DNA of 39,746 bases from an uncultured Christiangramia sp. GTDB taxonomy: Bacteria > Bacteroidota > Bacteroidia > Flavobacteriales > Flavobacteriaceae. Every line of letters begins with the position of its first letter. Positions within the stretch are counted from its first letter, which is position 1. The notes below the pieces were generated by a model. It worked only from the letters and a program-made list of their open reading frames with translations. It did no database searches and was not told the origin of the DNA. Shown piece after piece: positions 1 to 39,746 of this stretch. A program made the position numbers and the translations under genes. Location: NCBI RefSeq assembly GCF_913046405.1, contig NZ_CAJWRQ010000014.1, positions 1 through 39,746 of the forward strand, given 5' to 3'.

Positions 1-988
1 TATGTCTTGAAGTCACAAACTTTCCATCTTTTCCGAAGAAAGGAGAATCGTTAATAGTGAAAAGCATGCTCATTGTAGGCTCATCGATAGCGATCGTCTT
101 AAGTCCTTCAGGATTTTCAAGATCGGCAACAGTATCACCAATTTCGAATCCTTCCAGTCCAACGATAGCACAAATATCACCTGCCTGCACTTCTTCAATC
201 TTTCTACGGCCTAAACCTTCGAAAGTATGTAATTCTTTAATTCTTGTTTTCTTAATGCTTCCATCACGCTTCACCAAAGAAACCTGCTGACCTTCTTTCA
301 AAGTTCCTCTTTGCAATCTACCAATCGCGATACGACCTGTAAATGAAGAGAAATCCAGAGAAGTTATCAACATTTGAGGAGAACCTTCAAGATCTACTTT
401 AGGTGCAGGAATATGTTCCATTACCATATCAAGTAGCGGCTCAATATTTTCAGTTTCATTTCTCCAGTCGTCACTCATCCAGTTGTTCTTGGCAGATCCG
501 TAAACTGTTGGGAAATCCAACTGCCACTCTTCAGCACCAAGTTCGAACATTAGATCAAAAACCTTCTCATGAACTTCTTCAGGAGTACAGTTTTCTTTGT
601 CCACTTTGTTTACAACTACACAAGGTTTTAAACCAAGATCGATCGCTTTTTGCAAAACGAATCTGGTCTGTGGCATAGGGCCTTCAAAAGCATCTACTAA
701 TAGAAGAACACCATCTGCCATGTTTAGAACACGTTCTACTTCACCACCAAAATCGGCGTGACCAGGAGTATCAATGATATTGATTTTCGTGTCTTTATAA
801 ACAACTGAAACGTTCTTGGAAGTAATCGTGATTCCACGCTCTCTTTCAAGATCATTGTTGTCCAGGATAAGATCACCTGTAGATTGGTTATCACGGAACA
901 ATTCACAGTGATACATTATTTTATCAACCAGGGTCGTCTTACCGTGGTCAACGTGTGCGATAATCGCGATATTTCTAATAGCTGTCAT
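1..988 (-). CDS. typA: GTPase TypA/BipA, N-terminal part (C-terminus beyond left edge)
   Basis: Translational GTPase of the EF-G/LepA superfamily that acts on the ribosome, mainly in stress and low-temperature growth and in 50S assembly. The reverse strand reads [20 protein letters not shown] from the ATG at 986-988. That gives the P-loop AHVDHGKTT, then the switch region ERERGIT, the G3 motif DTPGHADF and the G4 motif NKVDK, followed by domain II sequence. About 329 residues are present; the family is about 600 long, so roughly the last 45% is outside the window. The gene is alone on this strand here, with a candidate promoter just upstream. The identification is firm because AHVDHGKTT with the following [10 protein letters not shown] is characteristic of TypA rather than LepA or EF-G. 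Confidence 0.95.
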
Positions 989-990
989 GA

Positions 991-1017
991 AGCCTTATTT
1001 TTAAGGCTGCAAATGTA
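991..1017 (-). promoter_or_regulatory. typA promoter -7 box and adjoining palindrome
   Basis: On the minus strand, TACATTTG (1017 down to 1010) fits the Bacteroidetes -7 consensus TAnnTTTG and lies 21 nt before the typA start codon. No clear -33 TTTG was found. Directly between the box and the ATG lies the inverted repeat AGCCTTA-TTTT-TAAGGCT (991-1008). It could be an operator at the transcription start or a small leader hairpin. Confidence 0.45.
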
Positions 1018-1173
1018 CACCTATTTTTCGCTAATCCATCGTATCTTTAAAAGATTTTAATTTGCTGATTATCAATTATTTTAATCTATATACTATTCTG
1101 AATTTATACTTCTTAAATATGGAAAAAGCTTAAACATTCTGGAAATGACAATTTCGAGTAAAATTCATTCAGT

Positions 1174-1659
1174 TTATTGCTCATCTGCAGAAGGTCCATA
1201 TGTGGAAGGAACCGGTAAGTCTAGTAGTCGAAAATAAACACCCAGTTGCGCCCGGTGATGCGGAAATTGGTTCATCACGATAGCCTGTAAAACATTAAAC
1301 TTAGGCATTTCCATTAAAATCTCACCATCCTTTGTCATTTTCCAGTTTTCCTGATAAGCTTCGTCTGGTTTCTGCAAAGCTTTCATGGCTTCTTCGGAAT
1401 TTTTCTGAAGCGTTGCGATAATTTCTGAAACAGTTGATTCTGAAGGTGCTTTATATCCTGAAAGATCCATACTTCCATGATCCATAGTACCACTAATCCA
1501 TGACGGAATCTCTGCTAAATGATTGGCGAGCTCTTTGATGCTCATAGATTTTTCATGAGGTTTCCAGTTCAATTGATCTTCTGGAATGCGCTTAAGAAAT
1601 TTTAGAGTAAGTGCCGTTTCCTGTTTTAACTGCGGAATAAGAAATTCATAGATCTTCAT
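1174..1659 (-). CDS. DinB-family protein
   Basis: Protein of about 161 residues with the DinB/YfiT-like four-helix-bundle pattern. Signs are an early KRIPEDQLNWKPHEKSMSI segment (the usual 'lxW.P.e.s.si.ell.Hl' signature), NHLAEIP where the first metal-ligand histidine is expected, and a late MNQFPHHRAQLGVYFRLL helix carrying the last histidine pair. Many members bind a divalent metal; substrates are mostly unknown, although some are thiol transferases or damage-inducible proteins. I chose the ATG at 1657-1659 (MKIYEFL). A longer frame back to 1719 adds a basic leader that is not family-like. It is transcribed divergently from kdsA, and I see no functional link between the two. Confidence 0.8.
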   Translation of the reverse strand: MKIYEFLIPQLKQETALTLKFLKRIPEDQLNWKPHEKSMSIKELANHLAEIPSWISGTMDHGSMDLSGYKAPSESTVSEIIATLQKNSEEAMKALQKPDEAYQENWKMTKDGEILMEMPKFNVLQAIVMNQFPHHRAQLGVYFRLLDLPVPSTYGPSADEQ

Positions 1660-1738
1660 AAGCTTAAGTTTATAGTTAATTCTTTCTAAATTAAAGCTTT
1701 TCCTGCTAAGATTGAGCAAAATCGAGTTCTCCCAATTT

Positions 1739-1768
1739 TTTGATGCGTAATTAATTGAACTATCTTTG
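1739..1768 (+). promoter_or_regulatory. Bacteroidetes-type promoter of kdsA
   Basis: A TTTG element at 1739-1742 and a perfect TATCTTTG (TAnnTTTG) at 1761-1768 are separated by 18 nt. This is the expected -33/-7 arrangement for the Bacteroidetes primary sigma factor. Transcription would begin near 1775, giving a very short leader before the ATG at 1783. Confidence 0.75.
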
Positions 1769-1782
1769 CAAAAAACAACGAA

Positions 1783-2601
1783 ATGGAACTAAGTAAAATT
1801 CCGCAGATAAAACATAGTGATTCCAATAATTTCTTTCTACTTGCAGGTCCTTGTGCGATCGAAGGTGAAGAGATGGCGTTGCGAATTGCCGAAAAGGTGG
1901 TGGAGATCACTTCTAAACTGGAGATCCCTTACATATTTAAAGGTTCTTTTAAAAAGGCAAACCGTAGTCGAATAGATAGTTTTACCGGAATTGGGGATGA
2001 GAAGGCTCTAAAGATCCTACGCAAGGTTTCTGAAACTTTTGAGATTCCTACAGTTACCGATATCCACGAAGTAAGTGATGCCCACATGGCTGCTGAATAT
2101 GTGGATGTACTGCAAATTCCTGCATTTTTGGTTAGACAGACAGATCTTGTAGTCGCAGCGGCAGAAACCGGCAAAGTGGTTAACCTGAAGAAAGGACAGT
2201 TTATGAGTCCGGAATCCATGAAGCATGCCGTTACCAAGGTAACCGATTGTAACAATGGGCAGGTAATGGTCACAGATCGTGGAACCATGTTTGGGTATCA
2301 GGATATGATCGTGGATTTTAGAGGAATTCCTACGATGAGAGAATTTGCTACTACAGTTCTTGATGTTACTCACTCCTTACAACAGCCAAATCAGAGCAGT
2401 GGTGTAACCGGTGGCCGACCAGATATGATCGAAACGATCGCCCGTGCCGGAGTGGTGAATCATGTTGACGGACTTTTTATCGAAACTCATTTTGATCCTG
2501 CGAACGCAAAAAGTGATGGTGCAAATATGCTCGATCTGGCATACCTGGAGAATCTGTTAAGTAACCTGGTAAGTATTCGAAAAACCATCAATTCGTTCTA
2601 A
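1783..2601 (+). CDS. kdsA: 3-deoxy-8-phosphooctulonate synthase
   Basis: Cytosolic enzyme that condenses phosphoenolpyruvate with arabinose 5-phosphate to give Kdo-8-phosphate, the first committed step of the lipopolysaccharide core sugar Kdo. The 272-residue length is normal for the family. Recognisable pieces are FLLAGPCAIEGEEMALRIAE near residue 20, FKGSFKKANRSR, the LQIPAFLVRQTDL strand, VTDRGTMFGYQDMIVD, and the C-terminal IETHFDPANAKSDGANML. It has its own promoter upstream and an intrinsic terminator directly downstream, so it appears monocistronic. The ATG at 1783 follows the -7 box by 14 nt, and the N-terminus matches the family without extension. Confidence 0.96.
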   Translation: MELSKIPQIKHSDSNNFFLLAGPCAIEGEEMALRIAEKVVEITSKLEIPYIFKGSFKKANRSRIDSFTGIGDEKALKILRKVSETFEIPTVTDIHEVSDAHMAAEYVDVLQIPAFLVRQTDLVVAAAETGKVVNLKKGQFMSPESMKHAVTKVTDCNNGQVMVTDRGTMFGYQDMIVDFRGIPTMREFATTVLDVTHSLQQPNQSSGVTGGRPDMIETIARAGVVNHVDGLFIETHFDPANAKSDGANMLDLAYLENLLSNLVSIRKTINSF

Positions 2602-2607
2602 AACTTT

Positions 2608-2638
2608 GAAAACCGCCCTATAGCGGTTTCTTTTTTTT
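2608..2638 (+). terminator. Intrinsic terminator after kdsA
   Basis: A stem AAACCGC / GCGGTTT (2610-2616 with 2623-2629) with a 6-nt loop is followed by C and a run of eight T. It begins 7 nt after the kdsA stop codon. Confidence 0.85.
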
Positions 2639-2702
2639 AAATCATAAGCGGAAAATCTTCAGATATTCCTGTAACTTAGGATAGCCTAATAAATATAGAT
2701 CA

Positions 2703-3839
2703 ATGGTTTACACGAAATTCTATCAGAGTTTGCTGGTAGCACTTACCTTATGTTTTTTCAGCTCAGGTTATTCACAGGAAAAACTTGAAGTTGATATTGG
2801 TGGGGCATTACGCTTTAATTACAACCTCTCTTCCTGGAAAGAAGGACAGAAAGATCGAGGTGGAGATTTTGGGTATGACCTATTCAGATTGAATGTAAAT
2901 GGAGCATACCAGGGAATTTATGTAGATGCAGAGTACAGATTTTATTCTGAAGCCTTCGGAGGAGATTTCCTGAAGCATGGAGTCGTTGGTTATGAATTGA
3001 ATGAAAATAGCAAAATAGAAGTAGGTCTAGCCAAAGTCCCATTTGGAATAGAACGCTATAACTCCAATAACTTTTTTCTGAATCTACCATATTATGTGGG
3101 TCTGGAAGATGATTACGACATGGGAATTACCTATACCTATGAGAATGATGATTATGAGTATCATCTTGGTTTCTTTAAAAATTCTGAAGAATTGCGATTT
3201 GGAAGCAATTCTGAAAATTCTTCTAACAGGTATTCTTATGACATCGTTGGTAGAAATAAAGAGATCAACCAGGTAAATGGTAAATTTATCTGGAAGCCAT
3301 TAGGAACCAAAAAACACCGGGTTGGTGCCTCTGCAAAATATGGTGGCATCTATAATCTGGATACCGAAGAAATTGGTGACCGGTATGCCTTTGCGATCCA
3401 CCATCAGTATCATACTGAAGACTGGCTAATAAAAACGCAAATTTTGACTGCCGGATTTAATCCAATTAATGCACCCGGTGAACCAAGAAATAAACTATTG
3501 CTTGGAGCTTATGGTGTCCCTTATGACACTGCAGCTAAATTCGAGATATATACTCTCGGGGTTTCCAGATATATAGATATTGACACAAAGCTTTTTAGAC
3601 ACCTGGAAATTTATAATGATTTCGGCTTTATGGATAAGAGAGAAAAAGGTTTCACTGATTCCTTCATGAATGTTACAGGTGTATTGTTCAGCTCTGGTCC
3701 TATTTATTGCTTTGTAGACTATGCTGCAGGTTACAATCATTCCTGGCTTGGAGGAAATTTCGTCGATGATTTTGGAGTTGGAGACCCTGATGCTAAATGG
3801 GAAGCACGATTTAATATCAACATTGGATATTACTTCTAG
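2703..3839 (+). CDS. Outer-membrane porin, first of a tandem pair
   Basis: 378-residue protein with an N-terminal signal peptide (hydrophobic LLVALTLCFFSSGYS, likely cleaved before QEK). The rest is rich in alternating aromatic and polar strands typical of a beta-barrel, and the protein ends in the aromatic strand FNINIGYYF, with a terminal Phe as in many outer-membrane proteins. The IGGALRFNYNLSSW start and VDAEYRFYSEAFGGDFLK repeat-like strands recall the phosphate-selective porin O/P superfamily, but substrate cannot be read from sequence. It is followed after 38 nt by a close paralogue and then by a BCCT transporter, so a role in letting an osmolyte or its precursor through the outer membrane is an inference from context. 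Confidence 0.85.
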   Translation: MVYTKFYQSLLVALTLCFFSSGYSQEKLEVDIGGALRFNYNLSSWKEGQKDRGGDFGYDLFRLNVNGAYQGIYVDAEYRFYSEAFGGDFLKHGVVGYELNENSKIEVGLAKVPFGIERYNSNNFFLNLPYYVGLEDDYDMGITYTYENDDYEYHLGFFKNSEELRFGSNSENSSNRYSYDIVGRNKEINQVNGKFIWKPLGTKKHRVGASAKYGGIYNLDTEEIGDRYAFAIHHQYHTEDWLIKTQILTAGFNPINAPGEPRNKLLLGAYGVPYDTAAKFEIYTLGVSRYIDIDTKLFRHLEIYNDFGFMDKREKGFTDSFMNVTGVLFSSGPIYCFVDYAAGYNHSWLGGNFVDDFGVGDPDAKWEARFNINIGYYF

Positions 3840-3877
3840 AATTTCAGGATTAACTATTAAGATATAACCGTTAAAGA

Positions 3878-5017
3878 ATGCTAAGAACTACTTCTTCCAG
3901 CTTGCTATTAATGATGCTATTTGCATTTATGAGCTTCGAGTCCTCTTTTGCTCAGGAAGATCCGGAATTGAAAATTGGCGGAGCGCTTAGATTCAATTAC
4001 AATCTATCCTCCTGGAAAGAAGGACAGAAAGACCGTGGTGGTGATTTTGGGTATGATATGTTCCGGGTCAATGTAAATGGATCTTACCAGGGAATTTATG
4101 TGGACGCAGAATACAGATTATATTCCCGATCTTTTGGCGGAGGTTTTCTAAAGCAAGGCTGGCTTGGTTATCGTTTCAATGAAAAAGAGGAAATCCAGGT
4201 TGGATTAGCACAGGTTCCCTTCGGAATACAGCAATATAATTCTCACAACTGGTTTTTCAATCTTACCTATTATTTCGGGCTAGAAGACGACCACGATATG
4301 GGAGTGAAATATGTTCATATTGATGATAAGTTTGAATATAATCTTGCCTTTTTTAAAAATGCTGAAGAATTACGTTTTGGTGGAACTTCTGAAGTTTCTC
4401 CAGATAGATATTCATATGATGTCGTTGGCAGAAATAAAGAGGTGAATCAATTTAATGGAAAGCTAATCTATAAATTTGGTGATTCCATCAAGAATAGACT
4501 GGGAACTTCCGTTCAATACGGAGGTTTATACAACCTTGATACAGAAAAAACAGGAACTCATTACGGGTTAGCGTTACATTACGAGATGTTCTATAAGAAC
4601 TGGAATGTGAAGTTGCAGGCGATGAATATAGACCATGATCCCGAAAATTTACCGGGGGAATCCAGGGAGATCATTAAAATGGGAGCTTATGGTTTTCCTT
4701 ACGAAGTAGCATCAGACTTCAATATCTACACGATTGCGCTTTCCAAAAGCATTCCGGTTGAACTTGGACCCATTAGCAATATCCAGTTCTATAATGACTT
4801 TGGATACCAGGATAAGAAAGTAGATAGTTTTGAAGATTCCTTTATGAATGTCACAGGGATGCTTATCACCTCAGGCCCGGTCTATACGTATGTAGATTAT
4901 GCCGCCGGTTATAACCAATCCTGGCTGGGAGGAAATTTTGCAGATGATTTTTCCACAGGGAATCCCGACGCAAAATGGGAAGCCCGATTTAATATTAACA
5001 TAGGATATTACTTTTAA
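3878..5017 (+). CDS. Outer-membrane porin, second of a tandem pair
   Basis: 379-residue paralogue of the preceding porin. Both share FNYNLSSWKEGQKDRGGDFG near the N-terminus, SYDVVGRNKEVNQ in the middle, DSFMNVTG near the end and the C-terminal DAKWEARFNINIGYYF. Signal peptide with core LLLMMLFAFMSF and probable cleavage after SSFA (next residues QEDP). Divergence is concentrated in the middle and in loop-like segments, as expected if the pore loops were diversified after duplication. It lies 18 nt before the BCCT transporter gene and is probably co-transcribed with it. Which solute each copy admits is not visible. Confidence 0.85.
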   Translation: MLRTTSSSLLLMMLFAFMSFESSFAQEDPELKIGGALRFNYNLSSWKEGQKDRGGDFGYDMFRVNVNGSYQGIYVDAEYRLYSRSFGGGFLKQGWLGYRFNEKEEIQVGLAQVPFGIQQYNSHNWFFNLTYYFGLEDDHDMGVKYVHIDDKFEYNLAFFKNAEELRFGGTSEVSPDRYSYDVVGRNKEVNQFNGKLIYKFGDSIKNRLGTSVQYGGLYNLDTEKTGTHYGLALHYEMFYKNWNVKLQAMNIDHDPENLPGESREIIKMGAYGFPYEVASDFNIYTIALSKSIPVELGPISNIQFYNDFGYQDKKVDSFEDSFMNVTGMLITSGPVYTYVDYAAGYNQSWLGGNFADDFSTGNPDAKWEARFNINIGYYF

Positions 5018-5035
5018 TCAGACTTAAATTAATTT

Positions 5036-6664
5036 ATGGCTAAAAAAGTTACCAGAAGCGACGAAAAGAAATCAATATTTGGACTTGAAGTAAACGGTCC
5101 GGTATTTTTTACTTCTACCGCTATCATTATTGCAATTATTACGCTCACGCTTATTTTCAATAAACAAGCAGAAAGTTTTTTCAGTGATCTCCAGCTTGGA
5201 GTTGCTGAAAATGCCGACTGGTTTTTTATTCTTTCCATTAATATTTTCCTGGTGTTCCTTATCTATCTGGCAGCATCAAAATTTGGAAATATGAGAATTG
5301 GTGGTCAGGGCGCGAAACCAGAATTTAAAACCGGTTCCTGGTTCGCTATGTTATTTAGCGCCGGGATGGGAATCGGACTTCTTTTCTTCGGGGTTGGTGA
5401 ACCTGTGATGCACTTTAACAGTCCGCCTACTGAAGTAGCAGGGACCGCCGCAGCAGCTCAGGAAGCAATGAACTTCACGTTTTTACACTGGGGATTCCAT
5501 GCCTGGGCAGTTTATGCGCTTGTAGGTCTATCGCTGGCGTATTTCACTTATTCTCGTGGATTACCTCTTACTATCAGATCTATTTTCTATCCATTTCTTG
5601 GAGACAGGATCTATGGTAGAATTGGAGATGTGATCGATATTTTCGCTGTTCTGGCGACATTATTTGGTCTGGCAACCTCGCTAGGCTTTGGAGTTCAGCA
5701 GATCGCTTCAGGTTTGAACCATGTATTTGGACTTCCAGACGGTATTACGACACAAGTAATAATTATTGGAATTGTTACTTTGATCGCAACTACTTCCGTA
5801 GTTCTGGGTGTGGACAAAGGAGTAAAGATCCTGAGTGAATGGAACATGAGGATTGCTGTCGTTCTATTAATACTTGCACTTATATTAGGACCTACATTAT
5901 TTATTTTCAGAAGTTTTGTTCAAAATACAGGAAGTTATTTATATAATTTCCTTGAAATCTCCACCTGGAGTGAAACCTATACTAATGGAACCTGGCAAAA
6001 TGACTGGACCGTATTCTATTGGGGTTGGTGGATTGGATGGTCTCCTTTCGTTGGGATGTTCATCGCCAGAATTTCTAAAGGAAGAACGATTCGGGAATTT
6101 ATTCTAGGTGTACTACTAGTACCGGCAATTGTCACATTCTTCTGGATGTCTGCTTTCGGGAGTGTAGCTATTGAACAGATCATGTCTGGAAATAATGTTT
6201 TAAGTGAAGCTGTAAATGCAGATATCGCTACTGCCCTCTTTGTATTTTTCCAGGATTACCCATTATCGATGGTAATTAATGTGGTCGCCATTTTACTTAT
6301 TGCAGGTTTCTTTATCACGTCTTCAGATTCCGGATCACTGGTAATTGATAGTTTGACCACCGGTGGAAAGATCGACGCTCCGGTTGGACAGCGAATTTTC
6401 TGGGCGGTGACTGAAGGTGCAGTGGCAGCCGTGCTTCTCATTGGAGGTGGTTTGCAGGCATTACAGACCGCATCCATTGTCACCGGGCTTCCCTTCGCCA
6501 TTATTCTTATGGTCATGTGTTATTCTTTGTACAAAGGATTGAAGGAAGATCATGAGCAAATAGAAGAGAAGAAGTCTGAAAAGCAGATGAAGAATTATGA
6601 AGAGATCGTTTCTGAAATTGTACAGAAGCGTAATGTTAAGAATGAAAATAAAACCAATCAGTAA
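5036..6664 (+). CDS. BCCT-family transporter (betaine/carnitine/choline)
   Basis: Inner-membrane secondary transporter of 542 residues with about 12 membrane segments. The family signature is very clear: AGMGIGLLFFGVGEPVMHF in the TM3 region, then FYWGWWIGWSPFVGMFIARI followed by SKGRTIREF. The latter is the tryptophan box that lines the betaine site in BetP. The glycine-methionine-glycine (GMG) motif in TM3 resembles that of sodium-coupled members, suggesting Na+-driven uptake of a trimethylammonium compound such as glycine betaine or choline. The C-terminal tail is charged (EEKKSEKQMKNYEEIVSEIV) and might act as a cytosolic regulatory helix, as in BetP; that is inference. Its stop codon overlaps the next gene's start (TAATG), so it is translationally coupled to the universal stress protein. 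Confidence 0.93.
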   Translation: MAKKVTRSDEKKSIFGLEVNGPVFFTSTAIIIAIITLTLIFNKQAESFFSDLQLGVAENADWFFILSINIFLVFLIYLAASKFGNMRIGGQGAKPEFKTGSWFAMLFSAGMGIGLLFFGVGEPVMHFNSPPTEVAGTAAAAQEAMNFTFLHWGFHAWAVYALVGLSLAYFTYSRGLPLTIRSIFYPFLGDRIYGRIGDVIDIFAVLATLFGLATSLGFGVQQIASGLNHVFGLPDGITTQVIIIGIVTLIATTSVVLGVDKGVKILSEWNMRIAVVLLILALILGPTLFIFRSFVQNTGSYLYNFLEISTWSETYTNGTWQNDWTVFYWGWWIGWSPFVGMFIARISKGRTIREFILGVLLVPAIVTFFWMSAFGSVAIEQIMSGNNVLSEAVNADIATALFVFFQDYPLSMVINVVAILLIAGFFITSSDSGSLVIDSLTTGGKIDAPVGQRIFWAVTEGAVAAVLLIGGGLQALQTASIVTGLPFAIILMVMCYSLYKGLKEDHEQIEEKKSEKQMKNYEEIVSEIVQKRNVKNENKTNQ

Positions 6665-7518
6665 TGAAGAAAGTCAACAACATTCTGGTAGCTCTGGATT
6701 TGAGCACAATAGATGACACCCTCATTCAATATGCGTCTTTCCTTGCCGATACTCTGAAGCCTGAAAAGATATATTTTGTACATAATATTAAGAAATATGA
6801 AATTTCTGAAATTTTTCAGGAGCAGTTGAAGGATCTGGATCTGGAGACTATGATCAGTGATGAGCTGGACGAGAAGGTTTCTCAGCATTTTTCAGCTTCT
6901 ACTGAATTTGAAGTTTTAATATCCGAAGATCCTTATACCGAAAGTTTGATGAGCTACGTAGTTCATAAATATGCGATCGATCTCGTAATTGTTGGAAAGA
7001 AAAGAATCACCGAAGGTTCTGGAGGAATCTCAGAAAAACTGATGAAAACTTTAAAATGTGATATTGTCTCTGTTCCTGAGAATTCATTAGCTACTATGAA
7101 TAATATATGGGTTGGAACAGATTTTTCCCGCGAGTCGGCTAAATCTTTTGAAACAGCCTCTACGCTCGCAAACTACACCGGAGCCGGAGTTTCGTCCATC
7201 CATGTGTATTCTATTCCAATGCAGTTTACACCATATATTGAGAAGGATGCGATGCTACCAAAGATTCAGAAGCATAGTCAGGAGAAATTTGATAAATTTT
7301 TAAAGCGCTACCTCATAAGAGATTCCATCACGAAGATCTTTCGTGCTAAAGATGCTAGTGTCGCCGAACGTCTAGTCCTGGAATCTTACAAGGAACAGGC
7401 AGACCTTATAATTATTGCCAGTAAAGGAAATAATGTATTTTCATCATTGCTGGTGGGTAGTGTAGCAGGTGAACTCTTTAGAATGAAGCGAAATATTCCA
7501 GTCTGGATCTCGAAGTAG
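6664..7518 (+). CDS. Tandem-domain universal stress protein
   Basis: Cytoplasmic 284-residue protein made of two UspA domains. Domain 1 (about 4-140) opens with NILVALDLSTID; domain 2 (about 145-284) opens with NIWVGTDFSRESAKSFETA. Domain 2 keeps the ATP-binding pattern, a glycine in ASKGNN followed by LLVGSVAGEL and NIPVWISK. Domain 1 has only a partial version (VGKKRITEGSGG), so nucleotide binding there is less certain. The ATG overlaps the stop of the BCCT gene by one base, which points to coupled expression and a role as a regulatory or stress partner of the transporter. USP-transporter operons are common. A strong terminator follows 22 nt downstream and marks the end of the operon. Confidence 0.92.
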   Translation: MKKVNNILVALDLSTIDDTLIQYASFLADTLKPEKIYFVHNIKKYEISEIFQEQLKDLDLETMISDELDEKVSQHFSASTEFEVLISEDPYTESLMSYVVHKYAIDLVIVGKKRITEGSGGISEKLMKTLKCDIVSVPENSLATMNNIWVGTDFSRESAKSFETASTLANYTGAGVSSIHVYSIPMQFTPYIEKDAMLPKIQKHSQEKFDKFLKRYLIRDSITKIFRAKDASVAERLVLESYKEQADLIIIASKGNNVFSSLLVGSVAGELFRMKRNIPVWISK

Positions 7519-7540
7519 ATTCTTTAATTCGAATAAAAAA

Positions 7541-7581
7541 AAGCGTAATGAATTAACGATTTCAGTTAATTCATTACGCTT
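7541..7581 (+). terminator. Strong terminator after the porin-BCCT-usp operon
   Basis: A perfect 17-bp stem (7541-7557 paired with 7565-7581, arm AAGCGTAATGAATTAAC) with a 7-nt loop is preceded by a run of A and followed by a moderately T-rich stretch. On the opposite strand the A run becomes a T tract, so it may terminate in both directions. Confidence 0.85.
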
Positions 7582-7601
7582 TATACATTTTAAAACCTAA
7601 A

Positions 7602-7625
7602 CTATTGTTAATCAATTAACAATAG
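7602..7625. promoter_or_regulatory. 11-bp inverted repeat upstream of the channel-like gene
   Basis: CTATTGTTAAT-CA-ATTAACAATAG is a perfect 11-bp inverted repeat with a 2-nt centre, 48 nt before the start codon at 7674. It is separate from the terminator just upstream and has no T tract of its own. This fits a dimeric regulator's operator better than a terminator; the regulator is unknown. Confidence 0.5.
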
Positions 7626-7673
7626 ACTTACAATTCCCCTAATTTCATTCGGTCTAACTAACCAAATTAAATT

Positions 7674-9029
7674 ATGAGAAACGAATTGGAAAATATTGCA
7701 GACAGGATTAGCGACTTTCTGCCAGATCTATTAGGTGCTTTGCTGGTCTTGTTGATCGGTTGGCTTATTGCCAAGGGTATCAAAGCGGTCATTGTACGCT
7801 TACTTAAAAAAACTCGCTGGGATGAGCGTGTCTTTGGAAAAGGTAAGATTGAGGATACCAACGTCTTTCTTGCCAACATTGTATACTATGTTATCATGAT
7901 CATTGTGATACTGATCGTTCTGGAAATTCTAGGTGTAGATCAGGTGCTGACTCCGCTGGAAAATATGGTAAGTGAATTTCTTGGCTTCATACCGAATCTG
8001 GTAGCAGCTATACTTATTGGATTTATTGGGTATATTCTGGCAAAATTTGTCTCCAATCTTATCAACATTGGAGGAACTTTTCTGGATAGAATGGTTGATA
8101 AAACCGGTTTTAAGGATACCGATAAACTTATCAATATTCTTAAGAAAGTTGTATTTATCGTAATCTTTATTCCCTTCCTCATCCAGGCATTCAATGCTTT
8201 AGGTTTGGACGCGATTTCGGGTCCTGCAAATGATATTCTTGCAGATTTTACAGCACTTATTGGTGAAATCCTGATCGCTGCAATTATTCTAGCAGTGTTT
8301 ATCTGGGGTGGAAAATATCTTGCAAACTTCCTGGAAGACCTATTTAGAAGTATGGGACTGGACCGCGCTGCGGAAAAGATACAGATCCATAATATGATAG
8401 GGAAAGACCAGTCACTTTCTAAAATGGTGGCTAACCTGGTTTATTTCTTTCTTGTTTTCTTCGGAATTATCACCGCTGTTGAAATCATAGGACTTACACA
8501 ATTAACAGAGATTCTTGACCAGATCCTTGTTCTTACAGGACAAATTCTATTTGGATTGATCATTCTTGCGGTAGGGAATTATATTTCACTGCTTATTTAC
8601 AACAGTATGAGTAAAGCGAACGGAAGCAATTTCGTAGCAAAGATTGTTCGCTGGGCTTCTTTTGCATTGTTTCTTGCAATCGCACTAGAAACGATGGGAA
8701 TTGCTAATGAGATCGTAGAACTTGCTTTTGGTCTTACGCTTGGAGCAATTGCCGTAGCGGTAGCGCTGAGTTATGTACTTGGTGGACGTGAAGCTGCCGG
8801 CGAGCATTTTAAAGAGATCGTGCAGAAACTGAAGGATGATAACTCCAACATTCAGCATGGTGGAAATACGAATCCGCCTCAAAATCCAGGTACCAGCGGA
8901 ATTACTGGAAACACCAGACAGGATGAACATACGGGAACAAGACCGGGAAATATCAACGATCCTGCAAATCCAAACAGGCCAGATAATCCTTCACCGGGAA
9001 GGTCTGATGAAAACAGGCTGGATCTATAA
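7674..9029 (+). CDS. Mechanosensitive-channel-like protein with conserved TM-helix repeats
   Basis: 451-residue inner-membrane protein. At least four segments share one pattern, a short amphipathic helix ending in a proline or glycine followed by an Ala/Gly-rich membrane helix: DFLPDLLGALLVLLIGWLIA, FIPNLVAAILIGFIGYILA, LIGEILIAAIILAVFIWGG and LTGQILFGLIILAVGNYIS. This is the 'conserved TM helix' repeat found in MscS-superfamily relatives. A final AFGLTLGAIAVAVALSYVLG helix resembles an MscS pore helix, but the usual soluble beta domain of MscS is absent. Residues from about 390 to the end form a disordered tail rich in Asn, Pro, Gly and Asp. The position beside the osmolyte operon supports a role in osmotic stress, but gating is not demonstrable from sequence. 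Confidence 0.8.
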   Translation: MRNELENIADRISDFLPDLLGALLVLLIGWLIAKGIKAVIVRLLKKTRWDERVFGKGKIEDTNVFLANIVYYVIMIIVILIVLEILGVDQVLTPLENMVSEFLGFIPNLVAAILIGFIGYILAKFVSNLINIGGTFLDRMVDKTGFKDTDKLINILKKVVFIVIFIPFLIQAFNALGLDAISGPANDILADFTALIGEILIAAIILAVFIWGGKYLANFLEDLFRSMGLDRAAEKIQIHNMIGKDQSLSKMVANLVYFFLVFFGIITAVEIIGLTQLTEILDQILVLTGQILFGLIILAVGNYISLLIYNSMSKANGSNFVAKIVRWASFALFLAIALETMGIANEIVELAFGLTLGAIAVAVALSYVLGGREAAGEHFKEIVQKLKDDNSNIQHGGNTNPPQNPGTSGITGNTRQDEHTGTRPGNINDPANPNRPDNPSPGRSDENRLDL

Positions 9030-9046
9030 TCCAGATTTAGAATATA

Positions 9047-9075
9047 AAACCCGCAAATTTTGCGGGTTTTTTTTT
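9047..9075 (+). terminator. Terminator after the channel-like gene
   Basis: The stem AAACCCGC / GCGGGTTT with an AT-rich loop is followed by a long T run. It starts 18 nt after the stop codon at 9029. Confidence 0.88.
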
Positions 9076-9130
9076 ATACAGTAAGGTATAAATACTTAAC
9101 TTTATTGAAAGGAATTATAATTTTAGCAAA

Positions 9131-9415
9131 ATGAGAACTAAAGATTTGACTATCACCTTGTTTATAGTAGCAACAATTTTACTCATTCCCTTGTTGGCTA
9201 TGCAATTAACCAAAGAAGTAAATTGGAGTGGTTTTGATTTTCTAGTGATGGGAAGTTTATTATTTCTAAGCGGACTTGCTATTCAGTTTGTGCGTTACAA
9301 GTTAAAAAACAGAAAAAACAGAATTATCGCAAGCCTGGCGATTCTTATATTACTATTCATTATATGGGCAGAACTTGCAGTCGGAATTTTTGGCACTCCT
9401 TTCGCTGGTAGTTGA
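9131..9415 (+). CDS. Small three-helix membrane protein, function unknown
   Basis: 94-residue protein beginning MRTKDLTITLFIVATILLIP, with hydrophobic segments at about 7-25, 37-53 and 66-88 and a basic loop KLKNRKNR before the third. I do not recognise a characterised family; flavobacteria often carry short proteins of this type as hypothetical genes. It has an AT-rich upstream region and its ATG follows the preceding terminator by about 55 nt, so it should have its own promoter. The next gene downstream is a pseudogene. Confidence 0.6.
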   Translation: MRTKDLTITLFIVATILLIPLLAMQLTKEVNWSGFDFLVMGSLLFLSGLAIQFVRYKLKNRKNRIIASLAILILLFIIWAELAVGIFGTPFAGS

Positions 9416-9479
9416 ATCTAAAATTTTGAAAGTTGATGTTAGAAATAGAACATCAATCAATTAGAATAAAACAATTTCA

Positions 9480-10244
9480 ATAAAGATACATCATTTACGT
9501 AATGCCACGATGGTAATAGAGTCAGGGGATAAATTTATCCTAGTGGACCCTATGTTAGGCGAAAGAGGAACAGCGGGACCACCCTTTACACTATTCAGAT
9601 TTAAACCAAAAAGAAATCTAATCCTGGATTTACCCACTAATGCGATGGAGATCGTTAGAAAGACTACACATTGTCTTATCACTCATTTACATCCATCTTG
9701 ATGCTGTCGGAGAAGAATTTCTTAAATCGAATCAGACACCAATTACCTGCAGTATCAAAGACGAAAAAGACCTGAAGAATCGAGGTTTGAAAGTGGTGAA
9801 TACAGTTAATTACTGGCAGGAATCTAATTTTTTAGATGGAACTATTGAGGGTATCCCTGCAAAACACGGTTATGGATTTGTATCTAAACCAATGGGAAAT
9901 GTAATGGGTTTTTACGTTCAACTTCCAAACGAAAAATCATTGTATTTGAGTGCTGACACGATTTACACAAATGATGTGGAGAAAGTACTGCATAAATATA
10001 AACCAGATGTCGCAGTTGTTGCTTGTGGAACAGCACAGTTGGATCTATTTCAACCTTTGTTAATGACTATGGAAGATATTGTAAAATTCAGCAAAGCTAC
10101 ACAGGATCTGTAGTGGCAAACCATTTAGAAGCAGTCAATCATTGTCCCACTACCAGAACTCAGCTACGTGAAAAACTGGCAGAAAATGGTCTTTTAGAGA
10201 AGACATTTATACCGAATGATGGAGAAGTAATTGAAATTGAATAG
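9480..10244 (+). pseudogene. Metallo-beta-lactamase-fold hydrolase, broken by two frameshifts
   Basis: Three overlapping reading frames together spell one UlaG-like metallo-hydrolase of about 250 residues. Frame A runs from about 9480 with IHHLRNATMVIESGDKFILV and DPMLGERGTAGPP, ending in CLITHLHP. Frame B resumes at about 9694 as HLDAVGEEFLKS, continuing through IEGIPAKHGYGF, LYLSADTIYTNDVEKV and VVACGTAQLDLF. Frame C resumes at about 10104 as GSVVANHLEAVNHC to the stop at 10242-10244. The first break sits inside the HxHxDH metal motif: the DNA reads CAT TTA CAT C|CAT CTT GAT, 5 nt short of the expected His-Leu-His-Pro-Asp-His-Leu-Asp. The second break lies at about 10093-10103. No in-frame ATG precedes the conserved start (the frame-A ATG at 9510 is internal), so the initiation codon may also be lost. 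Inactive unless these are sequence errors. Confidence 0.88.
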
Positions 10245-10362
10245 ATTTCTAATTCAAGAGAAACTATGTTAAAAAGTCTTTACTACGCTACAAGAAAGCA
10301 CTTTGCAACCTTTTTTCTATTGAAATTAGATATTTGGAACTAAGTTGCTTTTACTATCTCTA

Positions 10363-11193
10363 TTATTCCTCGAATTCAGCTTCAATATAAATCGGGAAAT
10401 GATCTGAAGGATATTTAAGATCATTCGAATCTGTTAATACAGCGTATTTGTTGACACTAATCTGGTCATTCACAAAAACATAATCTATACGTCGATTGAC
10501 TGGTTTATCGAATTGGAATCCATTAAAAGTTCCCTGTGGCCCGAATGTATTTTGTGCAATTTCCCTGGAATCCTGAAGTTGTTTCAGAATATTTATCACG
10601 CCTTCTGCATCTGGTTCTAAATTGAGGTCACCCATTAGAAATACCGGAAGTTGATTCGTATTGAGTTCTGCAATTTTTTTAAGGATCAACTTAGCACTTT
10701 CAGTCCTGGCATTCTTGCCAATATGATCAAAATGAGTGTTGAATACCCAGAACTTTTTCCCGCTGTTCTTATTTTTGAAAAGTGCATAGGTACAGATCCT
10801 GGGCAATGCTGCGTCCCATCCAGTTGAAACTGCTTCTGGAGTTTCTGAAAGCCAGAAAGTACTGGACTCTACAACTTCAAAATCTTCGGTTTTGTAAAGT
10901 ATCGCGGTGTATTCACCTTTATTATGGCCATCTTCCCGGGCTACTCCAATCGATTGGTAACCATCGACCTCAGCTAAAAAATGCTCGATCTGAATTTTTA
11001 CCGCCTCCTGAAGTCCCAGGATTTGAGGTTCGTAGAACTGGATTTGATCTGTAATAAAATCATTTCGCTTAGACCAGCTATTCTCGCCGTCATTCTCATT
11101 GGCGTATTTGATATTATAACTCATCACGCTAATATCCTGTGCTCTACAAAATGCACTTGTCAGAACTATTAAGAAGCTAATAATTTTGATCAT
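10363..11193 (-). CDS. Secreted endonuclease/exonuclease/phosphatase-family hydrolase
   Basis: 276-residue protein starting MIKIISFLIVLTSAFCRAQ, a signal peptide likely cut before QDIS. The mature part has the EEP (DNase I-like) fold markers in order: VMSYNIKY, ILGLQEA with the metal-binding Glu, FWVFNTHFDHIG with the first catalytic His, FLMGDLNLEP (the D-x-N pair), RRIDYVFVN, and the C-terminal SDHFPIYIEAEF with the second catalytic His. Family members cleave phosphodiesters or phosphate monoesters in nucleic acids, sphingomyelin or inositol phosphates; which one is not readable here. I chose the ATG at 11191-11193, which gives a clean signal peptide and leaves 4 nt after the upstream dehydrogenase stop. 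The two genes are therefore probably one transcript. Confidence 0.88.
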   Translation of the reverse strand: MIKIISFLIVLTSAFCRAQDISVMSYNIKYANENDGENSWSKRNDFITDQIQFYEPQILGLQEAVKIQIEHFLAEVDGYQSIGVAREDGHNKGEYTAILYKTEDFEVVESSTFWLSETPEAVSTGWDAALPRICTYALFKNKNSGKKFWVFNTHFDHIGKNARTESAKLILKKIAELNTNQLPVFLMGDLNLEPDAEGVINILKQLQDSREIAQNTFGPQGTFNGFQFDKPVNRRIDYVFVNDQISVNKYAVLTDSNDLKYPSDHFPIYIEAEFEE

Positions 11194-11197
11194 CGTT

Positions 11198-12406
11198 CTA
11201 TTCTTTTCCATCTACGAAATCCTGTAAATAAGAGTACAAAGGGGTCAATTTTCCATCTGCGGTCATTTTAGATCTACCAAGAATAGTATCCTTATCCTCA
11301 TTAAAAAATGACGGAATTACGTGTTTGAGAAACATCTCTCCAAAACCTTCGCTAGCATCTTTGGGTAGTTCACATGGCAAATTATCTACAGCCATTACGG
11401 CCAGAGCATTTTTACTTTTGAAATCTACCTCAGCATTAGTGATTAAGTCGACACCATAAAAAGGTTCCGCTATCGTGGATGGTCGTATAGTACTCGCTAT
11501 GGGTCCGGCGATGTCACAGGAAATATCTGCCACATATTTTATTCTGAAATCTTTATGCTGCATATCTTCTTCGGAATAGAACACTGGAGCACCTTCTCCG
11601 TAAAAATGACCAGCAATAAAGACATCACTGGTTTTTGCAAATTTCATAAAATCTGGATCGTAATTCTGCGGAACTTTATAGAATTCCATCCGACTGCCTT
11701 CAGCCTTATCCTTGCGTTTGGCGTAATCCAACACATCAATATGACAAAACACCGGTTCATCGAACTCATGCACCAGGTAAGTTTCTGGGTCGACCTGTTT
11801 TATTTTTAAATGCTCCAGAATTTCCCTGGCTCCGTGCGCAACTTTACCACTTCCGGTTAGTACAAATTTGTACTTAGGAAGATCTATCCTATCCAGTTCT
11901 TTCAAAAGTGAATCGAGATCTGGAAGATCTTCTGCTTTGGGAAGATCAAACAGATCTTCCTTCTTACCAATCATTCGAATCCCATTATAAGCACCTACTA
12001 AACCCGCATAACGACCAAAGCCAATCAACCGGCCATTATTCTTATTGGTGATGACCTCATGATCGTACAATTCGATTCTTCTTTCCAGAACTTCACGAAG
12101 CAAATCACGATTATATGGCTGCTTTTTGATCGTATGAGAAAAGAAAAAGTACTTTTTGTCAGGTACCAGATCTGGAATTGGAACTTCCTTTACTCCTATT
12201 AGCACATCACAATCTGTCACATCATCGCTTACCTCAAAACCAGCCTCTCTGTATTGCTGGTCGCTAAATATCCTGATATCAGAACTTTCGACTTTGAATA
12301 CTGCCTGCGGAAACTGTTTCTGGGCTTCCTGAAGCATTTGAGGAGAAAAAACCACACGCCTGTCTGGTGGAGTTTTTCGCTCCCTTATTAGGGCGAATTT
12401 TATCAT
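11198..12406 (-). CDS. Alanine dehydrogenase/saccharopine dehydrogenase-like NAD(P) oxidoreductase
   Basis: 402-residue cytoplasmic enzyme of the AlaDH/PNT superfamily. The N-terminus IKFALIRERKTPPDRRVVFS is the substrate-domain signature (the usual pattern is a Lys/Glu-rich start followed by RRV). The middle holds YKFVLTGSGKVAHGAREILE, a dinucleotide-binding segment, and the C-terminal part has ADISCDIAGPIASTIRPSTI, a pattern seen in lysine-forming saccharopine dehydrogenases and their bacterial relatives. The bacterial members of this subgroup have no assigned substrate that I know of, so I do not give a reaction. The ATG at 12404-12406 (MIKFALIRER) is preferred; a 12-residue extension to 12442 is not family-like. 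The EEP hydrolase follows 4 nt downstream. Confidence 0.82.
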   Translation of the reverse strand: MIKFALIRERKTPPDRRVVFSPQMLQEAQKQFPQAVFKVESSDIRIFSDQQYREAGFEVSDDVTDCDVLIGVKEVPIPDLVPDKKYFFFSHTIKKQPYNRDLLREVLERRIELYDHEVITNKNNGRLIGFGRYAGLVGAYNGIRMIGKKEDLFDLPKAEDLPDLDSLLKELDRIDLPKYKFVLTGSGKVAHGAREILEHLKIKQVDPETYLVHEFDEPVFCHIDVLDYAKRKDKAEGSRMEFYKVPQNYDPDFMKFAKTSDVFIAGHFYGEGAPVFYSEEDMQHKDFRIKYVADISCDIAGPIASTIRPSTIAEPFYGVDLITNAEVDFKSKNALAVMAVDNLPCELPKDASEGFGEMFLKHVIPSFFNEDKDTILGRSKMTADGKLTPLYSYLQDFVDGKE

Positions 12407-12436
12407 TATGGTATAGCTTTTGTAGAATTTGATGTG

Positions 12437-12489
12437 TCTCAAAGATATAAATTAAAATGAGTATCTTTGCAGGCCCGAACTCTTTGAGA
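12437..12489 (+). promoter_or_regulatory. Promoter-like box inside an inverted repeat upstream of the tmRNA region
   Basis: TATCTTTG at 12462-12469 fits the -7 consensus TAnnTTTG on the plus strand. It is enclosed by a perfect 9-bp inverted repeat, TCTCAAAGA (12437-12445) and TCTTTGAGA (12481-12489). No convincing -33 element was seen. A transcript from here would carry the structured element at 12541-12663 and then the tmRNA. Confidence 0.4.
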
Positions 12490-12540
12490 TCGGCTATGCT
12501 TTGAAATTCTGAATGCTATTATTTGAAATAGATAGTAGTT

Positions 12541-12663
12541 GCGTTAGGGATAGCAGTGGAAATCCTTTTTGTGAAGTATGAGCAAAAAGATTGAAGCGTA
12601 TAGCCCGCCGCGAGGCCCTGAGCCCTGAGCTTGTCGAAGTGCGAAGGTAGGAGCGGAACGCCC
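12541..12663 (+). ncRNA. Structured repeat-like element before ssrA, possibly a non-coding RNA or REP-type unit
   Basis: A non-coding stretch with its ends complementary (GCGTT at 12541-12545 and AACGC at 12657-12661). Inside is a clear hairpin CTTTTTG / CAAAAAG (12565-12571 with 12583-12589), then AGCGTATAGCCCG, a direct repeat of GCCCTGA (12615-12621 and 12622-12628) and CTGAGCTTGTCGAAG. The GAGCTTGTCGAA core is widespread in intergenic repeats of many bacteria, and I recall similar GGGAT...CTTTTTG...CAAAAAG...AGCCCG elements in other flavobacterial genomes. It is higher in GC than its surroundings and contains no credible ORF. It may be a mobile palindromic unit, or a leader or processing element of the tmRNA precursor. 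Confidence 0.5.
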
Positions 12664-12697
12664 AGAAGATTACAAAGAAAAATGTTTATTATTTTAT

Positions 12698-13094
12698 GGG
12701 GTCGACTTGGTTTTGACAGCGAGTCTAATTGAGTTGTAAGCACGTAGAGCGCCGGAATATAGCTCTTAAATCTCATGTTTCACACTTTTTCAAACGGCGA
12801 GAATAACTACGCCTTGGCTGCGTAACCGAATTACAGTAGGTTATACTTAGTCCCTGCAAGGCAGGGAGCCGAGATGTCTCGTGGAGGCCTTGATTTACGG
12901 CATCCACAACAGAGGCACCGATAAAGTAAATATAGGAAGCTCAGGGTCTTGATGAGTTTCTGAAACTTAATCGAGAATACGTGTAAAGTTGGTGGTTTTC
13001 GGCCGGCTTTGCATCGACAATCAAGTGAAAACTAAACGTGTAGAAAGCATCTGAATTGCTTGTTTGGACGAGGGTTCGAACCCCTCCGACTCCA
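12698..13094 (+). ncRNA. ssrA: Transfer-messenger RNA (tmRNA)
   Basis: Rescues stalled ribosomes and tags the nascent peptide for proteolysis. The 5' end GGGGTCGACTTGGTTTTGAC and the 3' end with the T-arm GAGGGTTCGAACCCCTC and CGACTCC-A form a tRNA-like acceptor: GGGGTCG pairs with CGACTCC, one pair being G-U. The tag frame is visible at 12796-12825: GGC GAG AAT AAC TAC GCC TTG GCT GCG TAA, giving GENNYALAA, as expected for flavobacteria. CCA is not encoded in full after the discriminator A at 13094 and must be added after transcription. SmpB and ribosome binding are known family properties. A terminator follows 6 nt downstream. Confidence 0.96.
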
Positions 13095-13100
13095 CTTAAT

Positions 13101-13138
13101 AACCCCGTAAGCATAGTGTTTACGGGGTTTTTTGTTTT
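13101..13138 (+). terminator. Intrinsic terminator of ssrA
   Basis: The stem AACCCCGTAA / TTACGGGGTT (13101-13110 with 13120-13129) has a 9-nt loop and is followed by TTTTTGTTTTT. It starts directly after the tmRNA 3' end. Confidence 0.9.
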
Positions 13139-13157
13139 TAGGTAACAATTTAGGGGT

Positions 13158-13730
13158 CTAATAAATAGAAGTATAATCTTTCCTTAGGATAGGTTTTGAA
13201 ACCTTCTGCCAGTATTCTTGTAATGCCGATTGAATAAAGTAATAAACGATTGAATAAATATCTGTCTGAGGATTATAGACTTTATACTTTTGAAGTCCAT
13301 TTTCATAAATCTCTACATACATAGCATCGGTAAATACTGGTTGATTTAATTTTTCCTTCAGAAATTTCACACTGTGGAATAATAGGGAGTCAGAATATTT
13401 GAAGGTTATACTATTATTAGAAATTAAAATAGAATCCTTATCGAAAATTTTATATCTATTTCTTATTTTTTCGAGTTATCTATGCTCTTCAGCAGTTTTC
13501 CACTTTCCACGTAATTCATCTACTCTTTTTTGATCACGCAGACTATAGCTTTTTCTTTCCGAAGAGAGCTTATATATGATTAAACTAGAGACATTTTGCC
13601 TTCTGTCAAGTTCGATTTTATACTCTTTTTCCGAACTAGTGTATGAAATATCTGCTCTAACTTTACAATGATCTTGCGAATAGACCATCGAGCCAAATGC
13701 ACAGAAAATTAGAATAAAAAAATTTCTCAT
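13158..13730 (-). pseudogene. Secreted hypothetical protein interrupted by one in-frame stop codon
   Basis: The reading frame from the ATG at 13728-13730 starts with the signal peptide MRNFFILIFCAFGSMVYSQ and runs 84 codons to a TAA at 13476-13478. The same frame then continues open for a further 105 codons (LEKIRNRYKIFDKDSILISN and onward through AMYVEIYENGLQKYKVYNP) to the TAA at 13158-13160. With the stop read through, the product would be about 190 residues, a sensible length for a small exported protein. Codon use and composition look the same on both sides of the stop, so a recent nonsense mutation is the simplest reading; stop readthrough or a sequence error are alternatives. I do not recognise a family. 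Confidence 0.65.
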
Positions 13731-14400
13731 ATTTAAATTTTCCTGAAAATAACAAGAAAAGTATACTAATGAATCCTTTTTTGATATGGATTATCTTTTA
13801 CAGACCCGGTGGCAATCTAAAGTGATAGGATTACATATTGCTTAGTATATTATCAAATGATAAAATTTTAAGTTTTCTAACAAGTCAGGCTTTTAAAAAA
13901 CATAACGGTTAAGTAAAATCAAGACAAAACAAGTTCGACAATCACTCAAAATTGCATTGTGATTTGAATCAAAGAAATCCTACCGAATTGACTCAAGCAG
14001 GATTTTTTTGGTTTTAAATAACTGACCCAGAAATGAACACTTTTTTAAATGACAATAACCGTTCAGATCTGAGTACTTAAATAACTATTATAAATGATTC
14101 GTGCTTTTATTGCTGAAATTGCGCTAAATATGGAATACTCCTTACTGGAAAATCGAGTGGGCAACATGACGTAATCCAAAATTTCAATTTTAAAGAATGC
14201 CTCAACGTTATTTTTAAAACTTGTTGGGAAGATTATATTTATAGCTGATCGCAAAAAGTCCTGAAAGAAAATAATTAACTTCAGCATCGTTCCCAGTCTA
14301 ATTATATAATATTTCTTGATCTTTAACGATCGTGGAACCATCATATAGTTATCCTTAAATTTTGGAATAATAGAATCATTCTGTTCGAAAATCTATATAA
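13731..14400. other. Gene-poor AT-rich gap
   Basis: About 670 bases without a credible gene. A weak hairpin AAATCCT / AGGATTT followed by T (13975-14007) could terminate plus-strand transcription. A minus-strand frame at 14063-14344 (93 codons, Ile/Phe/Lys-rich, with a GTG-free start MMVPRSLKIKKYY) cannot be excluded but has no recognisable motif and lies in AT-rich DNA where such frames arise by chance. No clear promoter for the kinase gene at 14401 was found. Confidence 0.5.
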
Positions 14401-15498
14401 ATGCCGAAAGAAATCTCCTTATCTAAAAAGCTCGAAGAACGCATCAAGGAACTGTCCTGCCTTTACGAAGTATCCTCCGCGATTCGTAAACATTCAGATT
14501 CAGTTGATAACACGATGGAAGAAATTTGTGAGATCACAAAAAAAGCCTGGTTCTACCCAAACCATGCGATTGTTGAACTGAAACTAGATGAGCTTCACAT
14601 TTCAACTTCAAATATTCCAGAAAATTCTATTGTTCAGGAAAGCATTATCACCCTTTTCAATGAGACTAAAGGATCGATCAAGGTATATTATGATACTACA
14701 AAGCTAAAAAGCGCATACTTTCTGAAAGAAGAACAAAAACTTTTGAACAAGATATCGATCGAGATCAGTGAATTTTTTGAACGAAGAGAAATCGCCAGAA
14801 AGGAAGAAATTTTAAAGAGAAGTGCAGAAAGAAATGACAGACTTTCCATTTTAGGAGAAATTACTGCGGGGATTGCCCATGAACTAAATACACCTCTTGG
14901 AAATATTCTGGGTTTTGCTGAATTGATCAAATCAAAAACTCTGGAAAATCAAACCAGAAAAGATGCAGGCAAGATCATTAAAGCAGCTATTTATTCTCGC
15001 GAAATTGTAAAAAAATTGATGTTCTTTGCTTGTGAAATGCCGCGGCATCAAGAGTTTGTTCAGATCAAACCAATCATTGACCAGGCATTAAAATTACTAT
15101 CTCAAAATTTTTACAAAGCAGAGGTTACTCATAAATTTAAAATTGAAAATCCCGATCTGGAAGCTCAAATTGATACGATTCAGTTTACCCAGGTACTTTT
15201 TAATCTGCTTATAAATGCTATTTATGCTTCCCCTGAAAAAAGCCTCATCTCTATTCAAGTAACGAACACGGCTTCCCATTTTATAATGGAAATTCAAGAC
15301 CAGGGACCTGGTATTCCAGCCGATCTAAATGCCAGGATCTACGAACCATTTTTCACTACAAAACCTGTAGGCGAAGGTTCCGGGTTAGGACTTAGTGTGG
15401 TTCATGGAATTATTAAAAGTCATCAAGGAGAAATCATTAACTTTGATAATAAACCTACGGGTTCTGTTTTTCAAATTAAGCTACCTCTAAAAATGTAA
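14401..15498 (+). CDS. Soluble sensor histidine kinase
   Basis: 365-residue protein with no membrane segment. The N-terminal 130 residues (KLEERIKELSCLYEVSSAIR and following) are a sensor domain of uncertain type. Next comes the dimerisation/phosphoacceptor helix GEITAGIAHELNTPLGNILG, with H160 as the likely phosphorylation site, then the N-box VLFNLLINAIYASPEK (N272), the G1 box DQGPGIPA, EPFFTTK and the G2 box GEGSGLGLS (324-332). It is directly followed, 3 nt later, by a sigma-54-dependent response regulator, which makes an NtrB/NtrC-like pair. The stimulus is not evident; the cytosolic location suggests an internal metabolic or redox cue. A cysteine-rich protein and glutamate dehydrogenase lie downstream, which makes nitrogen status one candidate. 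Confidence 0.92.
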   Translation: MPKEISLSKKLEERIKELSCLYEVSSAIRKHSDSVDNTMEEICEITKKAWFYPNHAIVELKLDELHISTSNIPENSIVQESIITLFNETKGSIKVYYDTTKLKSAYFLKEEQKLLNKISIEISEFFERREIARKEEILKRSAERNDRLSILGEITAGIAHELNTPLGNILGFAELIKSKTLENQTRKDAGKIIKAAIYSREIVKKLMFFACEMPRHQEFVQIKPIIDQALKLLSQNFYKAEVTHKFKIENPDLEAQIDTIQFTQVLFNLLINAIYASPEKSLISIQVTNTASHFIMEIQDQGPGIPADLNARIYEPFFTTKPVGEGSGLGLSVVHGIIKSHQGEIINFDNKPTGSVFQIKLPLKM

Positions 15499-15501
15499 GT
15501 T

Positions 15502-16824
15502 ATGTTGCTAAAAAAGGCCAATATTCTCATAGTTGATGATGATTATGACATGCTTGAATTAGTACAACGTCAACTTCAGGAGCAACACTTTCACTCTTAC
15601 AAGGCGGCTTCAGTAAAGGAAGCCATCGATATTCTAAAATTCAATGCCGTGGATCTACTTATTACCGATCTGCAAATGCCTGGTATTGGTGGAATGGAAC
15701 TCATAAAATATGTAGAAGAGCATTTTCCCAAAGTTCCGAAGCTGGTCATCACCGGATATCCATCCATGGACGGCGCATTGAATGCCATGCGATCTGGTGC
15801 ACTGGATTATATCGTAAAACCATTTACTGCGGAAGAATTAAAACAATCTGTAGAAAGATCACTTCCTGAAAAATCCCAGAATTCTGAGGTTAAAATTCCA
15901 TCCACTAACAGAGCAACCGCTTATGCGGGAATTGTAGGTAATTCAGAAAAGATCGAACAACTTATCGATCTCATAGAACGGGTTAAGAATAACCGCGCTA
16001 CCGTATTAATTGAGGGCGAAAGCGGGACGGGCAAAGAACTGGTTGCACGAGCTATTCACTATAAAGGTTCCTTTGCTGCAAACCCTTTTATCGCTGTTAA
16101 CTGTGGTGCTATCCCGGGAGAACTTCTGGAAGCCGAACTTTTTGGTTATAGGAAAGGAGCATTTACAGGAGCGAATGAGGATCGACCCGGTTTTTTTCAG
16201 GCTGCCGCCGGTGGTACAATATTTCTGGATGAAATTGGCACTGCTCCATTAACCGTTCAAACACGGTTGTTGAGAGTACTTCAGGAGAAAGAAGTTCGAA
16301 GAATTGGAGAACAGAAAGCTAAAAAAATAGAACTCCGCATAGTCGCTGCAACGAATAGTGACCTCCTCCATATGGTCGAAAAAGGTAGTTTTAGAGAAGA
16401 TCTCTATTACAGGTTAAATGTCGTGAATATCGAAACTCCACCACTTCGGGACCATAAAAGTGATATCGCGCTACTCGCTAAGAATTTTCTTCGAAAATAT
16501 GCTTCAGAATATGCCAGACCACGAATAGAATTCACTCCAAAAGCCCTGGAAATATTGGAAAGATATAACTGGCCTGGAAATGTACGTGAACTGGAAAATG
16601 TGGTTCAAAGAGCTATTATTATGAGCGAAGACTGTATCGATTTAGAACAACTTCCAGATCATCTCAAATACCCGGTTCCAGATCATAATTCTACTTCAAA
16701 ATCCTTGAAGGAAGTGGAAATGGAACATATTCTTAAAATAATGGCCAGTGTGGATAATAATAAAACCAAAGCAGCCGAAATTCTCCAAATCGATCGTAAA
16801 ACACTTCGAAAAAAGCTAAACTAA
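15502..16824 (+). CDS. Sigma-54-dependent response regulator, NtrC family
   Basis: 440-residue activator with all three expected domains. Receiver (1-120): acidic pocket VDDDYDM, phosphoacceptor D56 in LLITDLQMPG, T84 and K106 in VKPF. AAA+ domain (about 142-375): Walker A GESGTGKE (172-179), the sigma-54-contacting GAFTGA (219-224), Walker B TIFLDEIG, and an arginine-rich sensor region RPRIEFTP. The C-terminal Fis-type helix-turn-helix (about 405-440) ends KTKAAEILQIDRKTLRKKL. It therefore activates promoters with RNA polymerase carrying sigma-54 (rpoN) after phosphorylation by its partner kinase. No convincing -24/-12 promoter (TGGC...TTGC) was found by eye in the window, so targets are unknown. 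Confidence 0.95.
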   Translation: MLLKKANILIVDDDYDMLELVQRQLQEQHFHSYKAASVKEAIDILKFNAVDLLITDLQMPGIGGMELIKYVEEHFPKVPKLVITGYPSMDGALNAMRSGALDYIVKPFTAEELKQSVERSLPEKSQNSEVKIPSTNRATAYAGIVGNSEKIEQLIDLIERVKNNRATVLIEGESGTGKELVARAIHYKGSFAANPFIAVNCGAIPGELLEAELFGYRKGAFTGANEDRPGFFQAAAGGTIFLDEIGTAPLTVQTRLLRVLQEKEVRRIGEQKAKKIELRIVAATNSDLLHMVEKGSFREDLYYRLNVVNIETPPLRDHKSDIALLAKNFLRKYASEYARPRIEFTPKALEILERYNWPGNVRELENVVQRAIIMSEDCIDLEQLPDHLKYPVPDHNSTSKSLKEVEMEHILKIMASVDNNKTKAAEILQIDRKTLRKKLN

Positions 16825-17013
16825 CGATCACTTAGTACCGGTACCTTTCTTCCCGTCCGGGGCGTTTCTCCTCGATTTAAAGAGAGTCATAAATATTCTT
16901 TTCCTGTATAATTTACTGGTTATCAGTTTCATAAAGTCCTTTTTGTGAAATGTTCCCAGCACGGGCATAGGTTTTGACTTTCTGTAATCAGAAAAAATTA
17001 AATCTATGACCGA

Positions 17014-17175
17014 ATGAATTTGATTAAGGAAATAGCTACAGCCACTATTCCAAATAGGGAGCATCCTGAAGGTATCACCCAGGAAATGCTCAAAGGCTTA
17101 TGCTTTAACTGCGACAATCGCAGAACCTGTACCTGGAAAGAGGACAGAAAATTTCATTGTGAACACTTTCAATAA
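17014..17175 (+). CDS. Small cysteine-rich (zinc-ribbon-like) protein
   Basis: 53 codons from the ATG at 17014 to the TAA at 17173-17175. The C-terminal half reads LCFNCDNRRTCTWKEDRKFH followed by CEHFQ, giving the spacing C30-x2-C33-x5-C39-x9-C49-x-H51. Such a cluster suggests one bound zinc ion or an iron-sulfur site. The N-terminal part (MNLIKEIATATIPNREHPEG) is short and variable-looking. It ends 6 nt before glutamate dehydrogenase and lies on the same strand, so it is probably co-transcribed with it. I recall similar tiny CxxC...CEHF proteins in other Bacteroidetes but no assigned function. Confidence 0.75.
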   Translation: MNLIKEIATATIPNREHPEGITQEMLKGLCFNCDNRRTCTWKEDRKFHCEHFQ

Positions 17176-17181
17176 TACAAA

Positions 17182-18462
17182 ATGATAAACACTGAAAAAG
17201 TGATTAAGCAATCTATGTACGAGACCGTAATGAACCAGTTCAATAATACGGCAGATATGATAGATTTGAACCCAAACATTAGAAAGATCCTGGGTATTAC
17301 CAATAATGAGATCATTGTTCATTTTCCAGTTAAAATGGACAATGGCAAAGTGGAGGTTTTCACCGGATACCGTGTTCAACATAATAATGCATTAGGACCT
17401 TATAAAGGCGGACTTCGATACCACGATACAGTAGATATTGACGCTGCCAAGGCACTTGCCATGTGGATGACCTGGAAAACTTCCCTCGCCGGACTACCAT
17501 TTGGTGGTGCAAAAGGAGGTATTCAAATAGATCCTCGAAATTATTCAGATTCTGAGCTGGAACGTATTACCCGTAGATTCACCTATGCTTTGGGCGAGAA
17601 CATTGGACCGGAACATGACATCCCTGCGCCAGATGTAAATACGAACCCGCAGACCATGGCGTGGATCGTAGACACGTATATGTCTACCATTTCATCCTCA
17701 GAACGTTCACATAATCAGCATGTGGTGACCGGAAAACCTGTAGGCGCAGGAGGTCTGGAAGGTCGTGATCGTGCAACCGGGTTTGGGGTGTACCTGTCCA
17801 TTAAGTTATTGCTGGAAACCGAACAGCAGGATCTAAAAGATAAAAGATTCATCGTACAGGGATTTGGAAATGTAGGCTACTGGGCATCCCACTTTTTATC
17901 TCAGGATGGCGCAAAGCTAATAGCTGTTCAGGATGCTCACGCGACAGTATACAGCGAAAATGGGATAGATACTGAAGCTTTGGCTCAGCATTGTGAACCC
18001 AGAAAAGGATCTATAAAAGGATTCGATGGCGCTACGGAATTTGATGCTGATGAATTTTTTGGACTGGATTGCGACATCGTTATTCCTGCAGCTCTTGGGA
18101 ACCAGATCACTGCTGAAAATGCCTTTAAAATCAAAGCTTCGATCGTTGCTGAAGGAGCCAACGGACCTACAGATAAAGAGGGTGAACAAATTCTGCTTCA
18201 AAATGGAGTGAAGATCATTCCTGATATTTTCTGCAACTCTGGTGGTGTAATTGGAAGTTATTTTGAATGGCTTCAGAATAGAAACGGAGAGTTATGGCAG
18301 CTGGATGAGGTGATGGCCAAGATCCAGAAGAAGTTAACCGAAAACTTTCATAAGATCCATAATGAAGTAAAGAAGCGTGAGGTGGACTGGAGAACAGCGG
18401 CATTTATCCTGGCTATTTCCAGAGTGGAAACGGCCTACAAACAAAGAGGGATTTTTCCTTAA
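17182..18462 (+). CDS. gdhA: Glutamate dehydrogenase
   Basis: 426-residue hexameric-type enzyme catalysing the reversible oxidative deamination of glutamate to 2-oxoglutarate and ammonia. Seen in order: the substrate-binding GPYKGGLRYH (72-81), KTSLAGLPFGGAKGG with the catalytic lysine (K111), GPEHDIPAPDVNT, VTGKPVGAGGLEGRDRATG, and the dinucleotide fold VQGFGNVGYWASHF. The length of about 420 and lack of an N-terminal extension match the NAD-type GudB/RocG group rather than the 445-residue NADP enzymes; cofactor choice remains an inference. It is preceded 6 nt upstream by a cysteine-rich small protein and followed 26 nt downstream by a GreA/Rnk-like factor, all on the plus strand. Confidence 0.94.
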   Translation: MINTEKVIKQSMYETVMNQFNNTADMIDLNPNIRKILGITNNEIIVHFPVKMDNGKVEVFTGYRVQHNNALGPYKGGLRYHDTVDIDAAKALAMWMTWKTSLAGLPFGGAKGGIQIDPRNYSDSELERITRRFTYALGENIGPEHDIPAPDVNTNPQTMAWIVDTYMSTISSSERSHNQHVVTGKPVGAGGLEGRDRATGFGVYLSIKLLLETEQQDLKDKRFIVQGFGNVGYWASHFLSQDGAKLIAVQDAHATVYSENGIDTEALAQHCEPRKGSIKGFDGATEFDADEFFGLDCDIVIPAALGNQITAENAFKIKASIVAEGANGPTDKEGEQILLQNGVKIIPDIFCNSGGVIGSYFEWLQNRNGELWQLDEVMAKIQKKLTENFHKIHNEVKKREVDWRTAAFILAISRVETAYKQRGIFP

Positions 18463-18488
18463 TAGGTCTGCAAATAAATAAGTAAGAA

Positions 18489-18932
18489 ATGAAATACGGA
18501 GAATTAATAATTGAGAAGAAGGAATATGATTTTCTAAAACAAATCATGTCGCTGGCCAAATACTACAAAGATACCTCGTACAAAGAATCGCTCCATAAAT
18601 TGAATGAGGAGCTCAAAAGTGCAAACGTGGTAAGCAATGCTAAGATGCCTGCAGATGTGATTCGATTGAATTCGTTTGTAAGTATTAAAACTGCCTACTC
18701 AGTAGAAAGAACTTACCAGATCGTGACTCCAGATAAAGGTGATTTGCGTAAGAACAGGATCTCTGTTCTGGCTCCCATGGGACTTGCGCTTTTTGGATAT
18801 GCAAAGGGAGACAAAATTACCTGGACCTTTCCACTTGGAGAAAGTCACATACATATCCAGGAAGTAAAACAAATAGAATCAGGATTAATGAATATGAACT
18901 ATGATAAGCAACATTCAGGAACACCACAGTGA
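18489..18932 (+). CDS. GreA/GreB-family (Rnk-like) RNA polymerase-associated factor
   Basis: 147-residue protein whose C-terminal half is the FKBP-like domain that docks Gre factors and Rnk on RNA polymerase. It is visible as LNSFVSIKTAYSVERTYQIV, followed by RKNRISVLAPMGLALFGYAK and GDKITWTFPLGESHIHIQEV. The N-terminal part (LIIEKKEYDFLKQIMSLAKY and following) is a short helix of about 50 residues, not the long acidic-tipped coiled coil of GreA. It is therefore not expected to stimulate RNA cleavage and may compete with Gre factors, as Rnk does. It lies 26 nt after glutamate dehydrogenase, and the next gene starts inside its last 32 bases. Confidence 0.83.
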   Translation: MKYGELIIEKKEYDFLKQIMSLAKYYKDTSYKESLHKLNEELKSANVVSNAKMPADVIRLNSFVSIKTAYSVERTYQIVTPDKGDLRKNRISVLAPMGLALFGYAKGDKITWTFPLGESHIHIQEVKQIESGLMNMNYDKQHSGTPQ

Positions 18933-19323
18933 AGAGGAGATAGAAACGATCAGGCTACAAAATGAGGTTAGACAATGGAAACTAGAACTGGATTTTGTGG
19001 CTCAGGAGATTGAATTTTACTTGGATATTTTTAATTCTTCACTTATTAAAAGAACAAAGGTAAATCGTGTTGACGCTGAATATCTCTTCGATCAATTCCA
19101 GGATCTAAGAAAGGTAAATCACGGCATTTTGAAAACCTGTCAGAAATTTCTTCCCAGGCTGGATGAGATGAATGAATGTGATGATATACAGTGTGATCAT
19201 GCTTTTATTAATGCTCATATCGTTTTACGTAAAAAGATTGAAAAGCACCTGAAGGAGGTGCGGAATATAAAATATTCAGCCTTCTGCTTTTTGAAGGATG
19301 GGATTGAAAAGTTTTTAGATTAA
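18901..19323 (+). CDS. Helical hypothetical protein overlapping the Gre-like gene
   Basis: 140 residues, mainly charged helix (EEEIETIRLQNEVRQWKLEL near the start, AHIVLRKKIEKHLKEVRN near the end), with three cysteines in the middle (LKTCQKFLPRLDEMNECDDI, then QCDH). No signal peptide or membrane segment. The ATG at 18901 lies 32 nt inside the preceding gene in another frame; no later Met lies before the conserved-looking part. The overlap suggests translational coupling with the RNA polymerase factor. A coiled-coil or helical-bundle protein is all I can say; I do not recognise a family. Confidence 0.65.
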   Translation: MISNIQEHHSEEEIETIRLQNEVRQWKLELDFVAQEIEFYLDIFNSSLIKRTKVNRVDAEYLFDQFQDLRKVNHGILKTCQKFLPRLDEMNECDDIQCDHAFINAHIVLRKKIEKHLKEVRNIKYSAFCFLKDGIEKFLD

Positions 19324-19346
19324 TTAATTCAACAAACCTAGTTGAT

Positions 19347-19434
19347 CCAGATAGTCCTCGTCATTTTCTTCTCGTAGGGTTTAGAGAAGAAGTTAATTTT
19401 CAGCAATATTAATGCGCGGGCTATCTGGTTTTTT
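19347..19434 (+). terminator. Nested hairpin with a T tract, probable operon terminator
   Basis: An outer 11-bp stem CCAGATAGTCC / GGGCTATCTGG (19347-19357 with 19418-19428, one G-U pair) encloses an inner hairpin TTCTTCTC / GAGAAGAA (19366-19373 with 19384-19391). Six T follow. It starts 23 nt after the stop at 19323. On the minus strand the left arm also encodes a short open tail (EENDEDYLDQLGLLN, then stop), so it could partly be a gene remnant. Confidence 0.55.
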
Positions 19435-19447
19435 AAAGATCAATAAT

Positions 19448-19627
19448 ATGAAAAGTAAATTTTACAAGAGTTTGTGTCTAGTGATCGCTGCAGTTCTATG
19501 CAGGTCAATTTATCTACATCAGGAATTCTATTATCGCATTTGGGAAGAAAACCTGTATACCGTATTATTTATTGGAGGCATTTTTATGCTATTCATTTTT
19601 CTCGTCGTGCGAATTCAGAAAATTTAA
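19448..19627 (+). CDS. Tiny membrane protein, function unknown
   Basis: 59 residues from the ATG at 19448: MKSKFYKSLCLVIAAVLCRS, a polar stretch YLHQEFYYRIWEENL, then a second hydrophobic segment VLFIGGIFMLFIFLVV and a basic end RIQKI. Two membrane helices are likely. A start 12 codons upstream (19412) would lie within the hairpin that ends the preceding operon, so I prefer 19448. No family recognised; a flavobacterial orphan is possible. Confidence 0.45.
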   Translation: MKSKFYKSLCLVIAAVLCRSIYLHQEFYYRIWEENLYTVLFIGGIFMLFIFLVVRIQKI

Positions 19628-19696
19628 AAGATCCCGGGTTCATTTAACTAAAACCTCCTGTGTTTTTAAATTCATCAATCTTTGAGATATTTTTTA

Positions 19697-20212
19697 ATGA
19701 AAGCTTACCACAGTCATATTCTTCGGAATCTTTTGTTCCTGAAAGACTTCTTATCAATGGGGTCGCAGAATCTCTTTGCTTTGAATAGACCAGCTTTTAT
19801 AAAGAAATCAGCCACGGTTCCTATTAAAAAAAGCAGAAAAATTGGTCGTAAAACGCTAATATGGTTGGACGACCGAATCAATCCCCTTGAGAAAAAAATG
19901 GATTGGCTGGCATTCAGTCCCATTGGCCGTGATGTCAATATTATATGGCTGAAAGAGATCAATGAATTTCAAACCTGGATTCATACAAATGGATTGCCAG
20001 ATGCAATTTGTTTTGATTACGATTTAAGCAATTCATTCAATGGCTTTGATTGTGCCGAAGTATTGACCGATTATTGCTATAATCATCAACTGCTACCACC
20101 GCAATGGTCTTCTCACAGCACTAATCCTGAAGGCAAAGCGCGTATTAACAGACTTCTCAAAAATTACCTGATCTTAGCCAAACGCATGAATTTTAGAAGT
20201 TTTACAGGTTAG
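19697..20212 (+). CDS. Stand-alone cyclic-phosphate-processing receiver-like domain protein
   Basis: 171 residues. After a basic N-terminal 50 residues (FIKKSATVPIKKSRKIGRKT) comes a degenerate receiver fold: LIWLDDRINPLEKK with the acidic pair D58-D59, DAICFDYDLSNSFNGFDCAE with D107 and D109, then SSHSTNPEGKARINRLL with H140 and N143. The LDDxRxP start, the central DYDL and the late H-S-x-N-P-x-G are the hallmarks I associate with the 'cyclic-phosphate processing receiver' family, predicted from comparative genomics to act on cyclic phosphate ends rather than as a signalling receiver. That reaction is a prediction, not shown here. A TTG at 19682 would extend it by five residues; the ATG at 19697 is preferred. 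It is transcribed alone. Confidence 0.7.
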   Translation: MKAYHSHILRNLLFLKDFLSMGSQNLFALNRPAFIKKSATVPIKKSRKIGRKTLIWLDDRINPLEKKMDWLAFSPIGRDVNIIWLKEINEFQTWIHTNGLPDAICFDYDLSNSFNGFDCAEVLTDYCYNHQLLPPQWSSHSTNPEGKARINRLLKNYLILAKRMNFRSFTG

Positions 20213-20547
20213 GAGTACCGAGCTTAGTAGTTAGCTGATCCTTTAATCCGGAAAGCTTCCGAAATTTACTTTATAAAGCGGTTTCTTCAGACTAAGCACA
20301 ACACTCTCAGATCTGGAATTCTCTATTTTTTTCTTCGGAAATATCCTTTACAACGATACAGCATTCAGAATAAATCTGGCTTTGGAAATTAGAATATATC
20401 TCTATCTTCCAAATGCCCCACATTTGTATTAATCTGAATAAGTCTGCTGTTATAATTTCTTATGACCCGAAAAGACTTAACTTTCCTCTGAAATTTCGTC
20501 AAACATGACAATCCTTCTAAATTTCAGAAGTATTTAATTTGAAGAAC
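20213..20547. other. Intergenic region without a gene
   Basis: About 335 bases with no plausible ORF on either strand. Only small palindromes are seen, for example CGGAA-AGC-TTCCG near 20255. A promoter for the membrane protein at 20548 must lie here, but no clean TAnnTTTG was found. Confidence 0.5.
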
Positions 20548-20958
20548 ATGGAAAGTAGCTCATCAAGCATTCGCAAAGGATTTATTCTCGCCGGTTTAAT
20601 GAATATGTCCGTGCTCTTATTTTCAAAACTATTTACCAACCCGGTTATTCCCGAATTTGACCCGGTGGTCATGTCAAATTTCGGCTTATTAATGATCCTG
20701 ATATGGGGTCTGGCTTATATTTCAGTCGCCAATAATTTTCATAAAGTGAAGTGGCTAATCGCAGTCTTTGCTATAGAGAAATTTATCTATGGCTTTACAT
20801 GGATCAACTGGCATCTTAATAATAGTATTACAGAGGTGTTCGAAAAAGATCTTTTTGCCGGAATGTTCTATGCGGTATATGGTGTGAACGACTGGATATT
20901 CTTCCTGTTCTTCACCTATGTATTTTTTAATTTACTTAAAGCTAGAAAGAGTTCTTAG
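20548..20958 (+). CDS. Four-helix membrane protein, function unknown
   Basis: 136 residues from the ATG at 20548 (MESSSSSIRKGFILAGLMNM). Hydrophobic segments lie at about 10-28, 43-61, 67-85 and 104-127, and the protein ends in LLKARKSS, so a small four-helix inner-membrane protein is likely. Aromatic clusters (GFTWINWH, AVYGVNDWIFFLFF) and polar residues in the helices suggest a binding or transport role that cannot be specified. A TTG at 20539 adds three residues but is unlikely. Its TAG overlaps, on the other strand, the TAA of the convergent ScfR-like regulator, so the two genes end inside each other by 4 nt. Confidence 0.65.
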   Translation: MESSSSSIRKGFILAGLMNMSVLLFSKLFTNPVIPEFDPVVMSNFGLLMILIWGLAYISVANNFHKVKWLIAVFAIEKFIYGFTWINWHLNNSITEVFEKDLFAGMFYAVYGVNDWIFFLFFTYVFFNLLKARKSS

Positions 20959-22433
20959 GCCTGGAACTTAGCCGTTAATTCATCTACAATAGACTCAATT
21001 TTACTGTTCTTCTCTCGCTTTTCCAGAACGATCGCAGGTGCTTTTCTTACTTTACAGTCGGCAATAGCGCAACGCTCGCAGGTTACTCCAACATTCTTTC
21101 TAACGATATTTTGATCTTCAAGGAATTTCAGCTTTCGCTCGAGTTGTTTATTAATTAGCAAACCAATGCTAATACTTCTAAACTGATTCTCTCGAAAAGG
21201 ATCTTTGGTTGCTGAAGAAAAGATAAGATACCTGTTCTCATGACTGGGATAGTTAGAAATCTGCACATCAAATTCGTGTGAATTCTTAGACTTACTGATT
21301 TCCTGGATCACCTTTAACGACATCCAGCGCCTACAGTAATGCTCATTGGTCTCATTCGCACGAGGGGAATGATGGTGGGTTAAGTGCAATTCTTTGTTCA
21401 AATAAAACTTACCGCTATCAGCTTTATGTGTGATCCTTAGGAAAAACAGGTTTTTTATGTTGAATTCCTTCGGAAGTATATTGGTAAGTCGCTGGTAAAA
21501 TGTTTCCGGAGAAGCATTGAAATTATGCATCATATTCAAAAAATGAACATGATCAAAACTTTCCTTCTGAAATAGATTTTCCAGCTGAATGGTAAGTTCA
21601 TCCTTCGGGATCACTAATGCTCCTGCAAAATAAGAGGCATAAAAATTATTTAATACCTGATCAAATCTTTCAAATTTAATCCACGGAAAAGAATGCAGCC
21701 GGTCTGAAATTTCGAGGTAATTATACGCGAGTTCCTTTGCAAATATAAAACTGCGCTGAGCTTCGTCTATTCCCTTTGCCAGCAGAAGTGTATTGGTTTT
21801 CGGAACAAAAACAGAGCGCAAATTCTCTAAAGCTTCAAATTTATCCAACTCTTCTTCATTAATTACATATTGATACTCCTCTACCAGAATCTCCTCAAGC
21901 ACTTTAGAACCTGGTGATTTGGTAAGATCAACCTGGTAGGCTTTTGAGAATTTTAGAACCTGCTGTTCCAGATCATCAAAATAATTGTTATTCGCTTCCT
22001 GAAAAGAGCGCACGGAAGCCAGGAAAAAGCTTTCCCGGCTAAAGTTATAGTGCTTGGCTATTTCGATAATGGTACTAATGAAAGCATTCACCTTTGCCGG
22101 AGCATTGGAAACTATATCGATAAGGTTGCTCTCCTTGATGCCGAACAATTCAAGCGGAATTTCTTTGAGGATCTTTGACTGAAGTAATTCTCCTATGGGC
22201 GCGAGGTTCTTATCAAGCTTAAGGGAAACCATTTGATCATACGGAACCTCTAACTTTTCTGACAGTAAAGCGATTTTATCAGGTTTAGGATATTTTTTTC
22301 CATTCTCAATCTCATTCAAATAGGACTTGGAAAGCCCTGAAAGTTTGGATAATCCAAATAAAGATAAACTCTTCTCAGTCCTTATCTGTTTTAACTTCAA
22401 TCCAAAAATTAGCTTGATATAATCTTCTTCCAT
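20955..22433 (-). CDS. XRE regulator of the ScfR/RamB short-chain acyl type
   Basis: 492-residue DNA-binding regulator. Residues about 10-66 form an XRE helix-turn-helix (LKLKQIRTEKSLSLFGLSKL, then SGLSKSYLNEIENGKKYPKP). The middle corresponds to the IrrE/ImmA-like domain, but where peptidases have HExxH this protein reads FIFAKELAYNYLE, so the zinc ligands are absent and it should not be a protease. The C-terminal part is the ScfR/RamB effector domain: HYCRRW and the family's cysteine motif GVTCERCAIADCKVRKAPAI (CxxCxxxxC). Known relatives sense acyl-CoA status and control acetate, propionate and glyoxylate-shunt genes. It faces malate synthase and isocitrate lyase, an exact functional match. 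The ATG at 22431-22433 is preferred; upstream Met codons overlap the candidate -7 box. Confidence 0.9.
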   Translation of the reverse strand: MEEDYIKLIFGLKLKQIRTEKSLSLFGLSKLSGLSKSYLNEIENGKKYPKPDKIALLSEKLEVPYDQMVSLKLDKNLAPIGELLQSKILKEIPLELFGIKESNLIDIVSNAPAKVNAFISTIIEIAKHYNFSRESFFLASVRSFQEANNNYFDDLEQQVLKFSKAYQVDLTKSPGSKVLEEILVEEYQYVINEEELDKFEALENLRSVFVPKTNTLLLAKGIDEAQRSFIFAKELAYNYLEISDRLHSFPWIKFERFDQVLNNFYASYFAGALVIPKDELTIQLENLFQKESFDHVHFLNMMHNFNASPETFYQRLTNILPKEFNIKNLFFLRITHKADSGKFYLNKELHLTHHHSPRANETNEHYCRRWMSLKVIQEISKSKNSHEFDVQISNYPSHENRYLIFSSATKDPFRENQFRSISIGLLINKQLERKLKFLEDQNIVRKNVGVTCERCAIADCKVRKAPAIVLEKREKNSKIESIVDELTAKFQA

Positions 22434-22438
22434 GAAAC

Positions 22439-22446
22439 CAAATATA
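22439..22446 (-). promoter_or_regulatory. Candidate -7 box of the ScfR-like gene
   Basis: TATATTTG on the minus strand fits TAnnTTTG and ends only 5 nt before the start codon at 22433. If used, the message would be nearly leaderless. Confidence 0.4.
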
Positions 22447-22454
22447 AACAATTC

Positions 22455-22502
22455 TGCGAATACTCATATTCAGCGAATAATTACTTTTAGCGAACGTTCG
22501 CT
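22455..22502. promoter_or_regulatory. Operator cluster between the ScfR-like gene and aceB: GCGAA sites every 17 bp
   Basis: GCGAA occurs at 22456-22460, 22473-22477 and 22490-22494, exactly 17 bp apart. The last is part of the perfect 14-bp palindrome AGCGAACGTTCGCT (22489-22502). The first two flank the inverted repeat GAATA-CTCA-TATTC (22458-22471), and the second joins TATTC-AGC-GAATA (22467-22479). The cluster fills most of the divergent promoter gap and is best explained as binding sites of the adjacent regulator. Confidence 0.65.
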
Positions 22503-22524
22503 TGTTTTATTGAATTCTTTATTA

Positions 22525-22532
22525 TAATATTG
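22525..22532 (+). promoter_or_regulatory. Possible -7 box of aceBA
   Basis: TAATATTG differs by one base from TAnnTTTG and follows a CTTG at 22501-22504 by 20 nt. If it is real, transcription starts after the ATG at 22535, and the second ATG at 22553 would be the true start of malate synthase. Confidence 0.3.
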
Positions 22533-22534
22533 TC

Positions 22535-24151
22535 ATGCAAAACACTAACACCATGGAAAACAACACACTAAACTCATTACAATTAAACTTCAGTAAAGAG
22601 GTTACTAATTACTATCCGCAAATCCTTTCCGAAGAAGCACTAGAATTTCTAATCGCATTACATGAAAAATTCGACCATAAAAGACTTGCTCTTCTCGAGA
22701 AAAGAGAAGCTCAGCAGCAACACTTTGACTCCGGTAACCTACCTGAATTCCCTGCTGAAACAGCTTCAATAAGAAGTGGAGACTGGAAAGCCGGTGAAAT
22801 CCCAGGAGATCTTCAAGACCGGCGTGTAGAGATCACCGGACCGGTAGACAGAAAAATGATCATTAACGCTTTAAACTCAGGCGCCAGAACTTTTATGGCA
22901 GACCTGGAAGACAGCACCTCTCCTACCTGGGAAAATGTGATCGAAGGTCAGCAAAACCTTAAAGATGCAATTGCAGGAACTATCTCACTGGAAGACGCCG
23001 CACGTGGAAAATCCTATACTTTGAATCCTGACCCAGCAATCTTGCTCGTGCGCCCTAGAGGATTGCACCTTAATGAAAAGCATCTTTTAATTACTGAAGA
23101 GGAAGCATCTGGAAGCCTTGTAGATTTTGGCCTGTATGTATTTCATAATACCAAAACGATGCTTGGAAATGGGACAGCCCCTTACTTTTACCTGCCAAAA
23201 CTTGAACACTACGAAGAAGCTCGTTGGTGGAATGAGGTTTTTGTTTTCGCACAGGAATACCTGAATGTTCCCACAGGTACATTTAAAGCAACGGTTCTTG
23301 TTGAAACGATCACAGCGAGCTTCCAGTTAGATGAGATCATCTATGAACTAAAAGAACACATTGTTGGACTTAATTGCGGTCGCTGGGACTACATATTCTC
23401 CTATATTAAAAAATTCAGAAACCACCCTGATTTCGTCGTTCCTAATCGTGATCAGGTCACCATGACCTCACCGTTTATGGATGCTTACTCGAAATTGGTG
23501 ATCCAGAAATGTCACAAAAGAGGAATTCTTGCAATTGGAGGAATGGCGGCCCAAATTCCAATTAAAAATAACCCGCGTGCCAATGACCAGGCGATCGAAA
23601 AAGTTCGAAAAGACAAGGAAAGAGAAGTTATGAATGGCCACGACGGCACCTGGGTAGCTCACCCTGCTTTGGTTGAAATAGCACTCAAGGAGTTCGATAA
23701 ACATATGTCTGAAGCTAATCAACTCTCAGTAACCAGGGATGATTTAAAAATAACAGAGCAGGATCTCCTCAAAATTCCTGGTGGAACGGTTACCGAAGAA
23801 GGGATTAGAAAAAATATCAATGTAGGCATTCTGTACCTGGAAGCCTGGCTGCGTGGATATGGTGCGGTCGCTCTATACAACCTGATGGAGGACGCTGCTA
23901 CTGCTGAAATCTCACGAACACAATTATGGCAATGGCTCAAAAATGAAGTGGTTCTCGAAGACGGCAGGAAATTTACTATGGAACTTTATATTGAAACCTT
24001 TGAAGATGAAATTGAGAAGATTATTACCGAATATGGCGAGTCCAATATTAAGAACACCAAATTTGAATTGGCTTTTAAACTTTTCGACACGCTCGTTATT
24101 TCTGAAAGATTCGAAGAATTCTTAACGCTCCCAGCATATAAACATATATAA
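22535..24151 (+). CDS. aceB: Malate synthase A
   Basis: Cytosolic glyoxylate-shunt enzyme condensing glyoxylate with acetyl-CoA to malate. 538 residues, the usual length of the A isoform. Seen: DWKAGEIPGDLQDRRVEITG with PVDRKMIINALNSGA, FMADLEDSTSPTWENVIEGQ, LLVRPRGLHLNEKH, the signature GLNCGRWDYIFSYIK, NGHDGTWVAHPALVEIA, and LMEDAATAEISRTQLWQW with the catalytic acid region. Two starts are possible: the ATG at 22535 and a second at 22553 (MENNTLNSLQL); both precede the conserved part. It is first in an operon with isocitrate lyase and lies opposite the ScfR/RamB-type regulator across an operator-rich gap, so induction on acetate or fatty acids is a reasonable inference. Confidence 0.96.
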   Translation: MQNTNTMENNTLNSLQLNFSKEVTNYYPQILSEEALEFLIALHEKFDHKRLALLEKREAQQQHFDSGNLPEFPAETASIRSGDWKAGEIPGDLQDRRVEITGPVDRKMIINALNSGARTFMADLEDSTSPTWENVIEGQQNLKDAIAGTISLEDAARGKSYTLNPDPAILLVRPRGLHLNEKHLLITEEEASGSLVDFGLYVFHNTKTMLGNGTAPYFYLPKLEHYEEARWWNEVFVFAQEYLNVPTGTFKATVLVETITASFQLDEIIYELKEHIVGLNCGRWDYIFSYIKKFRNHPDFVVPNRDQVTMTSPFMDAYSKLVIQKCHKRGILAIGGMAAQIPIKNNPRANDQAIEKVRKDKEREVMNGHDGTWVAHPALVEIALKEFDKHMSEANQLSVTRDDLKITEQDLLKIPGGTVTEEGIRKNINVGILYLEAWLRGYGAVALYNLMEDAATAEISRTQLWQWLKNEVVLEDGRKFTMELYIETFEDEIEKIITEYGESNIKNTKFELAFKLFDTLVISERFEEFLTLPAYKHI

Positions 24152-24156
24152 AAAAT

Positions 24157-24187
24157 GTCTCGCAACTACTGGCATAGATTGCGAGAC
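24157..24187 (+). promoter_or_regulatory. Intercistronic hairpin between aceB and aceA
   Basis: A perfect 9-bp stem GTCTCGCAA / TTGCGAGAC (24157-24165 with 24179-24187) with a 13-nt loop begins 6 nt after the aceB stop. No T tract follows, so it is more likely an mRNA processing or stability element than a terminator. Confidence 0.55.
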
Positions 24188-24232
24188 CTAATTATCAAAC
24201 TTTCAAAAAACTTAATAATCAAACACAAAATT

Positions 24233-25852
24233 ATGGAAAATTTATCGCAATCAAATTATCAATCTGCCCTGGAGACGGTCAAAAATCTGAAACTAAAGTA
24301 CGGGGAAACCTGGAACTCAGTAAAACCTGAACATGCAGCAAGAATGATGAGCCAGAACCGTTTCAGAACAGGACTGGATATTGCAAACTATACCGCTGGC
24401 ATTATTAGAAAGGATATGGCAGCTTATGATGCCGACTCCTCTAAATACACCCAATCCCTTGGTAGCTGGCATGGATTCGTGGCTCAGCAAAATATGATCG
24501 CGGTTAAAAAACATCATAAAACAACTAATAGGAAATATCTCTATTTATCCGGCTGGATGGTTGCTGCCTTACGTTCAGAATTTGGTCCACTGCCAGATCA
24601 ATCTATGCACGAAAAGACCGCAGTGCCTGCCTTGATCAAGGAAATATATACTTTTCTTAGACAGGCAGATGCTGTAGAACTCAACGATCTTTTTAAGAGA
24701 CTTGAAAAAGGTGTAGATGTACAGGACCAGATCGATAATTTCGAAACCCATATTGTACCAATTATTGCTGACATTGATGCTGGCTTCGGAAATGAGGAAG
24801 CAACTTACCTTCTGGCTAAAGAAATGATCGAAGCTGGAGCCTGTGCGATTCAGATAGAAAATCAGGTTTCAGATGCAAAACAATGCGGACATCAGGATGG
24901 AAAAGTAACCGTGCCTCATGAAGATTTTATCGCCAAGCTGAACGCCGTTAGATATGCTTTTCTTGAATTAGGGGTGGAAGACGGAGTGATCGTAGCCAGA
25001 ACAGATTCTGAAGGTGCTGGTCTAACCCAGAAATTACCGGTAAGTAAGGAACCAGGAGATCTGGCTTCAAAATACCTTGCATTTGTGGAAGCTGAAAACA
25101 TTGATATTAGCGAAGCAAAAGAAGACGATGTTCTTCTTAAAAGAGACGGGAAACTGGTTCGCCCAGTTAGATTGTCAAATGGGTTGTATAAATTTAAGGA
25201 AGGCTCAAATATAGACCGTGTGGTTTTAGACTGTATTACCAGCCTTCAAAACGGCGCAGATCTGTTATGGATCGAGACTCCTACACCAAATGTAAAGCAG
25301 ATCGCGCATATGGTAAACCGTGTAAAAGAGGTTGTTCCTAATGCCAAACTGGTTTATAATAACTCGCCTTCTTTTAACTGGACATTGAACTTCAGAAACC
25401 AGGTGTATGAAGAAATGCTTACTGAAGGTGAGAATATGACCGCATACGATAGAAATAACCTGATGGCTGCTGAATATGATGGATCTGAACTATGCCATCG
25501 AGCAGATGAGAAGATCAGAACATTTCAAAAGGATGCCGCCAAAGAAGCTGGGGTTTTCCATCACCTAATCACCCTACCAACTTATCACACCACTGCTTTA
25601 CATATGAATGATCTCACAAAAGGTTATTTTTCCGAAGAAGGGATGTTGGCTTATGTAGAAGGTGTTCAGCGACAGGAGATCAGAAAAAGTGTGTCCTGCG
25701 TTAAGCATCAGAGAATGGCAGGATCTGATCTAGGTGATGATCACAAAAGTTTCTTTGCGGGAGAAAAAGCTTTGAAAGCTGGCGGTGAAAAGAATACCAG
25801 TAATCAGTTTAGCGAAAAAGTTGCCGGAAAGAAACTTGAACTGGTAAGCTAA
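24233..25852 (+). CDS. aceA: Isocitrate lyase (Pseudomonas-type, long form)
   Basis: Cytosolic enzyme splitting isocitrate to succinate and glyoxylate, feeding malate synthase. 539 residues from the ATG at 24233 (MENLSQSNYQ). The catalytic segment reads AKQCGHQDGKVTVPHEDFIA with the active-site cysteine C218; this KQCGHQ version, with the longer chain, is that of the Pseudomonas/Acinetobacter type rather than the E. coli KKCGHL type. Other marks: IADIDAGFGNEEATYLLAKE, GVIVARTDSEGAGLTQK, LLWIETPTPNVKQ and VYNNSPSFNWTLNF. A longer frame starting at 24155 would translate the intercistronic hairpin and is rejected. It lies 81 nt after aceB and ends before a strong terminator, so the operon is aceB-aceA. 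Confidence 0.96.
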   Translation: MENLSQSNYQSALETVKNLKLKYGETWNSVKPEHAARMMSQNRFRTGLDIANYTAGIIRKDMAAYDADSSKYTQSLGSWHGFVAQQNMIAVKKHHKTTNRKYLYLSGWMVAALRSEFGPLPDQSMHEKTAVPALIKEIYTFLRQADAVELNDLFKRLEKGVDVQDQIDNFETHIVPIIADIDAGFGNEEATYLLAKEMIEAGACAIQIENQVSDAKQCGHQDGKVTVPHEDFIAKLNAVRYAFLELGVEDGVIVARTDSEGAGLTQKLPVSKEPGDLASKYLAFVEAENIDISEAKEDDVLLKRDGKLVRPVRLSNGLYKFKEGSNIDRVVLDCITSLQNGADLLWIETPTPNVKQIAHMVNRVKEVVPNAKLVYNNSPSFNWTLNFRNQVYEEMLTEGENMTAYDRNNLMAAEYDGSELCHRADEKIRTFQKDAAKEAGVFHHLITLPTYHTTALHMNDLTKGYFSEEGMLAYVEGVQRQEIRKSVSCVKHQRMAGSDLGDDHKSFFAGEKALKAGGEKNTSNQFSEKVAGKKLELVS

Positions 25853-25871
25853 TTTTAAAATTGTATAATGG

Positions 25872-25915
25872 ACAGCTCCATGCATTTTAATAGCAATGTA
25901 TGGAGCTGTTTCTAT
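25872..25915 (+). terminator. Terminator of the aceBA operon
   Basis: A 15-bp stem ACAGCTCCATGCATT / AATGTATGGAGCTGT (25872-25886 with 25895-25909, one G-U pair) has an 8-nt loop and is followed by TTCTATATTT. It lies 19 nt after the aceA stop. Confidence 0.85.
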
Positions 25916-26421
25916 ATTTAGTGAATCAAATTGCTGATATGAAAGCCGAAATTTATCCCTGCTGATTATAAAACAATATAGATATTATCTATCTGTCAGT
26001 TTTATAGAAATTGAGTCCTCCACTGTAGGTTTTTCTGAAAAGGAATTACTCCTTTCTGAAATCCTGTTCGCTTTGAATGAGATGAATTAGTTCATCTTTC
26101 ACAAAGCTTATAAAAACGGAATTCTCATAATCAAATCCCGACATTTAATAAGATTCTACAATAAAAATTATGGAATTTAGAATTATTTGAGTAAAAATAT
26201 TACAATTTTCACCAAATAAATTTTTAGACTCCTTACCTTTGCCTAATTATAGTATATTGTAGTTATTGCTATCAACAATTTTTGACGTTCAACTTTTTTC
26301 GTGCTTTAAGCCGCTAAATGATTGTTCTGAATTTCATATATTCACTCAAGTTGCTAGTTGATAACTGTTTAGTTTTACATACGTAACACTAAATTTAATT
26401 TAATCTCGAATAATCAAAATT
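25916..26421. other. Intergenic region with a promoter and long leader
   Basis: About 500 bases without a credible ORF. TACCTTTG at 26234-26241 fits the -7 consensus and would give the next gene a leader of about 170 nt. The leader includes ATTGTAGTTATTGCTATCAA (26255-26274), which can fold on itself weakly. A long structured leader hints at post-transcriptional control of the small protein that follows, but no known riboswitch was recognised. Confidence 0.4.
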
Positions 26422-26637
26422 ATGGGCAGACCTTCTACAAAACCGAAAGATCTCAGAGACGGTTATTATATTGAAGTTAGAAACAAAAATAAAAAAACAG
26501 GAGGAGTTAAAGTACGCCGGGACACAGTAGATCAACTTAAATTAGCGATTGAAGAATACCGCGATATCAAAGATGTTATCATTCTTGGGAAATCCACTAA
26601 TGGTAAGTTCACTCCTATTCCAGGACTTGAATCCTAA
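26422..26637 (+). CDS. Small basic protein of flavobacterial type, function unknown
   Basis: 71 residues: MGRPSTKPKDLRDGYYIEVR, a basic middle NKNKKTGGVKVRRDTVDQLK, and EYRDIKDVIILGKSTNGKF. It has no signal peptide or membrane helix. The GRPSTKPK start and GxKxRR segment suggest nucleic-acid contact, but this is only composition. I recall closely similar short proteins in other flavobacteria, always hypothetical. It has a long upstream leader with its own promoter and a hairpin 41 nt after the stop, so it appears monocistronic. Confidence 0.7.
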   Translation: MGRPSTKPKDLRDGYYIEVRNKNKKTGGVKVRRDTVDQLKLAIEEYRDIKDVIILGKSTNGKFTPIPGLES

Positions 26638-26963
26638 TCTGAAATTCTTCAGATAAACAAAGCTTTAAAATAATTTCGAGCGAGTTATACAACTAGTTAC
26701 AACTCGCTCATTCTTACCTTCCGAAGCAAAACCTTGCATTTACTCCAGGAATCGCAATTCCTTTCGTTCTCTATTACACCCAGATTTTACGAGTAGCCCC
26801 TTTCATCTTCCATCTAAACTTCTTAACTCTTTATCAGGCTTAATAGTGCAGTCCAATTCGTGAACTAAAACTTATTTTAGATCATTGAAAAACCTGCGAG
26901 CGAAGGAATAATATGATCCAGATTTTTCTATTCAAACCTTTAAAAATTGATTATGTATTTTTT
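26638..26963. other. Intergenic region with a hairpin
   Basis: About 325 bases between convergent genes. GAGCGAGTT / AACTCGCTC (26678-26686 with 26701-26709) forms a 9-bp hairpin with a 14-nt loop, a likely terminator although the following T run is weak. A smaller hairpin AGGAAT-CGCA-ATTCCT lies at about 26741-26756. No ORF is seen. Confidence 0.5.
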
Positions 26964-27629
26964 CTACTGAATTCTATAGAGAGTAGTTTTTATTACACCT
27001 TTCCCGTCTGGATCTTGAATCGATAGAAGCTCCTTTTTATTTTCAAATTTAAAATTGAAAGGTGGTTTAGTAATTTCCAGGCCACTATTCTTCTTCAATC
27101 TTATTCCCTGGCCAGATATAATATTCTTATTCGGAGTAAAAATAGATTCGGGATGATGCTCCGTCAATATGAGATATTTGTAAGCTCCAATCTTATTCAG
27201 GACACTTAGTACTTCAGAATTGGATAAATGCTGCAAAACCTGTCTCAGAATCACCACATCTCCTGGTGGAAGTTCATCTTTCGCGATGTTATGGCATTGA
27301 AACTCCAGATGATCAAACTTAAAATGAGTTGTATTGTAATTGATCAAAGCTGGAACGATATCTACAGCAATATAATGCTTTGCATACTCCAGCAGCTGCA
27401 TTCCTATGTTGAAATCACCACAACCAAGATCACATACAGAAAGTTTATTATGATGTGCTTTTAGAAAGTTTCTAACTACCTCAAGATATGGCTTCACAAG
27501 AACTTCATCATGTGAACCATTTCCTGAGTAGAACGCAGATTCACCTTTCCCCCATAGGTTCATGGCATACACCTGTTCCATTGCTTCTTTAGTAGGCCAT
27601 GGTTTTTTATTTTTCACAGATGGATACAA
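26964..27629 (-). CDS. Class I SAM-dependent methyltransferase
   Basis: 221 residues with a Rossmann-type methyltransferase core. Motif I is SVCDLGCGDFNIG (about 64-76), followed by YIAVDIVPALI with the acidic end of strand 2, HNIAKDELPPGDVVILRQVL as motif IV, and HLSNSEVLSVL. The N-terminal WGKGESAFYSGNGSHDE resembles the substrate-loop start of small-molecule methyltransferases. The acceptor cannot be read. It is the last gene of the minus-strand block, 61 nt after the MscS channel gene, and may be on the same transcript. Confidence 0.85.
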   Translation of the reverse strand: MYPSVKNKKPWPTKEAMEQVYAMNLWGKGESAFYSGNGSHDEVLVKPYLEVVRNFLKAHHNKLSVCDLGCGDFNIGMQLLEYAKHYIAVDIVPALINYNTTHFKFDHLEFQCHNIAKDELPPGDVVILRQVLQHLSNSEVLSVLNKIGAYKYLILTEHHPESIFTPNKNIISGQGIRLKKNSGLEITKPPFNFKFENKKELLSIQDPDGKGVIKTTLYRIQ

Positions 27630-27690
27630 TTGTAGATTTAATATTGTTTGACTAATTCTAGCTAGTTACACTCAATTATGTTTGTTCGAA

Positions 27691-28548
27691 TCAATTATTA
27701 GAAGATCTTATACTTAATTCATTGGTTTCCTGAGCACCTCTGTAGATTTCGTGGCGTGGAATTGGTATTTTGATCCCTTCACGATCCAATTCCTTTTTAA
27801 CCGCCTCTAATTGTTCCCAGTATGCCGGCCAGAATTCAATAGATTCAACCCAACATCTAGCCTTGAGTTTCATTTCGTACTCTCCAATTTCATCTAGCCA
27901 GACATCAACAGGTAAGTGCGTAGCTAATTTTTGATGCTTATTCATCCCTGCGATAATGATCTTTCTTAAATTATCAATGTCTTCGTCAAAAGCGAATTTT
28001 AGATTAAGATCAATCCGGCGATACTTTTCCATCGTACGATTATCTATATCACTGTTAGATACATTTCCGTTGGGCATTGTAATGATCCTTCCGTCGAACG
28101 TTTTTATACGTGTGTAAAGAATATCTATCTGCTCAACAAAACCCAGGTTCTCATTTAGATAAATAAGATCTCCAACTTTAAAAGGTTTAAACACCAGAAT
28201 AAGCACACCACCTGCAAAATTAGATAAACTGCCTTGTAAAGCGAGACCAATGGCAATACCAGCCGCTCCAAATATCGCAATAAACGAGGTCGTCTTAATT
28301 CCTAGAATGGAACCAATTACAAAAAACAAAAAGCCATAGAGCACAAAGACACTCAGACTCTCTACGAAAGTTTTCAGGGAAAGTTCCACTTTAGATCTTC
28401 GTAAAGTGCTTTTCAGCAAATTCATTAAAATTTTTATAGCAAAAATTCCAATGATGAGCGTGATAACAGAATAAAATATCTCTGGACCAATCTCGATCAA
28501 AAAGTCAAGCAGTTGTTCTTTAAGTTCGAGCCAGAAATTTCTATCCAT
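27691..28548 (-). CDS. MscS-family small-conductance mechanosensitive channel
   Basis: 285 residues. Two N-terminal membrane helices (ITLIIGIFAIKILMNLL; LSVFVLYGFLFFVIGSIL) precede the pore helix and beta-domain start: IFGAAGIAIGLALQGSLSNF then AGGVLILVFKPFKVGDLIYL. These are the canonical MscS signature with the Ala/Gly-rich pore face and Q at the kink. ITMPNGNVSNSDIDN follows, and the C-terminal alpha/beta domain is complete, so this is a full minimal MscS. It opens under membrane tension to release solutes on hypo-osmotic shock. It lies 21 nt downstream of the DUF808 membrane protein gene, so both are probably one unit. Confidence 0.93.
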   Translation of the reverse strand: MDRNFWLELKEQLLDFLIEIGPEIFYSVITLIIGIFAIKILMNLLKSTLRRSKVELSLKTFVESLSVFVLYGFLFFVIGSILGIKTTSFIAIFGAAGIAIGLALQGSLSNFAGGVLILVFKPFKVGDLIYLNENLGFVEQIDILYTRIKTFDGRIITMPNGNVSNSDIDNRTMEKYRRIDLNLKFAFDEDIDNLRKIIIAGMNKHQKLATHLPVDVWLDEIGEYEMKLKARCWVESIEFWPAYWEQLEAVKKELDREGIKIPIPRHEIYRGAQETNELSIRSSNN

Positions 28549-28569
28549 GTATGTAATTAAATTTAAAAT

Positions 28570-29448
28570 TTATTTGCTGGAAACCGACTTCCATAACTTC
28601 TTACCTAAACCAACCAGAGGTAAAACAATTGCTCCTACAACCAATCCAACCAGGAATTCCCCAAGTATAGTGGGTAAAGAGTGTACCAGGTCATGTATAA
28701 ATTCAAGATTATGCACGAAGATCCCTCCGGAAACCAACATCAAAGCTATCGTACCAATAAGGGCCAAACCCTTGATCACCCATGGCAATGCATTTACTAA
28801 AAATTTACCTACTTTATCTGAAAAGCTATCCGTTTGCTCATTCATATTGATAAGTTTGGCGCCGAATTCGTCCATCCTTACGATAAGAGCAACAACTCCA
28901 TAAACACCAACGGTAGCTACAAATGCAATAACACTTACTACCCCAATTTGAGTTGGTAACTCCTCTCCGCTTACGGTTCCTAAAGCAATAATTACGATCT
29001 CTACAGAAAGTATGAAATCTGTAAGTATAGCCGATTTAACCTTCTCATCTTCTCGTTCTAACATCTGTTCTTTGGTGAGATCTTCTGGAACAGGTGTGGA
29101 TTTCGCATGTTTATGAGGAAACAAATATTCATGGATCTTCTCTGCACCTTCATAAGCCAGGTACAATCCACCAATAAGGAGTATGATATTTATAGCCACC
29201 GGAACAAAAGCACTCAGTAAAAATGCGACCGGTAGAATAATGAGTTTATTAAGTAAAGAACCTTTAGTGATCGCCCATAATACCGGCAATTCTCTATCAG
29301 AAATGAATCCGCTGGCTTTTTCTGCATTAACAGCAAGGTCATCACCAAGTAATCCGGCAGTTTTCTTGCCGGCAACTTTGCTCATCACCGCAACATCATC
29401 CATCAACGCTGCAATATCATCCAATAAAGCAAAAAATCCTGAAGCCAT
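28570..29448 (-). CDS. DUF808 (YedI-like) inner-membrane protein
   Basis: 292 residues starting MASGFFALLDDIAALMDDVA, a start that is diagnostic of the DUF808/YedI family, followed by KVAGKKTAGLLGDDLAVNAE. Later come about six membrane helices, including LIILPVAFLLSAFVPVAINI, VIALGTVSGEELPTQIGVVS-type segments and PWVIKGLALIGTIALMLVSG. Function in the family is unknown. It starts 72 nt after the large ATPase gene and is followed 21 nt later by an MscS channel, so a link to membrane tension or envelope integrity is inferred from the neighbours. Confidence 0.9.
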   Translation of the reverse strand: MASGFFALLDDIAALMDDVAVMSKVAGKKTAGLLGDDLAVNAEKASGFISDRELPVLWAITKGSLLNKLIILPVAFLLSAFVPVAINIILLIGGLYLAYEGAEKIHEYLFPHKHAKSTPVPEDLTKEQMLEREDEKVKSAILTDFILSVEIVIIALGTVSGEELPTQIGVVSVIAFVATVGVYGVVALIVRMDEFGAKLINMNEQTDSFSDKVGKFLVNALPWVIKGLALIGTIALMLVSGGIFVHNLEFIHDLVHSLPTILGEFLVGLVVGAIVLPLVGLGKKLWKSVSSK

Positions 29449-29520
29449 AAAAATTTGGTTTGGTTAGAACATGGAAAGTTCCATCAATTAATTGAAATCT
29501 GAAAAATTTTATTCAAATAT

Positions 29521-32500
29521 TCACAGGTTAGACCTTTTCAAACCATTCTGCAGTGCTTCTTTGATACCTTCCAGATTATCTGTGAATTCCATCATTTGAG
29601 AAAGCAATTGCGCCATCTCATTTTTGTTCCCAAAACCTTTTAGTTTATTATTCTTCTGAAATGTTTCCTGGATGGTATTCCATCTGCTCCGTTCCTCTTC
29701 GTTCAAACTGCCAGTAAGATCCTTATATTTCAATAAGTTTGCTTCCGCAGCTGAAGTAAGCGTTTGAGATTCGCTTTCATAATGTGACAGAATAAGCGTT
29801 TGCAATTCGGCTTCATTCATTACCGGAACCACTTTCGCCACCAGTTTATTCATATCACGGTAGGAGCCTTGTAGTTTAAAAGATGGTTCTGTTCGATATT
29901 CATCTTCCATCGCAGCACTTTTGATATACGCAGCATTCACCTTCAAAACATTGTTTCGAATCTGTATGACCTTTTCGAGAACCGACACATATTCCTGCAC
30001 TTCCTGGTTCGAATAATTTCCGCTCAATTGAATCTCCTGATTATTATTCTCAATTCTGTCCAATAATCTATACACATCATCAAAGTTTTTACTGCTTAGC
30101 TGATGTAAAATAGGATTGGAGGTCAGTGAATTTTCGATCAAACTCAGCCTGAATAGATGAGCGGTATCGCCAATAATATCACCAAGATTGTAAATATCTG
30201 CGCGGTTGGCCAGCATATCGGGAATTCTGAACTTTTCACCAGTTTCAGTATACGGGTTTCCAGCCATGATCACGCAGAACTTTTTCCCGCGCATATCATA
30301 AGTTCGTGATCTGCCATTGTAAATCCCTTCAATTTTCCTGGTTCCGTCGGAAAGTGATATAAACTTCTGAAGAAATTCTGGATTGCAATGTTGAATATCG
30401 TCAAGATACAGCATCACATTATTCCCCATTTCAAATGCAAGATTCAGCTTTTTCAACTCTTCACGGGCGGCGGAATTCGTTGCTGAAGATGGGTCCACTG
30501 AAGTTACATCGTGACCAATCGCGGGGCCATTGATTTTCATAAAAACCAGTCCGAGCCTGTTCGCGATATATTCCATTAAGGTGGTTTTCCCATAACCCGG
30601 AGGCGAAATGAGCAATAGTAAACCCATTCTATCGGTTCTTTTCTGATCTCCAACGGTGCCCAGCTGTTTGGCAAGATTATCTCCAAATAGTGGAAAATAA
30701 ACCTGGTCTATCAATTTATTACGAACAAAAGAATTTAGTGTTCCCGGCTTGAATTCTTCAAGTTTTAGATCTTCCTTCAACTGAATAGTCACTTCGTGAC
30801 GCGCTTTCTTGAATTCCTGGTAGTCCGGAACATCGATCTCAAAATAGCTTTTGTAGGTCGCTATAAAATCATGATAGTTAAAATCGAGTACTCCTGTTTT
30901 AACCAGGCGATGTTCACCTCTTAAATTCTCAATATGCTGAGATGGCGAAGTGAATTTTGTGTTTAAAACAGATTCATCTTCAAAAAGTATAAGCGCTGCT
31001 GCTTCACTTACGTATTTGGTTTTCAAACTCGTTTGTTCACCTAAATTGCTTTGCAAAAATGCCTTCAACCACTGCTCGATCAAGGCGACTTTTGCCTGGT
31101 TTGAACTCAGGCTTTTAAGACTGTCCTTAAATTTAAGATCGGCATTCTCAGACTTCAGCATATTCAGGAAATCTTCTTTGATCCCAATAGCTATTCCGCT
31201 TTTTTGAAAATCATCATCATTTTGCAATTCTTCAAACAAATATTCAGCAACTTCAGAAGCCAGTTCAGGTTCAAAAATTCCTGATTTCTGACCAAAATCT
31301 TGAATCTCTTTGGTTAGGGTTTTCAGCAATGAGTGGTATTCTCTGGAATTTGGAAAAATTTGCAATACTTCTCCCGCGGCTTTTATATTCTGATCTAAAT
31401 TTGACCGTATTTCCGCAGAAGAAAATTTCCAGAAAAATTGCGCGCAGGAACGAATAACAGGATGATAGCGAAGCAAATCCAAAGCCTCGTGTTTTTCCAG
31501 CAGTACGGATAGGATTTTTGCCGCATCCAGATCATGAATTCCTTTCACATATCCTTCAGAATAATCTTTGCTGCTTTCCTCCTGCACCAGCCTGACCAAA
31601 TCTTCCTCCGTATGGTTTTTTAGTTCTTTACCAAATCTTCGGAAGAGCTTATAGGCCAGAAAACCGGAACGATAAATAGTTGAATTTTCAGAAATATAAT
31701 CCTGGCTCCAGAATCTTTCAGACTTTAGAAGAGTCTCATTTTCAATTTTCTGATAAAAGTCGGTTCCTGTTATATGATAATGTAAAGCATCATCCACAAA
31801 TAAGATCGTTAGATCAAGCTCCTGTTTATTAACGCCGAATTTGTGTTTCCCAAGCCTGATGATCGAATCGCCATCCTCGTAAATTTCCTTCTTATCCTTC
31901 AGTTTTCGAAGTGCATCCTCGCGGGCCGACTTCAGCATGGACTGGATTTCCTCAGCCTTACCACTGTCATCCATTTCCTGAAGCTGCACGGCAATATCAC
32001 GCGCTTTATTCACCAGGATATCTGAAGCGAAATAGGCATTGATCTCTGAAACCTCGTTGAAAGATTGAGATTTCTTACGCACCCCTTTCAGGATTCTTTC
32101 TGCGGAATTTTGTAAAGTTACCGCACGTTTATTCCGTTTTTCTACGAGTGTATTCTTACGCGCTTCAAAAGCATTGTAAACTTCTTCCCGCTTCTCAATA
32201 ATAAGCTCAATAAATTCCTCAAAATCGGCAAACTTGCCCTCCAATTCTTCTAGCTGAATGGAAATCCTGGCTTGAAAATCATCACATTTTTCCGGAGTAT
32301 CAGCGATATCAAGGTAATTGATGATACTTTGATCGATAAGCTTTAATTGCGCGGCAAAGTCGGCTTGAGCTTCTGCACTACCAAGGGACTTTCGTTTTTT
32401 CCTGATCTCTGCCTTTAACTGGTTGATCGAAGAAAAAATGAGGGAAATATTATTGATGATCTTTGTAGAATGCGAAGTATCCTCTATTTCAAGATTTGAA

Positions 32501-34407
32501 ACGATATCAATCAATAACTCCAGGTCTTCTGAAATTTTATTGACTTCTTCCTCCAGTTTACGGGCATCAACTACCTTTTTAATATCAGATAGCTGCTCTT
32601 CTTTATCACTTACTGCTTTGTGATAAGGATTCAGAGCTTTTTCATCCAGTAAGAAATCTACGCATCTTCGCGATATCTTCGTAGTTTGCTCTGCAATCTG
32701 CTCTTCGAGGTTTTCTATAAATTGCTCATCTACATAACGTACTTCTTTAAGACTGATCGCTTCTCCTCTTAATGACCTGAGCTGAGTTAATGCATTTACG
32801 AAATCATTGATATTCCGAAAGCCTGAACTTTTTATCTTATTAAAAATCTGCTCGGCTTTTTTCCCAATTTCATTCGTTTTCTGCCTTGCATTTTTCTTGA
32901 GTTCCAGCACCTTTTGAAACTCATCCATCGCAGCATTTGCAGCCTGGTTAATTTCCCGAAGTGGCTCATTTAGAAGCTGAGTTTCCTCATCTTTCAGCCA
33001 GTAATAGGCATCTAGGATATCCTTGGAACGTTTGGAAAGATCTGCATATAAACCATCATAATTATCCTCTTTATTCAGAAGATTTACGAGTCCGTTCACC
33101 TCAGCCATCGCTTTTACGATATCCTTGTTCCCTATCTTATATAACATGCTATTCTCATGACTGGAAGGCATAAAATCACCTTTAAGATATGGCGTTTGCC
33201 AGATCTGGATCACATGGTGTTTGGTTTGTTCATTTTCGTTCTTGAAATAGCATAGTTCACCTTTTTCAAGGATGGTAAAACCATTACAAATGATTGGAGT
33301 CTGAATTTCCTGGGAAATCACATTATAGCTCATCAGGTTGTAGAGTCCATTTTCCCGAGCATAGAAGACATACAGAAAATCCTCACCATTTGGAGAACTT
33401 ATCTTTTCCTGAAATCTAAGATTCGGAATACTATGATCGAATAAATGATATTCCCCGGTTTGCAAATAGTACCCGGTTGGAAATATTATTCCCTGGTCAT
33501 CTGGTAACAAAACGCAGGTATCCTTAATACTGCTGATCTTTTGAACTTCCCGAAGTTTATGATTGTACACAAAATAACGCGGACCTTCCTGAAATGGTTT
33601 GATCTCCAGGATGATAAGATTGCCAAGATTGGCAAAACGATACTGCCCGTCGTCAAGCGTTTGATCTCTATGCTCCACTTCTTCTGAAAAAATACCTTTG
33701 CCATCATTGGTATTATCCTCGATCTTGATCGTAAGATCACCGCCAATTGTCTCTACAAAAACACGATCCAGAATAGAAACATGAGCATGAACTCCCTGCC
33801 TGTGTTGATCCCTGGTAACTTCCTGCCAGTTAAATTCATGTTGTGACGGTAGTTTGTACTCGTGATCACTTCGATTGTCCACATATTGCAAACCTTCATC
33901 TTTAATAAGCCATTTGAAGGTTTTAATATCGGTTACACTCTCGCTTAACCGGAAAACCATATAAAGGTAGTTTCCAATAACCGCGAATTTTGAAAAAATA
34001 GTATTTCTATAGTACTTATAAAGATTTTTAAAATCAGATTCGAAAACATCATTTTTGAGTAGATCTGTATCGATCGCTTCAAAAGCATTGTTCTCAAACC
34101 TGTAAACGCTCATCACATCATTCAAAGAAATTTCTTTACGCAAACCAAAATGCACATTGTAACCAAAAATGCAGGTGTTGCCAAATGAAACGATATCCCT
34201 CGCGATGCAGTTGTTTTCAGTATTGATACGGTCATTAGCAATAAGCCTTGTTTCCAGTGAGCCAAAAACCTTTTTCCGCTCTTCATTTAATTTCTGAAGT
34301 CGGGATTGCAACTCAGTTTTTTGCTTTTGCAGTCTGCCCTGGATTACCTCATAGGTACCAACATCCAGTTTTTGCGCATTCTCTTCCTTTATGGGTTCCT
34401 TTGCCAT
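29521..34407 (-). CDS. Giant AAA+ ATPase (often labelled 'DNA repair ATPase', DUF3686 type)
   Basis: 1628 residues. The N-terminal third (about 1-470) is a beta-rich region (YEVIQGRLQKQKTELQSRLQ then VHFGLRKEISLNDVMSVYRF) of the DUF3686 kind. Residues of about 480-830 are long charged helices of coiled-coil type. The C-terminal AAA+ module shows Walker A SPPGYGKTT (G1271 to T1276), Walker B VMLYLDDI (1331-1338), sensor 1 IMAGNP (N1384) and the arginine-finger region LANRADIY (R1402). The 'DNA repair' label is old and has no support in this sequence; remodelling of a membrane-associated partner is more consistent with PspA and flotillin next door. I chose the ATG at 34405-34407; the longer frame to 34476 would translate a terminator hairpin. 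Confidence 0.85.
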   Translation of the reverse strand: MAKEPIKEENAQKLDVGTYEVIQGRLQKQKTELQSRLQKLNEERKKVFGSLETRLIANDRINTENNCIARDIVSFGNTCIFGYNVHFGLRKEISLNDVMSVYRFENNAFEAIDTDLLKNDVFESDFKNLYKYYRNTIFSKFAVIGNYLYMVFRLSESVTDIKTFKWLIKDEGLQYVDNRSDHEYKLPSQHEFNWQEVTRDQHRQGVHAHVSILDRVFVETIGGDLTIKIEDNTNDGKGIFSEEVEHRDQTLDDGQYRFANLGNLIILEIKPFQEGPRYFVYNHKLREVQKISSIKDTCVLLPDDQGIIFPTGYYLQTGEYHLFDHSIPNLRFQEKISSPNGEDFLYVFYARENGLYNLMSYNVISQEIQTPIICNGFTILEKGELCYFKNENEQTKHHVIQIWQTPYLKGDFMPSSHENSMLYKIGNKDIVKAMAEVNGLVNLLNKEDNYDGLYADLSKRSKDILDAYYWLKDEETQLLNEPLREINQAANAAMDEFQKVLELKKNARQKTNEIGKKAEQIFNKIKSSGFRNINDFVNALTQLRSLRGEAISLKEVRYVDEQFIENLEEQIAEQTTKISRRCVDFLLDEKALNPYHKAVSDKEEQLSDIKKVVDARKLEEEVNKISEDLELLIDIVSNLEIEDTSHSTKIINNISLIFSSINQLKAEIRKKRKSLGSAEAQADFAAQLKLIDQSIINYLDIADTPEKCDDFQARISIQLEELEGKFADFEEFIELIIEKREEVYNAFEARKNTLVEKRNKRAVTLQNSAERILKGVRKKSQSFNEVSEINAYFASDILVNKARDIAVQLQEMDDSGKAEEIQSMLKSAREDALRKLKDKKEIYEDGDSIIRLGKHKFGVNKQELDLTILFVDDALHYHITGTDFYQKIENETLLKSERFWSQDYISENSTIYRSGFLAYKLFRRFGKELKNHTEEDLVRLVQEESSKDYSEGYVKGIHDLDAAKILSVLLEKHEALDLLRYHPVIRSCAQFFWKFSSAEIRSNLDQNIKAAGEVLQIFPNSREYHSLLKTLTKEIQDFGQKSGIFEPELASEVAEYLFEELQNDDDFQKSGIAIGIKEDFLNMLKSENADLKFKDSLKSLSSNQAKVALIEQWLKAFLQSNLGEQTSLKTKYVSEAAALILFEDESVLNTKFTSPSQHIENLRGEHRLVKTGVLDFNYHDFIATYKSYFEIDVPDYQEFKKARHEVTIQLKEDLKLEEFKPGTLNSFVRNKLIDQVYFPLFGDNLAKQLGTVGDQKRTDRMGLLLLISPPGYGKTTLMEYIANRLGLVFMKINGPAIGHDVTSVDPSSATNSAAREELKKLNLAFEMGNNVMLYLDDIQHCNPEFLQKFISLSDGTRKIEGIYNGRSRTYDMRGKKFCVIMAGNPYTETGEKFRIPDMLANRADIYNLGDIIGDTAHLFRLSLIENSLTSNPILHQLSSKNFDDVYRLLDRIENNNQEIQLSGNYSNQEVQEYVSVLEKVIQIRNNVLKVNAAYIKSAAMEDEYRTEPSFKLQGSYRDMNKLVAKVVPVMNEAELQTLILSHYESESQTLTSAAEANLLKYKDLTGSLNEEERSRWNTIQETFQKNNKLKGFGNKNEMAQLLSQMMEFTDNLEGIKEALQNGLKRSNL

Positions 34408-34444
34408 GTTCTCTTCCTGAAGTTTGTGATGTAATTGATGTAGA

Positions 34445-34474
34445 TTAAAAAAGAAGCCGGTGCCAGGCACCGGC
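34445..34474 (-). terminator. Terminator hairpin between the flotillin and ATPase genes
   Basis: Read on the minus strand, GCCGGTGCC-T-GGCACCGGC is a perfect 9-bp inverted repeat (34456-34474, so about 7 bp with a 5-nt loop) followed by TTCTTTTTT. It begins 9 nt after the flotillin stop and 37 nt before the ATPase start. It should reduce transcription into the ATPase gene. Confidence 0.85.
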
Positions 34475-34482
34475 ATTTCCAG

Positions 34483-36558
34483 TTATCTAAGTTTTGAGAT
34501 CGGTTTATCCTGAATTCCCAGTCCTTTTGCCAGGTTCAGAAGATTGCCGAGCATGGTCTGCTCTTCCTTATCATCAGATTTTATCTTAAGATCTGTGATG
34601 AGTGACGCAATACTAAGATTTTTGATATCCTCGGTACTTACTCCATATTTAGAAGCGAAGTCTCTTACTTTTTCCAACAAATTTCCCTTTACATCTTCAC
34701 TACCAAGAATGGCAGTTTTTACCTCCTGAATGTTGGTAGAGTTTTGTACAAGCCTGTCATAACCTTTACCTCTGGTGATCTGTCCAACGATTTGATCAAA
34801 GAACATAGTTTCCCCACCAACGATATCGATCTTAGCCGCTTTCAACGCATCTCCAATAACCTGAGCCTGTGCGTCTGCAATTTCCTTCTGAATATTGATA
34901 TTGGCAAGATCTACCTGAAGATCTTTGTTCAGTCTTAATTTGAACTCTTCGTGTTCTTTTCCAACACCATCCAGTTTCTTCATTGCAGCAGCTTTTTCCT
35001 CGATTCCTGAAGCATCAGCTATCGCTTTCTCTTTAATTACATCTGCTTCAGCAAGTCCATCTTTACGTTTAGCATCTGCTTTGGCTTCCATTCCGGCCGC
35101 TTCAGCACGTGCTTTTTTCTCGATGATATTCGCTTCTACAAGTCCCTGACGTTCGTTAGCATCAGCCTTCGCATGCATTACCTGAGCTTCAGACATACCA
35201 ACAGTTGCTTCTTCTTTCGCTTGAGCTTCCGCAAGAATCTTTCTGGCTTCGGCTTGTTTCTGGCTGGCTTCCTTGTGAGCAAGTGCTTCGATGTTGATCT
35301 CTTCAGCTCTTTGCTTGGCAGCTTCTTTTTGAGCTTCCGCAGCAATCGTTGTTTTAATAAGTTCTTCCTGGGCAGAGGCTTCCGCAGTAGTAATTTTAAC
35401 GTGCTTATCCCTGTCGGCAGTTTTGAATGCCTGGATATCTTTCATGTTTTCCTGCTCTTCTACCACACCTTTTTCCAGCATCACACGGTCGCGAATCACA
35501 TCCTGGATGTTTTTCTTCTCAACCTCCACTACTTTTTCTTTCTCGATCTGAGCAAGAGTTACCACTCTTTCACGTTCGGTTGCTTCCAGTAGTCTGTCTT
35601 TTTCCACTCTTTCAGACTCCACAGCATCTGTACGCTCTTTATTCTTCAGGGCAACGATGATCTGGCGCTGCATATTTTCTTCTGCAACCTTCACTTTTTC
35701 TTCCGTAGCAATTCTGGCGCTTTCAGATTTTAGTCTTTCTTCTTCATTTACTTTCAAGGTTTCAGCTTCTTCGCGTGCTTTGATATTTGATATTTCACGT
35801 TTTTGCTGCTCTTCTTTTTCAGCTAATTGTTTATCCAGTTCAAGAATTGCTTCCCTGGCTTCCACATCTTGCTTTCTGATGGTTTTTTCCTCATCACGCT
35901 TGATAAGATTGGCTTTCATATTCTGAACTGCCGTAAGCTCGGTAATCTTCTTAATCCCTTCTGCATCCAGAATATTGTCTGGCTTTAATTCTTTTACTGA
36001 AGTCTGCTCCAGGAAGTCGATCGCACAATCTTCGAGCGTATAGCCGTTAAGATCTGTGCCAATAATATTTACGATCTCATCACGAAATTCACGTCTGGCT
36101 TCATACAATTCGATAAAATCGAATTTTTTACCAACCGTCTTTAATGCTTCTGAAAATTTTGCTTCAAAAAGATCTTCCAGAGTGGCAATTTTAGATGCAC
36201 GGTCCACACCTATGGTCTGCGCTACTTTTTTAATATATTCAATATCATTGTTCACCCGAACGAAAAAGGCAACTTTGATATCTGCACGCATATTGTCTCT
36301 ACAAATAAGACCTTCATGCGCCAGTCTTTCGATCTGGATCTTCTTGACAGAAATATCCATGATTTCGGTTTTATGAAAAACAGGTACCGTATACAGACCT
36401 TTATCTGTAGCGACCTTTGTTCCTCCAAAACCGGTCCTGATGAGCGCCTGTCCCTGGGGAATTTTTTTATAGAACATCGCGATGATCGCGAAGTAAACGA
36501 TGATTAGAAATAGTAATACGCCTATTCCAATTCCAATAATTGGTAAGATTGATTCCAT
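34483..36558 (-). CDS. Flotillin-family membrane scaffold protein (YqiK-like)
   Basis: 691 residues. An N-terminal membrane helix (IIGIGIGVLLFLIIVYFAII, about 6-28) is followed by the SPFH/Band-7 domain: GQALIRTGFGGTKVATDKGL, RADIKVAFFVRVNNDIEYI, and EALKTVGKKFDFIELYEARR (to about 210). Then comes a very long Ala/Glu/Lys coiled coil (about 215-540, with EAQKEAAKQRAEEINIEALA and similar repeats) and a C-terminal globular part. Flotillins oligomerise at the inner membrane and organise lipid domains. The length and the YqiJ-like gene 15 nt upstream match the YqiJ-YqiK pair of E. coli. It is the fourth gene of the operon and ends just before a terminator hairpin. Confidence 0.93.
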   Translation of the reverse strand: MESILPIIGIGIGVLLFLIIVYFAIIAMFYKKIPQGQALIRTGFGGTKVATDKGLYTVPVFHKTEIMDISVKKIQIERLAHEGLICRDNMRADIKVAFFVRVNNDIEYIKKVAQTIGVDRASKIATLEDLFEAKFSEALKTVGKKFDFIELYEARREFRDEIVNIIGTDLNGYTLEDCAIDFLEQTSVKELKPDNILDAEGIKKITELTAVQNMKANLIKRDEEKTIRKQDVEAREAILELDKQLAEKEEQQKREISNIKAREEAETLKVNEEERLKSESARIATEEKVKVAEENMQRQIIVALKNKERTDAVESERVEKDRLLEATERERVVTLAQIEKEKVVEVEKKNIQDVIRDRVMLEKGVVEEQENMKDIQAFKTADRDKHVKITTAEASAQEELIKTTIAAEAQKEAAKQRAEEINIEALAHKEASQKQAEARKILAEAQAKEEATVGMSEAQVMHAKADANERQGLVEANIIEKKARAEAAGMEAKADAKRKDGLAEADVIKEKAIADASGIEEKAAAMKKLDGVGKEHEEFKLRLNKDLQVDLANINIQKEIADAQAQVIGDALKAAKIDIVGGETMFFDQIVGQITRGKGYDRLVQNSTNIQEVKTAILGSEDVKGNLLEKVRDFASKYGVSTEDIKNLSIASLITDLKIKSDDKEEQTMLGNLLNLAKGLGIQDKPISKLR

Positions 36559-36573
36559 TGTAGTTAGATTAGA

Positions 36574-37284
36574 TTATTCGTTGTATGATTGTACGAGGTA
36601 ATAATTGCGATCTGCAGACCGCTTGATAATAAGAACACTACTTCCATAATTTAGAGGCTCTCCGCTGAGCGATTTTACATAAATGGAAAGGCTGTCGCCA
36701 TTTACGCTCACCTCGGCATTTCCCATTCTATCCTTAGAAATCGTGGATAAAAGGGTTGCTTTGCGACCCAGGTAATCGATAGGAGCATCGCCATCCTTAT
36801 TCAGATTTTTAAAGAAACCTTTAAAAGGTGTGGTAAGTATCTTGGTGACGAATAGTGCCGGAAATAATGCCAGCAGCATGATCCCAAAACCTATAAAGTT
36901 ATCATAGCTTGAAGTGATCGCGGTAACCAGGGTAGTTATGAACCACCAGACAAAGATCCAGAAAGTAAAAGTGAACATGAATGGCAGTCCCACGAAATTG
37001 AAATAGATGAGGAAGATCTGCCACCATTTTAAAGGTTTTCGACTTTTCCCAACCACGTCTTCCTGGTTGATCTCGGTATTGGAAATATCTTCAAAATCCA
37101 TATTTCCACCTTCGATCCCGGAATCCAGATCCACATCTGCATCCACATCCACATCGATATCAAAGTCCGGATCGAAATCCAGACCTCCTATCATGGTGAT
37201 GATCCAGTAGAGAATCAGAATAATGAGCAACACGCTCAGGATCACGTTTACCTCTGAAAAAAGTATGTTGATTAGGTTATCCAA
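36574..37284 (-). CDS. YqiJ-like membrane protein with OB-fold domain
   Basis: 236 residues: TM1 at about 10-33, an acidic loop with DPDFDIDVDVDADVDLD (about 38-54), two or three more helices (WWQIFLIYFNFVGLPFMFTF to about 126; IGFGIMLLALFPALFVTKIL to about 150), then a C-terminal OB-fold from about 168 (GRKATLLSTISKDRMGNAEV to the end). This is the architecture of YqiJ, the partner of flotillin YqiK, and related to NfeD proteins that help flotillins assemble. It overlaps nothing but sits 2 nt after the pspA gene and 15 nt before flotillin, so it is tightly co-transcribed. The alternating Asp loop looks able to bind calcium, though this is untested. Confidence 0.85.
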   Translation of the reverse strand: MDNLINILFSEVNVILSVLLIILILYWIITMIGGLDFDPDFDIDVDVDADVDLDSGIEGGNMDFEDISNTEINQEDVVGKSRKPLKWWQIFLIYFNFVGLPFMFTFTFWIFVWWFITTLVTAITSSYDNFIGFGIMLLALFPALFVTKILTTPFKGFFKNLNKDGDAPIDYLGRKATLLSTISKDRMGNAEVSVNGDSLSIYVKSLSGEPLNYGSSVLIIKRSADRNYYLVQSYNE

Positions 37285-37286
37285 GT

Positions 37287-38003
37287 TTATTCGTTTTTAG
37301 AATCTTTCATTCCAAGTTGTTCTTTAAGCTTCGCCAGTTCATCACTTGCTTTTGCTTTTGAGGTATCTGCCGCCTTATCGATTACCTCATCGATGGATTT
37401 AGAAGCATTGGCGATGTCTCCGTAAGCCTCGGCCAGCGCTTCTTCCTGGGCTACTTTCTCCTTCATTCTTTCCAGCATAGATACTGTACCGGTACTATCC
37501 AGCTCTGCCATTTGTTTATTCAGGTTTTTGGTAGCATTCGATACTTTAACCCTTGCTTTTAGTGTCTTGAGTTCATTCTCCCAGTTCCCAATATTTGCTT
37601 TTATGGTCTGGATATTCTTTTGCAATTGAGCTACGTTATTATCGAATTTAACCGACTCCTCCTTGGCTCTTAAAACCTGCTGTTCCGCATCTTCTTTTTG
37701 CACAAGAGCTTCCTGCGCCAGGCGATCTGCTTCTGCCTGCTGCATGTCTTTGGAATGTGCTTTTTTCAGGATGATGATCGCTTTATTCTGATAATCGTCC
37801 ACTTTATTCTGAAATTCTTCCTGGTCGTTCTTTGCTCTAATCGCAAGTGCTTTCACCTGTGCCAGTGCCTCCAGACTTTTATCCAGGTCAAGTTTCATGT
37901 CTCTAATGCCCTGTTCGGTCATTTTGATTGGATCCTCCATTTTGTCCAGGGCAGAATTTGTTTCTGCCTCTCCTATTTTAAATAATCTCTTAAAGATGTT
38001 CAT
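37287..38003 (-). CDS. PspA/IM30-family membrane-remodelling protein
   Basis: 238 residues, almost entirely helical. It opens with the amphipathic MNIFKRLFKIGEAETNSALD and the conserved MEDPIKMTEQGIRDMKLDLD (family pattern 'EDP.K...q.i.dm...l'), followed by long coiled-coil helices to about 190. This is the ESCRT-III-like PspA fold, which polymerises on damaged inner membrane and restores proton impermeability. It lies 11 nt after the YbjN-like gene and 2 nt before the YqiJ-like gene. In contrast to proteobacterial psp operons there is no PspB, PspC or PspF nearby; the divergent XRE regulator may fill the regulatory role, which is inference. Confidence 0.9.
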   Translation of the reverse strand: MNIFKRLFKIGEAETNSALDKMEDPIKMTEQGIRDMKLDLDKSLEALAQVKALAIRAKNDQEEFQNKVDDYQNKAIIILKKAHSKDMQQAEADRLAQEALVQKEDAEQQVLRAKEESVKFDNNVAQLQKNIQTIKANIGNWENELKTLKARVKVSNATKNLNKQMAELDSTGTVSMLERMKEKVAQEEALAEAYGDIANASKSIDEVIDKAADTSKAKASDELAKLKEQLGMKDSKNE

Positions 38004-38014
38004 AATGCTGAATT

Positions 38015-38410
38015 TTAATATTTTGAGAATTCTATGATATGATCTGAATATTCACTCATTAATAAGCTGAGTGAGTTTAAGCTCCCTTCCAATTCGTTCA
38101 GATCCATGTTCTCAATCTGAAGGGTATCGCGGTAAATGACTTTTTCACCAGACTCGTCCAGTACAAAAGCTCCATGAACGATATCGCGATTCTTCTGTAA
38201 CAAGCTTTTAAAGATCTTTTCAGACTGGTTATTGATCTTGAAAATGTACTGCTCCATAATTAAAATTGGCGGAGCAACGCCTACGATGAGATTTCTAATT
38301 CCAGAATTTTCTTTTTGAATCACCAAAAGTCCATCTTCCGGATTCTCCCGGGTGATATTAAAATTCAATTCCAGCAAAAAATCTCTCGTAATATTAAAGT
38401 GATTTTTCAT
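38015..38410 (-). CDS. YbjN/Tir-chaperone-like small protein
   Basis: 131 residues, no signal peptide or membrane helix. The alternating helix-strand order (MKNHFNITRDFLLELNFNIT; LIVGVAPPILIMEQYIFKIN; HGAFVLDESGEKVIYRDTLQ; a final helix SLLMSEYSDHIIEFSKY) fits the YbjN/type III secretion chaperone-like fold. Proteins of this fold recur next to PspA and AAA+ ATPases and are thought to act as adaptors. It is first in the operon, 11 nt before pspA, and its ATG lies opposite the XRE gene across a 266-nt promoter gap. The fold is a moderate-confidence call and the role is inferred from context. Confidence 0.65.
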   Translation of the reverse strand: MKNHFNITRDFLLELNFNITRENPEDGLLVIQKENSGIRNLIVGVAPPILIMEQYIFKINNQSEKIFKSLLQKNRDIVHGAFVLDESGEKVIYRDTLQIENMDLNELEGSLNSLSLLMSEYSDHIIEFSKY

Positions 38411-38451
38411 AGGTGGTTATTACGGTTAGTACTACTATTTTGAGAGCCTAA

Positions 38452-38469
38452 TAATACAAAAAAGTATTA
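38452..38469. promoter_or_regulatory. Palindrome upstream of the ybjN-pspA operon
   Basis: TAATAC-AAAAAA-GTATTA is a perfect 6-bp inverted repeat 42 nt before the start codon at 38410. It overlaps where the operon's promoter should be. No clean TAnnTTTG box was found for this operon. Confidence 0.35.
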
Positions 38470-38593
38470 AGACTTTGTTAAAGAAACGTGATTAGCTCGG
38501 TGGCTATATCGATAATAAGTGAGATCATAATTCTAATTCTTTAGTTGGTTCATAATAGATCTCTGAGTGTTCGAACATTTCAGACTAAAAAAA

Positions 38594-38675
38594 TTAGCAA
38601 TACTGAAATGTATTTGCTAATATTGTTAGACTAATTTACAATAATTATTCAATTCTGCAAATATTATTAGCAATA
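38594..38675. promoter_or_regulatory. Repeated TTAGCAATA boxes at the XRE regulator gene
   Basis: TTAGCAATA occurs at 38594-38602 and again at 38667-38675, ending one base before the start codon of the XRE gene. An inverted TTGCTAA at 38614-38620 pairs with the first TTAGCAA. The arrangement suits autoregulation by a dimeric repressor that also sits in front of the divergent psp-like operon. Confidence 0.55.
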
Positions 38676-38676
38676 A

Positions 38677-39441
38677 ATGTCTTTATTCGGAAAAAATATC
38701 AGGAAAATAAGATCGGTTCGTAGTTTGAGTCAGCAGGCATTTGCTGAGCTATTCGACCTGAAACGGGGTACATTGGGTGCTTATGAAGAAGGACGAAGCG
38801 AACCTAAGATCGAAACCATTATTAAGATTGCTAATTATTTTAGCATTCCAATAGATGACCTGCTTACCAGCGAACTTACGGTAAATGAACTGCTGAAGTT
38901 TAGAGGCAAACCTGAGCATGATGACCTGAAAGCTAAACCAGATATTTGCAAAAAGGTGCCCTGCATCATCCCGGAACAGCAAGAGGAATATATTCAGCAT
39001 CACACAAAGAATAATTTTATAGAAGATCTACCGGAAATTCATCTACCTATCTATAATGAAGAAAATCTACGAGCTTTTGTAATTCACGACCTCGAGATGA
39101 GCACAGATTCTGATGGATTTTACCCGAAAGATGTGGTGATAGGTGAGAAAGTTCAGAAGAAGCAATACCCTAATCTCGCGAGCGCATGTTTGTTCCTGAT
39201 AGTTTCCGAAGAAAAAGTATTCCTGAGAAGAATATACCAGTCGGCTAAAAAATTCATTTTGAAAGCAGACCATAAAGGCATTGAAGATATTGAGATTCTT
39301 TACGCTGATGTTAAAGAGCTATGGGAGATCAAATACGCTTTTTACCATCGTATTCCAGATAGTAGAAATACCGACATCAAACAACAACTGAGTTTTTTAG
39401 AGGAAGAATTTCATAAGCTGCGTACGTCTCTCAACAATTAA
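38677..39441 (+). CDS. XRE-family regulator with S24-like C-terminus
   Basis: 254 residues. The helix-turn-helix is at about 5-62 (IRKIRSVRSLSQQAFAELFD, then LKRGTLGAYEEGRSEPKIET). After a linker, residues about 145-235 resemble the LexA/phage repressor S24 domain: RAFVIHDLEMSTDSDGFYPK followed by DVVIGEKV and FLIVSEEKVFLRRI. The catalytic serine of the usual GDSM motif is replaced (HDLEMS), so self-cleavage looks lost and the domain may serve only dimerisation or ligand sensing. TTAGCAATA repeats at its promoter suggest autoregulation. It is divergent from the ybjN-pspA-yqiJ-flotillin operon and is its likeliest local regulator, though this is inferred from position only. Confidence 0.85.
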   Translation: MSLFGKNIRKIRSVRSLSQQAFAELFDLKRGTLGAYEEGRSEPKIETIIKIANYFSIPIDDLLTSELTVNELLKFRGKPEHDDLKAKPDICKKVPCIIPEQQEEYIQHHTKNNFIEDLPEIHLPIYNEENLRAFVIHDLEMSTDSDGFYPKDVVIGEKVQKKQYPNLASACLFLIVSEEKVFLRRIYQSAKKFILKADHKGIEDIEILYADVKELWEIKYAFYHRIPDSRNTDIKQQLSFLEEEFHKLRTSLNN

Positions 39442-39550
39442 TTTCTCTGGCTTGAGTTCAGGTTGTAGTATTATAAAATTAAGGCATAACCTTTGCAGTG
39501 CTAAATCTTTTAGTACCTTTCTAATAGCATTACAACCTAACCTGCTACCT

Positions 39551-39746
39551 ATGAAAAAATTGCTTTTAGGGATCTTCATCATATCCCAAAGTTTACTATT
39601 CGCGCAAAATCCAAGTTATAAAGAAAGTTGGATACAGATCAATTCTATTGAGAAAGATGGAAAAGTTGAGACTGCATTAGAGCGTACCAATATTTTAATG
39701 CAGCGCGCTAAAAGTGAGAAAAAGTATGATGAACTTATTAAGTCTA
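39551..39746 (+). CDS. Probable alpha-2-macroglobulin-family exported protein, N-terminal fragment
   Basis: The first 65 codons of a gene that continues past the right edge. Signal peptide MKKLLLGIFIISQSLLFAQ, then NPSYKESWIQINSIEKDGKV and ETALERTNILMQRAKSEKKY. In Bacteroidetes very large alpha-2-macroglobulin (MG2) proteins often begin with a 'Y...W..v..lek.glp.sAle....iy..A..e' helix pair, which this matches loosely. If correct, the full protein would be near 1,800-2,000 residues, a periplasmic peptidase trap. The call rests on this short piece only. The upstream gap holds an AACCTTTG (39488-39495), near the -7 consensus. Confidence 0.45.
   Translation, partial: MKKLLLGIFIISQSLLFAQNPSYKESWIQINSIEKDGKVETALERTNILMQRAKSEKKYDELIKS

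What the first reader, a model, noticed from the sequence alone, without database searches (positions are those of the whole stretch)
29521..38410. PspA-flotillin-YqiJ-YbjN operon joined to a giant AAA+ ATPase
Five adjacent minus-strand genes encode a YbjN/chaperone-like protein, PspA, a YqiJ-like OB-fold membrane protein, flotillin and a 1628-residue AAA+ ATPase, with gaps of 11, 2, 15 and 75 nt. PspA (ESCRT-III-like), flotillin-YqiJ and an AAA+ motor resemble, in parts, eukaryotic membrane remodelling by ESCRT-III with Vps4. No PspB, PspC or PspF is present. The ATPase is usually annotated as a DNA repair protein without support. I infer a membrane surveillance machine in which the ATPase disassembles PspA or flotillin polymers.
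Basis: partly seen in the sequence, partly recalled or inferred. Interest (0 to 1): 0.68.

Follow-up and report, generated by a model that had tools for sequence, protein, structure and literature searches.

The report
Flotillin–AAA ATPase unit with PspA module
A known bacterial membrane-stress gene cluster looks like two modules joined together: a large ATPase usually encoded beside a flotillin membrane scaffold, and a PspA–chaperone pair that is an optional add-on.

Summary
The five genes exist as described, with the stated gaps. The operon is published: Ravi et al. 2024 describe CesT/Tir–PspA, YqiJ, band-7/flotillin and an AAA+ ATPase with propeller and coiled coil, and already draw the ESCRT analogy.

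Comparison separates two modules. YqiJ–flotillin–ATPase travels together: flotillin lies upstream in 89 of 92 evaluable loci from eight phyla or classes, and close relatives of this flotillin were found in exactly the same 10 of 392 Bacteroidota genomes as the ATPase. PspA is optional: upstream in 47 of 58 Bacteroidota loci but 1 of 28 others. Seven of 24 ATPase genomes gave no PspA match. The CesT–PspA pair stands without the triad in 14 of 24 genomes.

The predicted AAA+ fold is nearest MoxR-class motors (CbbQ, NorQ). Pfam found neither Vps4's MIT nor its C-terminal domain. The ATPase is thus more likely a flotillin-docked remodeller than a PspA disassembler; this is inferred, not shown.

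The parts
38677..39441 (+).
   Evidence: Pfam HTH_19 4e-12. The Hymenobacter relative matches Peptidase_S24 at 7.7e-7; the window protein itself does not. Present in 45 of 47 Bacteroidota dyad loci with at least 6 kb upstream
38655..38673 (.). Candidate operator, 19-bp palindrome TTGCWAAnnnnnTTWGCAA, 1 mismatch
   Evidence: Site with <=1 mismatch upstream of 41 of 48 regulators vs 12 of 960 random stretches of the same loci and 0 of 960 shuffles; one of the few <=1-mismatch sites in the genome
38582..38641 (.). Weaker operator-like sites in the same intergenic region (38582-38600, 38614-38632, 38623-38641; 3 mismatches each)
   Evidence: at 3 mismatches the window as a whole is not enriched (21 vs 15.8 expected), so weak
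38828..38846 (.). Candidate intragenic operator inside the regulator gene, 1 mismatch
   Evidence: <=1 mismatch in 23 of 48 regulator genes, at the same offset in 22 and 6 nt earlier in L014; the bases code for conserved residues
38015..38410 (-). CesT/Tir-type chaperone (CesT_Tir_1), module 1
   Evidence: PF22550 1.5e-56
37287..38003 (-). PspA/IM30 (ESCRT-III superfamily), module 1; only PspA found in this genome
   Evidence: PF04012 8.4e-41
36574..37284 (-). YqiJ/NfeD2-like membrane protein (DUF1449-type), module 2
   Evidence: gene in the same place in Hymenobacter annotated DUF1449; upstream of the ATPase in 83 of 88 evaluable loci
34483..36558 (-). Flotillin: TM + SPFH/Band_7 + long coiled coil, module 2
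   Evidence: Band_7 6.7e-14; upstream in 89 of 92 evaluable loci
29521..34407 (-). 1628-aa DUF3686 AAA+ ATPase, module 2 (ORF opens at 34476)
   Evidence: PF12458 2.5e-180, PF25472, PF00004
33190..34260 (-). ATPase residues 50-406: WD40-like beta-propeller
   Evidence: AF2 model of the N half, mean pLDDT 86.8; DCAF1 WDR Z 10.0, rmsd 5.8, 222 aligned
31879..32970 (-). ATPase residues 480-843: long coiled-coil helices
   Evidence: DSSP on the model; Pfam DUF7902 lies within
29707..30771 (-). ATPase residues 1213-1567: MoxR-like AAA+ domain; Walker A SPPGYGKTT, Walker B YxDDIQH, sensor 1 GNP, NRAD (putative arginine finger), GSYR (putative sensor 2)
   Evidence: CbbQ2 Z 17.0, NorQ Z 16.3; motif residues invariant or nearly so in 80 rows; motif roles recalled, assigned by eye

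Best explanation
Two modules under one regulator. Module 2 (YqiJ/NfeD2, flotillin, DUF3686 ATPase) is a dedicated unit: flotillin and YqiJ build a membrane scaffold on the cytoplasmic side, and the ATPase, probably a ring of MoxR-class AAA+ domains with long coiled-coil arms and beta-propellers, docks on it and uses ATP to remodel the flotillin assembly or proteins held by it, without a protease. Module 1 (CesT chaperone + PspA) supplies a membrane-binding polymer kept in check by its chaperone; in Bacteroidota it was joined to module 2, probably so that damaged membrane organised by flotillin is also coated by PspA. A divergent XRE-type regulator binds palindromic operators between the two transcription units and controls both. 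Shown here: gene linkage, modularity, predicted folds, conserved ATPase motifs, regulator and palindrome conservation. Inferred: physical docking, ring formation, substrate, DNA binding by this regulator and the sign of regulation.
For: Flotillin upstream of the ATPase in 89 of 92 evaluable loci and YqiJ in 83 of 88; PspA in 48 of 86, of which 1 of 28 outside Bacteroidota. Window-type flotillin (>=53% identity) in exactly the same 10 of 392 genomes as DUF3686 (E limit 1e-30). CesT_Tir_1 at >=131 bits in 24 of 392 genomes: the 10 with DUF3686 plus 14 without; all 14 have CesT and PspA and no YqiJ, flotillin, ATPase or regulator in the 14 kb fetched. Seven of 24 ATPase genomes have no PspA match at E <= 0.001. 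Tree: Bacteroidota ATPases form one clade; over the 85 rows with a known state the PspA-neighbour label needs 5 changes, with absences nested among carriers, e.g. L069 and L081, L042. Distance correlations: ATPase with flotillin partial 0.41, with PspA 0.11. MoxR-like AAA+ fold. Regulator and palindrome; in L069 and L081 both remain with the triad although the dyad is gone.
Against: No interaction, localisation or activity data. L052 and L092 encode the ATPase with no flotillin found in about 10 kb upstream, and in L071 flotillin and YqiJ are divergent. Among the 9 loci left out for short upstream sequence, L046 (2.1 kb) and L051 (1.5 kb) also show no flotillin in what there is. In 20 of the 89 the flotillin-ATPase gap exceeds 400 nt, up to 1780. 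PspA stays nearby in most Bacteroidota loci, and Pseudomonas plasmid pQBR103 carries a different PspA set (YjfI-PspA and others) next to the same triad, which argues for some real PspA link. Nine Bacteroidota triad loci have neither dyad nor regulator. Partial correlations are confounded by shared ancestry. The 80 named loci are the best scorers of 587, itself a capped list, so the sample leans to Bacteroidota.
Confidence: 0.55

Rival explanations
1. First reader and Ravi et al.: an ESCRT-like membrane machine in which the AAA+ protein disassembles or remodels PspA polymers, as Vps4 does for ESCRT-III.
For: PspA upstream in most Bacteroidota loci (47 of 58); a second, different PspA set beside the triad on pQBR103; Ravi et al. 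infer analogues of ESCRT-like complexes.
Against: PspA upstream in 1 of 28 other loci and undetected in 7 of 24 ATPase genomes; CesT-PspA stands without the ATPase in 14 of 24 genomes; no MIT or Vps4_C by Pfam; fold nearest MoxR.
Confidence: 0.2
2. Proteostasis unit: flotillin with YqiJ/NfeD holds unfolded membrane or cytosolic proteins, and the ATPase refolds or extracts them, a protease-free counterpart of HflKC-FtsH.
For: S. aureus FloA-NfeD is reported as an ATP-independent stabiliser of unfolded proteins (Ukleja et al. 2024 as cited in PMC13086221, passages); SPFH1, SPFH3 and SPFH4 proteins are linked to the AAA protease FtsH (PMC2636767, passages); no protease domain in the ATPase by Pfam.
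Against: No client known; overlaps with the best explanation and differs only in the substrate.
Confidence: 0.15
3. A DNA repair ATPase, as the Pfam and RefSeq names say, next to membrane genes by accident.
For: Name in PF12458 and RefSeq; RuvB similarity around the P-loop by sequence and RuvB as Foldseek's first hit.
Against: Linkage to flotillin across phyla; the closer structural comparison puts CbbQ and NorQ first; no DNA-binding domain seen by Pfam.
Confidence: 0.04
4. An accessory defence or plasmid-stress system using membrane sensing.
For: Patchy distribution (10 of 392 genomes); carriage on plasmids such as pQBR103.
Against: Only a weak PADLOC match (mad8, E 0.0004, over an AAA stretch); no phage record; apart from the regulator no neighbour cluster reaches 10 of 101 loci, though clusters were not annotated.
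Confidence: 0.06

Closest known systems
CesT/Tir-PspA + flotillin + AAA+ + YqiJ operon of Ravi et al. 2024 (PMC11237479)
   Same: All five genes and their domain descriptions; the paper also notes abbreviated YqiJ-flotillin(-AAA+) operons
   Different: Added here: counts showing coupling to flotillin, MoxR-like fold, divergent regulator and palindrome. The words LexA, S24 and Xre are absent from its main text; HTH occurs 17 times, in other contexts in the passages shown. Figures and supplements were not seen
MoxR-class AAA+ ATPases CbbQ and NorQ
   Same: AAA+ fold (Z 16-17 over about 240-253 residues)
   Different: CbbQ/NorQ are short and act with VWA-domain partners (NorQ-NorD VWA complexes listed; the rest recalled); here a propeller, coiled coil and helical region are fused in front and none of the eight locus proteins scanned has a VWA domain
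HflKC-FtsH (SPFH scaffold with AAA+ protease)
   Same: SPFH scaffold paired with an AAA+ motor
   Different: No protease domain by Pfam; motor of another AAA+ class; flotillin/NfeD2 rather than HflKC
E. coli YqiJ-YqiK / B. subtilis YuaF-FloT
   Same: NfeD2-flotillin pair
   Different: No ATPase in the operon (recalled). The nearest ATPase-less Bacteroidota flotillins found share 28-38% identity; in the 7 of 12 compared, few conserved columns are kept in the coiled coil around 321-360 and at 521-600
ESCRT-III/Vps4
   Same: PspA belongs to the ESCRT-III superfamily; an AAA+ ATPase is nearby
   Different: No MIT or Vps4_C domain; PspA dispensable in several genomes

Membership tests
CesT/Tir-PspA-flotillin-AAA+ operon (Ravi et al. 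2024) | CesT/Tir-PspA dyad | tested here: met
   PF22550 and PF04012 hits, adjacent genes
CesT/Tir-PspA-flotillin-AAA+ operon (Ravi et al. [quoted passage not shown]
   Band_7; conserved pattern beyond the SPFH domain in 90 aligned sequences. TM and coiled coil are read by eye; no separate Pfam flotillin C-domain hit
CesT/Tir-PspA-flotillin-AAA+ operon (Ravi et al. [quoted passage not shown]
   models and fold searches
CesT/Tir-PspA-flotillin-AAA+ operon (Ravi et al. 2024) | 3TM YqiJ/YuaF-like protein | tested here: inconclusive
   No strong Pfam hit; the Hymenobacter counterpart is annotated DUF1449; TM count not computed
Vps4-type AAA ATPase | MIT domain and Vps4 C-terminal domain | tested here: not met
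   hmmscan at E <= 0.1 finds neither in the 1651-aa ORF
Vps4-type AAA ATPase | AAA+ fold nearest classical AAA | tested here: inconclusive
   Top rows are CbbQ and NorQ, then dynein and ClpA; absence from the list excludes nothing. Strands 524-529/532-537 look like a pre-sensor-1 hairpin, which classical AAA lack (recalled)
MoxR-class AAA+ | AAA_5/MoxR-like AAA+ fold | tested here: met
   AAA_5 27.3 bits over cut-off 22, though PF00004 scores higher at 32.1; CbbQ2 Z 17.0, rmsd 4.1, 253 aligned
MoxR-class AAA+ | VWA-domain partner gene | tested here: not met
   None of the eight locus proteins scanned has a VWA domain; elsewhere in the genome not tested
Classical Psp system (pspABC/pspF) | PspB, PspC and PspF linked to PspA | tested here: not met
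   None among the eight locus proteins; one clear PspC-domain protein elsewhere in the genome
DNA repair ATPase | DNA-binding domain or DNA-repair neighbours | tested here: inconclusive
   No DNA-binding domain seen by Pfam; neighbour clusters were counted but not annotated; biochemistry not testable

The most novel reading that the evidence does not exclude
DUF3686 proteins are the dedicated AAA+ partner of one flotillin subfamily: a protease-free SPFH-AAA+ machine of MoxR class that spreads between phyla, partly on plasmids, and that Bacteroidota fused with a PspA-chaperone module under its own palindrome-binding regulator.
Probability: 0.4. Interest if true: 0.65.

Novelty: new member of a known kind. 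Interest (0 to 1): 0.45.

Why it matters
What bacterial flotillins do mechanistically is still unclear. If a flotillin subfamily has a dedicated ATP-driven partner, flotillin function becomes directly testable with an enzyme assay and clean deletions, and a large protein family now called 'DNA repair ATPase' would be renamed. The operon itself was already in print, which limits surprise; the modular split, the MoxR assignment and the regulator with its palindrome are the additions.

Tried and rejected
MscS channel and DUF808 genes downstream (27691-29448, same strand, gaps 21 and 72 nt) looked like operon members, but a phmmer search found neither in any of the other 100 loci (some loci are short downstream), so they are left out.

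Defence-system reading: PADLOC gave only mad8 at E 0.0004 over an AAA stretch, and no phage record matched. Kept only as a minor rival.

Sequence search against solved structures: the 60 best rows for the AAA half were P-loop matches such as p97 and RuvB; the N half matched only a coiled coil at E 0.01. Foldseek's first hit for the AAA half by E-value was RuvB (TM-score 0.17 and 0.36), with CbbQ2 second (0.22 and 0.56); VIA-align put CbbQ2 first. Vps4 and p97 are not among the 50 rows shown, which excludes nothing.

A LexA-like self-cleaving regulator: in the 24 of 48 rows viewed, the S24-like part mostly lacks the serine and is short or missing in several rows, so self-cleavage is not proposed. 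Catalytic positions were assigned by eye.

Palindrome elsewhere in the genome: <=1-mismatch sites at C58:6681 (inside another XRE-S24 gene) and C22:21 (at a contig end). No regulon is claimed. At <=3 mismatches the window is not enriched (21 vs 15.8 expected). The pattern was built from the same regions on which it was then counted; the unbiased step is the dyad count (TTGC-N11-GCAA in 27 of 48 regions vs at most 15 for any 4-bp dyad in 20 shuffles).

Rows dropped before counts: loci with too little upstream sequence (9 of 101 for flotillin, 13 for YqiJ, 15 for PspA; the window, with 5.3 kb, is not in the PspA count). Of those 9, 4 show a cut flotillin and 5 none. Of the 50 genomes with a CesT_Tir_1 match at E <= 0.001, only the 24 at 131 bits or more were used; the 26 weaker ones were not examined. 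One search got 28 handles: 27 of the 38 evaluable loci without PspA upstream, plus L096, which has only 3.2 kb upstream; L023 was too large and was not searched, and 3 of the 27 searched were plasmid-collection records. states no completeness for these genomes. Snf7 as a stand-in for PspA was not tested. The label count of 9 changes treated rows with short upstream sequence as lacking PspA; with those rows left out it is 5.

Literature: no paper with 'DUF3686', none with MoxR + PspA + AAA+, one listing with MoxR + flotillin that looked unrelated, only Ravi et al. with beta-propeller + AAA+ ATPase + flotillin + bacterial. Supplements could not be read; no bioRxiv collection and few subscription papers are held.
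Full report
OBSERVATION. The window holds the five minus-strand genes at the stated places and gaps. Pfam names them CesT_Tir_1, PspA_IM30, (no strong hit; YqiJ/DUF1449-like), Band_7 and DUF3686 + DUF7902 + AAA (DUF1449 from the annotated Hymenobacter counterpart). The first gene is CesT/Tir rather than YbjN proper. The genome has one PspA, this one, and one clear PspC-domain protein elsewhere.

ALREADY IN PRINT. Ravi et al. 2024 (PMC11237479; passages, section 19) describe this operon gene by gene, note shortened operons without PspA, and infer ESCRT-like complexes. Popp et al. 2022 (PMC9239133, passages) report band-7 genes next to pspA in Bacteroidota and other phyla. No paper in the searched library names DUF3686.

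WHO TRAVELS WITH WHOM. Counting same-strand genes within 7.5 kb upstream: flotillin 89 of 92 evaluable, YqiJ 83 of 88, PspA 48 of 86, CesT_Tir_1 46 of 86. The flotillin-ATPase gap is at most 400 nt in 69 of the 89 and reaches 1780 nt. PspA is present in 47 of 58 Bacteroidota loci and 1 of 28 others (the YjfI-type set of pQBR103). Exceptions: L052 and L092 have no flotillin near; L071 has flotillin and YqiJ divergent. Among loci left out for short upstream sequence, L046 and L051 show none in the 2.1 and 1.5 kb available.

Within 392 Bacteroidota genomes, DUF3686 is in 10. The window's flotillin has >=53% relatives in the same 10 and no other; 12 further genomes hold only 28-38% relatives at E <= 1e-30. 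CesT_Tir_1 at 131 bits or more is in 24: those 10 and 14 others; 26 genomes with weaker matches were not examined. In all 14 others CesT and PspA are there but no YqiJ, flotillin, ATPase or regulator is found in the 14 kb fetched. In 24 ATPase-bearing genomes where PspA was not seen upstream (for one, L096, only 3.2 kb could be seen), PspA over the family cut-off was found in 13, weak matches only in 4, and none in 7; the 7 include the records named Chryseobacterium balustinum, C. aahli, Hyunsoonleella pacifica and Rhodopirellula baltica (names; completeness not given). So the ATPase can occur without a recognisable PspA, and PspA with its chaperone without the ATPase.

HISTORY. In a quick tree of 99 ATPases the 65 Bacteroidota rows form one clade. 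Over the 85 rows whose upstream state is known, the PspA-neighbour label needs 5 changes (9 against 33.3 in shuffles when rows with short upstream count as lacking). Rows without it nest among carriers (L069 and L081 within Chryseobacterium; L042 beside Aquimarina). This fits joining early in Bacteroidota with later losses of the dyad alone. Distances between 46 complete loci agree with two modules: flotillin-YqiJ r 0.82, PspA-CesT 0.76, flotillin-PspA 0.56; the ATPase's partial correlation is 0.41 with flotillin, 0.38 with the regulator, 0.16 with CesT, 0.14 with YqiJ and 0.11 with PspA. Shared ancestry confounds these numbers, so they are supporting only.

THE ATPASE. Residues 50-406 fold as a WD40-like propeller (DCAF1 Z 10.0), followed by long coiled coils to residue 843. 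The C-terminal half (mean pLDDT 89) ends in an AAA+ domain nearest CbbQ2 (Z 17.0, rmsd 4.1, 253 aligned) and NorQ (Z 16.3), then dynein and ClpA. Walker A, Walker B (DD in place of the usual DE), sensor 1 and the NRAD arginine are invariant or nearly so in 80 rows, so it is probably an active ATPase. Pfam finds no MIT, Vps4_C, VWA or protease domain.

THE FLOTILLIN. I compared 90 ATPase-linked flotillins with 7 (of the 12 genomes found) from genomes without DUF3686, all 7 with a YqiJ-like neighbour, two of them weak matches. The columns conserved in the ATPase-linked set are kept least in the coiled coil around residues 321-360 and in the C-terminal stretch 521-600 (14-16%, against about 60% in the SPFH domain). 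These are candidate docking sites; this is inference.

THE REGULATOR. Clustering 1334 neighbouring ORFs gave one strong extra partner: a divergent XRE-type regulator in 48 loci, all Bacteroidota. It is present in 45 of 47 Bacteroidota dyad loci with at least 6 kb upstream, in the window, and in L069 and L081, where CesT-PspA is missing but the triad remains; 9 Bacteroidota triad loci have neither. It was not found in the 28 other-phylum loci or in the 14 stand-alone dyads. Upstream of it lies a palindrome, TTGCWAAnnnnnTTWGCAA, with <=1 mismatch in 41 of 48 loci, against 12 of 960 random stretches and 0 of 960 shuffles, and in 0 of 37 triad loci that lack the regulator even at <=2 mismatches. 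A copy at a near-fixed place inside the regulator gene has <=1 mismatch in 23 of 48; since it codes for conserved residues, constraint on the DNA is possible but not proven.

MECHANISM. Best reading: flotillin with YqiJ forms the scaffold, and the MoxR-class ATPase remodels it or what it holds; PspA with CesT is an optional membrane-coating module. Precedents: SPFH proteins pair with the AAA protease FtsH (PMC2636767, passages); an SPFH protein links PspA to the membrane in B. subtilis (PMC8581546, title and start of abstract in the listing); FloA-NfeD stabilises unfolded proteins (as cited in PMC13086221, passages); BacA, a YjfI-family protein with the fold of type-III chaperones, is said to interact strongly with the PspA-like BacB (unpublished results quoted in PMC10948618, passages). 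None of this shows that this ATPase acts on flotillin.

VERDICT. Interest 0.45.

Noticed in passing
window 27691-29448 (-): MscS-type mechanosensitive channel and DUF808 membrane protein follow the ATPase on the same strand with gaps of 21 and 72 nt; not found in the other 100 loci.
   Followed up: yes
window 38828-38846: Operator-like palindrome inside the regulator gene, near-fixed position and <=1 mismatch in 23 of 48 relatives.
   Followed up: partly
L142 2182-2200 (genome contig C58:6681): A perfect copy of the palindrome lies inside another XRE-S24 (GDSM-bearing) regulator gene of the same genome.
   Followed up: partly
L022 980-6104: Plasmid pQBR103 carries YjfI, PspA, rhomboid, DUF2491, DUF350, DUF1190 and glutathionylspermidine synthase-type genes directly upstream of the YqiJ-flotillin-ATPase triad: a different PspA set joined to the same triad.
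   Followed up: partly
L103, L104: ATPase read as two ORFs (possible frameshift or sequencing error).
   Followed up: no
L062 9869-19831: Gimesia ATPase ORF of 3320 aa, about twice the usual length, with a long C-terminal extension.
   Followed up: no
L118-L131: In 9 of 14 stand-alone CesT-PspA dyads a same-strand ORF of 136-174 aa lies just upstream; not identified.
   Followed up: no
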